Shown in pieces: positions 1 to 48,527 of a stretch of 48,527 nt of DNA (the stretch's first letter is position 1; each line of letters begins with the position of its first letter). Source of the DNA: Opitutaceae bacterium (lineage in GTDB: Bacteria > Verrucomicrobiota > Verrucomicrobiia > Opitutales > Opitutaceae); the NCBI GenBank assembly GCA_009919985.1, contig RGAX01000002.1, positions 1-48,527 on the forward strand, written 5' to 3'. The position numbers and the translations under genes are program-made. The notes under the pieces are model-generated. The model was not told where the DNA came from. It ran no database searches and was given only the letters and a program-made list of their open reading frames with translations.

Positions 1-482
1 TAGCCGAGGTCGTGTGTGGCGCTACCGCCGACACCGAGCAGAATCGTGGTGACACCGCGAGCGGCGGCGTGGCGAATGAGTTCGCCTGTGCCGAAGGAGG
101 TGGCTCGCCAGGGATCGCGTTGATCGATCGGTACGAGCCCGAGGCCTGAGGCGGCTGCCATTTCGATCACAGCAATAGTGCCGGTCTTTGTGGCGTCCAG
201 GCCGAGGAGTTCGCGGGCGGCTACGGGTATTTTTTCCTGTGCGACCAAGCCGATGGGCGCGATGACAGGGGTGCCCCGCGGACCGGTCACAGTGAATGTT
301 TCCACCGTGCCGTGGGCCGCTTGCGTAAGGATGGCGCAAAATCCTTCGCCGCCGTCGGCGAGCGGACAGACGTCGAATTGCCATTTGGGATGGAGGCCGC
401 GCAGGGTGTCCACCGTGATCGCGCAGGCTTGGGGTGCGGCGAGGGCATCCTTAAATTTGTCGAAAGCGATCAGGGCGCGCAT
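1..482 (-). CDS. Glycerate kinase (GarK/GlxK family), C-terminally truncated by the window edge
   Basis: Reverse complement from ATG at 482 reads MRALIAFDKFKDALAAPQACAITVDTLRGLHPKWQFDVCPLADGGEGFCAIL...ELLGLDATKTGTIAVIEMAAASGLGLVP...; typical type-I glycerate kinase N-terminus (xxxxDxFKxxLxA, PLADGGEGF). Open to the window edge, so absent from the ORF track in this frame. Confidence 0.85.
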   Translation of the reverse strand, partial: MRALIAFDKFKDALAAPQACAITVDTLRGLHPKWQFDVCPLADGGEGFCAILTQAAHGTVETFTVTGPRGTPVIAPIGLVAQEKIPVAARELLGLDATKTGTIAVIEMAAASGLGLVPIDQRDPWRATSFGTGELIRHAAARGVTTILLGVGGSATHDLG

Positions 483-667
483 GCTCGGCAACAGTGGGGG
501 TGGATAGGGGCTCGACGAAAGCTCTTTTCGGCGAAACGAAAGCTTAGTTTGTGCAACTGTGTGCATAAAACAGCGTTTGTGGGGAGCGATGCTTAGTCTT
601 TGGTCATCTTTAACCCTAAAGACGTGCTAAGGCGTAGGCCTTGCCGTCCCTAAACTACACTATAACC

Positions 668-2929
668 ATGTATCTGACCGCACCCTGCCAACCTCTCCAT
701 TATTTTAGCCGCTCCGTCGCCTTTTGCGCGGCTTTGTTCTTAGCCGCCGCGGCGATAGCGCAAACGCCGGTACGTTTGCCGGAGGAAAAAGAAGCGATCG
801 TTTTGCCTGAGTTCAACGTAGCCGGCTCTGACGAAGGCTGGAGCGCGTCGAACACGCTTTCCGGTACTCGCACCAACATGAATCTCCGCGATCTGCCTCG
901 TTCTATGCAGATCGTCACAAGTGAGTTTTTGAACGATATTGGAGCGCTCACGCTCACAGATGCCACGGATTTCATTAGCGGCGTTACCAACGTCGGCAAC
1001 CAAGACCAGACCAACGACGCAAACACTTACCAAGTCCGCGGCTTTCGGCAAAATAAAGTCTACCGCAACGGCCAGCGCGAACCCTTCGCGGGCATGCTCC
1101 ACGACGCCGCCACGGTCGATCGCGTTGAGATTCTCAAAGGCCCGAGCTCGCTCTTGGCGGGCGTCGTCGAGCCCGGCGGCATGATCAACTCCATTTCCAA
1201 AACCCCGCGCACGCGCCAGGAAACTACCGTCAAGGTCCTCGGCGACAAGTGGGGCATGCGCCGCGGCGAGGTCGATACCTCTATTCCGCTTAACAAGCGC
1301 CTCGGCCTTCGCCTCGTCTGGGTGCGTCAGGCCGGCGATACATGGCAGCAATACGCGTTCTCCAACCGCTCCGTCTACTACGGCGCGCTTTCCTACAAGC
1401 TCACCGAAAACACCCGCCTCAACGGTAACCTCGAGTACTTTAACTACGACGCTAATCCTCCTGCCCCGCGCAGCACCGTCGCTTCTTCCTCGCCGCTCAA
1501 CGCCTTCACGTGGCACGGCAACGGCGACATCAACGGCAAGACCCTCAATGGCGTCTACATCCCCTGGAACTTCAATCCCCTTGGGCCGAACAACCGCCGC
1601 CTCGAGCGCATCCTGCGCGTTGGCCAGCAGATCGAACACCGTTTTAACGACACGCTTTCACTCCGCATCAGCGGCAACTACGGCCGCATGCATCGCGACG
1701 ATCTCCGTCTCAGCGGTACCCAAATCAGCACCAAGGTCGTCAACGGGATCACTGTTCCCAGCACCGATGCCCTCTCGTCCACCTATGATCGCGAGACGGT
1801 TAACACCTACACCGCGCAGGGCGACCTCGTTGGTAAATTCAAGTACTTTGGTATCTCGCATCAAGCGATTCTCGGCGCCGAGTACATCGACACCGACGAC
1901 CTCCGCCTTCGCGACAACACCCCTGCGCTCACCGCCTACGTTTTCGGCGCTGATACCCAGCCGGCCTGGGAACAAATGCTCGAGCTCTCACGCTACACGC
2001 TCCCCAATACCCGCCTTCACGCTCATGCCCGCCGCCGCGGCGTTTCGTTTACTAACGTCATCGGCATGTTCAACGATCGCTTGCACTTGATGGCCGGTGT
2101 CCGCCACGACGAAGGCACCATCATCAACCGTAACCCCATCGCCACCGACGCCATTGGCAAATACCAGAAGGTTTACGAAAACGCCAACTCGCCCACCGTC
2201 GGCGCCGTCTACCGCGTGAACGACGCCGTGTCGCTCTTCACTTCCTCGAGCCGCTCCTTCGCGGGCGTGCCCGTGAGCGCTATCGACATGTACGGTAAAC
2301 CCCTCGATCAACAGGTCGGCGGCAAAGGCTACGACGCCGGGATCAAGGCCTCGCTCTTCAAGAACCGTTTTAACATCAACGTCGCTGGCTTCCAAGTCGA
2401 CCAGATCAACGGCACCCGCCAAGTCTCCACCAATGAAATCATCGCCGCGGGCCTCGACCCGCTCGTCGTCACAGGTGCGCGTAGCGTACAAGACGTTTCG
2501 GCCCGTTCCCGCGGCTGGGAGACCGATTTCATGGTCAAGATCCTCGACGGTTATCAAGTCGCCGTCACCTACACCAACCTCCACGCCTTCGTCACCGCCA
2601 ACAAATCCAACCCTGCCTCTGTTGGTGGTCCCGTCTCGCAAGGCCCTGGCCGCGAGTCTTGGAGCGTGTTGCAAAAACTTGAAGTCCCTGGCCGATGGTT
2701 CAAGGGCTTGACCGCCACGCACAGCGTCATCTTCCGCGACAGTCGCCGGCCCACCGTGCAAGGCTACACGCGCCAAGACGCCAGTCTCTCTTATCGCACG
2801 ACGCTGTTTAAGCGGAAGGTCACCTTCAACGTCCGCGAAGCTAATATCACCAACCTCGAATACTGGGAAGGCTTTCAAGCCCGTGGCGCTCCGCGCACGT
2901 ATTCATTCTCCATCAGCACCAAATTTTGA
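668..2929 (+). CDS. TonB-dependent outer-membrane receptor
   Basis: Signal peptide (MYLTAPCQ...AFCAALFLAAAAIAQ), plug domain (RDLPRSMQIVTSEFLNDIGALTLTDATDFISGV..., VRGF, VDRVEILKGPSSLLAG), C-terminal aromatic residue (STKF). ORF track starts at TTG 641; ATG 668 fits the signal peptide better. Confidence 0.9.
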   Translation: MYLTAPCQPLHYFSRSVAFCAALFLAAAAIAQTPVRLPEEKEAIVLPEFNVAGSDEGWSASNTLSGTRTNMNLRDLPRSMQIVTSEFLNDIGALTLTDATDFISGVTNVGNQDQTNDANTYQVRGFRQNKVYRNGQREPFAGMLHDAATVDRVEILKGPSSLLAGVVEPGGMINSISKTPRTRQETTVKVLGDKWGMRRGEVDTSIPLNKRLGLRLVWVRQAGDTWQQYAFSNRSVYYGALSYKLTENTRLNGNLEYFNYDANPPAPRSTVASSSPLNAFTWHGNGDINGKTLNGVYIPWNFNPLGPNNRRLERILRVGQQIEHRFNDTLSLRISGNYGRMHRDDLRLSGTQISTKVVNGITVPSTDALSSTYDRETVNTYTAQGDLVGKFKYFGISHQAILGAEYIDTDDLRLRDNTPALTAYVFGADTQPAWEQMLELSRYTLPNTRLHAHARRRGVSFTNVIGMFNDRLHLMAGVRHDEGTIINRNPIATDAIGKYQKVYENANSPTVGAVYRVNDAVSLFTSSSRSFAGVPVSAIDMYGKPLDQQVGGKGYDAGIKASLFKNRFNINVAGFQVDQINGTRQVSTNEIIAAGLDPLVVTGARSVQDVSARSRGWETDFMVKILDGYQVAVTYTNLHAFVTANKSNPASVGGPVSQGPGRESWSVLQKLEVPGRWFKGLTATHSVIFRDSRRPTVQGYTRQDASLSYRTTLFKRKVTFNVREANITNLEYWEGFQARGAPRTYSFSISTKF

Positions 2930-2956
2930 TTCGGGTTGACGGCGGGCGCAGAATTT

Positions 2957-3003
2957 TTGGGGCAATGACCGAATCGGCCATTGCCTCAGCTTTGGCTTTT
3001 TTG
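2957..3003 (+). terminator. Possible intrinsic terminator after the TonB-dependent receptor
   Basis: GGCAATG (2961-2967) / CATTGCC (2979-2985) stem, extendable with wobble pairs, followed by a T-rich stretch ending in TTTTTT. Confidence 0.35.
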
Positions 3004-3018
3004 GAATAAATTATCTCC

Positions 3019-4344
3019 ATGTCGCTTCTGCCTCTTTTTGACGTGTCTTTGATTGCGCGTGCCACCCGGCCAGCGCTTGAGTGTGAAAGTGCCACTGGCG
3101 TCGTCACGGCGTACACGTTTGGTGACTTGGAAACCCGCAGTAATCGCCTCGCGAAACTGCTGCGGGCGCGCGGATTAAAGACCGGCGACCGCATCGCGTT
3201 TTTTCTGCAAAATCGCATAAGCGAAGTTGCCGTCTGGGACGTCGCCGCGCTTACCGCCGAAGCCGCCGCGCAACCCGCGACGCGCATCGCCGTGCCCGCC
3301 GATGCCGACACGCCGATGTCGCTCATCTACACCTCGGGCACGACCGGCGCCTCTAAAGGTGCCGTCCTCACGCAGGGCAATTTCGCGACCAACGCCCTCA
3401 CGCTCGTCACCGCTTGGCACATCACCAGAGCCGACCGTTATTTGGCAACGTTGCCACTGTTTCACGTGCACGGCTTGGCAAACGGCCTGCACTGTTGGCT
3501 CTTCAGCGGTTGCCACCTGCGGTTGCTCGAGCGTTTCGAACACGCCAAGGCCGCGCAGTGGTTTGAAGACTATAAGCCCACGCTCTTCTTTGGCGTGCCC
3601 GCGATGTTCATCCGCTTGCTCGAACTTCCCGCCGACCTCGCGCGCAAGATCGGCGCGCGGTTGCGGCTCGCCGTTTCTGGTTCCGCGCCATTGCCGGCGG
3701 AGGTGCACGAAAAATTTCGTCAACTTTACGGCTCCGTTATTCTCGAGCGCTACGGCATGACCGAAACGTTGATGAACGTCGGCAACCCTTACGCCGGCGA
3801 ACGCCGCCCGGGCACGGTCGGTCTACCGCTCGCGCACGTCGCGCTTAAAATTTGCGACGAAGTCAACGCGCCTGTGGCCGACGGCACAGCGGGCGAGGTC
3901 TGGGTGAAAGGCCCGAACGTCTGCTCCGGTTATTGGCGCCGCCCTGAGGCGACGGCCGCGGCTTGGACCGACGGTTGGTTTCGCACCGGTGACATCGGCG
4001 TGCGCGCGCCCGACGGTTATATCACGCTGCAAGGTCGGCGCAGCGATCTGATTATTTCCGGCGGGTTCAATATCTACCCGCGCGAGATCGAGGAACTGAT
4101 TCTCGAGCAACCGGGCGTGCGCGAGGCGACGGTTGTCGGCCAGCCCGATCCTGTGCGGGGCGAAGTGCCCGTAGCTTATCTCGCGGTGGATGCGGAGAAA
4201 TTTAACGAAGCCGCGACCGTGGCGCTCCTGCGCTCGCAACTCGCGTCGTTTAAACAGCCCAAGGCGTTCGTGCGTGTGGATTCGCTCCCGCGCACCGCGC
4301 TTGGCAAGGTGCAGAAACGCCTGCTACCACCTTGGCAGGGTTGA
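3019..4344 (+). CDS. AMP-dependent acyl-CoA synthetase (ANL superfamily; MatB/malonyl-CoA synthetase-like), unusually short N-domain
   Basis: Motifs YTSGTTGASKGA, LPLFHVHGLANG, ERYGMTETLMNVGNPY, GRRSDLIISGGFNIYPREIEE, PRTALGKVQK. See finding on a missing N-domain segment. Confidence 0.85.
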   Translation: MSLLPLFDVSLIARATRPALECESATGVVTAYTFGDLETRSNRLAKLLRARGLKTGDRIAFFLQNRISEVAVWDVAALTAEAAAQPATRIAVPADADTPMSLIYTSGTTGASKGAVLTQGNFATNALTLVTAWHITRADRYLATLPLFHVHGLANGLHCWLFSGCHLRLLERFEHAKAAQWFEDYKPTLFFGVPAMFIRLLELPADLARKIGARLRLAVSGSAPLPAEVHEKFRQLYGSVILERYGMTETLMNVGNPYAGERRPGTVGLPLAHVALKICDEVNAPVADGTAGEVWVKGPNVCSGYWRRPEATAAAWTDGWFRTGDIGVRAPDGYITLQGRRSDLIISGGFNIYPREIEELILEQPGVREATVVGQPDPVRGEVPVAYLAVDAEKFNEAATVALLRSQLASFKQPKAFVRVDSLPRTALGKVQKRLLPPWQG

Positions 4345-4411
4345 AAATTTAGTCATCGAACACTTTCATCTTAGGCATCGGTATTCTCTGATAGGCTCGC
4401 TTTTTTATCTT

Positions 4412-5173
4412 ATGAAAAAACCCCTCTCCCGTTTTTCGTTGATCGCCGTCCTGCTGCTGTGGGCCTTGCCGGTATCGGTGCTGGCGGCAGAGAAAAAATC
4501 TTCCGACGATGACTCGGCTGCGCGCTGGAAGAAATACGAGCCCGAGTTCGTGGCCTTTGCTGAAGCAGATCGAGCAAGCCCCCAAGCGCAGGGTAAAATC
4601 CTTTTCGTGGGTAGCAGTATTTTTCGCAAGTGGACGACGGTAGCCGAGCAGATGGCACCGTTGCCGGTTTTGAACCGCGCATTTGGCGGCTCGCGCACGC
4701 CGGATCAACTCGCACGTTTCGCACAGGTCGTCACGCCCTACGCGCCGAAAGTCATCGTGTATTATTGCGGTAGCAACGACCTCAAGGCCGGCGCCGTGGT
4801 CGAGGATCCTGCGGCGATTTTCAGTCGGTTTCGCGAATTTTCTGAGCGTGTACGCGCGGCGCAGCCGGCGACGCGTATTATTTTTGTGTCCAGCACACGT
4901 TCGCCGGATCGCGTCGAGCGCTGGGAACAGGTCGACCACTACAATGCGCTTGTGCGGGCCTATTGCGCCGCGACGCCTCATCACACCTTCGTGGACGTGA
5001 ATCCTGCCCTTGTGGATCGCGACGGTCACCCGCGGCTCGATTTATACGTTGCGGATAAACTTCATTTTCACCCGCCTGCCTACGTCGAGTTCACGCGCAT
5101 CATCAAACCGGTGCTCACGCGCGTTTGGGCCGAGGTCCAAGTAGAAACGGCGGCCAAAGGCTCAGCGCGCTAA
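4412..5173 (+). CDS. SGNH/GDSL-type hydrolase, secreted
   Basis: Signal peptide from ATG 4412 (MKKPLSRFSLIAVLLLWALPVSVLAAE); blocks ILFVGSSIFRKW, RAFGGSRTPDQL, YYCGSNDLKAG, DKLHFHPPAYVEF. The upstream part of track ORF 4190 overlaps the ligase and is unlikely to be translated. Confidence 0.85.
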   Translation: MKKPLSRFSLIAVLLLWALPVSVLAAEKKSSDDDSAARWKKYEPEFVAFAEADRASPQAQGKILFVGSSIFRKWTTVAEQMAPLPVLNRAFGGSRTPDQLARFAQVVTPYAPKVIVYYCGSNDLKAGAVVEDPAAIFSRFREFSERVRAAQPATRIIFVSSTRSPDRVERWEQVDHYNALVRAYCAATPHHTFVDVNPALVDRDGHPRLDLYVADKLHFHPPAYVEFTRIIKPVLTRVWAEVQVETAAKGSAR

Positions 5174-6222
5174 CGCTTGCGCGGGCGGGTCTGAGCTTTC
5201 GGGCGCAGGCTGCGGCCGTTGATCCACGTGCCATCCGAGAGCACGACGGAAGGTTTCTCAGGTAGGCCGCGCTCGTTGCGCTGCAACATGCCGATGAGTA
5301 AATCCACCGCGTTGCCGCCAACGTGCGCGTAATCTTGATCGATGCCAGCGATGCCACGATCTCCGGCGCGACGGTCGAGACTGACGACGCCCACGTCTTG
5401 AGGAACGCGTTTACCCAACCGCGCGAGCCAGCGCGGGACTTCGGCCAAGTTTACGCCTAGGATGATCTCAGGTTTATGGGTGTTAAACCAAACTGTGAAA
5501 TCGGCTTCGTTCCAATGATCGAGTAGCAGCGGTGGCACGCGGTCAGCGGCGGGTTGTGCGGCTTGATCGAGCAGTGCGGCGCCCACCCAGCGTTTGCCGA
5601 CTTTTTCAGCGACGCGTTCCTGCAGCACCAGTCCAAGTCGCCGATGGCCACGGCTACGACATTCTTTAACAGCGAGGATGAAACCCGAGAAGTGGTTGTG
5701 CGCTACGCGGCAAATGGGGACTTGGTTGAGTGAGTAACCGACCGCGACTGTGCAAAATTGGCTCCAATCTAATTCGATCGAATCTTGGATCGAGTGCAGT
5801 GGTGCAACGAGAAGACCTTGAACACCTCGGTGTTGGAGAATTTCGGTGATGCGGCGCGGTGTGAGTTGGGGGTCTTCAAGATTGAATTCCTCAAGGTGGT
5901 AGCCTTGCGCTAGCGCTCGTGCTCGTGCGCCAGCGAGGAGTTGTCCGTAATTTCGGCCAAACCAGGCGGTGCGGTCAGTGGGATGTTTTTTTAGAAAACC
6001 AAGCGTGGCTTTGTACGTGTGACCACTGCGGGATCGGCGGGCCGTCATGAGCGCAGCGATAAGAGGATTGGAACGGTAACCGAGTTCCTGGGCGGCGCGA
6101 CGAATGGTGACGCGTTGAGTCTCGGTGATGCGCGGATCGTTGCGCAATGCGCGCGAAACAGTCGAGGCGTGCACGCCCGCGCGCTGGGCGATGTCGCGCA
6201 TCGTGCTGGGCGGTTGGGGCAT
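5170..6222 (-). CDS. LacI-family transcriptional regulator
   Basis: N-terminal HTH TMRDIAQRAGVHASTVSRALRNDPRITETQRVTIRRAAQELGYRSNPLI plus periplasmic-binding-like domain. Confidence 0.93.
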   Translation of the reverse strand: MPQPPSTMRDIAQRAGVHASTVSRALRNDPRITETQRVTIRRAAQELGYRSNPLIAALMTARRSRSGHTYKATLGFLKKHPTDRTAWFGRNYGQLLAGARARALAQGYHLEEFNLEDPQLTPRRITEILQHRGVQGLLVAPLHSIQDSIELDWSQFCTVAVGYSLNQVPICRVAHNHFSGFILAVKECRSRGHRRLGLVLQERVAEKVGKRWVGAALLDQAAQPAADRVPPLLLDHWNEADFTVWFNTHKPEIILGVNLAEVPRWLARLGKRVPQDVGVVSLDRRAGDRGIAGIDQDYAHVGGNAVDLLIGMLQRNERGLPEKPSVVLSDGTWINGRSLRPKAQTRPRKR

Positions 6223-6259
6223 AATAAAAAATAAAATCTCGAACTCAGCCGGTCGGAAT

Positions 6260-6508
6260 TCAGGCCGGGCCGACGTACGCGAAGCGCGGCGTCACCGTGC
6301 CATCCGCCAGCGTGACGGTGGAGATGAACATCTCCTGCGGCCGCACCCAAAGACCGCCGTCGCCATAGAGCATTTTATAAACGACGAGGACCTCCTGCGT
6401 CTCCGAATGGCGGGCAAGCCCGAGGACTTGGTAAGCGTTGCCCTTATAATGACGGTAGCTCCCCGCTCGGGGTTCTGCGGGGAGCGGAGCGAGGGGCGCG
6501 TCGTCCAT
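6260..6508 (-). CDS. DUF1653 domain protein
   Basis: GSYRHYKGNAYQVLGLARHSETQEVLVVYKMLYGDGGLWVRPQEMFISTV matches the DUF1653 pattern. Confidence 0.85.
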   Translation of the reverse strand: MDDAPLAPLPAEPRAGSYRHYKGNAYQVLGLARHSETQEVLVVYKMLYGDGGLWVRPQEMFISTVTLADGTVTPRFAYVGPA

Positions 6509-6522
6509 GGATATTTTTAAAC

Positions 6523-8544
6523 TTACTTCGCAGTGACGCGCAGGATGCCCTTCATCAGCGTCGAGTGGCCGGGGAAACTGCAGATAAAATCATAGTCGCC
6601 CGGCGTAGTCGGGGCGATGAAGTAGATCGTGTCGCTGGTCTCCGGTTGCGTGAGCGCGGTGTGGACAAGTACATCGGGGCTGTCGGGCACGTAGTTTTTC
6701 GCCGTGCCTTCGACGCCGAGCGCGAGCGCGGCGGTACCGACGTCCTGGCCCTTGCCGGGGGCGCAGAGGACGAAGTTGTGGAGCATGTCATCCGTATTGC
6801 GGAAGATGAGGCGGATGCGCGTGCCGGCTTCGGTCGTGAGTAGAGTTTGGTCGAATTTTAGGCCGGGCTGGGTGCCGAGAAGGAACGCCTGATCGCCTTC
6901 GTTGTTGGGCCAATCGGTGGGTTGTTTGATCGGGTGTTTCGCACTGTGCGCGTTGGCGCTGGCGGGTAGCGCGCCAGCGCAGAGCTCGGCGGCGTTGGGC
7001 GCGATGGGGATTATGCGGTCGCCGGCGGGCAGACGATTGAGGGTGTAATAGGCGACCGGGTGGAGCACCGCGGAGCCCCCGGTCGCGGCGCGTACGCCGC
7101 TGGCTTTGACTTCGTGGATGAAGCCTTCGCGCAAGCATTGCGCGGCGAGGCGCACGCTCAGGCCATCGGGTGCGACGACGATTTTTTGAATCGGGCAGAC
7201 CATGCGGTTAACCGGCGCGGCGCCATAGGCGGTGTGGTAGTTGTACGTGAAACCGGCAAGGGAGTAGCTCGTGAAATTTTCGGCGGTGGCGCGGTCCACA
7301 GGCTGAGTAAACTTGAGGAGAAAACCGTCGGGCTGCGCTTTGATTTCTTTGATTTCAAACGGCGTCTGGCCGGTCCAAGTGACGCGCTCAATGCCGTATT
7401 GTTTCGGGCCAACGGAGCCCCAGCCACGCGCGCTTTCGCCGACGAACATCGTGGCGTTTTCGCCGATCGCCATGCGGAGGATGCCGCTGTCGAAGCCCTC
7501 TCGAAACGAGTACGCAGCGCCTTGCCAGACACCTGCGACTTTCTCGAGTGAGACGCGCATGAGTTTACTCTGACCTTGGTCGCCGACGTAAAATTGGCCG
7601 GCGAACGGTCCAAATTTTCCGCCGCTGAGATCCTCGATCATACCGGAGTTGGAGATGCCAAGAATCGTGTGGGGCAACCAGACCGCGGGCGGCTTTAGGC
7701 CGAGGAGATTTTGGGCGACTACGTGCATGGGTTGCTCGAAGTCGGAGATGTCTTCCGGGCGGATTTTTACGCTGGAACCGGGGAGTTTGCTCCAAGCAAG
7801 ACCGGCGGGATGGCCGAGGAAATCACCAGATTCAATGTGCGTGATTTTGCCCGAGCCGACCCATTCGCCCTGATTGTCGGTGGTGAACCAGGCGCCTTGG
7901 GAGCTCACGGTGAAACCGGCTGGGGAGCGCAGGCCGCTCGCAATCGGAGTGAGTTGGCCGTCGGGCGTGATCTCTATCATCCAGCCGCGCCAAGGCACGG
8001 GAGCTTGGGTGGAGCCACCGAAGGCAACGTTGAGCGTGATGCGGAGGTTGCCGTTGGGCGCGAGTACGGGGCCGAAGGCATATTCGTGATAGCTACCGGA
8101 AATGGGCAACTTAGCCACGGTTTCAAAAACATCGGCGCGGCCGTCGCCGTCGCTATCAACGAGACGAGTGAGTTCTTGGCGTTGCGCGACGTAGTAACCG
8201 CCGGACGGGGCGGCGATGATGCCAAGAGGTTCGTGCAGGCCTTGCGCGAAGAGCGTGTAGCGGGGCTTCGGATCGGCGGCGTAGGCGCCGTCGATCCACC
8301 AGACTTCGCCGCGGCGTGTGGTCACGAGGAGACGTTGGCCGGCGACCGGTAAAATGCCGCTGACTTCGAGCACGATGCCTTCAGGTATGGGCAACGGCGT
8401 GCGTTGCCAGATGCGATTTTCAGCGGCGACGAGAGCTTCGGTGGGTTTCGCAAAACGCTCGAGGGCGGAGGGGTTGTTGGTCTGCGCGCGGGATACGAGG
8501 GTAACGGCGAAGACGGCGGCAAGTAAAAGAGAGAGGCGCTTCAT
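6523..8544 (-). CDS. Secreted glucose/sorbosone-dehydrogenase-like beta-propeller protein with C-terminal azurin/plastocyanin-type cupredoxin domain
   Basis: Signal peptide; propeller-like repeats (FAQGLHEPLGIIAAPSGGYYVAQ, DSDGDGRADVFETVAKLP, FGPFAGQFYVGDQGQSKLMRV); C-terminal type-1 copper pattern DMLHNFVL...DFICSFPGHSTLMKGILRV. Confidence 0.8.
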   Translation of the reverse strand: MKRLSLLLAAVFAVTLVSRAQTNNPSALERFAKPTEALVAAENRIWQRTPLPIPEGIVLEVSGILPVAGQRLLVTTRRGEVWWIDGAYAADPKPRYTLFAQGLHEPLGIIAAPSGGYYVAQRQELTRLVDSDGDGRADVFETVAKLPISGSYHEYAFGPVLAPNGNLRITLNVAFGGSTQAPVPWRGWMIEITPDGQLTPIASGLRSPAGFTVSSQGAWFTTDNQGEWVGSGKITHIESGDFLGHPAGLAWSKLPGSSVKIRPEDISDFEQPMHVVAQNLLGLKPPAVWLPHTILGISNSGMIEDLSGGKFGPFAGQFYVGDQGQSKLMRVSLEKVAGVWQGAAYSFREGFDSGILRMAIGENATMFVGESARGWGSVGPKQYGIERVTWTGQTPFEIKEIKAQPDGFLLKFTQPVDRATAENFTSYSLAGFTYNYHTAYGAAPVNRMVCPIQKIVVAPDGLSVRLAAQCLREGFIHEVKASGVRAATGGSAVLHPVAYYTLNRLPAGDRIIPIAPNAAELCAGALPASANAHSAKHPIKQPTDWPNNEGDQAFLLGTQPGLKFDQTLLTTEAGTRIRLIFRNTDDMLHNFVLCAPGKGQDVGTAALALGVEGTAKNYVPDSPDVLVHTALTQPETSDTIYFIAPTTPGDYDFICSFPGHSTLMKGILRVTAK

Positions 8545-8553
8545 GGGAGGGGA

Positions 8554-10386
8554 TTACCAGACGAGCGTGTAGGTGAGGGTGCGGTCGACTTTGCTGCCTT
8601 GAAGCGAGAGGACGAGTTGTTGGCGTCCATTACGCGTGCGCACGATAGGGTGGAGCGGGCTACCTTTGGGCAGATCGATGTAATAAGTGCGTTCGCCGAT
8701 GATCCAGCCGTTGCCGTCGGGTTGAGCAGTGATCACGTCGGCTTCGGCGAGTAACACGTAGGTCTCCCAAGACGTGTTGCGACCGTTGAAGACTAGCGTG
8801 CGCGTGAGGCTACGGCCGTCGGCGCCGGGGACTAAGGTGTCGCGGATCTCGAGCTGGGCGAGTTTGCCGAGGAAAGTCGGCGTGCCGTCGGCTGCCAGCG
8901 TGTAGCCTTGCGAAGACCAGAGCGGCTCGGGCGCGTCGGGCCAGTCGTGCGAGAAACTCTCGAGGAGGGCGACGGTGGGTTTGCTGTTGAGCGTGAGGGC
9001 GGGGCCGGAGGGTTGGGCTTGTTGGGAATCACCGCGACTCTCCCACATGTCGGCGACGTCGACGAAGCCGCCGCGCCAGACGCGCAGCAGAGAACCGGTT
9101 TCAAAATCGTAGGCGAAGTGGGTGCCCGTGGGTGAACCGACGCTGATCGCGTAGAGGCGCTTTTTGGGTTCGTAAGGCACGAAGCCGCGCTGGAGCCGGG
9201 GGTGTTCGCCGGGCTTGAGCGGGATGGAAGGCGCGATCTTCGGCTTGGCGTTGGGTTCGACGTACGTGAACGACTGAGCGGACAGACCGATGCCGCGGAC
9301 GCCGATAGTGAGCGAGGCGCGGGCGGCACGGACGTGTTGATAATCGAGCCGGAACGGATGGTCGCCGGCCGTGAGCTTGACGGTCAGGCCATCGGCGCCG
9401 AGCTCGAGGGGAGTAATGGCGAGTTGATCGTCAATGAGGAGGCGGGCGGGGTTGCGCGTCTCGGCGCTGAACGTGTACGTGTCGGTGCGACCGACGTGAA
9501 GGGTGCCTTTGATAACGAGGGCGCCTTTGCCGGATTTTTGAATCGGAGAGACCGACAAGTTAGGAAGCGGGCCGGAGTCGGCGGGCTTAGCGACGTAATC
9601 GGCGATGCCTTTTTGCGGACCTACGTAGAGTTCGTAGGTCAAGCCGCTCGTCGTCAGGGCGGGACTGTCAAGTAGCTGTGCGGAGAAGGCGCGGACGGCG
9701 AGCGTACCGTGGTCGCCTTGAATCATGAGCGGGCCGCGCGGAGCTTCGGGATCTTTTTCAAATAAGGCGCTGCGCGTGGGGCCGCTGACCTCGACGTTTT
9801 CGTGGATGAGATAACCGTTTAGAAATACGCGGAGGAATTTGGCGTTGGCGGTTTTTTTGCCGGCGGCGTCGAAACGCGGGGCGCGGAATTCGATGCGGAG
9901 GTGCTGCCAGAGGCCGGGGGCTCGAGCGGCGTGAGCGCGGGGTGCGGTACCGTCGTAGCTTTCGTTACCTTTGCCGCGGGCATCGTCCCAGCGATCATAG
10001 ATACCGCCGCAATCAGAAGGTTTGGGCGCGGCGGTCTGGCCCCAGCTGTCGAAGAGCTGTACCTCGTAGCGACCCATCAGGTACACGCCGGAGTTGGAGC
10101 CGGCGGTGAGGAGGAAATCGAGTTCAAGTTCGACGTCGGCGTGATCCCAAGCGGTGACAAGATGAGCGCGGGACTGCTTGCTGGGATTATTGACAAGTAT
10201 GCCCGAGCCAGGGACTACGGTGAGAATTTTATCGTGGCGCGGATTGCCGCTGAGTGCGCTGGCGGATTGCCAATTGACGCCAAGAGTTTTTAGGGCGCCG
10301 GGAGCGGTGAGCGTGAGAGGCGACTGGGCGTGCGCGATGTGAGCGAGCAGTGCGCACGCGAGCAGACGAAGGGGTAAAAACTTCAT
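8554..10386 (-). CDS. Secreted DUF1080 (3-keto-disaccharide hydrolase-like) protein with PA14-like domain
   Basis: Signal peptide; N-terminal DUF1080-like region (DVELELDFLLTAGSNSGVYLMGRYEVQLFDSW...DCGGIYDRWD...NGYLIHENVEVSGPT); middle PA14-like region (YELYVGPQ...GTLHVGRTDTYTFSAETRNPARLLIDDQLAI...DHPFRLDYQH). Confidence 0.75.
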   Translation of the reverse strand: MKFLPLRLLACALLAHIAHAQSPLTLTAPGALKTLGVNWQSASALSGNPRHDKILTVVPGSGILVNNPSKQSRAHLVTAWDHADVELELDFLLTAGSNSGVYLMGRYEVQLFDSWGQTAAPKPSDCGGIYDRWDDARGKGNESYDGTAPRAHAARAPGLWQHLRIEFRAPRFDAAGKKTANAKFLRVFLNGYLIHENVEVSGPTRSALFEKDPEAPRGPLMIQGDHGTLAVRAFSAQLLDSPALTTSGLTYELYVGPQKGIADYVAKPADSGPLPNLSVSPIQKSGKGALVIKGTLHVGRTDTYTFSAETRNPARLLIDDQLAITPLELGADGLTVKLTAGDHPFRLDYQHVRAARASLTIGVRGIGLSAQSFTYVEPNAKPKIAPSIPLKPGEHPRLQRGFVPYEPKKRLYAISVGSPTGTHFAYDFETGSLLRVWRGGFVDVADMWESRGDSQQAQPSGPALTLNSKPTVALLESFSHDWPDAPEPLWSSQGYTLAADGTPTFLGKLAQLEIRDTLVPGADGRSLTRTLVFNGRNTSWETYVLLAEADVITAQPDGNGWIIGERTYYIDLPKGSPLHPIVRTRNGRQQLVLSLQGSKVDRTLTYTLVW

Positions 10387-10511
10387 GGGGAGGGAAGAAC
10401 CCGAAGGTCAGGCCAAAATTCCCTTTACGGCAACCCTTGATAAGGGCTAGCCGTGATTTTTACGTACAAGAGCGCGTGTCGCACCATGAGTGACGACACG
10501 CGTCGCAACTC

Positions 10512-11204
10512 TCAGAGCTTATCGACGATGCTGTCCGCGAGACCGTAGGCGATGGCTTCTTTGGCGTTGAGATAGAAATCGCGGTCGGTGTCGCGGTTAA
10601 TGACCTCAATGGGCTGGCCGGAAGCTTGGGCAAGGATCTCGTTTAACTCGGCGCGGATTTTTTCCATTTCCTTAGCCTGAATGTTGATGTCGGTCGCGGG
10701 GCCAACCATGCGGCCGGAGATGAGCGGTTGGTGAATCAAGACGCGGGCGTGCGGGTAAAGGAGGCGCCGGCCCTTGGGGACGCCTGAGAGCAGGATCGAG
10801 CCCATCGATGCAGCCATGCCGGTGACGACCACGGTGATCGGCGAGGTGATCAACTTCATCGTATCATAAACAGCCATGCCAGCGGTGATGGAGCCGCCGG
10901 GGGTGTTAATGTAGAACGTGATCGCTTTGCCGGGGGCGACAGCTTCTAGGTAGAGGAGACGCTCGGTGATATCCTTGGCGGAGGCGTCGGTCACGGCGCC
11001 CCAAAGGAAAACCTTACGTTGTTCTAGAAATTTTTTCTGAATGAGCAGCGCGACGGGTGCGCCGTTTTTTTTGCCGGCGGCTTCTTCTTTTTCGTCGTCG
11101 TCCTCCTCTTCGTCATCGAGGCGAGGGGTCGGTTCGGCGAGGTTGGGCTGGAGGCTAGAGAAATGCATATGGGCAAACAGTGGGAGGGTGGTTGGTTTTG
11201 GCAA
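10512..11204 (-). CDS. clpP: ATP-dependent Clp protease proteolytic subunit
   Basis: FYINTPGGSITAGMAVYDTM, GMAASMGSILL (catalytic Ser), RVLIHQP (His), RDTDRDFYLNAKEAIAYGLAD (Asp). Alternative start ATG at 11168. Confidence 0.93.
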   Translation of the reverse strand: MPKPTTLPLFAHMHFSSLQPNLAEPTPRLDDEEEDDDEKEEAAGKKNGAPVALLIQKKFLEQRKVFLWGAVTDASAKDITERLLYLEAVAPGKAITFYINTPGGSITAGMAVYDTMKLITSPITVVVTGMAASMGSILLSGVPKGRRLLYPHARVLIHQPLISGRMVGPATDINIQAKEMEKIRAELNEILAQASGQPIEVINRDTDRDFYLNAKEAIAYGLADSIVDKL

Positions 11205-11240
11205 GAGTTGGGACGTGCTTTTGCGGCGGGGTGGATGCGC

Positions 11241-11711
11241 TCAATAGTGGACCTTGTCGGTCTTGGCAGCCCATTCCTTGAATGCAGTTTGTGCCTCCTC
11301 GCGCAGAAAGAGCTCCATCTTCACGGTGCGTTGCTCGGGCGGCAGGGGGATTTGTTGGTAAATAAATTCGTCGTCGAAGCCGATTACGGCGGCGTCGGCG
11401 CGCGTGTTGCCGTAGAAAACTTGCGGAATTCGTGCCCAATAAATCGCCGAGAGGCACATCGGGCACGGCTCGCAACTGGTATAAAGTTCGCAGTCGGTGA
11501 GTTGAAACGTACCGAGCGCTGTGCACGCATCGCGGATCGCGACGACCTCGGCGTGGGCGGTGGGATCGTTGGTGGACGTCACGCGGTTGCTGCCGCGGCC
11601 CACGACCTCGCCTCGACGCACGACGACGCAGCCAAATGGCCCACCCCGACCCGAACGCATGCCGGTTTCGGCCAATTGGACGGCTTCTCGCATGAAGGCT
11701 GCTTGCCTCAT
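11241..11711 (-). CDS. Nucleoside/guanine deaminase (CDA superfamily, GuaD-like)
   Basis: GGPFGCVVVRRGEVVGRGSN, TAHAEVVAIRDAC, CEPCPMCLSAIYWARIPQVFYGNTRADAAVIGFDDEFIYQQIPL; start MRQAAFMREAVQLAE at 11711 within track ORF 11241..11759. Confidence 0.82.
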   Translation of the reverse strand: MRQAAFMREAVQLAETGMRSGRGGPFGCVVVRRGEVVGRGSNRVTSTNDPTAHAEVVAIRDACTALGTFQLTDCELYTSCEPCPMCLSAIYWARIPQVFYGNTRADAAVIGFDDEFIYQQIPLPPEQRTVKMELFLREEAQTAFKEWAAKTDKVHY

Positions 11712-11830
11712 AGGTGTTTCTCGGACATTGTTTTCAACGCGCAAATCGAATTCATTCAAGATTCAGCGTTAGTAAGTGAATGACACGAGACAACGCGTAA
11801 CTCATTCTCCTCGCACCTCTCTCACTTTCC

Positions 11831-13426
11831 ATGAGCACCACCACCATCGCCGGCCTAGAAATCCGCGGGCCGATCAACGCCGTCACTGCTGAGATCCTCA
11901 CGCCCTCCGCTTGCGAGTTTCTCGCTGGGCTATTCCGTAAATTTGACGCCCGACGCCTCGAATTGCTCGCCCGCCGCGTCGAGCGCCAACGTCAACTCGA
12001 CGCTGGCCACCTCCCGGATTTCTTGCCCGAGACCGCCGCCATCCGCGCCGATCTTTCCTGGCGCGTCGTCCCGCCCGCGCCGGATCTTAGCGATCGGCGC
12101 ACCGAAATCACCGGCCCCGTAGACCGCAAGATGGTCATCAACGCCCTCAATTCAGGCGCCAAGGTGTTCATGGCTGATTTCGAAGACGCCACGTCACCGA
12201 CTTGGAACAATCTTCTCGAGGGGCAACTTAATCTCCGCGACGCCATCCGCCGCACCATTTCATTCACCAGTCCCGAGGGTAAAGCCTACGCGCTCAAGCC
12301 TCAGACCGCCACGCTCGTCGTGCGGCCTCGTGGTTGGCACCTGCCCGAAAAACACGTTTTCCTCGACGGCAATCCCGTGAGCGGCTCGCTCTTTGATTTT
12401 GGTCTCTATTTTTTCCACAACGTCAAAGAAGCCCTCGCCCGCGGCACCGGTCCTTATTTTTACCTGCCGAAAATGGAGAGCCACCTTGAGGCGCGTCTCT
12501 GGAATGATGTCTTTGTTCATGCGCAAGCCGCCCTCGGCGTCCCGTGCGGCACGATCCGCGCCACGGTGTTGATCGAGACGATCCTTGCTACGTTTGAAGC
12601 CGAAGAAATTCTCTACGAACTCCGCGATCACTCCTCCGGACTCAATTGCGGCCGCTGGGACTACATCTTCAGCTGCATTAAAAAACTAAAACGTCGCCCC
12701 GGCTACGTGTTCCCAGATCGCACGCAGGTCACTATGACCGCGCCGTTCATGCGCGCTTACTCGCTCTTCGTGATCAAAGTCTGTCACCGCCGCGGCGCCC
12801 ACGCCATGGGCGGCATGGCTGCTCAGATTCCTATCAAAAACAACCCCGCCGCCAACGACGCCGCGCTCGCCAAGGTCCTCGCCGATAAAGAACGCGAAGC
12901 CTCCGACGGCCACGATGGCACGTGGGTCGCGCATCCCGGCCTCGTCCCGGTCGCGCTTCAAGCCTTCGACAAACACATGCCCGGATCGAATCAAATCTCG
13001 CGCCAGCGCGACGACGTCATTCCCAGCGCTGCTGAATTCCTCGCTCCGCCCGTCGGCACCATCACCGAAGCCGGCGTCCGCACCAACCTCAGCGTCGGCG
13101 TCCAATACGTCGAAGCCTGGCTCGGCGGCCTCGGCTGCGTCCCGCTTTACAACCTCATGGAAGACGCCGCCACGGCCGAGATTTCCCGCGCGCAGCTCTG
13201 GCAATGGCTCCACACCGGCGCCAAACTCGCCGACGGCCGCGTCCTCACCACCGCTCTCTACGATCAATTCCTCGGGGAGGAACTCGCCAAAATTAAAAAC
13301 GAAATCGGCGCCGATCGTTACCTGCGCGGCCATTTCATCCGCGCGATCGAGATTTTCATGCTCATGGTGAAATCGCCACAGCTCGACGAATTTCTCACGC
13401 TGCCCGCTTACGAATTGCTCGCTTAA
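11831..13426 (+). CDS. aceB: Malate synthase A
   Basis: [92 protein letters not shown]. Confidence 0.95.
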
Positions 13427-13463
13427 CCGCGCGCCCTCGTCTGGCGGCTCACGCCGCTTCTCG

Positions 13464-13979
13464 ATGCTAACCCTCCACCAACTCAACGCCCTTGACCGCG
13501 CGGCCTTCACCGCCGCGCTCGGTCATTTCTTTGAGCATTCTCCGTGGGTGGTCGAGGAGACATGGCCGCGCCGACCCTTTCGCGACCCTACGCACCTCCT
13601 CGTCGAGCTTTGCACCACGATGCGCTCCGCCTCGCCCGCCCGCCAACTTGTGCTCATCCGCGCTCACCCCGATCTCGCCGGCCGCCTCGCTCAACAAAAC
13701 GCCCTAACCGCCGAATCCACCCGCGAACAAGCCAGCGCCGGCCTCAACCGCCTCACCGACGCCGAACTCGCTGAATTTCAGCGCCTCAACACCGCCTACC
13801 TTGCGCGCTTCGGCTTTCCGTTTATTATCTGCGCCCGGCTCAACGCCAAATCCGCTATCCTCGCCGCGATGACCGGCCGTCTTCAGCAAAACCCCGAGCA
13901 CGAATTCACCACTGCTCTTAGCGAAATAGAAAAAATCGCTCACCTGCGTCTCAACGATCTTTTGGAGAAAACTCTCTGA
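13464..13979 (+). CDS. uraD: 2-oxo-4-hydroxy-4-carboxy-5-ureidoimidazoline (OHCU) decarboxylase
   Basis: LNALDRAAFTAALGHFFEHSPWVVE, IRAHPDLAGRLA, EFQRLNTAYLARFGFPFIICARL; next to uraH. Confidence 0.9.
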   Translation: MLTLHQLNALDRAAFTAALGHFFEHSPWVVEETWPRRPFRDPTHLLVELCTTMRSASPARQLVLIRAHPDLAGRLAQQNALTAESTREQASAGLNRLTDAELAEFQRLNTAYLARFGFPFIICARLNAKSAILAAMTGRLQQNPEHEFTTALSEIEKIAHLRLNDLLEKTL

Positions 13980-14329
13980 TGACTGGTAAACTCAGCACCC
14001 ACGTCCTCGATCTCACTACTGGCCGCCCCGCTTCGGGATTGCGCATCGAGCTCCATCGCCATGCCCCCGGTGTCGCGCCGCAGCTGATCAAAACCGTCGT
14101 GACCAACGCCGACGGTCGCACCGAGGACCCGTTGCTCAACGCCGAGGAAATCACCGCCGGCAGCTACGAACTCATCTTCGATGTCGCAGCTTATTTTGTT
14201 TCGCGCGGCGTCGCCTCGCCTTTTCTCGATCGCGTGCCGATCCGTTTCGCCATCGCCGACGCCACGGCCGGTTATCACGTTCCGCTCTTATTCACGCCTT
14301 GGGCCTACAACACGTATCGCGGCAGCTGA
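13979..14329 (+). CDS. uraH: 5-hydroxyisourate hydrolase (transthyretin-like)
   Basis: KLSTHVLDLTTGRPASGLRIELH, TNADGRTEDPLL, C-terminal YRGS signature; overlaps the uraD stop (TGATG). Confidence 0.95.
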   Translation: MTGKLSTHVLDLTTGRPASGLRIELHRHAPGVAPQLIKTVVTNADGRTEDPLLNAEEITAGSYELIFDVAAYFVSRGVASPFLDRVPIRFAIADATAGYHVPLLFTPWAYNTYRGS

Positions 14330-15573
14330 TGCACGCCTCTGCTCAACTCCTCGCTCGTTACCTCGCTGAACTCGCTCAAGTCACCGACGAGCCCGGCCAA
14401 ATCACGCGTACATTTCTCTCGCCCGCGATGCGACGCGCCAATGCTCTCGTCGCCACCTGGATGCGCGCCGCCGGTCTCGTGACCCGCGAAGATACCGTCG
14501 GCAATCTCATCGGTCGCCTTGAAACAACTACTGCACTTCGCCTCCGCACGTTGTTGCTCGGCTCGCACCTCGACACAGTACGCGATGCCGGACGTTTCGA
14601 CGGCGCTCTCGGTGTCTTGCTGCCGGTCGTCGCGCTCGCCGAACTACGTCGCCGTGGTGTTACGCTACCGTTTGCCGTCGAAGTGGTCGGTTTTTCTGAG
14701 GAAGAAGGTGTGCGTTTCGCCAGCGCCTACCTTGGTAGTAAAGGCTATTGTGGCCAACTTCGCGCCGCCGATCTCAAGCTCACCGATGCCGCCGGCCTCA
14801 GCGTGCGCACCGCGCTCGAAACGCTCACGCCCACTACTCAATCGTTCAAGTTGCCTCGTCGCGCGCACGCACCGCGCGATCTGCTTGGTTACGTCGAGGT
14901 GCACATTGAACAAGGCCCCGTGCTTGAGACTAAGAAACTCGCCGTCGGCGTCGTCTCCGCCATCGCAGGACAGACGCGCGCGAAGCTCGCCTTTCATGGC
15001 CGTGCCGGCCACGCCGGCACCACGCCGATGAATCTCCGCCGCGATGCGCTCGCCGGCGCCGCGGAATTCACGCTCGCTGCCGAAGCGCTCGCGCAACGCA
15101 CGCCAGACCTCGTCGCCACGGTCGGCACGATGTCCGTCGCGCCCGGCGCCGCCAACGTCATCCCCGCGACGGCGGCGTTCTCGCTCGATCTGCGGCATCC
15201 GCGCGACCTTGTTCGCCGCTCCGCACTGCGCCAACTGCGGGCCATCGCCATCCTCATCGCCCGGCGCCGTCACCTCACGTTCACTTGGACTCCTACGCAG
15301 GACAACGCTGCCGTCACGTGCTCGCCTGCGCTCACCGCCGCGCTCGCCGCCAGCGTCCGCGCCGTGCAGGGCAAAAACCTGACGCTCGCCAGCGGCGCGG
15401 GCCACGACGCGGTCGTTCTTTCCGCGCTCACGCCGGTTGCGATGGTGTTCGTGCGCAGTCGCGCCGGCCTCAGTCATCATCCCGACGAATACTCTTCCCC
15501 GGCCGATATCGCGCTCGCTCTTGAGGTGCTGATCGACTTTCTCGCACGCCTCGCACGCACTCACGCCTCATGA
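14329..15573 (+). CDS. M20-family amidase/hydrolase, probable allantoate amidohydrolase
   Basis: LLGSHLDTVRDAGRFDGALGVLLPVVALAELRRRGV, EVVGFSEEEGVRFASAYLGSKGY, YVEVHIEQGPVLE, GRAGHAGTTPM. ATG 14329 overlaps the uraH stop; track ORF start 14299 is inside uraH. Confidence 0.85.
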   Translation: MHASAQLLARYLAELAQVTDEPGQITRTFLSPAMRRANALVATWMRAAGLVTREDTVGNLIGRLETTTALRLRTLLLGSHLDTVRDAGRFDGALGVLLPVVALAELRRRGVTLPFAVEVVGFSEEEGVRFASAYLGSKGYCGQLRAADLKLTDAAGLSVRTALETLTPTTQSFKLPRRAHAPRDLLGYVEVHIEQGPVLETKKLAVGVVSAIAGQTRAKLAFHGRAGHAGTTPMNLRRDALAGAAEFTLAAEALAQRTPDLVATVGTMSVAPGAANVIPATAAFSLDLRHPRDLVRRSALRQLRAIAILIARRRHLTFTWTPTQDNAAVTCSPALTAALAASVRAVQGKNLTLASGAGHDAVVLSALTPVAMVFVRSRAGLSHHPDEYSSPADIALALEVLIDFLARLARTHAS

Positions 15574-16982
15574 AACGCACCACGCTCGTCTCAAAAAATG
15601 CCAAGATCTCGCCCGAGCCCGAGCGTCTCGACCTCATTGTTCGCGGGGGAAAACTCGTCACCACCGGCGGTGTGATCTGGGCCGACCTCGGCGTCCGTCA
15701 CGGAAAATTTGTCCAGATCGCCCCCGAGATCACCGAACTCACACACGAGACCATTGACGCTAAAGGCTGCTACGTCTTCCCCGGCATCATCGATGCGCAC
15801 GTACATTTCAACGAGCCCGGGCGCGCCGATTGGGAAGGCCTTGGTTCTGGTTCGGCCGCGCTCGCCGCAGGCGGCGGCACGTGTTTTTTTGATATGCCGC
15901 TCAACTCCGAGCCGCCCGTCCTCGACGCTGCGAGTCTCCGCGCCAAGCGCATGCTCGCCGAAGAACAATCCTGCGTCGATTTCGCGCTCTGGGGCGGACT
16001 GGTCCCTGGTAACCTCGACAAACTCGCCGGCCTGCGCGATGCCGGCGCCATCGGACTAAAAGCGTTCATGTGTAATAGTGGCATCGACAGTTTCGGTGCG
16101 GTCAACGCGACCGTTCTCCGCGAAGGCATGAAGCGCGCCGCTAAACTCGGCATGCTCGTCGCCGTCCACGCCGAAGACGACGCACTCGCGGCGAAATTTA
16201 CCGCGATGGAAAAAGCCAAGGGCCGCAACGACGCGAAAGCTTGGCTCGCCTCTCGCCCCGTCGAAGTCGAGCTCACCGCCATTCGCACCGCGCTCGAGCT
16301 GGCCGGCGAAACGGGTTGCTCGCTGCACATCGTCCATGTCAGCAGCTCCGAAGGCATCGCGCTCATCACCGCCGCCCGCGCGCAACGTGTCGACGTCACC
16401 GCCGAAACCTGTCCTCACTATCTTTTACTCAACGACAAGGACGTCACCAAACTCGGCGCTGCCGGCAAATGCGCGCCTCCGATTCGCGACGAGAAAAACC
16501 GTCTCGCGCTCTGGACCGAACTCCGCGCCGGTCGCATTCACACGGTCGGCTCCGACCACTCGCCGGCTCCGCCCGCGATGAAGACGTCGAAAAACTTTTT
16601 TGAAATCTGGGGCGGTATTAGTGGTGTCCAACACGGCGCTTCGTTGCTCCTGAACGAGTGCGCCGCGACGCTCGAAAACGATTTGCCCACGCTCGCCGCC
16701 GTCCTCGCGCGCAATGTCGCTCGCCGCTTCCGCATCGAAGAGCGCAAGGGTTCCATCGCCCTCGGCCGCGACGCCGATTTCTCGATTTTCTCCCTGCAGG
16801 AGCCGGGAAAAATTTCCGCTGAAGACCTTTGGACCCGCCACCGCACCAGCGCGTACGTCGGTCGCAAAAATCGCACGTACATTTCGCACACGTTCGTCCG
16901 TGGCCAAGCCGCTTGGCGTGACGGCCGCCTCTCGTTGCCTTCGCCGCGCGCCGAATTTCTCCGTCCTGTCGGTCCGCTCTGA
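15570..16982 (+). CDS. allB: Allantoinase (dihydroorotase/hydantoinase family)
   Basis: FPGIIDAHVHFNEPGRADWEGLGSGSAALAAGGGTCFFDMPLNSEPP, GLKAFMCNSGIDSF, VAVHAEDD, LHIVHVSSSEGI, TVGSDHSPAP; start overlaps previous stop (ATGA). Confidence 0.93.
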   Translation: MKRTTLVSKNAKISPEPERLDLIVRGGKLVTTGGVIWADLGVRHGKFVQIAPEITELTHETIDAKGCYVFPGIIDAHVHFNEPGRADWEGLGSGSAALAAGGGTCFFDMPLNSEPPVLDAASLRAKRMLAEEQSCVDFALWGGLVPGNLDKLAGLRDAGAIGLKAFMCNSGIDSFGAVNATVLREGMKRAAKLGMLVAVHAEDDALAAKFTAMEKAKGRNDAKAWLASRPVEVELTAIRTALELAGETGCSLHIVHVSSSEGIALITAARAQRVDVTAETCPHYLLLNDKDVTKLGAAGKCAPPIRDEKNRLALWTELRAGRIHTVGSDHSPAPPAMKTSKNFFEIWGGISGVQHGASLLLNECAATLENDLPTLAAVLARNVARRFRIEERKGSIALGRDADFSIFSLQEPGKISAEDLWTRHRTSAYVGRKNRTYISHTFVRGQAAWRDGRLSLPSPRAEFLRPVGPL

Positions 16983-17041
16983 ATCTATCGATCACGCCAA
17001 CCCACTTGCCTGTCCCAGCGTTTCGCACCCAAATTACCACC

Positions 17042-17785
17042 ATGTCTGAACTCTTTGGCCACACTCGCGCTCGCGTCGCCGCTCGGCACGCGCTCATCAC
17101 CCCTAATAACCACGTCGCCAGCTCGCTGCCCGGTTTTACCGATGCAACCGCGATCGTGCTCATCAGTCCGGTCATGGGTGCGCGTTTCGCGCAGACGCAG
17201 GTCACGTTTAATAAAGGTGGCGCGGCCAACGTCGCCGCGAGCGACGTTGAGACTTTCGGCTATTTCATGAGTGGCGGCGGTACACTCGGAGTCGGCACCC
17301 ACCGTCAACGTTGCGAAGCCGGAGGATTTTTCTTCGCGCCTGCAGGTCAGGCTTGGACGCTCACCGCGCTCAAAGCCGGCACTCAACTCACGCTCTTTCA
17401 GAAAAAATTTCAAGCGCTCGCTGGTGCGCCTGCCCCGCGCGTGATCATCAGTGAAATAGCGAAGGTCAAAGGCACGCCCTTTCTCGGCGACCAGGCGGCT
17501 AATCTGCAGGTGTTGCTGCCCGACGAGCCTGGCTACGATTTGGCGGTTAATATTTTCGCTTATCAGCCCGGTGGACATCTGCCGTTCGTCGAGTCTCACA
17601 TCATGGAGCACGGTTTGCTCATGCTTGAAGGCGCAGGCGTTTACCGACTTGAAGACGAGTGGTATCCGGTGCAATCCGGCGACGTGATCTGGATGGGCTC
17701 GTATTGCCCACAATGGTTCGTTGCGATGGGTAAGATTCCCGCGCGCTATCTCTATTACAAGGACGTCAACCGCCCCGCGCTATGA
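17042..17785 (+). CDS. allE: (S)-ureidoglycine aminohydrolase (bicupin)
   Basis: Two cupin repeats (FGYFMSGGGTLGVGTHRQRCEAGGFFFAPAG...; NIFAYQPGGHLPFVESHIMEHGLLMLEGAGVYRLEDEWYPVQSGDVIWMGSYCPQWFVAMGK); start MSELFGHTRARV at 17042. Confidence 0.9.
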   Translation: MSELFGHTRARVAARHALITPNNHVASSLPGFTDATAIVLISPVMGARFAQTQVTFNKGGAANVAASDVETFGYFMSGGGTLGVGTHRQRCEAGGFFFAPAGQAWTLTALKAGTQLTLFQKKFQALAGAPAPRVIISEIAKVKGTPFLGDQAANLQVLLPDEPGYDLAVNIFAYQPGGHLPFVESHIMEHGLLMLEGAGVYRLEDEWYPVQSGDVIWMGSYCPQWFVAMGKIPARYLYYKDVNRPAL

Positions 17786-19041
17786 GCCAAGCCGCCGCTC
17801 CGCTCGCTCTCAAAGTGGATTCGGCCGCACTCGTGCGGCGCCTGCAGGAACTTGCGTTGATCTCTGAGGCGCCCGCGCCCGTCGTGACGCGCGTGCTTTT
17901 TACGGCAGCCGACCAACGTGGCCGTGAATACGTCCGCCGCGCCGCCCGCGAGGCTGGACTCACACTCCGTGAAGACGCGGTCGGAAATATTTTTGCGCGC
18001 TGGGAAGGCAGTGAACCGACGTTGCCCGCTGTCGGCACGGGCTCGCACACCGATGCGATTCCTAATGCCGGACTTTACGATGGGGTCGTCGGCGTCTTGG
18101 GCGGCTTCGAGGCATTGCATGCGCTGAAACGTGCCGGCTTCCAGCCGCGCCGCTCGATTGAAGTCGTGATGTTCACCGCTGAAGAGCCGACGCGTTTCGG
18201 GATCGGTTGTCTCGGGTCTCGCCTGCTCGCCGGTGCCTTGCCCCTCGAAAAAGCCCGTGCGCTCCGCGATCGTGAGGGTCGTTCGCTGGAGGAGTTGCGC
18301 GCGGCCGCCGGCTGCCAAGGCGCGCTTGAATCGGTAAAATTGCCGGAAGGTTTTTACCACACGTTCGTGGAGTTGCACATCGAGCAAGGACCGTTGCTCG
18401 AAGCGGAAAATATTCCCATCGGGATCGTAGAACACATCGCCGGCCCGAGCAGCTACCGGGTTTCGCTTCTTGGCGAAGGTGGCCACGCTGGCGCGGTTTT
18501 GATGCCCGGTCGGCGCGATGCTGGACTTGCGGCGGCAGAGATTGCACTTGCCGTGGAACATGCGGCTAAAAATAGCGGCAGTCCCGATACCGTTGGGACT
18601 ACCGGTGTGTTTCGCATCGAACCTGGGGCGGTCAACAGCGTGCCTTATCGCGCGTATCTTGAAATCGATCTGCGCGACACTCGGCTCAACACGCGTGAAA
18701 AAGCGCTCGGTGAGATCCGCCACGCCGCCACCGCAATCTGCGCACGGCGCTCCGTGCAGCTCGAATTTTACGAAATCAACGCCGATCCGCCCGCGCCCGG
18801 CGATGCCCGCACGATCGCCATCGCCGAGCAAGTTTGCGCGGAACTCGGCCTGCGCCACCGCCGCATGGTAAGTCGCGCGTATCACGACTCGCTGTTCATG
18901 GCGCGCGTGAGCCCCACGACGATGATTTTTATTCCGTGTCGCAACGGCTGGAGTCACCGCCCCGAGGAATACGCTTCGCCCGAGCACATCGCCGCTGGCG
19001 TAGAAGTCCTAGCGCGCACGTTGGCACGATTGGCGGTATAG
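17782..19041 (+). CDS. M20-family Zn-dependent hydrolase, probable ureidoglycolate amidohydrolase / N-carbamoyl amino acid hydrolase-like
   Basis: GTGSHTDAIPNAGLYDGVVGVLGGFEALHALKRAGF, EVVMFTAEEPTRFGIGCLGSRLLAG, ELHIEQGPLLE, GEGGHAGAVLMPGRRDAGLAAAE; start overlaps allE stop. Confidence 0.8.
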   Translation: MSQAAAPLALKVDSAALVRRLQELALISEAPAPVVTRVLFTAADQRGREYVRRAAREAGLTLREDAVGNIFARWEGSEPTLPAVGTGSHTDAIPNAGLYDGVVGVLGGFEALHALKRAGFQPRRSIEVVMFTAEEPTRFGIGCLGSRLLAGALPLEKARALRDREGRSLEELRAAAGCQGALESVKLPEGFYHTFVELHIEQGPLLEAENIPIGIVEHIAGPSSYRVSLLGEGGHAGAVLMPGRRDAGLAAAEIALAVEHAAKNSGSPDTVGTTGVFRIEPGAVNSVPYRAYLEIDLRDTRLNTREKALGEIRHAATAICARRSVQLEFYEINADPPAPGDARTIAIAEQVCAELGLRHRRMVSRAYHDSLFMARVSPTTMIFIPCRNGWSHRPEEYASPEHIAAGVEVLARTLARLAV

Positions 19042-19050
19042 GGCGGCACC

Positions 19051-22000
19051 ATGGCGTTCGATTTCATCCTCAACGGCAAAGCGATGCGCATCGATGGCCT
19101 CGCCCCGACGACGACCTTACTCGATTACCTACGCACGCACGGTTGCACGGGTAGTAAACAAGGCTGCGCCGAGGGCGATTGCGGCGCCTGCACCGTGGCC
19201 ATCGTCGACCATGACGCGCACGGTCAGCCCACGTATCGCGCTATCAACAGCTGCATCGCGCTTCTGCCGATGTTCGCTGGCCGTGAAGTCATCACGGTCG
19301 ACGGACTTGCAGACGGCGCGAAATTACATCCCGCGCAGAGCACCATGGTTGAGCATTACGGCTCGCAGTGTGGCTATTGTACGCCGGGTTTCGTGGTCTC
19401 GATGTTTGAGGCTTACAACCGTAGCGATTGTCAGGCATCGGCTAAAATCAGCGACCAACTTTGCGGAAATCTCTGTCGTTGCACCGGCTATCGACCGATC
19501 CGCGATGCCGCGCTCGCTACGATGGCCCAACGTGGTGCAGATAAATTTAAAGTACGCCTCACGCAGCCGCTCGCGGCTCTCGGGGAGCTGGACTACGCGG
19601 CTGGCGGAGAACGTTTTTTTCGGCCCACCTCGCTCGCGGCTTTGTTTGCATTGAAGGCCGCACATCCTGCCGCGCAGCTGGTGGCGGGGGCGACGGAGAT
19701 CGGGGTGGAGTTGAACAAAAAAGCGAAGGCTTTTCCACTACTGATTTCAGTCGAAGCAGTGTCTGAGCTCACGCAAATCCTAAAGACGCCCTCCGCGTGG
19801 CGCATCGGCGCTGGCGCGACGCTGACGAATGTCGAAGAGGCATTGGGCGCGGAGTTTCCGTCGCTGCAAAAAATGCTTTCTGTATATGCGTCGCGACAAA
19901 TCCGCAGTCGCGCGACAATCGGCGGTAATATCGCGACCGCCTCTCCCATTGGCGACAGCGCGCCATTATTGCTTACGCTGGATGCTGTGCTGGTGCTCAC
20001 GGCCGCGAGTGGTGAACGCACGGTGGCGCTACAAGATTTTTTTATTGGTTATCGGCAGACCGTATTACGGGCAGATGAAGTGATCCAAGAAATCGTTGTG
20101 CCGCGAGTGTCACCAATGGCGGGACATACGCGACGTGTGGATTATTTCAAAGTGTCGAAGCGGCGCGATATGGACATCAGCATCGTTGCTGGCGCGTTTC
20201 GCGTGGAGACCGACGCCGCAGGTGTTGTGCGGTTCGCTCGCTTGGCGTTTGGCGGAGTGGCTGCGACGCCGGTGCGAGCATTGCTTTCGGAGGCGGCGCT
20301 ATTGGGCAAGACGCTCCCGGCCGCGGCAGAAGCCGTGGCGGCGGTATTGCGTACGGAATTCACGCCCATCGACGATGTGCGCGGCGGCGCAGATTATCGG
20401 CGTGGGCTGATCGTGAGTTTGTGGGAAAAATTTGTGAGTGGGGAACACAGCCTCGCACAGGACGGCGTGTTGGATTTTGCCGTGGGTGCGCCCGTGCCAC
20501 CGACTGATGCGTCGCACGCCTTGCGACACGATAGTGCGGTCGGTCACGTGACGGGACGTGCATTATACGTGGACGACACGGCCCAGCGCCGGCCGATGTT
20601 GGAGGTTTGGCCAGTGATGGCGCTGCACGCTCGGGCTAAGATTACGCGACGCGACGCTACAAAGGCGCGTGCATGTGCGGGAATTGCAGCCGTGTTGTTG
20701 GCGGAAGATATTCCGGGCGAAAATAACGTCGGTCCCGTGCTACCTGACGAGCCGATGCTCGCGACGGACCAGATTCAATTTCACGGCCAGATCGTAGCCA
20801 TCGTCGTCGGTGATTCGATTCGAGCGTGTCGTGCGGCAGCAGCGATGGTGGAGGTGGATTACGTGCCGTTGCCGCCGTTACTCGGCGTGAGGGCGGCGAT
20901 TTCGGCAGGCAGTTTTCACTCGCGGCCGCACGAACTAGTCCGCGGTGACGTGGTGGCAGCACTGGCTGCTTCGCCGCATACCCTCGAAGGCGAATTTGAA
21001 TTTGGCGGGCAGGAGCATTTTTATCTCGAGACGCAGGCCGCTTGGGCGGAGGCGGGCGAGGATGGGGCGATGATGGTGCATTCCTCGACGCAACATCCCT
21101 CGGAAATCCAAAACATTGTCGCCGAAGTGTTGCACGTGGCGCGTCACAAAGTCGTGGTGCAATCACCGCGCATGGGCGGCGGTTTTGGGGGCAAGGAAAC
21201 GCAGGGCAACGCTCCCGCGGCCATCGTCGCGCTCGCGGCGCTAAAAACCGGGCGGCCCGTGCATTGGCAATTGGACCGGGATGTCGACATGATGATCACC
21301 GGAAAACGGCATCCGTTTTGGGCGAAGTTTAAGGTCGGCTATGATAGCGAGGGGCGCTTGCTCGCCTCGCAGGTGGAACTTGTTTCCGACGGCGGTTGGT
21401 CGATGGATCTTTCGCAGGCGATCTGTGACCGCGCGTTGTTTCACTTGGACAACGCGTACTTCATCCCCGCGGTGCGCTTCACGGGACGGATCGCAAAGAC
21501 GAACGTGACCTCGCACACGGCGTTTCGTGGCTTTGGGGGGCCACAAGGCATGCTCGTAGTTGAAGAAATCGTTTCACGCATCGCCGGTCGGCTCCGGCTT
21601 GCACCAGAAATCGTGCGTGCGCGGAATTTTTATCACGGCGCAGGTGAGACAAATACGACTCATTATCGTCAAGATCTCGGAATTAACCGGATACAAGAAG
21701 TGTGGAACCGGGTCTTAACCGAAGCTAGTTTCGCTGAGCGGCGTCGCGCGATTGCGGTATGGAATGCGCAGAGCGGGCGGGTGAAGCGAGGGCTTGCGGT
21801 GACACCGGTAAAGTTCGGGATTTCTTTTACGCTCACGCATTACAATCAGGCGGGCGCATTGGTGCTGATTTATCCGGATGGTTCCGTGCAAGTGAATCAT
21901 GGCGGCACGGAAATGGGTCAGGGCTTGAACACGAAGATGCTTGGGGTGGCGATGCGCGAGCTCGGCGTATCGGCAAAAAAAATTCGGTTGATGCCGACGA

Positions 22001-22809
22001 GCACGGATAAGGTGCCCAACACGTCGCCGACGGCGGCGTCGAGTGGCGCGGATCTCAACGGTGCGGCCGTGCGCAACGCCTGCGAAATTCTACGTGAACG
22101 TTTGCGGCCATTGGCGGCGCAATTGCTTGGGGCCGATGAAGCCGAGTCGCGGGAGTTAGATTTTTCCGGCGACGCGGTGACGGTGCTCGGGCAATCGACG
22201 CGTTGCGTTTCGTTTGCCGTGGTGTGTCAGCGTGCGTATCTCGAGCGGGTGAGCCTTTCGACGACGGGTTTTTATAAGACGCCGGGGATTCACTGGGACT
22301 GGGCGGAGGCGGCGGGTCGGCCGTTTCATTATTTTTCTTATGGCGCATCGGTTTCTGAGGTAGAAGTGGACGGTTACACAGGGATGCATCGCGTGCGGCG
22401 CGTGGATATAGTGCACGACGTGGGTGATTCGTTGAATCCGGGGATTGATCGCGGACAGATCGAAGGCGGGTTCGTGCAAGGCATGGGCTGGCTCACGCGC
22501 GAAGAATTAAAATGGGACGCGAGCGGCCGCTTGCTAACGCACAGCGCAAGCACGTATCAAATCCCAGCGTTTAGTGATGCACCCGTGGAAATGAACGTGA
22601 CGCTGCTGCCGATGGCAGCGCAACCGAACACGATTCACGGGAGCAAGGCGGTGGGCGAACCGCCGTTGATGTTAGCTTTTAGCGTGCGCGAAGCGATTCG
22701 CGATGCTGTGGCAAATTTCGGTGCGCCGGGGGGTGAAGTTTTACTCGCGTCTCCTGCGACGGGTGAAGCGATTTTCGCCGCCGTGCAGGAGCGTTTGAAA
22801 TTAACTTAG
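19051..22809 (+). CDS. xdh: Xanthine dehydrogenase, single-chain fusion of Fe-S, FAD and molybdopterin domains
   Basis: GCTGSKQGCAEGDCGACTVAI (2Fe-2S), QCGYCTPGFVVS...LCGNLCRCTGYRPI, FAD domain (LVAGATEIGVELNKK; RRDMDISIVAGAFRV), MoCo domain (MGGGFGGKE, FRGFGGPQGM, HGGTEMGQGLNTKM, GSKAVGEPPLMLA). Confidence 0.95.
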   Translation: MAFDFILNGKAMRIDGLAPTTTLLDYLRTHGCTGSKQGCAEGDCGACTVAIVDHDAHGQPTYRAINSCIALLPMFAGREVITVDGLADGAKLHPAQSTMVEHYGSQCGYCTPGFVVSMFEAYNRSDCQASAKISDQLCGNLCRCTGYRPIRDAALATMAQRGADKFKVRLTQPLAALGELDYAAGGERFFRPTSLAALFALKAAHPAAQLVAGATEIGVELNKKAKAFPLLISVEAVSELTQILKTPSAWRIGAGATLTNVEEALGAEFPSLQKMLSVYASRQIRSRATIGGNIATASPIGDSAPLLLTLDAVLVLTAASGERTVALQDFFIGYRQTVLRADEVIQEIVVPRVSPMAGHTRRVDYFKVSKRRDMDISIVAGAFRVETDAAGVVRFARLAFGGVAATPVRALLSEAALLGKTLPAAAEAVAAVLRTEFTPIDDVRGGADYRRGLIVSLWEKFVSGEHSLAQDGVLDFAVGAPVPPTDASHALRHDSAVGHVTGRALYVDDTAQRRPMLEVWPVMALHARAKITRRDATKARACAGIAAVLLAEDIPGENNVGPVLPDEPMLATDQIQFHGQIVAIVVGDSIRACRAAAAMVEVDYVPLPPLLGVRAAISAGSFHSRPHELVRGDVVAALAASPHTLEGEFEFGGQEHFYLETQAAWAEAGEDGAMMVHSSTQHPSEIQNIVAEVLHVARHKVVVQSPRMGGGFGGKETQGNAPAAIVALAALKTGRPVHWQLDRDVDMMITGKRHPFWAKFKVGYDSEGRLLASQVELVSDGGWSMDLSQAICDRALFHLDNAYFIPAVRFTGRIAKTNVTSHTAFRGFGGPQGMLVVEEIVSRIAGRLRLAPEIVRARNFYHGAGETNTTHYRQDLGINRIQEVWNRVLTEASFAERRRAIAVWNAQSGRVKRGLAVTPVKFGISFTLTHYNQAGALVLIYPDGSVQVNHGGTEMGQGLNTKMLGVAMRELGVSAKKIRLMPTSTDKVPNTSPTAASSGADLNGAAVRNACEILRERLRPLAAQLLGADEAESRELDFSGDAVTVLGQSTRCVSFAVVCQRAYLERVSLSTTGFYKTPGIHWDWAEAAGRPFHYFSYGASVSEVEVDGYTGMHRVRRVDIVHDVGDSLNPGIDRGQIEGGFVQGMGWLTREELKWDASGRLLTHSASTYQIPAFSDAPVEMNVTLLPMAAQPNTIHGSKAVGEPPLMLAFSVREAIRDAVANFGAPGGEVLLASPATGEAIFAAVQERLKLT

Positions 22810-23624
22810 TCGAGCGCGGGACTGGCGATGCTAACAGGGGATGTTGCCGATGCGAGTTGGTCGCGGATTTTTAAGAGTTGGGCCGCAATGCTCAGGGCGA
22901 TTTCGTGCGGGTGGTTACTCCCGAAATCTTCGCCGATCGGACAGAAAAATTTCTCAGCGCGTTCAAGCGTGAGTCCATGGGCGACGAGTTCCCGGCGAAG
23001 GACGATAGCTTTGGCCGCGCTGCCGATGGCGCCGAGATAGGGAAACGTGCGCTCGGCTAGGGCGCGTTGCAGGACTGGGCGATCGCTGGCGTGACCTTTA
23101 GTCATGCAGAGAACGAAGGCGGACGCGGGCAACGTGGGGACAAGATCGGCGGGTTGGGCGTGGACGATGGTCTGGAGGTTACGTGCGCGGGGCAGGCGCT
23201 CGAGCCAGTCGGCGCGCGGGTCGATCACCGTGACGGTGCACGCTAGCGGGAGCAGCGCGGGCACCAAGGCTTGGACGACATGCCCGGCGCCGAAGATTAC
23301 TATGGGCCACGGCCCAGCGGGTGTGTGGGGTTCGAAGTAGAGTTTCACGGAGCCGCCGCAGGTCATACCGACGTCGCCTTTGAGGCTCCAGTTGACGAAG
23401 CGTGGCTTTGTGACGGAGGCGGCGAGGAGTTCTTGAGCGAGCGCGATGGCTTGCGCTTCGACGCGGCCGCCGCCGACGGTTCCCGTAAGTAGGCCGGCAG
23501 GCGTGATGATCATTTTGGCGCCGGTGTCTTGGGGTGTGCTGCCGAGCGCATCGACCAAGACGACTAGAACAAAGGCCGCGGACTCCCGCTCAAGCGCAGC
23601 GAGTTGTTCGTAGAACGTGGGCAT
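22806..23624 (-). CDS. xdhC: Xanthine dehydrogenase accessory protein XdhC
   Basis: FVLVVLVDALGSTPQDTGAKMIITPAGLLTGTVGGGRVEAQAI; VIFGAGHVVQALVPALLPLACTVTVIDPRADWLERLP; convergent overlap with the xdh 3' end. Confidence 0.92.
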   Translation of the reverse strand: MPTFYEQLAALERESAAFVLVVLVDALGSTPQDTGAKMIITPAGLLTGTVGGGRVEAQAIALAQELLAASVTKPRFVNWSLKGDVGMTCGGSVKLYFEPHTPAGPWPIVIFGAGHVVQALVPALLPLACTVTVIDPRADWLERLPRARNLQTIVHAQPADLVPTLPASAFVLCMTKGHASDRPVLQRALAERTFPYLGAIGSAAKAIVLRRELVAHGLTLERAEKFFCPIGEDFGSNHPHEIALSIAAQLLKIRDQLASATSPVSIASPALD

Positions 23625-23654
23625 TTTTTAAAGTTAAGCGAAAGGCTCGGCGCA

Positions 23655-24281
23655 TCAGAGTGGCGTCAGTCGGATGGCGCGCAGTTCAAAGGGAATGCCC
23701 TCGAGTTGGAAGCCAATGCGGCCGGAGTGGGGCGTGGCGCGGGAGATTTTATTTTGGAGTACGCCGTTTACGGTGACGATGATAGTGCCGTCGCGGCAGA
23801 CGATGTCGCAGCTGTTCCACGCGCCGACGGGTTTTTCGCTGTCGATAGCGCTGTGGGTGCGGGCCGGGACTTTGGCAGCGGGATCGAGGGGTTCGGCGAA
23901 GGTGGCGCCGGCCATCGGGATGAGGTCGCCGACGGATTTGTTTTTCGTCTGCACTTGGTGGCAGAGCGGCCAGGCGCGGTCTTTAGGGCCGGAGGCAATG
24001 TGAAGTAAGATGCCGCCGTTGCCGGGTTTGTCGGTCCAGCGCCACTCGGCGTGAAGCGTGTAATTCTCGTAGGTGGCTGTAGTCGTGAGGTAGCAAACCG
24101 GTTGACCGGCGACGGCGAGGGAACCGTCGGTATTATAGTGGCAGACCGCATTGATGGCGGCGGGAGTGGTGGGGAGGCTGATGAGTTCCCAGCCGGTGAA
24201 GTCGCGGCCATTGAGGAGGTCGGCGGCAGAGACCTGCGTGAGGCAAAGCAGACTGATCAAAAATAGAGCGCGAATGATCAT
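23655..24281 (-). CDS. Secreted DUF1080 (3-keto-disaccharide hydrolase-like) protein
   Basis: LLNGRDFTGWELIS, YENYTLHAEWRWTDKPGNGGILLHIASGP, WNSCDIVCRDGTIIVTVNGVLQNKI, GRIGFQLEGIPFELRAIRLTPL. Confidence 0.88.
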   Translation of the reverse strand: MIIRALFLISLLCLTQVSAADLLNGRDFTGWELISLPTTPAAINAVCHYNTDGSLAVAGQPVCYLTTTATYENYTLHAEWRWTDKPGNGGILLHIASGPKDRAWPLCHQVQTKNKSVGDLIPMAGATFAEPLDPAAKVPARTHSAIDSEKPVGAWNSCDIVCRDGTIIVTVNGVLQNKISRATPHSGRIGFQLEGIPFELRAIRLTPL

Positions 24282-24320
24282 GGGTGGACGGAGTTGGGGC
24301 CTGGTTGGGGTTATGATCGC

Positions 24321-24788
24321 TTAGGTGGCGGCGAAGGCGGTGAGCAGGCGGCCGCGGCCGAGACGTTTGCAGATACGGGCAAGGGCGAGTTGGTCTCGGA
24401 CTGAAAGAATCAAAAACTCGCGGGTAAGGTTAGCAGCAATTTTTGGAAAAAGCGCGCCAATCAAACGGCGGCCTTTGGGAGTGAGTTCGACTTTGATGAA
24501 ACGGCGGTCACCGGTCTCGCGGGTGCGTGTGACGAAGCCGTCGCGCTCCAGATTTTTTACAACCAGCGTGAGGTTGCCACCGCTTTTAAGGAGTTTGCTG
24601 GCGAGTTCTGATTGGAAGAGCGGCCCGAGGTGGTAGAGGGCTTCAAGGGCAGCGAACTGCGTGAGGGTGAGATGAGTGGGCAGAGCAACGTGGGCGCGGG
24701 CCGCGACGGAATCTGCGGCGCGCATAAGTTTGAGGTAGGCGTCGAGAGCGAGAGTTTCGGCCTTCGAACCTTGATGACGCGTGCCCAT
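24321..24788 (-). CDS. MarR-family transcriptional regulator
   Basis: LTLTQFAALEALYHLGPLFQSELASKLLKSGGNLTLVVKNLERDGFVTRTRETGDRRFIKVELTPKGRRLI. Confidence 0.92.
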   Translation of the reverse strand: MGTRHQGSKAETLALDAYLKLMRAADSVAARAHVALPTHLTLTQFAALEALYHLGPLFQSELASKLLKSGGNLTLVVKNLERDGFVTRTRETGDRRFIKVELTPKGRRLIGALFPKIAANLTREFLILSVRDQLALARICKRLGRGRLLTAFAAT

Positions 24789-24842
24789 AGGTGCAGCTCG
24801 ATGAGGAATGGGCGTTGCGGCTCGGCTTGGCGTGGGGTCAGT

Positions 24843-25286
24843 TTAGGCCGCGTCGATTTTAGTGATGCGACCGATGTGGCGACCGCCTTCAAACGGAGCG
24901 GCGAGCCAGACTTTCACTATGTGCAAAGCCTCGGCTTCGGTGACGGTTCGTTGACCGAGGGAGAGACAGTTGGCGTCGTTGTGGGAGCGATTCCAGATGG
25001 CGACTTGTTCGTTCCAGCACAGGCCGCAGCGGACGCCTTTGACGCGGTTGGCAACGATGGCTTCACCGTTACCGGAGCCGCCGAGAACGATGCCGCGCTG
25101 GACTTCGCCGCGGGCGACGGCTTCGGCGACGGGTCGGATGAAATCGGGGTAGTCGCAGCTCGCTTCCGAATGGGTGCCGAGATCGCGCACGGTGTGGCCG
25201 GCGGTCAGGAGCATGGCTTTGATGGCTTCTTTGTAGGTGAAACCGGCGTGGTCGGAACCGATGGCGATAGTGAACTGCTGGGACAT
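24843..25286 (-). CDS. rpiB: Ribose-5-phosphate isomerase B
   Basis: IAIGSDHAGFTYKEAIKAMLL, DYPDFIRPVAEAVARGEVQRGIVLGGSGNGEAIVANRVKGVRCGLC, HNDANCLSLGQR. Confidence 0.92.
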   Translation of the reverse strand: MSQQFTIAIGSDHAGFTYKEAIKAMLLTAGHTVRDLGTHSEASCDYPDFIRPVAEAVARGEVQRGIVLGGSGNGEAIVANRVKGVRCGLCWNEQVAIWNRSHNDANCLSLGQRTVTEAEALHIVKVWLAAPFEGGRHIGRITKIDAA

Positions 25287-25448
25287 GGCGGGCGGTGGTG
25301 TCGAGTTTTAGGAAAGTGCCGCTAGGGCGTAGGACTTGCGTCGTTATTCGATGGTCGCAGTAGGGTCGCAAACAAATTTCCCACGCCCAAAAATGAGTTT
25401 AATTTAATTGAGGTGGTGAATGCAACGAGCCGATAAGTAAAAAATATT

Positions 25449-26132
25449 TTAAGCACCGTCGATCAAGCGCCAGAAGGCGGTGGCATCGCTGAGGTCGGCT
25501 AGGACGGCGGTGGGGGCGTGGGCGGAAAGCGCGGCGATGCTGTGGCTGCCGGTAGCGACGGCGAGAGTCTGAGCACCGATGATACGTCCGCAGGCGATGT
25601 CGTGAGGCGTGTCGCCGATGACCCAGATACGCTCGGGCGGAAAATCGACGCCGGTGTGTTCTCGGGCGCGACGGAGGGCGTGGGGGCCTAGGTCGTTGCG
25701 GTGTTCGCTGTCGTCAGCGAAGGCACCAAAAGGGAAGAAATCCCAGAGGCCGTGGAAGCCGAGCTTGGCGCGAGCGCCGCGTTGAACGTTACCGGTGAGG
25801 AGAGCCTGGGTTATGTCTGGCCGCGCGGCCGCGGCGGTGAGAAGGGCGGGGACGCCTGGAAGAATGAAGGCGCCGGGGTTGGCGAGCTCGGTGGGCAGCG
25901 TGGCGACGTAGTGGTCAAGGAAACGAGTGAAGTTTTCTTCGGAGATGGGAAGATCGTAGCGGGTGAAAATCTGGCGCAGGATGTGGCGATCGGTGCGGCC
26001 CGCGTAGTCGATGTCGTCTAGGCTGGCCTGAATGTTGTGGAGTTCGCGGAGCGGGGTGCGCAGGGCGCGAATGCCAGCGCCGCCGGAAGTGAGGAGAGTG
26101 CCGTCGATGTCCCAGAGAAGGAGGGTTTTCAC
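25449..26132 (-). CDS. HAD-superfamily hydrolase (phosphoglycolate phosphatase-like)
   Basis: MKTLLLWDIDGTLLTSGGAG (DxDGT), LLTGNVQRGARAKL, VIGDTPHDIACGRIIGAQTLAVATG. Confidence 0.88.
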   Translation of the reverse strand: MKTLLLWDIDGTLLTSGGAGIRALRTPLRELHNIQASLDDIDYAGRTDRHILRQIFTRYDLPISEENFTRFLDHYVATLPTELANPGAFILPGVPALLTAAAARPDITQALLTGNVQRGARAKLGFHGLWDFFPFGAFADDSEHRNDLGPHALRRAREHTGVDFPPERIWVIGDTPHDIACGRIIGAQTLAVATGSHSIAALSAHAPTAVLADLSDATAFWRLIDGA

Positions 26133-26204
26133 GTGAAACGAAATGTGTCGAGATGCGACACTGAGTTGCGAACTCTAAACTGAACTGTTAAGGTATTTAC
26201 CAAG

Positions 26205-26645
26205 ATGAAACGTTTTAAATTCGGACTCGTGGTGGGAGCTTTTTGGTGGGTCGTGGTGTTGACGGGATGCGCGACGCCCGAGGCTCGGATCCAAAAAAAT
26301 CCGCTGGTCTTCGCGCGTCTCACGCCAGCGCAGCAAGAGATGATCAAGAAGGGGCAGGCGGGCGTGGGATTCGATCAAGAAATGGTGAAGCTAGCGCTAG
26401 GTGAACCCGACCGGATCTTGGCGCGCACGGATGCTCAGGGTACGGCTGAGATCTGGAGTTACATGATCTATGATTCCAGCGACGGAGTGCTCCTATATCG
26501 CGGATTCTATCACCGCTATTACGCGTGGGGTGATCCCTTTTATCCTTACTATTTAAATCACTCGGCGCGGCGCATGCTGGAGCAACTCAAGATAGTGTAC
26601 GATGCGTCCGGTAAAGTGGCGAGCATCGAGCAGGAGAAGCGCTAA
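26205..26645 (+). CDS. Putative lipoprotein of unknown function (BamE/SmpA-like pattern)
   Basis: Lipobox VVLTGC; GQAGVGFDQEMVKLALGEPDRILARTDAQGTAEIWSYMIYDS and ...LKIVYDASGKVASIEQEKR resembles BamE-like small lipoproteins. Confidence 0.6.
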   Translation: MKRFKFGLVVGAFWWVVVLTGCATPEARIQKNPLVFARLTPAQQEMIKKGQAGVGFDQEMVKLALGEPDRILARTDAQGTAEIWSYMIYDSSDGVLLYRGFYHRYYAWGDPFYPYYLNHSARRMLEQLKIVYDASGKVASIEQEKR

Positions 26646-26654
26646 AATTCTTCA

Positions 26655-26672
26655 GGCCGTAACGAGACGGCC
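26655..26672. terminator. Short inverted repeat between convergent genes, possible weak terminator
   Basis: GGCCGT (26655-26660) / ACGGCC (26667-26672); no strong U-tract on either side. Confidence 0.25.
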
Positions 26673-26706
26673 ATTGGTCTTACGGACCCAAGGTGATCGT
26701 GGCGGG

Positions 26707-28092
26707 TTAAAGCGCGTGGAGGGCGCGCTTGCTGACGGCGAGAGCGGCTTCTTTGACGGCTTCACTCATCGTCGGATGCGCATGAACGGTGCGCGCGAGG
26801 TCTTCGGCGCTGCCGCCGTACTCCATGTGCGTCACGATCTCGCTGATCAAATCGCCGGCGCCTTTTCCGAGAATTTGGGCGCCGATAATTTTGTCAGTCT
26901 TCGCGTCGGCGATGATTTTGACGTATCCTTCGGTGGCGTCGTTGGCGAGGGCGCGACCGTTGGCGGCAAAGTTGAATTTACCGACATTGATTGCGAGGCC
27001 AGCGGCTTTCGCGGCGTCTTCGCCGAGACCAATGGAGGCGACTTCGGGATCAGTGTAAACGACGGCTGGGATAAGATCCCAGTTCACGTGACCGGCTTTG
27101 CCAGCGATCCATTCGGCGACCGCGACGCCATCCTCTTCAGCTTTGTGCGCGAGCATGGGACCGGCGACCACATCACCGAGTGCCCAAATGCCGGAAACAT
27201 TGGTGTTGAGGTGCGCGTCGACTTTGATGCGCTTTTTCTCGTCGAGCTGCACGCCGGCGTGTTCGAGGCCGAGGCTGTCGGAGAACGGTCGACGGCCGAC
27301 GGCCACGAGAACTTTGTCGGCGGGAAAGGAAAGTTTTTCGGTGCCGCGCTCGGCGGTGAGGACGCCGCTGGCGTAGCCGGTGACCTTAGCGCCGGTCTCG
27401 ATTTTGAGGCCTTGCTTCGTGAGGATGCGGGTGAAGTTGCGGACGATGTCGTCGTCGTAGGTCGCGATGATTTTAGGAAGAAATTCGACGACGGTGACAT
27501 CGGCGCCTAGGCGGGACCAGACCGAGCCGAGTTCGAGGCCGATGGCGCCGCCGCCGACAACTACGAGTTTCTTCGGGACGCTGGAGAAGTTGATGGCGTG
27601 GTCGCTGGAGACGACGCTGGTGCCGTCAAATTTCATAAACGGCAACTCGACGGGCGCAGAGCCGGTCGCGATGACGATGTTTTTGGCGGTGAGCATTTCG
27701 TCGCCGACTTTGACCGTTGTGGGCGAGGTGAAGCTCGCGGCGCCGGTGAGTACGGTGATCTTACGGCCCTTTGCGAGTTGGGCTACACCGCCGACCAGCT
27801 TGGTGACAACGTCGTCTTTTTTCTTCAGCAAGGTGGCGAGGTCGAGTTCGACGCCGGACAGTTTGATGCCGTGGGCCGCGGCGTGCGATCGGACGAAGAC
27901 GAATTGCTCGGAGGAATGGAGCAGCGCTTTGCTAGGTATGCAGCCGACGTTAAGGCAGGTGCCGCCGAGGGTGGCGCGTTTGTCGACGAGGGCGACTTTG
28001 AGGCCGAGCTGCGCCGCGCGGAAGGCGCAGACGTAGCCGCCAGGGCCGGCGCCGATGACGATGAGATCGAAGGAAGAAGGAGCGGAAGACAT
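26707..28092 (-). CDS. lpdA: Dihydrolipoyl dehydrogenase (E3)
   Basis: VIGAGPGGYVCAFRAAQLGLKVALVDKRATLGGTCLNVGCIPSKALLHSS, VVGGGAIGLELGSVWSRLGADVTVVE, ALGDVVAGPMLAHKAEEDGVAVAE, HAHPTMSEAVKEAAL. Confidence 0.97.
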   Translation of the reverse strand: MSSAPSSFDLIVIGAGPGGYVCAFRAAQLGLKVALVDKRATLGGTCLNVGCIPSKALLHSSEQFVFVRSHAAAHGIKLSGVELDLATLLKKKDDVVTKLVGGVAQLAKGRKITVLTGAASFTSPTTVKVGDEMLTAKNIVIATGSAPVELPFMKFDGTSVVSSDHAINFSSVPKKLVVVGGGAIGLELGSVWSRLGADVTVVEFLPKIIATYDDDIVRNFTRILTKQGLKIETGAKVTGYASGVLTAERGTEKLSFPADKVLVAVGRRPFSDSLGLEHAGVQLDEKKRIKVDAHLNTNVSGIWALGDVVAGPMLAHKAEEDGVAVAEWIAGKAGHVNWDLIPAVVYTDPEVASIGLGEDAAKAAGLAINVGKFNFAANGRALANDATEGYVKIIADAKTDKIIGAQILGKGAGDLISEIVTHMEYGGSAEDLARTVHAHPTMSEAVKEAALAVSKRALHAL

Positions 28093-28187
28093 GGGAGTTT
28101 TTTTGAACTACGAAGAAACAAGGAACGTAGAACTAAGCTGCGAAGGAGGTGCCTCCGACTGAGCTCTGCGTGGTGGGTCTAAAGGGC

Positions 28188-29384
28188 TTAAACGGCGAGC
28201 AGGAGACGGGCGGGGTCTTCGATGGCTTGTTTGACTTTCACGAGGAAGGTAACGGCTTCTTTACCATCGACGAGTCGGTGGTCGTAGCTAAGGGCCAGAT
28301 ACATCATCGGGCGGATGACGACTTGGCCGTTGAGGGCGACTGGGCGCTCGTTGATGGCATGGAGGCCGAGGATGGCGCTCTGCGGGGCGTTGATGATCGG
28401 GGTCGAGAGCATCGAGCCGAAGGTGCCGCCGTTGGTGATTGTGAAGACGCCGCCTTCGAGGTCTGCGAGGGTGATCTTGCCGTCACGCGCGCGCTTAGCG
28501 ACGTCGCCGATGGCTTTTTCAATGCCGGCCATGCTCAAAGTGTCGCAGTCGCGGATGACGGGAACCATGAGGCCCTTTTCCGTCGAGACGGCGACGCCGA
28601 CGTCGTAGTAATGATTTTCGACGATGTGGTCGCCGTCGATCTGGGCGTTGATAGCGGGGATTTCTTTGAGGGCGTTGACGACGGCCTTCGCGAAGAAGGA
28701 CATGAAGCCGAGTTTGAAGCCGTTCTTTTTGACGAAATCGTCTTGGTATTTGGCGCGGAGGGCCATGACAGCAGACATGTCGACCTCATTGAAGGTCGTG
28801 AGCATGGCGGCTTCGTGTTGAGCGGCGACGAGGCGCTGGGCGATTTTTTGGCGCAGCGGGGTCATCTTGCGGCGCGATTGGCGGGCGCCAGCCAGGAGGG
28901 CGGGCTTCGGGGTCGCCACGGGAGCGACGGTGCCTGGGGCCGCAGGAATGGCTGGGGCGGCGGGTTTTTCGCCGGCGGAGAGCATATCGCCCTTGGTGAC
29001 GCGGCCCGCTTTGCCGGTGCCGGAGACGGTGGCGGGGTTGATCCCGGTTTCTTCGGCGAGGCGACGGACGGCGGGGGAGGCGCTGGCTTCTTTTGTGGCG
29101 GCGGGCGCAGCGGGTGCGGCGGCGGGCGCGGGTGCGCCGGCGGTGGCAGCAGAGTCGATGGTGGCGACGGTTGCACCGATTTTCACTTCAGTGCCGGCGG
29201 CGACTTTGAGGGAGACTTTACCGGCGGATTCGGCGGTGCCTTCGGAGGTGATTTTGTCGGTCTCGAGTTCGAAGAGCGGTTGGTCTTTTTTGACGATGTC
29301 GCCGTCTTTGACGTGCCATTTGGCGAGGACACCGGAGCTGATGGATTCGCCCATGGGCGGGATTTTGACTTCGAGGAGGGACAT
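28188..29384 (-). CDS. sucB: Dihydrolipoyllysine-residue succinyltransferase (2-oxoglutarate dehydrogenase E2)
   Basis: Lipoyl domain ([17 protein letters not shown]), E3-binding ([32 protein letters not shown]), catalytic [34 protein letters not shown]. Confidence 0.97.
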
Positions 29385-29440
29385 GGTCAGGAGGTTTCGA
29401 GCGGTTTAAAAAATCTAGGCGTGAGTGAATTTAGAGCGGA

Positions 29441-32215
29441 TCAGAGTGTGAAGGCCTCGTTGAGGAAGGCAGTGAGTTCCAGGCGGTGGAGTGCGAGGTT
29501 GCCAACGGCAGGGGAGGCGGAGGCGCCGCGACCGGCGTAGGTGGGTTTGCGGCCGAAGATTTCTTCCAGCTGCGGAGCGATATAGGACCAAGCGCCCATG
29601 TTCTGCGACTCTTCTTGAGCCCAGATGAGGCGGGCGCTGTGGCCGTAGGCATCGGAGAGTTTGGAGAGGGCGTCACGGTGGAGCGGGTAAAGTTGCTCGA
29701 CACGGACGATGGCGGTGTCGGTGATTTTGTTTTTCGCGCGGTAATCGACGAGATCGTAGTAGACCTTGCCGGAGCAGAGGATGAGTCGCTCAGTCTTTTT
29801 TGGCGCGGCGGGATCGTCGATGATTTCCTGGAACGCGCCGGTGGTGAAATCTTCAAGTTTGGAAACGGCGGCCGGATGGCGCAGAAGGGATTTGGGCGAC
29901 ATCACGACAAGCGGTTTGCGGAAATCGCGTTTCACTTGGCGCCGTAGCGCATGGAAGAAGTTCGCCGGGGTGGTGATGTTGGCGACCTGCATATTGTCCT
30001 CAGCACAGGCTTGGAGAAAGCGTTCGAGGCGCGCCGAGGAATGTTCGGGGCCTTGGCCTTCGTAGCCGTGGGGTAGAAGCAGGACGATGCCGCTGGTGCG
30101 CTGCCACTTGGATTCACCGGAAGAGATGAACTGGTCGATCATGACCTGGGCGCCGTTGGCGAAGTCGCCGAACTGGGCTTCCCAGATGCAGAGCATCTCG
30201 GGGTAATCAAGGGAGTAGCCGTAGTCGAAGCCGAGGACGGCGACTTCGGACAGCAGGGAATTATAAACGCAGAAGCGGGCGGTCGCACCGGGGATGTTTT
30301 TGAGCGGCGTGTATTTCTCGGCGGTCTCGGCGTCGTTGAGGACGGCGTGGCGGTGAGTGAAGGTGCCACGTTCGCAATCTTGGCCGCTGAGGCGGACGGG
30401 CGTGCCCTCGGCGAGGAGGGAGCCGAAGGCAAGGGCTTCGCCAAAACCCCAGTCGATTGAGCCGCCGTCTTTGTGGGCGGCGACGCGGCCATCAAGGAAG
30501 CGTTGGACTTTGGGGTTAACCTTAAACGTTGTAGGGACCGTGGTGAGACCTTGGACAACACGGTCGATGGTGGCTCGGTCCACGCCGGTGGGGACGGCGG
30601 TGTGGTTGTAGCCAGGTTGGAAAACGGCGGTTGAGCCTTTGAACGCGTCGGCCGGTCTCGTTTTGGCGCGTTTGACGATTTTGGCAGCTTCGCGTTCTTT
30701 GGCTTTGGCGAGGTTTTCCTCAAAAGCGGCGGAGTATTCGGCGGTGATAGCTTCCCCTTCCACGGCGGTGATGGTGCCGGCGCCCACGAGTTGCCCCGTA
30801 TAAATGGCGGATACGAGGGGATGCTCAGCGATTTTTTTGTAGAGGATGGGCTGGGTGAAAGCGGGTTCGTCCGTCTCGTTGTGGCCGCGGCGGCGGAAGC
30901 AATACATGTCGATGAACACGTCGCGGTGGAATTGTTCACGGAACTCGAGGGCAAGTTGCGACACCATGCAGACGGCTTCGGGGTCGTCGCCGTTTACGTG
31001 GAAAATCGGGGCCTCGATCATCTTGGCGATGTCGGTGCAGTAGCGGGTCGAACGGGAATCGTGCGGGTCGGTGGTGAAACCGATCTGGTTGTTGATGACG
31101 AAATGAAGCGTGCCGCCGGTGCGGTAACCAGGAAGTTGGGAGAAATTGAGGGTCTCGGCGACCACGCCTTGGCCTGCGACGGCAGCGTCACCGTGAATGA
31201 GCAACGGGAGCACTTTAGTGCGCGTCTCGGTGTCGCCGCGGATACGTTGGCGGGCACGGGCTTTGCCTTCGACGACGGGATTTACAATCTCAAGATGGGA
31301 AGGATTGGCGGCGAGGCGGACTTCGACCTTGGCGCCGGAAGTGGTGGTGAGAATGGACTCGTAGCCGAGGTGGTATTTCACGTCGCCATCGCCAGCGACG
31401 GTGTCGGGCAGGTAATTTTCGGAGAATTGTTCGAAGAGTTGGTCAAACGATTTACGCATGACCGAGCAGAGGACGTTGAGGCGACCGCGATGGGCCATGC
31501 CCATGACGATTTCTTCGACGCCTACATCCGGACTGTGGTCGATGATGGCATCGAGTGCGGCGATAATCGTTTCGCCGCCTTCGAGGGAGAAACGTTTTTG
31601 ACCGACGTATTTGGTGTGGAGGAAACGCTCGAACAACTCGGCCTTGTGGACGCGGCGCAGGATGCGGACCTTCTGGGGTTGGGTAAATTTCGGTTGGAGG
31701 CGCGTGGACTCGATCCGATCCTGCAGCCATCGGCGGCAATCGGTGTCTTGGATGTGCGCGTATTCGACGCCGACGTGGCCACAGTAAGTCTGTTGGAGCG
31801 AGGCGACGATTTCGCGCAGCTTCATCTGGCCGCCGTTGAGATAGGTGCCCGTGTCAAACGAGGTGTCGAGATCAGCGTCGGAGAGGTTGAATTGATCGAG
31901 GGAAAGTTTGGCGAGGGGGGTGGGGGTGGCGCTGAGCGGATCGAGGTGCGCCTGGAGGTGGCCAATCGAGCGGTAAGCGTTGATGAGGTAGTGGACGTGG
32001 GCCTGTTTGAGACTATCGATGATGTTGACGTTGGCGGAGGCGTCGGTGGGGCCGGCGAGAGCGGAGGAGAGGGTGCCGTTGTTGTTGCCGAGGCTGAAAC
32101 CTTGGAAGAAGGCGCGCCATGTGGGGTCGACGGAATCGGGTTGGTCGAGCCAAGCTTGGTACATTTGCTCGATCACGGCAGCGTTGGCTTGGGTCGGGAC
32201 GGACATGGAATTCAT
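29441..32215 (-). CDS. sucA: 2-oxoglutarate dehydrogenase E1 component
   Basis: MGMAHRGRLNVLCSVMRK, GDVKYHLGYES, IHGDAAVAGQGVVAETLNFSQLPGYRTGGTLHFVINNQIGFTT, DYGYSLDYPEMLCIWEAQFGDFANGAQVMIDQF. Confidence 0.97.
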   Translation of the reverse strand: MNSMSVPTQANAAVIEQMYQAWLDQPDSVDPTWRAFFQGFSLGNNNGTLSSALAGPTDASANVNIIDSLKQAHVHYLINAYRSIGHLQAHLDPLSATPTPLAKLSLDQFNLSDADLDTSFDTGTYLNGGQMKLREIVASLQQTYCGHVGVEYAHIQDTDCRRWLQDRIESTRLQPKFTQPQKVRILRRVHKAELFERFLHTKYVGQKRFSLEGGETIIAALDAIIDHSPDVGVEEIVMGMAHRGRLNVLCSVMRKSFDQLFEQFSENYLPDTVAGDGDVKYHLGYESILTTTSGAKVEVRLAANPSHLEIVNPVVEGKARARQRIRGDTETRTKVLPLLIHGDAAVAGQGVVAETLNFSQLPGYRTGGTLHFVINNQIGFTTDPHDSRSTRYCTDIAKMIEAPIFHVNGDDPEAVCMVSQLALEFREQFHRDVFIDMYCFRRRGHNETDEPAFTQPILYKKIAEHPLVSAIYTGQLVGAGTITAVEGEAITAEYSAAFEENLAKAKEREAAKIVKRAKTRPADAFKGSTAVFQPGYNHTAVPTGVDRATIDRVVQGLTTVPTTFKVNPKVQRFLDGRVAAHKDGGSIDWGFGEALAFGSLLAEGTPVRLSGQDCERGTFTHRHAVLNDAETAEKYTPLKNIPGATARFCVYNSLLSEVAVLGFDYGYSLDYPEMLCIWEAQFGDFANGAQVMIDQFISSGESKWQRTSGIVLLLPHGYEGQGPEHSSARLERFLQACAEDNMQVANITTPANFFHALRRQVKRDFRKPLVVMSPKSLLRHPAAVSKLEDFTTGAFQEIIDDPAAPKKTERLILCSGKVYYDLVDYRAKNKITDTAIVRVEQLYPLHRDALSKLSDAYGHSARLIWAQEESQNMGAWSYIAPQLEEIFGRKPTYAGRGASASPAVGNLALHRLELTAFLNEAFTL

Positions 32216-32356
32216 GAAAGGAAGAGTTTGGGTTTAAGGTGACTTGAGCGCAGCGAGCAGGGGTTGAACCGGCGCGCGCGATCTCGCCAATAAGAGATAG
32301 GGTTTATTTAAAGCAGGGCTCGATGGGCTAGACAAGCACGTGGGGGGTGGCTCTGA

Positions 32357-32370
32357 GGGATTGCAATCCC
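32357..32370. promoter_or_regulatory. 14-bp perfect palindrome GGGATTGCAATCCC in the sucA / 32465 divergent intergenic region
   Basis: Exact self-complementary 14-mer in the 249-bp gap between divergent genes. Confidence 0.4.
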
Positions 32371-32464
32371 GCTTAAGGTAGGTAGCAGACGGATTAGTAG
32401 CCTATCTAAGAGTATGGGTGTCGACTCAGGGTAAAAATTTCGTAACTATAACTTTAAAAACATC

Positions 32465-32716
32465 ATGGAAATTCAAATCAAAGCCGCGATCGTTGCTCTA
32501 CTCGCCGCGATTAAGGCTGGGGACGGGCAATCGGTTGCCGAGGAAATGGCGCATTTGGATGATTTTCTGGTCCAAGGGCGGCTCGCGCTGCATCCGCAGT
32601 TGGTGCATTTTTTAGAGAATAGGAGCTACGCCAAAGCTCTGATGTTTTTGGGTGGCGATACCGATATTCCCGTTGGCGTATGTGGTGGACGAGCGGCGCG
32701 AAAGGCGGGGGCTTAA
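32465..32716 (+). CDS. Hypothetical protein, 83 aa, directly upstream of the SUI1/YciH gene
   Basis: ORF MEIQIKAAIVALLAAIKAGDGQSVAEEMAHLDDFLVQGRLALHPQLVHFLENRSYAKALMFLGG...; stop 2 nt before the next ATG, suggesting an operon. Confidence 0.65.
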   Translation: MEIQIKAAIVALLAAIKAGDGQSVAEEMAHLDDFLVQGRLALHPQLVHFLENRSYAKALMFLGGDTDIPVGVCGGRAARKAGA

Positions 32717-32718
32717 CC

Positions 32719-33117
32719 ATGGCGCGCGGTGATAAAGTAGCGACTGACGGCGGCGGGTCTTTGGGGCATAATCCCTTTGCGGCGTTGAGTGGTGCTGGTT
32801 TGCCGAATGTGCCGGTGTTACCCATTGCGATCGGCGCGGTGACGTCCGCAACCCCGAGCAAGCCCGAGAAAAATCGCGGCCGCGTCGATGTGCGACGCGA
32901 GACCGGCGGACGTGGCGGCAAGACCGTTACCGTAGTCGACGGTTTCATCGGCATCGGGCTGCCCGAAAAAGAACAGCTCTGCAAAAAAATGCGCGGCGCG
33001 TGCGGTTGCGGCGGCACCGTCAAAGAAGGCCGCATCGAGATTCAGGGCGATCAACGGGAAACGATAGCACGTATTCTAAGCGAGGCGGGTTTTCGTGCCG
33101 TAATGGCTGGAGGTTAA
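32719..33117 (+). CDS. yciH: SUI1/eIF1-related translation initiation factor (YciH family)
   Basis: RVDVRRETGGRGGKTVTVVDGFIGIGLPEKEQLCKKMRGACGCGGTVKEGRIEIQGDQRETIARILSEAGF; start MARGDKVATDGGGSLGHNPFAAL at 32719. Confidence 0.9.
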   Translation: MARGDKVATDGGGSLGHNPFAALSGAGLPNVPVLPIAIGAVTSATPSKPEKNRGRVDVRRETGGRGGKTVTVVDGFIGIGLPEKEQLCKKMRGACGCGGTVKEGRIEIQGDQRETIARILSEAGFRAVMAGG

Positions 33118-33120
33118 CTT

Positions 33121-33161
33121 CGATTAAGCTCTTAGCGCTCAGAGTGCGAAGAGCTTAATCG
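33121..33161. terminator. 13-bp perfect inverted repeat between convergent yciH and metF; probable bidirectional stem-loop
   Basis: CGATTAAGCTCTT (33121-33133) / AAGAGCTTAATCG (33149-33161), 15-nt loop; U-tracts are weak. Confidence 0.45.
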
Positions 33162-33196
33162 CTCCTTTGGTCTCAGTATTGCGCCAGTTCATAATC

Positions 33197-34120
33197 TTAA
33201 GCTGCAAGGCCGGCAGTGAGGGCGAGGGCGCCTTTGGCGCGATTGAGGATGTACAGGTGGTAGCCTGGGGCTCCCTGCGCTAAAAGGTCGCGAATCTGTG
33301 AGAGGGCCCAGTCGATCCCGATCGTTTCAACGACCTCGGTGTTTTCGGCGGCGACTTCCAGGCGGGTAATAAGTTTCTGAGGCAAGTTCGTGCCACACAT
33401 AGCGGTGAAACGCTGAATTTGTTTTAGCGAGAGAACAGGCATAATACCAGGCACGATGGGAACGTTGATCCCGGCGGCACGGCATTTGTCGACGAAGCGG
33501 TAGTAGATGGTGTTGTCGAAAAACAGCTGCGTCGTGATGAAGGCGGCGCCGGCGTCGACTTTGCGCTTGAGGTTGGCGAGGTCGATTTCGAGCGAGGGGG
33601 CTTCGGGGTGTTTCTCGGGATAACCGCCCACGCCGAGGCAGAAATCGCTGTGCCGCGATTTAAGCAGTTCGACCAAGTCGCTGGCGTAGCGGAGGCCGTC
33701 TTTGTAAGGGGTGAATGCGGTTTCGCCCTTGGGCGGATCGCCGCGGAGCGTCATGATGTTGCGGAAACCGCTGGCGTGAATGCGGTCGGCAACCGTGGAG
33801 AGTTCTTCACGCGAGTGGCCGACGCATGTGAGGTGCGGCATGACAGTGAAGCCGAAATCGCGTTTGAGAAAATCGCAGACTTGCGCGGTGCGATCGCGGG
33901 TCGTGCCGCCGGCGCCGTAGGTGACCGACACGAAGTCGGGGTTCATGCGTTTCAGCGCGGTGGCGGTGGCGCGGAGAGCTTCGACGCCAGCGTCGTCCTT
34001 GGGCGGGAAAAACTCCAGAGAGCGCAGTGGCCGGCCAAGAGCAAAGAACTCGGAAATCGGGCGATCCGTCGATGCGGCGGGGACGGAGACGGGCGCGGGG
34101 ATCTTAGGCTCGTTTAACAT
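33197..34120 (-). CDS. metF: 5,10-methylenetetrahydrofolate reductase
   Basis: LEFFPPKDDAGVEALRATATALKRMNPDFVSVTYGAGGTTRDRT, MPHLTCVGHSREEL, LRGDPPKG, AAFITTQLFFDNTIYYRFVDKCRAAGINVPIVPGIMPV. Confidence 0.96.
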   Translation of the reverse strand: MLNEPKIPAPVSVPAASTDRPISEFFALGRPLRSLEFFPPKDDAGVEALRATATALKRMNPDFVSVTYGAGGTTRDRTAQVCDFLKRDFGFTVMPHLTCVGHSREELSTVADRIHASGFRNIMTLRGDPPKGETAFTPYKDGLRYASDLVELLKSRHSDFCLGVGGYPEKHPEAPSLEIDLANLKRKVDAGAAFITTQLFFDNTIYYRFVDKCRAAGINVPIVPGIMPVLSLKQIQRFTAMCGTNLPQKLITRLEVAAENTEVVETIGIDWALSQIRDLLAQGAPGYHLYILNRAKGALALTAGLAA

Positions 34121-34123
34121 AAC

Positions 34124-34152
34124 ATATCAACACATATGAAAATGTTGATACG
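34124..34152. promoter_or_regulatory. Inverted repeat immediately upstream of metF, candidate operator
   Basis: TATCAACA (34125-34132) / TGTTGATA (34143-34150), perfect 8-bp arms with 10-nt spacer, imperfectly extendable; ends close to the metF ATG (34120, minus strand). Confidence 0.5.
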
Positions 34153-34174
34153 TGTAAAGGATCGAGTTTTTTGG

Positions 34175-35311
34175 CTAGGGTTCGTTAGCGGAAGGCGAGG
34201 TTTGGGTAACTTCAAAAAGATTGCCGGAGTTTTGTGGGAGGCTGGTGAAGGAGTATTCGGGGATCTGAAAGGTGCGTTTAGCCATGAGGGCGTTAATGAG
34301 GTTATTTGAATCGCTGTGAATGATGCTTACGAAGACCGGCCCAGCGGGGATCGTTTCGAATTCTGGTGTTGGAGGTTTGGCGGGTTCGATTGGCATTCCG
34401 TTGGCTGATTTATTGGCGAGTTCCGCTGCAGAACCTAGGGCAGAAAGTCCCGTCTTGGCGTCGGCCACAGGGGGCTTGATTTTCTTTTCCTCGGGTTTGC
34501 GGCCAATAGAGATTTTAAGGATTTTCTTGTCGAACGTCTCGATTTGGAAAATGCGCGCGTGGGCTTTGGCGGCGAGAGAGTTGGCGTCGGCGAGTTCAGT
34601 GGTGTCGCTGAAGCGTAGGCTGGTAAGGGTGTTGAGCGTCTGGGTGAGGGCGTCGGATTTTAATTTTTGTCCGGTCGGCGTGGCGGTGGTTGTCCAGGGA
34701 TCTTCTTTTTTAGCGCGCTTAAAAATGATGCGTTCATCACCTGAAAACGGAATTTCGATCTGAGCAATTTCGTCGGGTTTGACGCTGAGCAGTTCGGTTT
34801 GGGCCCAATTTTTAGGTTCCAGGTCTGGGTAGGTATTGAATGCGGCGAGGTAGGCTTTGCTTTCTTTACCGAAGCGCAGGAAGCGACCGCCGGTTTCTGA
34901 GGTTTTACCAAGGGCAATGACTGTAAGCTCTTTGGCGGATGCATCGAGGACAGTGATGTGCGTGTCCTTGAACTCAAGCCGGTCGATTCGGTCGGGGTTG
35001 GTGGTGACGAGGCGTGTTAGCTTGGTCTCGGCGAGTTCTGTGACAAAGCGGGCGATTTTAGGGAAATCAGCGGGGAAGTCGTAATACGATGGGACGCACC
35101 ACGCGCCGGCAGGGTCGCGTTTTAGGGTCAGCGATTTCCCGGCCTCGGTGAGCCGAATTTCGGCGATTTTTTCGGCGGTGGTGGTGGTGAGGAGGGGTTG
35201 GCCAAGGCGGGCGTCGGCCGAATGAGCAGGCGCGGGGCGGCGAACGATAAAGACGAGGGCGGAAACCGCGGCGAGGAGTGCGACGATGAGGAGTAGTTGC
35301 TTGAGTTTCAT
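34175..35311 (-). CDS. DUF4340 domain protein
   Basis: Signal/TM N-terminus (LLLIVALLAAVSALVFIVRRP), AEKIAEIRLTEAGKSLTLKRDPAGAWCVPSYYDFPADFPKIARFVTELAETKLTRLVTTNPDRIDRLEF; at the end of a gld-like ABC operon. Confidence 0.85.
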   Translation of the reverse strand: MKLKQLLLIVALLAAVSALVFIVRRPAPAHSADARLGQPLLTTTTAEKIAEIRLTEAGKSLTLKRDPAGAWCVPSYYDFPADFPKIARFVTELAETKLTRLVTTNPDRIDRLEFKDTHITVLDASAKELTVIALGKTSETGGRFLRFGKESKAYLAAFNTYPDLEPKNWAQTELLSVKPDEIAQIEIPFSGDERIIFKRAKKEDPWTTTATPTGQKLKSDALTQTLNTLTSLRFSDTTELADANSLAAKAHARIFQIETFDKKILKISIGRKPEEKKIKPPVADAKTGLSALGSAAELANKSANGMPIEPAKPPTPEFETIPAGPVFVSIIHSDSNNLINALMAKRTFQIPEYSFTSLPQNSGNLFEVTQTSPSANEP

Positions 35312-35329
35312 CGGTGAAAGGAGAGGCGA

Positions 35330-37225
35330 TCAGCGCGAGATTTTGCGGGCACGGGCGAACCAGATGCCGAAGGCGCCTATGAGCAGCGGACTGGCTAATA
35401 GGTTGATGAAGAGCAGGCGGTTTTCGAGGGCGTCGATATCTTCGCGGAGGGCACGACGGATCTCGCGGCGTTCGCTTTGCAGGGTCGCTTGTTGCTTTTG
35501 GAAATCGCCGATGGCTTTGGTGATTTCGGGGGAAGCGACGAGTTTGTTGGCTTCGCCTTTTTTGCCCTGGAGTTCGCTAAGCTTGGTTTGGACTTGTTGG
35601 AGGCGGGATTCGAGGGCGGTGAGTTTTTCCTGATATTTTTTATTGGCCTCGATTTCCATGGTGCGGACGACTTCGAATGGGCGAACGGAGTTGCCCTTGC
35701 CACGGAGGGAAATGAGATCGGAGGAGCCGGAGAGGAACTCGAGGGTGTTGGCGGCGAAGGCGAGGTTATCGTTGAAGGGTTCGGCGGCGGTTTGGCCGAA
35801 GAAATTCATTTTGCGGATGCTGTAGTCGTCGAAGAGCCAGTCGGTGTCGGCGATGACAAAGAGCGTCGAAGTGGTTTTAGATTCATTGAGGGCGGGCGTC
35901 GTCGGCGCCGGGGTGGAGGCGGGCCCGGCGTCTTTTTTGTCCGTATCTTGGGGGGCACCCGCGGGGAAGGCGGTTTTGAATTTACCGGTGACGAGCGCGG
36001 CGAGGGTTTTTTTGCCGGTAGGCGTGATTTGGCGGGCGATGGCGTCGGGCTGAGAAAATTGTAGGGCCATGGCTGCTACGTCGCCGGATTGAGCGGAGGA
36101 TTCGACGAGCGGCGTGAAGGTCGTAGTGGCGCCCGTTTGCGCGGTGAGAAAACCAGGCTCGATGAACAGGGCGGAGTTGAGTTGTCCTGTGGGCGCGGAG
36201 GTGGCGTTGAAATTGCCGCGGCGTAGGTTGAGCCAGACGGGATAGCGGGCGAGTTGGCCGCCTTGAGTCTGGACCTGCGTGGCGTTTTCAAGATCGCCGA
36301 CGATTTTTTGCGGATCGTAGTTGATGCCGTAGGCAGATAGAAGCGGAGCGAAGTCGCTGGAAACGTTGGGCGTAGGGCTGCCCAGCATGGATTGCTGGGG
36401 ATTGCTTTGGCGTTTAAAGTACTGAGAGGCGGGGTCGACGGCTAGGAATACAGGGCGACCGCCTAGAATAAATTGATCGACGGCGAACTGGAGTTTCGGC
36501 GCGAAGTTTTGCGGGTGGATGACGGCAAGTGCGTCGAGTCCGGCGGGGAGCTCGGTGGCAGTGGACTCGATGCGGATAATTTGAAACGTTTTTTCCCACT
36601 CGGCGGTGACGAATTGACCGGGTTGGGGCTGCTGGCGCATCATCATCATCATTTGAGCTTCCTGCGGACTGGTGCCCTGAAGCGGGAGGCTGGTGAGTAG
36701 GCCGAGTTTCTTTTTGTCGATCTGCTGAACGCTATAAATGAGCTGGGAGAGATCGTACTCGAGGAACTGTTCACGCTGGGGGTTGAGCGCGGAGAGGGTT
36801 TTTTGTTGGTCGGCTTGGGTCGCGACTAGGCCAAATTGGATTTGTTCACCGGTGGTTGGAATGAGTTGGGGTTGGATTCGGGCGGCCGTGGCGCGCTCTT
36901 CTTCGGGAGTGTCGGGACGAGGGTCGATGACGTTGAGCGTGATTTTTCCGCGGGAGGCGCGGGCGTATTGGCGTAGCATTTCCTCGACGCGGGTCGCGTA
37001 GTTTTTGTACGCGATGGGCAGCCCGTTGGCTGACTTGGTGAAATAGAAATCGAGCGTGATCGGCTCTTCGATTTTAGCTAGGAGCCCTTGAGTACCGGAA
37101 GAGAGCGTATAAATGCGTTCGGCGGTGGTATCGAGGCGCGCAGGGAGATTGGCCGCGAGGTAGTTGACGAGAACGAGGCCGATGAAAAGGAGGATGATGG
37201 CGAGGGCTTTGCCGCTGAGTTTCAT
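35330..37225 (-). CDS. GldG-family ABC-type auxiliary transport protein
   Basis: N-terminal TM, AERIYTLSSGTQGLLAKIEEPITLDFYFTKSANGLP...TRVEEMLRQYARASRGKITLNVIDPRPDTPEEE; C-terminal TM; gene context. Confidence 0.88.
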   Translation of the reverse strand: MKLSGKALAIILLFIGLVLVNYLAANLPARLDTTAERIYTLSSGTQGLLAKIEEPITLDFYFTKSANGLPIAYKNYATRVEEMLRQYARASRGKITLNVIDPRPDTPEEERATAARIQPQLIPTTGEQIQFGLVATQADQQKTLSALNPQREQFLEYDLSQLIYSVQQIDKKKLGLLTSLPLQGTSPQEAQMMMMMRQQPQPGQFVTAEWEKTFQIIRIESTATELPAGLDALAVIHPQNFAPKLQFAVDQFILGGRPVFLAVDPASQYFKRQSNPQQSMLGSPTPNVSSDFAPLLSAYGINYDPQKIVGDLENATQVQTQGGQLARYPVWLNLRRGNFNATSAPTGQLNSALFIEPGFLTAQTGATTTFTPLVESSAQSGDVAAMALQFSQPDAIARQITPTGKKTLAALVTGKFKTAFPAGAPQDTDKKDAGPASTPAPTTPALNESKTTSTLFVIADTDWLFDDYSIRKMNFFGQTAAEPFNDNLAFAANTLEFLSGSSDLISLRGKGNSVRPFEVVRTMEIEANKKYQEKLTALESRLQQVQTKLSELQGKKGEANKLVASPEITKAIGDFQKQQATLQSERREIRRALREDIDALENRLLFINLLASPLLIGAFGIWFARARKISR

Positions 37226-37244
37226 GGGGGTCGGGGGCGAAGGT

Positions 37245-37970
37245 TTAGCGTTCGAGGGCGACGACGTTGAGGAAGAGCGTGAATCCCATCAGCGAGAGAA
37301 AGAAGATCACGTCTTTGGGATCGATGATGCCTTTGGTGAAGGCGTCGAAGTGCGTCACGAAACTGAAGTTTGAGACCATGTCGGCGACGCTGACAGGCAG
37401 AATACTTTCAAGCGTCGTCGTGAAGCTACTGAGGCCGAGAAACACAAAGACCGCGCACGCCGCGAGACTTAGAACGAAGCTGATGACCTGGTTTTTCGTG
37501 AGCGCAGAAGTCAGGGCGCAGATGCCGAGATACGCGCCGGCCATGAGGATGGCGCCGAGATAAGTCGCAGCCATAACGCCCCAATCGGGTTGGCCCAAGA
37601 AACCCACCGTAAGAGCCATCGGGAAGCTCAGTAAAATTGCGATCGTGAGAAACGCCCACCCGGCGAGAAATTTTCCGAGAACGGCCTCGAGCGTCGTGAT
37701 AGGTAAGGTGAAAAGGAGTTCGATCGTGCCGGCCCGTTTTTCTTCGGACCATAGTCTCATGCCCACGGCGGGCACGATAAACATAAACAACCAGGGAAAA
37801 AAGATGAAGTAGCTCTCCAGACTGGCCGTGCCATTCTTAAAGAAATTTCCGTATCGGGAGAAGGCGAGCGAGACAGAGATGACGAGAAATGAGACGAGGA
37901 ACACATAGGCCACCGGCGAACGGAAATAGCCTAGGAACTCACGTTTAAAGAGAGGTCGGATCTGGCTCAT
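37245..37970 (-). CDS. ABC transporter permease (GldF-like)
   Basis: LFKREFLGYFRSPVAYVFLVSFLVISV, MRLWSEEKRAGTIELLFTLPITTLEAVLGKFLAGWAFLTIAILLSFPMAL; multiple TM segments. Confidence 0.9.
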   Translation of the reverse strand: MSQIRPLFKREFLGYFRSPVAYVFLVSFLVISVSLAFSRYGNFFKNGTASLESYFIFFPWLFMFIVPAVGMRLWSEEKRAGTIELLFTLPITTLEAVLGKFLAGWAFLTIAILLSFPMALTVGFLGQPDWGVMAATYLGAILMAGAYLGICALTSALTKNQVISFVLSLAACAVFVFLGLSSFTTTLESILPVSVADMVSNFSFVTHFDAFTKGIIDPKDVIFFLSLMGFTLFLNVVALER

Positions 37971-38022
37971 AATAAAGTCGGAGATTTGAAAAGAGTAAGT
38001 TTTGAAGCAGGCGTACTTTCGG

Positions 38023-38736
38023 TTAGGCCGTCAGGGTGCGGAAGATTTCATCGAGCCGGGCGCCAGGTTGGCGGGCGCGCAGGGCGGCTGGCGTTTCATC
38101 AGCGACGACCCGACCACGCGCGATGATGATCACGCGGGTGCAGATCGCATCCACTTCCTCGAGAATGTGTGTCGAGAGAATCACCGCTTTTTCGGCGGCC
38201 ATGTTTTTAATCAAGGTGCGGACTTCGTTTTTCTGGTTGGGATCGAGGCCATCGGTCGGCTCGTCGAGGATGAGTGCGGGCGGGTTGTGGATCAGTGCCT
38301 GCGCGAAGCCGACGCGTTGTTTGTAACCTTTAGAAAGCGTCTCGATGGTTTGGTTGCGGACGCTGTTGAGATGGGTGAGTCCGAGGACGTGTTCGACGCG
38401 TTCGCGCTGGGCGGTCGCGTTGCAGAAGCCGCGGACCTCGGCGATGAAACAGAGAAATTCTTCGACAGTCATCTCGGGGTAAGCTGGCGCGCTTTCAGGG
38501 AGATAGCCGAGTTGGCGTTTTACCGCGACGGGGTCGACTGTGACGTCGATACCGCCGACGGTGGCCGTGCCGGCGTCGGGTCGGATGAAGCCGGTGAGCA
38601 TCTTCATCGTGGTCGATTTACCGGCACCATTAGGGCCGAGAAAACCGAGGATCTCGCCGCGGTTTACTTTGAAACTAATGCCGTCCACGGCGCGCTTGGT
38701 GCCATAGGTTTTAACGAGGCCTGTGACTTCGATCAT
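38023..38736 (-). CDS. ABC transporter ATP-binding protein (GldA-like)
   Basis: GFLGPNGAGKSTTMKMLTGFIRPDAG (Walker A), LSKGYKQRVGFAQALIHNPPALILDEPTDGLDPNQ (signature/Walker B). Confidence 0.95.
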   Translation of the reverse strand: MIEVTGLVKTYGTKRAVDGISFKVNRGEILGFLGPNGAGKSTTMKMLTGFIRPDAGTATVGGIDVTVDPVAVKRQLGYLPESAPAYPEMTVEEFLCFIAEVRGFCNATAQRERVEHVLGLTHLNSVRNQTIETLSKGYKQRVGFAQALIHNPPALILDEPTDGLDPNQKNEVRTLIKNMAAEKAVILSTHILEEVDAICTRVIIIARGRVVADETPAALRARQPGARLDEIFRTLTA

Positions 38737-38786
38737 TGGATGAAGCTGGATTTTGAGAAAGCTTAGTGCGCTTTGAAAACTGATCC

Positions 38787-38817
38787 AAAAAAAAGTTCCG
38801 CTCGCTGAGCAAGCGGA
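38787..38817 (-). terminator. Intrinsic terminator downstream of the MFS/Fsr gene
   Basis: Minus strand reads TCCGCTtgctcagcgAGCGGAACTTTTTTTT; 6-bp stem followed by U8. TTTTT on the other side could also support + strand termination. Confidence 0.65.
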
Positions 38818-38838
38818 TTTTTAAGCAAAAAAATTGCT

Positions 38839-40053
38839 TCACGCCGAAGCTGCGTTCCGGCGTAGGTCGGGTAGAAGCGCAGTCAGCAATCCCAGCAGTG
38901 GCAGGAAAGAGCAGACGTGGAAAACGTAACCAATACCGCGTAAATCGGCGAGCCTACCAAGTGCCGCCGAACCGATGCCGCCCATACCAAAAGCGAATCC
39001 GAAAAAGATGCCCGAAATGAGCCCAACACGACTAGGTATCAGTTCTTGGGCATAAACCAGAATCGCCGAAAACGCCGAAGCTAGCACGAGACCAATAACC
39101 ACGGTGAGCCCGGCGGTCCAAAATAAATTGGCGTAGGGCAGTAGTAATGTGAATGGCGCGACGCCTAGTATGGAGACCCAGATCACGGCTTTGCGTCCGA
39201 TGCGATCACCGACTGGGCCGCCTATGATCGTACCAGCGGCGACAGCACCGAGAAAAAGAAAAAGCAGAAACTGCGACTGCTGGATCGAGACGTGAAACTT
39301 CTCAATCAGGTAAAACGTGTAATAGCTGCCTAGGCAGGCCATGTAGAAATATTTTGAGAAAATCAGCACGGCGAGAATCGCGATGGCGGAGATCACTTTT
39401 CCGCGCGGTAAAGGCGCGGTCGGGGCTGCGCGGCGAGCGGCGGCGTGGTGCGCACTGAGTTGGGCTTTGTACCAATGTCCGACACGCGTGAGCAGGCCGA
39501 AACCGATGATCGGCACGACCACGAACCAAGCGACGCGTGATTGGGCGTGGTGGGCGATAAAGAGCGCTGCGAGGAGTGGCCCGAGGGCGCTGCCGGCATT
39601 TCCGCCGACTTGAAAAAGCGATTGCGCGAAGCCGTGGCGACCCCCGGAAGCCATGCGCGCGACCCGCGAAGCTTCAGGGTGAAAAATGGAAGAGCCCAGT
39701 CCGACGAGCGCCCCGGCTATGAGTACCGCCGGAAAACTCCTGGCAAACGCGAGCAACACCAACCCGACCAGTGTGAACCCCATGCCGGTGGCAAGCGAGT
39801 AAGGCTGCGGATGGCGGTCGGTGACTAGGCCGACGACCGGTTGCAAGAGCGACGCGGTGAGTTGAAACGCGAGCGTAATGAGACCGATCTGGGCAAAACT
39901 TAGGTTAAGCGATTCTTTCAGCAGTGGATAGAGCGCGGGTAGCAGCGACTGAATAGTATCGTTAAGTAGGTGCCCTGCGCTAATAGCTAAGAGGATGCGT
40001 AGTGCCGTTGGGTGGGCGGAGGGCGCAACGGTGAACTTAGCGGCAGAGCTCAT
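38839..40053 (-). CDS. MFS transporter, fosmidomycin-resistance (Fsr)-like
   Basis: LLAISAGHLLNDTIQSLLPALYPLLKESLNLSFAQIGLITLAFQLTASLLQPVVGLVTDRHP, GLGSSIFHPEASRVARMASGGRHGFAQSLFQVGGNAGSALGPLLAA. Start MSSAAKFTV at 40053; the upstream part of the track ORF overlaps rlmN. Confidence 0.88.
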   Translation of the reverse strand: MSSAAKFTVAPSAHPTALRILLAISAGHLLNDTIQSLLPALYPLLKESLNLSFAQIGLITLAFQLTASLLQPVVGLVTDRHPQPYSLATGMGFTLVGLVLLAFARSFPAVLIAGALVGLGSSIFHPEASRVARMASGGRHGFAQSLFQVGGNAGSALGPLLAALFIAHHAQSRVAWFVVVPIIGFGLLTRVGHWYKAQLSAHHAAARRAAPTAPLPRGKVISAIAILAVLIFSKYFYMACLGSYYTFYLIEKFHVSIQQSQFLLFLFLGAVAAGTIIGGPVGDRIGRKAVIWVSILGVAPFTLLLPYANLFWTAGLTVVIGLVLASAFSAILVYAQELIPSRVGLISGIFFGFAFGMGGIGSAALGRLADLRGIGYVFHVCSFLPLLGLLTALLPDLRRNAASA

Positions 40054-40057
40054 GCGA

Positions 40058-41173
40058 TTAGGCTTGGGCAAGTTCGCGGTCTTTTTCGGTTTTGAGGCGC
40101 AGCTGGCCGCAGGCGGCGGCGATGTCGTGGCCTTTTTCGCGGCGCAGTGTGACTGGTACTCGGGCGGCACGTAGTACATCGGCAAACCCCTCCTGGACTT
40201 GCACGCTCGGGCGTTTCCAAGGAAGGCCTTCGACGGTGTTGTAGGGAATGATGTTCACGTGCGCGTGCAAGTCGCGAGCGATGTCACGGAGTTCGCCGGC
40301 TTGCTCTACGGAGTCGTTGACGTCTTCAATAAGTATGAACTCTAGGGTGACCATGCGGCCGTGTTTTTCGGAAAATTCACGGACGGCGGGTATAAGTTTC
40401 TCAAGTGGGTAAGCCTTGTTGACCGGCATGATTTTCTCGCGGACCTCGTTGGTCGAACCATGAAGGGAAACGGCAAGGCGGAAACCGATAGGCTCTTCGG
40501 CTAGTTTGAGAATTTTCGGCACGAGGCCGCTGGTGGAGACGGTGATGCGTCGGGCGCCGAACCCGAGGCCCCATTCGGCGTTGAGGATGGTTAGGGCGCG
40601 GATTAGGGCGTCGTAATTTGCGAGAGGCTCGCCCATGCCCATGACCACGATGTTATCGAAGGAGGCCAGTTCGGGACGAGCGCGGGGCGTGGTGGCATCT
40701 TCGCGATAGCAGACTTGGAGAAGCTGGGAAACGATTTCACCGGCGGACATGTCGCGCTTAAGACCCGCGAGGCCACTGGCGCAGAATACGCAGCCCATCG
40801 CGCAGCCGACCTGAGTGGAAATACAGATGGTTTTGCGCGAGTGTTCTTCGCCGACATTGTCTTGCGGGGCTCGGATGATGACGCTCTCGATGAGTGAACC
40901 GTCGCGGAGTTCGAGCAGAAGCTTGTCAGTGACGTCGTTGGATTCTTTGGAGAGTACGAGCGTTGAAGGCGTGAGGTCGAAGGTGGCTTCGAGCTTGGTG
41001 CGCAGAGGCTTGGGAAGGTTGGTCATTGCGTCCCAGGTGCAGGCGCGTTTTTTGTAGACCCAGTCGAGAATCTGTTTTGCCCGGAAGGCTGGTTCGCCGA
41101 GTTCGCGCAGGTGCGCGGTGAGAGAGTCGAGGGTTTCGCCGAAGAGGGCGGGTTTCTCGGGATTGAATTTCAT
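40058..41173 (-). CDS. rlmN: 23S rRNA (adenine2503-C2)-methyltransferase RlmN (radical SAM)
   Basis: FRAKQILDWVYKKRACTWDAMTNLPKPLRTKLE, CISTQVGCAMGCVFCASGLAGLKRDMSAGEIVSQ, FDNIVVMGMGEPLANYD, RRITVSTSGLVPKI. Confidence 0.97.
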   Translation of the reverse strand: MKFNPEKPALFGETLDSLTAHLRELGEPAFRAKQILDWVYKKRACTWDAMTNLPKPLRTKLEATFDLTPSTLVLSKESNDVTDKLLLELRDGSLIESVIIRAPQDNVGEEHSRKTICISTQVGCAMGCVFCASGLAGLKRDMSAGEIVSQLLQVCYREDATTPRARPELASFDNIVVMGMGEPLANYDALIRALTILNAEWGLGFGARRITVSTSGLVPKILKLAEEPIGFRLAVSLHGSTNEVREKIMPVNKAYPLEKLIPAVREFSEKHGRMVTLEFILIEDVNDSVEQAGELRDIARDLHAHVNIIPYNTVEGLPWKRPSVQVQEGFADVLRAARVPVTLRREKGHDIAAACGQLRLKTEKDRELAQA

Positions 41174-41227
41174 GAAAGTTCTAAGGTAGGCCGTCGCCGC
41201 AGCCGCGCAAGCAGCGTCGCTCGCGGC

Positions 41228-42259
41228 TCAGGGTTTTAACCAACGGACGAACCACTCGCGAGCTTGGTGGTAAGCCTCGGGTGTGACCTTGTGGCCGATG
41301 CCGCGCTGAATGAGTTGGATAAATTTTTCGTCAGCTCCGGCGGCGTGATAGGCGAGCTGCGCGGCGTCGCAGCAGAGTTTGAGGCCGGGTAGGGGAGTGC
41401 GGGGGTCGATCTCGCCGTTGATGGCGAAGAGTGGACGGGGAGCGATGAGGGGAACCATCGCGGGACCGTCGAACGCACGATCGAGTCCGGGTGCAATGCG
41501 CGTGTAAAAAAAATGGACGAAGTCGGCGCTGGGCGAAGTGATACCGGAGTCTTTGGCGGCAGCATCGAAGGCGGCTTGGACGGTGCCGATGCGGGATTGC
41601 CAAGAGTTGTTTTCGACCGCCCAGCGGAAACTTTCCACAGCGATGCAAGGTACTGCGACGGCGACACGAGGATCAGCCGCCGCGGTGAGGTAAGTTTCGA
41701 TGCCGCCTTTGGAAATGCCGAACAGGCCGATGCGTGTCGGGTCAACGTCGGGTCGGGTCACCAGATAATCGATTAAGCGCATCACGTCCCAAGCTGTGTC
41801 GTAAAAAAATGGGTGCTCTGCCCCCGTGCGAAAGGCACGGAGGATGGCGTCGATGTAATCGGCTGAGCCTTTGCCGGAACGCGAACGCGCGCCGTGATAG
41901 CGGCCATCGATGGCTACGGCGATGAAGCCAGCGTGAGCGAGTTCAGTCAGATAAGGGAGCTCACTTTCTTTGGAGCCACCGGTGCCGTGGAGGACTATGA
42001 TGACTGGGCGCCGAGACCTTTGGGTTGATGACGTTTTTAAAAGGAAACCGGGTACGCGGTTAGTGGCGTCTGAAGCGTAGCTGAAGTCGATGCGCGTGAG
42101 GCCACGAGAGGCGGGCACATCGAGGCTGGTGGCGGCGAGCGGAACGCGCGGGCGGTCGATAAGTTTGAGAAAATCGGTACGGGTGTCAGCGCCTCTAAGC
42201 GACGTGGCGGCAAGCGTTAAAACCATCGGCAGTAGCGAGAGCAGGGTTCGGGGTGACAT
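41228..42259 (-). CDS. Secreted alpha/beta hydrolase (dienelactone hydrolase-like)
   Basis: RRPVIIVLHGTGGSKE, DPTRIGLFGISKGGIETYL (GxSxG), PRPLFAINGEIDPRTP, GIGHKVTPE. Confidence 0.85.
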   Translation of the reverse strand: MSPRTLLSLLPMVLTLAATSLRGADTRTDFLKLIDRPRVPLAATSLDVPASRGLTRIDFSYASDATNRVPGFLLKTSSTQRSRRPVIIVLHGTGGSKESELPYLTELAHAGFIAVAIDGRYHGARSRSGKGSADYIDAILRAFRTGAEHPFFYDTAWDVMRLIDYLVTRPDVDPTRIGLFGISKGGIETYLTAAADPRVAVAVPCIAVESFRWAVENNSWQSRIGTVQAAFDAAAKDSGITSPSADFVHFFYTRIAPGLDRAFDGPAMVPLIAPRPLFAINGEIDPRTPLPGLKLCCDAAQLAYHAAGADEKFIQLIQRGIGHKVTPEAYHQAREWFVRWLKP

Positions 42260-42347
42260 GATGAGATGCTTCTCGGCGAAGATGCTGAACCAAGCAGAGA
42301 TAGGGCGCGTCCGAAGTAGCGCGAATGCAGAAAAATATAAAGCGAAG

Positions 42348-44015
42348 TTATTTCGCGAGGGTGCGGTTGAGGGCGCTGACGATCGCTTTGATCGAGGCGA
42401 GCTCGATGTTGGTGTCGATGCCGGCGCCGTAAAGCGTGAGACCGCGTTCAGTCTTGATCTGAATATAACTCACGGCGCGGGCTTCGGCGCCGCGGCCGAG
42501 GGAGTGTTCGCTGTAATTGAGTACCTCAAATTTCGTGAGCGTGGTGGTGGCGAGGGCACGGACGAAAGCGTCGATCGGGCCGTTGCCGCTGCCGGTGAGC
42601 GTGTGGAGGATTCCATTAAACGTCATCTCGGCGTCGCAGGTGACGGTGCTGTCGCGCTCGGTGGTTTTGAAATGCTGGAGCACGAGCGACGGCGCGGGTT
42701 GCTCGAGGTACTCGTGGCGGAAGATCGTATTGATCTCGGCTGAGGAGAGCTCGGTGCCCTTCGCGTCGGCGCGGTCGTTGATGAGTTTGCCGATTTCCTT
42801 GTGCATGAGCTTAGGCAGCTGGAAGCCGAAGTCGTTTTCGAGAACGTACGCTACGCCGCCTTTGCCGGATTGGCTGTTGATGCGGATGATGGCTTTGTAA
42901 CTGCGTCCGAGGTCGGCGGGGTCGATCGGAATGTAGATCACGTCCCAAGGCGCGTCGGGTTTTTGGACGGCCCAGGATTTCTTGATGGCGTCTTGGTGCG
43001 AGCCGCTGAAAGCTGTAAAAACTAGTTCGCCTGCGTAGGGCTGGCGAGGCGGCACCTCTAGTTTGGTGCAACGCTCGTAGACGTCGCGCACGTGGTTGAT
43101 GTCGGAAAAATCGAGGTCCGGGTGGATACCGTGGGTGTATAAATTCAGCGCGACGGTGACGATGTCGAGATTGCCGGTGCGTTCGCCGTTGCCGAAGAGC
43201 GTACCTTCGACGCGATCAGCACCAGCGAGCAAGGCTAGTTCCGTGGCGGCGATGCCGGTGCCGCGGTCGTTGTGCGTGTGGAGAGAAATCAGCGTGCGGT
43301 CACGGCGCGTGAGGTGCGTGGCCATCCACTCGATCTGGTCGGCGTGGACGTTGGGCGTGGCGTATTCGACCGTGGCGGGGAGATTGAGAATGATTTTATT
43401 ATCAACCGTGGGCTGCCAGACGTCGGTGACCGCTTCGCAGATTTCCAGCGCGAAATCGAGTTCGGTGCTGGTGAAGCTCTCTGGAGAATATTGGAAACGT
43501 ACGTGTGTGCCCGTGGCGGCGAGGGCTGCAGTGTGCTGCTTGACCCAAGCCGTGCCGCGCGTGGCGATGGCGACGATGTCGGCGCGACTAGCGTGAAACA
43601 CATGCTGGCGCTGCGAGGGCGATGTGGAGTTGTAGAGATGGAAAATGATGTGCTTAGCGCCGCGGAGCGCCTCGCAACTGCGGATGATGAGATCTTCGCG
43701 GCATTGGCAAAGAATCTGGAGTGCGACATCGTCAGGGACGCGTTTCTCTTCGATGAGGCGGCGGCAAAAATCGAATTCGATCTGCGAGGCAGAAGGGAAA
43801 CCAATCTCGATTTCCTTGAAGCCTATTTTCACGAGTAGCTCAAAATACTCTAGTTTCTCCTCGACGCTCATGGGCTGGGCGAGGGCTTGGTTGCCGTCGC
43901 GGAGATCGACGCTGCACCACATCGGTGCACGGGTGAGCGTGCGGCTTGGCCACTGCCGGTTGAGTAGGGCTACGGGCGGGAACGGGCGGTATTTGGTGAC
44001 GGGCGCGGATTGCAT
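42348..44015 (-). CDS. leuA: 2-isopropylmalate synthase, long (actinobacterial/fungal-type) form
   Basis: MWCSVDLRDGNQALAQPMSVEEKLEYFELLVKIGFKEIEIGFPSASQIEFDF, LHTHNDRGTGIAATELALLAGADRVEGTLFGNGERTGNLDIV, C-terminal LeuA allosteric-like domain. Confidence 0.96.
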   Translation of the reverse strand: MQSAPVTKYRPFPPVALLNRQWPSRTLTRAPMWCSVDLRDGNQALAQPMSVEEKLEYFELLVKIGFKEIEIGFPSASQIEFDFCRRLIEEKRVPDDVALQILCQCREDLIIRSCEALRGAKHIIFHLYNSTSPSQRQHVFHASRADIVAIATRGTAWVKQHTAALAATGTHVRFQYSPESFTSTELDFALEICEAVTDVWQPTVDNKIILNLPATVEYATPNVHADQIEWMATHLTRRDRTLISLHTHNDRGTGIAATELALLAGADRVEGTLFGNGERTGNLDIVTVALNLYTHGIHPDLDFSDINHVRDVYERCTKLEVPPRQPYAGELVFTAFSGSHQDAIKKSWAVQKPDAPWDVIYIPIDPADLGRSYKAIIRINSQSGKGGVAYVLENDFGFQLPKLMHKEIGKLINDRADAKGTELSSAEINTIFRHEYLEQPAPSLVLQHFKTTERDSTVTCDAEMTFNGILHTLTGSGNGPIDAFVRALATTTLTKFEVLNYSEHSLGRGAEARAVSYIQIKTERGLTLYGAGIDTNIELASIKAIVSALNRTLAK

Positions 44016-44123
44016 GGCAAAACAGGAGTCGAGAGACGAAAGGTTGAACGAAGGAATGACAGGAAGCGAGCCGACGAACCGTCTAACCGCAAAACAGCGG
44101 TAACGGGATTTGCTAGCAGGCCA

Positions 44124-44165
44124 ACGCGCGATCCACCGCTCGGCGGTGCATTAACGATCGCGCGT
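44124..44165. promoter_or_regulatory. Nested inverted-repeat element in the leuA / sigma-factor divergent region
   Basis: Outer ACGCGCGATC (44124-44133) / GATCGCGCGT (44156-44165), 10-bp perfect; inner CACCGC (44134-44139) / GCGGTG (44143-44148). Confidence 0.45.
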
Positions 44166-44339
44166 GTTCGTAAGTCGAAGGGCCTGAGTAAGCGTGGACA
44201 TTGCTGTAGTTTAGGCGTATCGGGCCGCGGGCGCGGGAGTCAAGGCGGGCCTTTTTAAGCCTATGACCTTGGGCCCAATGTAACCTGCCGCCGTGAAGCC
44301 CGTCTTGCGTGCTGTGTCGGGTTTCAATTTTCTTTCCCT

Positions 44340-44933
44340 ATGCCTGATGAAGAACCGTCGTTCGACGTGGCTGGCTGCTTGGTGCGCGTACGTCAACGTG
44401 ATCAGGCCGCTGCGCGTGAGCTGGTCGATCATCTTTACCCGTTGGTTATCCGCATCGTGCGTTCCCACCTCCCGCGGCGCGTCGCCGAGGAAGACCTTGC
44501 GCAAGATATTTTTCTGAAAATGTTCACCCGGCTTGAGCAATATCAGGGTGCGGTGCCGCTCACGCACTGGGTTTCACGGATCGCTGTGACGACCTGCATC
44601 GACCAACTCCGCGCGCAGAAACGCCGCCCGGAGTTTCGTTGGGCGGATCTTTCTGAAAATCAGTCCGATGTGCTCGATGCGGTGATGACCAGCGAGAACG
44701 ACGTCGCCGCCAACGACGCGCTCGCCGCGCACGAGCTCGTGCATAAACTCCTCGATCAACTCAAACCCGACGACCGCATGGTGATTCAATTGTTGGATAT
44801 GGAGCAGAAAACCATCGCCGAGATCTGCAACCTCACGGGCTGGAATACGTCTCTGGTCAAAGTGCGGGCCTTTCGGGCGCGCCGAAAATTACGAAAACTT
44901 TTTTTAGATCTGCAAAACAGGGAACACGCATGA
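44340..44933 (+). CDS. RNA polymerase sigma factor, sigma-70/ECF family
   Basis: DQAAARELVDHLYPLVIRIVRSHLPRRVAEEDLAQDIFLKMFTRLEQYQGAVPLTHWVSRIAVTTCIDQLRAQKRRPE (region 2); DRMVIQLLDMEQKTIAEICNLTGWNTSLVKVRAFRARRKLRKLF (region 4). Confidence 0.93.
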   Translation: MPDEEPSFDVAGCLVRVRQRDQAAARELVDHLYPLVIRIVRSHLPRRVAEEDLAQDIFLKMFTRLEQYQGAVPLTHWVSRIAVTTCIDQLRAQKRRPEFRWADLSENQSDVLDAVMTSENDVAANDALAAHELVHKLLDQLKPDDRMVIQLLDMEQKTIAEICNLTGWNTSLVKVRAFRARRKLRKLFLDLQNREHA

Positions 44934-45235
44934 AACCTATCGAACCCGATCACTCTTGGCATCGCCTCATCGCGACTGCTCGTCGCGCGCCCGTTGAGAC
45001 GCTGGCGGCTGCGCCCTATGGTTTTGCCACGCGCATCGCCGCCTTGGCTATGGCGGCGGACCGCCCCGGGCGTTCGTTGTTTGAGCGGTTTGCGCTCCGA
45101 GCGGTTGGCGTGGCTAGCTTCTTGGCGCTCGCGAGCGTGTGCGCCAATTTTTCGGTGCTCACAGCGGAGGCTGATGAGGAAAATATCCTCATCGGAGATG
45201 ATCCTGTTGCCCTGCTACTCGGTCCTATTGAATAA
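44930..45235 (+). CDS. Small one-TM protein translationally coupled to the sigma factor, candidate anti-sigma/regulatory partner
   Basis: ATGA overlap with sigma stop; one predicted TM (FALRAVGVASFLALASVCANFSVL) and short C-terminal tail; no recognised domain. Confidence 0.7.
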   Translation: MKPIEPDHSWHRLIATARRAPVETLAAAPYGFATRIAALAMAADRPGRSLFERFALRAVGVASFLALASVCANFSVLTAEADEENILIGDDPVALLLGPIE

Positions 45236-45238
45236 GCC

Positions 45239-45730
45239 ATGAATAAAACCTGGAAAGTTGTACTCGCGTTTACCGCCGTATTTTTGGCGGGCGCTATTTT
45301 TGGTGGTTTGCTGGCGATGCGGGCGGGCCCGCGGTTGGCGCAACGCCGTGGTGCACCCGCGCTGCCTGCGATGCCGCCGGCTGTGTTGCGACACATGGCT
45401 GATCGACTCGAGCTCACGAACGAGCAGAAGGAAAAAATCCGTCCGTTGGTGGATCGCGCTGAGGAGGAAATCCGTCAGTTGCGGCAGGTTTCTATCAAGG
45501 AAACCGGCCTGATTCTCCGCCGGCTCCAACAGACGCTCGCCGTCGAGCTCAACCCGGACCAGCGCAAGAAACTCGAAAAAATGCAGGAGCGTCAGCGCGA
45601 GTTGATGCGTGAAGAGCGCCCAGGTCTACCCCCTCCGCGCGATCGCAAGGGTGGTAAACGTGATGGCGCGACCCCGCCACCGAGGCCTTTGACGCCGGCG
45701 CCTGCGGCCGCCGAACCGTTGAATCCCTGA
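45239..45730 (+). CDS. Spy/CpxP-like (periplasmic heavy-metal-sensor-like) one-TM protein
   Basis: N-terminal TM, then LELTNEQKEKIRPLVDRAEEEIRQLRQVSIKETGLILRRLQQTLAVELNPDQRKKLEKMQERQRELM; Pro/Arg-rich C-terminus. Confidence 0.7.
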   Translation: MNKTWKVVLAFTAVFLAGAIFGGLLAMRAGPRLAQRRGAPALPAMPPAVLRHMADRLELTNEQKEKIRPLVDRAEEEIRQLRQVSIKETGLILRRLQQTLAVELNPDQRKKLEKMQERQRELMREERPGLPPPRDRKGGKRDGATPPPRPLTPAPAAAEPLNP

Positions 45731-45810
45731 GCACGGCGCGACCTCGAGGCCGCGCTGCAAAAAGGCAAATAGTTGTTGCGCGAACCCGCCTCCGGCGCAT
45801 GGTTCGCGGC

Positions 45811-45906
45811 GGCCAGGTGCCATGCATGGGCAGGCGCGTGAACCCCGCCAGGGCCGGAAGGCAGCAACGGTAACGTCGTCCTCCTAGTGCCGTGGAGTGC
45901 CTGGCC
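45811..45906 (+). ncRNA. ffs: Bacterial small SRP RNA (4.5S RNA)
   Basis: Domain IV core CAGGGCCGGAAGGCAGCAACGG; 5' GGCCAGGTGC pairs with 3' GTGCCTGGCC; followed by U-rich ACTTTATTTTTG; directly upstream of dnaX. Confidence 0.93.
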
Positions 45907-45951
45907 ACTTTATTTTTGATTTCCTCTTCTGATTCCTGAACTTTTGCGCCT

Positions 45952-47112
45952 TTGAGTACAACCGGCTACCAAGTCATCGCCCGTAAATGGCGTCCGCAAA
46001 TCTTTGCCGACGTCGTGGGGCAGGATCATGTCGTGCGGACGTTGAAAAACGCTATCGCTCGCAATCGCATTGCTCACGCGTACTTGTTTGTGGGCCCGCG
46101 CGGCACCGGCAAAACCTCAACGGCACGTATTTTTGCCAAGGCCCTGAATTGTACCGGCGGCCCCAACGCCGATTTCGATCCTGCGGATCCGGCCGTGCAA
46201 TCCATCGCGGATGGCTCGCATCTGGACGTCATCGAGATCGACGGAGCGTCCAATAACGGCGTCGAGCAAGTGCGCGATTTGCGCGAGACAGCGCGCTATT
46301 CGCCGGCACAGGGTAAATTTAAAGTCTATATTATAGACGAGGTGCACATGCTTTCGACGGCAGCGTTTAACGCGCTGCTCAAAACCCTCGAAGAACCACC
46401 CCCGCACGTGAAGTTCGTCTTCGCCACGACGGAGGTGCAAAAGGTGCTGCCGACGATCTTGTCACGCTGCCAACGTTTTGACCTAAAGCCGATTCCGGCC
46501 CCGCTCATCATCGAGCGTCTCCAGAAAATTGCGGTCGCGGAAAAGATCAAAGTTTCCCCCGAGGCGCTCGCCTGCATCGCTCGCATGGCGGACGGCGGCA
46601 TGCGCGATGCCCAGTCGATTTTTGATCAGATGATTTCGTTTTGCGGGACCGAGATCGCCGAGCCGGATGTGCTCGATGTGTACGGTCTCGTCGCAGCCGA
46701 AAAAATCGCCGAACTCGCCGCCACCCTAGCCACCGGTGATCACTCACGCCTCGTCGCCCTCGTGGACGAATGCGACTCAGCGGGCCGCGACTTAGTCAGG
46801 TTGCTCACGGATTTGCAGGAAGTGGTCCGATCGGCATTACTTGATGCGATCGCGCAAGGTGGCCGTAGCAGCAGCCTCGGCGGGGTTGCCATGACGACGG
46901 AGCAGATCACGCGCTTGCTCGACGGTCTGCGTGAAGGCGAAGGCAGCGTGAAGCTCGGGTTGGCCGAGAAAATTAATTTTGAAGTGACGTTGTTGAAGGC
47001 GATCGAAGCGAGCCGCGCGCGCGCGATTGATAGCCTCATCAAAGAGCTCGCGGCGCTGGCCGATGAAGCCCCGGAGCCGGCGGCCGCCGACAGCGAAAAA
47101 AAAAAGGACTGA
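45952..47112 (+). CDS. dnaX: DNA polymerase III subunit gamma (0-frame product of dnaX), TTG start
   Basis: [114 protein letters not shown]. Ends SEKKKD-stop just after an A10 tract. Confidence 0.96.
47096..47106 (+). promoter_or_regulatory. dnaX: Recoding site: A10G tract with in-frame A AAA AAG slippery heptamer
   Basis: 0-frame codons GAA AAA AAA AAG GAC TGA at 47095-47112; run of ten A at 47096-47105. Confidence 0.75.
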
Positions 47113-47564
47113 TTGAGCGGTTGGAGCGGCGCCTGAGCACGGCCTTGGCTGCGTCGGCACAGTCGAGCGTTGTGGCGCGAATCAGCTCAATCGAGGCGAC
47201 GAACCGCGTGGAGTCTTTGCCGCCGGAGGCGAGCGATGCGGTTGGTGTGGCGCCATTGAGTGCGGCGGCGGTGGCGGCAGCCAGTGCTTCGGCGCATGGG
47301 ACTTTGTTTGGCGATGATGCGCCGTGGCCGACCGATGAAGCGGGCGAGACTACGTTTCTGGCTGAGACGCGCGAACGCGGTGAAACGGTCGCGGTGAAGC
47401 CAGCGGCTGCGCGCGAAGAGACGGCAGCGGAAACCGGACCTTTGCCTGCACTGGATGCGATGGTGCAACGCATCCCCGCCGAAGTACGCGAGGTCTTGGA
47501 GGAACTTTATCGGGCGAAATTCACGGCGGTGCGACGGGTGTCGGCGAAGTTTTTAAAGCAATAA
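47106..47564 (+). CDS. dnaX: -1-frame continuation of dnaX, predicted tau-specific C-terminal extension
   Basis: From 47106 the -1 frame reads [36 protein letters not shown]...[40 protein letters not shown]-stop, open through the A10 tract. Track ORF 47121..47564 is its TTG-started part. Confidence 0.75.
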
Positions 47565-47610
47565 TCGTGGTGGGACGGCCCGCTTCGCTCGCGGCTATGA
47601 TGGCGCGGGC

Positions 47611-48000
47611 TCAGATGGGCCACGTGGCGCCGAGGTGAGGGCGGCCAGATAAGTCGCGCAGATAAAAATACGTTTCAGCGGATGAAATCGCGGGCGATGC
47701 GGCGACTTGGTTGCGGGCGATTGGGTGGATGAGTGCAATCGGAGCGCGGCGGTACAGTCCTTCGGTTAGACCCTCGAGTACGTCGAGTCGCGCAAGACAG
47801 GCTGGGTCAACCGACCAGAGTTCGCCGGTGACGCCGTGGTCGTCGGTCGGCGCTGCGACCAGTCCGGGATATGCGCCGAGAGAAAAAAGCGTGAAGCCCG
47901 GCGCGGTGTGGGCGGGTCCGTGGAAGGTTTGGGCGGCGAGGTGGTGGTGGTTTAAGCCGCCGCGTTTGAGGGTGCCGTAGACGAAGAGCGTCGTAGTCAT
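47611..48000 (-). CDS. Gamma-glutamylcyclotransferase-like (AIG2/GGCT fold) protein
   Basis: LFVYGTLKRGGLNHHHLAAQTFHGPAHTAPGFTLFSLGAYPGLV, VTGELWSVDPACLARLDVLEGLTEGLYRR. Confidence 0.88.
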   Translation of the reverse strand: MTTTLFVYGTLKRGGLNHHHLAAQTFHGPAHTAPGFTLFSLGAYPGLVAAPTDDHGVTGELWSVDPACLARLDVLEGLTEGLYRRAPIALIHPIARNQVAASPAISSAETYFYLRDLSGRPHLGATWPI

Positions 48001-48527
48001 CGCGGCGCTGGGGTGCGTATAGGATTTTTGGCGCGTGGCACCTCGGGCCCGGTTGGCGCGAGGAGTTCGAAGGTGAGGGCGGTGGTGTTGTCTTGGCCGG
48101 AATTTTCGCGGATAAGTTCCTCGATGTGGCGTTCCCAGAGGCCGTCGACGAGGCCATCGGAGCAGAGGACGAAGCGGTCGCCGGGGGTGAGAGCGACCGC
48201 GCCGAATTGGGGTTCGATGAATTGGTGGCCGGCGCCGAGGGCTTGGTGGAGGGCGTTGCGCATCGGGTGGGCGCGGGCTTCTCGTTCATTAATCTGACCT
48301 TGGCGGCGGAGGTAGCCTACGTGGGTGTGATCGTGGGTGAGTTGGGTGATGCCGCCGGACTGGGGTAAATAATATAATCGACTGTCCCCGATGTGGCCGA
48401 AGTAGAGCCAGCCGGGCGTGAGCCAGCCGAGGGTGAGGGTGGTGCCCATGCCACGGCATTCTTCGTAGCTGTAGCCAAATTTGAGGAGCTCGTAGTGGAT
48501 GGCGTGGAAGACTTCCAGGAGGATGTC
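47997..48527 (-). CDS. PP2C-family serine/threonine protein phosphatase, N-terminally truncated by the window edge
   Basis: Reading frame open to the window end (DILLEVFHAIHYELLKFGYSYEECRGMGTTLTLGWLTPGWLYFGHIGDSRLYYL...LTHDHTHVGYLRRQGQI...GDRFVLCSDGLVDGL); motifs GMGTTL, GDSR, LCSDGL. Track ORF start 48449 is internal. Confidence 0.9.
   Translation of the reverse strand, partial: DILLEVFHAIHYELLKFGYSYEECRGMGTTLTLGWLTPGWLYFGHIGDSRLYYLPQSGGITQLTHDHTHVGYLRRQGQINEREARAHPMRNALHQALGAGHQFIEPQFGAVALTPGDRFVLCSDGLVDGLWERHIEELIRENSGQDNTTALTFELLAPTGPEVPRAKNPIRTPAPR

Follow-up and report, generated by a model that had tools for sequence, protein, structure and literature searches.

Programmed -1 ribosomal frameshifting uses an in-phase heptamer, proceeds in a fixed direction and is usually helped by stimulators; what happens in the third frame is irrelevant to it. 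The dnaX gene of Escherichia coli belongs to this type, with a shift that makes gamma and with upstream Shine-Dalgarno (SD)-like and downstream stem-loop stimulators. For other dnaX genes, slippage of RNA polymerase has been put forward. Slippage on an A9 run is described for Thermus thermophilus (Larsen et al. 2000, as cited in PMC1088944 and PMC5009743), where the presence of both Lys tRNAs is said to point to slippage and not to shifting on A_AAA_AAG (PMC5009743). It was also proposed for two-ORF dnaX genes, mostly with an A10 run, in which recoding is needed for tau: the GeneTack dnaX cluster of Antonov et al. (2013, PMC3711429) holds 17 such genes from 12 genera, the main text names Chlorobi members, and a 2016 review (PMC5009743) repeats the case. 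PMC3711429 also treats a change in shift direction between orthologues as a criterion for slippage.

The window analysed here, a stretch of 48,527 nucleotides from an Opitutaceae draft genome, carries a dnaX gene of the two-ORF kind (Table 1). The protein read in the 0 frame is a clamp-loader ATPase of the AAA+ class that includes the lid and domain III (Pfam PF13177/PF22608/PF12169; NCBIfam PRK05563 and TIGR02397 dnaX), and thus has domains I-III of DnaX. The junction codons, GAA AAA AAA AAG GAC TGA, are in frame with the TTG at 45952. An earlier note on this DNA had described the A10 tract followed two codons later by a 0-frame stop, the 152-codon -1 extension and the in-register A AAA AAG heptamer, all of which we confirmed in the sequence. 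The predicted sizes of 386 residues for gamma and about 537 for tau were reproduced with simulated transcripts: under standard decoding A10 as written gives 386 amino acids, A11 a 537-residue fusion and A8 one of 536, whereas A9, A12 and A13 give 387, 388 and 387. Thus, the long form comes from one residue class of tract lengths only. The tau tail, with a conserved segment at its end, lies in the -1 frame, which bears out the view that the logic is reversed relative to E. coli and that a shift is needed for the long form.

Table 1. Features of the dnaX locus in the window.
Feature	Position	Strand	Basis or remark
ffs, bacterial small SRP RNA	45811..45909	+	Rfam RF00169, 63.9 bits; directly upstream of dnaX, context only
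dnaX 0-frame ORF, gamma form, 386 aa, TTG start	45952..47112	+	Pfam and NCBIfam matches
Putative A10 slippage tract	47096..47105	+	Read from sequence; A9-A10 in 107/109 and A11/A12 in 2/109 family genes
A_AAA_AAG heptamer, in phase	47100-47106	+	Overlaps 3' end of A10 tract
TGA, 0-frame stop terminating gamma	47110..47112	+	Read from sequence
TGA in third (+1) frame	47114..47116	+	Formed by tau Ile ATT and Glu GAG; closes A9/A12-type transcripts
-1 extension, tau-specific C-terminal part, 152 codons and TAA (47562-47564)	47106..47564	+	Shared tail profile; dN/dS

A pattern search of the 2.99-Mb draft genome found no other run of ten or more A on either strand; apart from it, A9 words occur as eleven single runs. 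One of these (L299, G000:C5 near 6993), in the context KAEQKKILEAA, lies inside an ORF of about 970 codons whose product resembles Mfd, the transcription-repair coupling factor, in its sequence. Upstream of the SRP RNA and dnaX are an ECF-type sigma factor gene (44340-44933, +) and, further on, a gene for a small LTXXQ-motif protein (45239-45730, +). Convergent to dnaX are a gamma-glutamyl cyclotransferase-like (GGACT) gene (47611-48000, -) and, extending past the window edge, a PP2C phosphatase gene (47997-48527, -).

All 150 genomes of the family Opitutaceae that we searched had a DnaX-like match. From these, 110 dnaX genes were extracted, and 109 are readable at the site, the contig of the remaining one ending before it. 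The earlier note had proposed examining relatives for conservation of the tract and the -1 frame, and both are conserved in 107 of the 109: the run is A10 in 90 and A9 in 17, a 0-frame stop is near and the -1 frame is open for 100-230 codons. The stop follows directly after the run in all of these except one, in which it comes ten codons later. The two other genes have A11 and A12 and a single continuous frame. Among mono-shuffled copies of the sequence, about 1% contain an open frame of 152 codons; since the layout is common to 107/109 family genes, a chance open frame is removed from consideration. In comparison with its closest relatives, the -1 extension shows 12/7/43 and 9/9/53 changes at codon positions 1/2/3 of the -1 frame, with dN/dS of 0.12-0.23. 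It evolves as a protein under purifying selection. A 0-frame stop at a poly-A run with the tau tail in the -1 frame, the hallmark of recoding-dependent two-ORF dnaX, is present here.

Slippage predicts that both non-tau frames should be closed, and the third frame after the tract ends within a median of 2 codons. Compared with the background further down the same gene, this stop is nearer in 42/44 family genera (p=6e-11) and in 22/25 other genera of the order. In the window, as in Thermus, stops lie near in both non-tau frames. The stop appears to be written with particular synonymous codons. At a Leu-Ile junction the Ile is ATT, which makes ATTGA, in 58/73 family genes, compared with 20% elsewhere in these genes. 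With an ATC Ile, the Leu three codons later is encoded by CTT, which makes CTTGA, in 11/13 cases versus 4/58 with Ile ATT, the background for CTT being 7%. This compensation is significant by Fisher test at p=4e-8 by sequence and 0.009 by genus, shared ancestry weakening p-values at the sequence level. The dnaX genes of the order that consist of one ORF show less pronounced closure of the two frames (mean quantile 0.40, 14/19 genera). The codon pattern indicates that the third-frame stop is kept under selection through compensating Ile-ATT/Leu-CTT choice.

The strongest mechanistic clue is the variability of the frame within the order. With 79 loci added from other families of the order, the set comprised 189 dnaX genes, and a run of at least nine A was found in 181 of them, at about residue 365-393. 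Together with the uniqueness of the A10 in the window genome, this amounts to a homopolymer of at least 8-9 A/T kept beyond codon need, as in known slippage genes. The tau frame was assigned by tail homology, using a profile that recognises the tail whichever frame it occupies; the longest open frame is misleading for L226 and L265. The tail lies in the -1 frame in families f1, f3, f4, f11, f21, f26 and most of f24, in the +1 frame in f16, most of f8 and f22 and part of f19 and f20, and in the 0 frame in f2, f5, f9, f10, f12, f14, f15, f18, f23 and parts of f19 and f20. Shift direction is thus unconserved among orthologues, another feature of slippage genes. On a quickly built gamma-domain DnaX tree with some long branches, the three states cannot be explained with fewer than 16 switches in genes that have the tract, and at least 21 changes are needed when tract absence is counted as a fourth state.

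Switches are also seen between close relatives. The genes L103 and L107, with about 97% gamma-domain identity, differ by a net gain of one base at the tract, which takes the tail from the -1 to the 0 frame. One A separates L133 (A10, +1) from L128 (A11, -1) at about 94% gamma-domain identity, and L226 (A9, 0) from L235 (A10, +1) at about 90%. Order members without a nine-A run include L123, L236, L238 and L274-L277. The continuous dnaX of L238 (f8) stands beside run-bearing relatives, which is likely due to loss of the run.

We propose that RNA polymerase slips on the A tract and that dnaX would thereby encode two clamp-loader subunits. Faithful A10 transcripts, and A13 transcripts as well, would yield gamma, ending two codons past the tract; A9 and A12 transcripts would stop in the third frame, giving a gamma that is almost the same; transcripts that have gained one A (A11) or lost two (A8) would connect to the 152-codon part and yield tau of 537 or 536 residues. 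With transcripts of every frame arising by slippage, it would matter little which frame the DNA carries: the tract and its two near stops would be selected, and the template frame would be left to drift. We consider it very likely, judging from sequence comparison, that dnaX of the window holds an RNA-polymerase slippage tract that yields gamma and tau. The broader proposal for the order, that dnaX is indifferent to frame, also seems likely, if held with less assurance. Slippage at a kept A-run would make both forms whatever the template frame, single-base changes of the run would be tolerated, the frame would flip between -1, +1 and 0, and selection would keep the run and a stop for each non-tau frame. 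From these comparisons we infer slippage in vivo, the production of both products and their ratio. A point against slippage is the report that, in E. coli, RNA polymerase is less prone to slip on runs of A than on runs of T (PMC6260861).

The alternative that fares best, although we regard it as unlikely, is a programmed -1 ribosomal frameshift at A_AAA_AAG, on the model of E. coli dnaX but with gamma and tau trading roles. The window has the heptamer in phase, as do 89/107 of the -1-type family genes, and some such shifting is possible in the window species; a reversed layout with E. coli-like stimulators has been mentioned for Chlorobium phaeobacteroides (PMC5009743). However, no in-phase heptamer is present in 18/107 of the -1-type genes of the family and in 15/26 of those outside it; the base 3' of the tract is G, C or T; and the A run, which exceeds what the heptamer needs, is the conserved item. 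The earlier note had seen neither an SD stimulator nor a strong 3' stem, and wider comparison agrees with it: the window 3' stem has z=+1.2, RNAalifold found no consensus 3' structure across 44 family genera, and SD-like words are not enriched (26/109 at the site versus 71/109 at a control position). Pointing the other way, locally strong 3' stems (z below -2) occur in 16% of family genera versus 0% at the control position, and stricter SD pentamers at 5 sites versus 0. The E. coli pair of stimulators is not seen. Both tRNA-Lys(CTT) and tRNA-Lys(TTT) are present in several near-complete relatives, from which the inventory was taken as the window genome is an incomplete draft, and this too speaks against -1 shifting. 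So do the switches of order members to the +1 and 0 frames and the selected third-frame stop. Because the nucleotide that follows the run is variable, no 3' stem is conserved, the third frame is also closed and the frame switches, we favor slippage over ribosomal -1 frameshifting, and the lean of the earlier note towards transcriptional slippage is supported by sequence comparison as the better mechanism.

Sliding of the ribosome on the poly-A run, at the level of translation and with no restriction of direction, would also account for frame switching and for closure of both other frames, and E. coli work has described such sliding (PMC4363877). In that work A11 is robust and A9 or A10 give little product, whereas A9 and A10 greatly outnumber all other lengths here; we find this explanation improbable. 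Even less credit can be given to a scheme in which gamma and the tau tail are distinct proteins, the tail having its own initiation through translational coupling at the stop. The -1 frame does contain a TTG, at 47121, but the consensus across family genera has no conserved start codon or Shine-Dalgarno sequence at the junction, and the tail is fused to gamma in the A11/A12 and 0-type relatives. Finally, although the window genome is a draft in 444 contigs and 86% complete, an error of sequencing or assembly, or decay of dnaX, can be practically dismissed, as the -1 tail is under purifying selection and the tract is present in all 4 additional genes of the genus that extend to the site, in the isolate genome of Cephaloticoccus primus (L144) and in family members assembled in 1-2 contigs; the unshifted relatives lacking a homopolymer that the earlier note had named as contrary evidence did not turn up among these.

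Sister orders sampled in the class have no A run and a continuous dnaX. When a profile of the Opitutaceae C-terminus was compared with that of the continuous DnaX of these orders, a weak match of 19 columns appeared at the corresponding C-terminal position (P 0.012); given its weakness, we do not claim that the two are one domain. Elsewhere in the phylum, L327, L328 and L329 (family f66) and L341 have a two-ORF A10 dnaX with -1 frames open for 175-337 codons. The two-ORF layout has thus arisen or persisted more than once. In the same phylum, L324, L333, L340, L342 and L345 have a continuous dnaX with A9-A10.

Thermus-like dnaX genes, with an A9-A11 run, tau in the 0 frame and stops in both other frames, were seen in L172, L175, L181, L187, L204, L207, L211, L214 and L217. 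By record name, these include Pyrinomonadaceae (L204, L214, L217), Omnitrophota (L181), Planctomycetota (L207, L211) and Lentisphaerae (L172, L187); in these named cases the run is A9-A10 and lies near residue 400-415, and the other frames are closed within 0-10 codons. In Geobacter-type genomes (L186, L198, L209), an A9 run is found near the 3' end of dnaX (residue ~533-545), with other-frame stops 1 and 9 codons off; slippage at this run would shorten tau by its final ~40 residues.

In Opitutales, a large group, long-term selection apparently maintains both DnaX products, a point relevant to the question of whether the short gamma form is of consequence. The combination of an A-run, stops in both other frames written with uncommon synonymous codons, and frame switching between relatives provides a sequence signature that separates slippage from ribosomal -1 frameshifting ahead of any experiment. 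Automated annotation that ignores recoding would call dnaX truncated in these genomes. In a search of open-licence papers, excluding supplements, we found no earlier report of order-wide frame switching, of the +1 layout or of the two-stop compensating codon signature.

The two-ORF A10 architecture itself is already known from 12 genera (PMC3711429), to which the window dnaX adds. Like the genes of that cluster, as its main text describes them, it has two adjacent ORFs, a -1 shift at the DNA level, the A10 run that most of them carry, and a need of recoding for tau; compared with that description, the trait in Opitutales is order-wide and frame-variable and has selected third-frame stops. In slippage-decoded IS transposases and Shigella mxiE, as presented in the relevant passages of PMC1088944 and PMC3711429, the long product likewise needs slippage, and in the IS transposases shift direction is likewise unconserved between orthologues; however, these are mobile-element or regulator genes, whereas dnaX is a core replication gene. 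With E. coli dnaX the window gene shares the gene, the two products and the in-phase A_AAA_AAG, but none of the stimulators is conserved in Opitutaceae. With Thermus dnaX, as summarized in the two papers that cite the original work, it shares an A-run at the gamma/tau boundary and near stops in both non-tau frames. In Thermus, however, tau is the 0-frame product and slippage leads to gamma, whereas in the window gamma is the 0-frame product; the Thermus layout, so described, is found in several relatives within the order.
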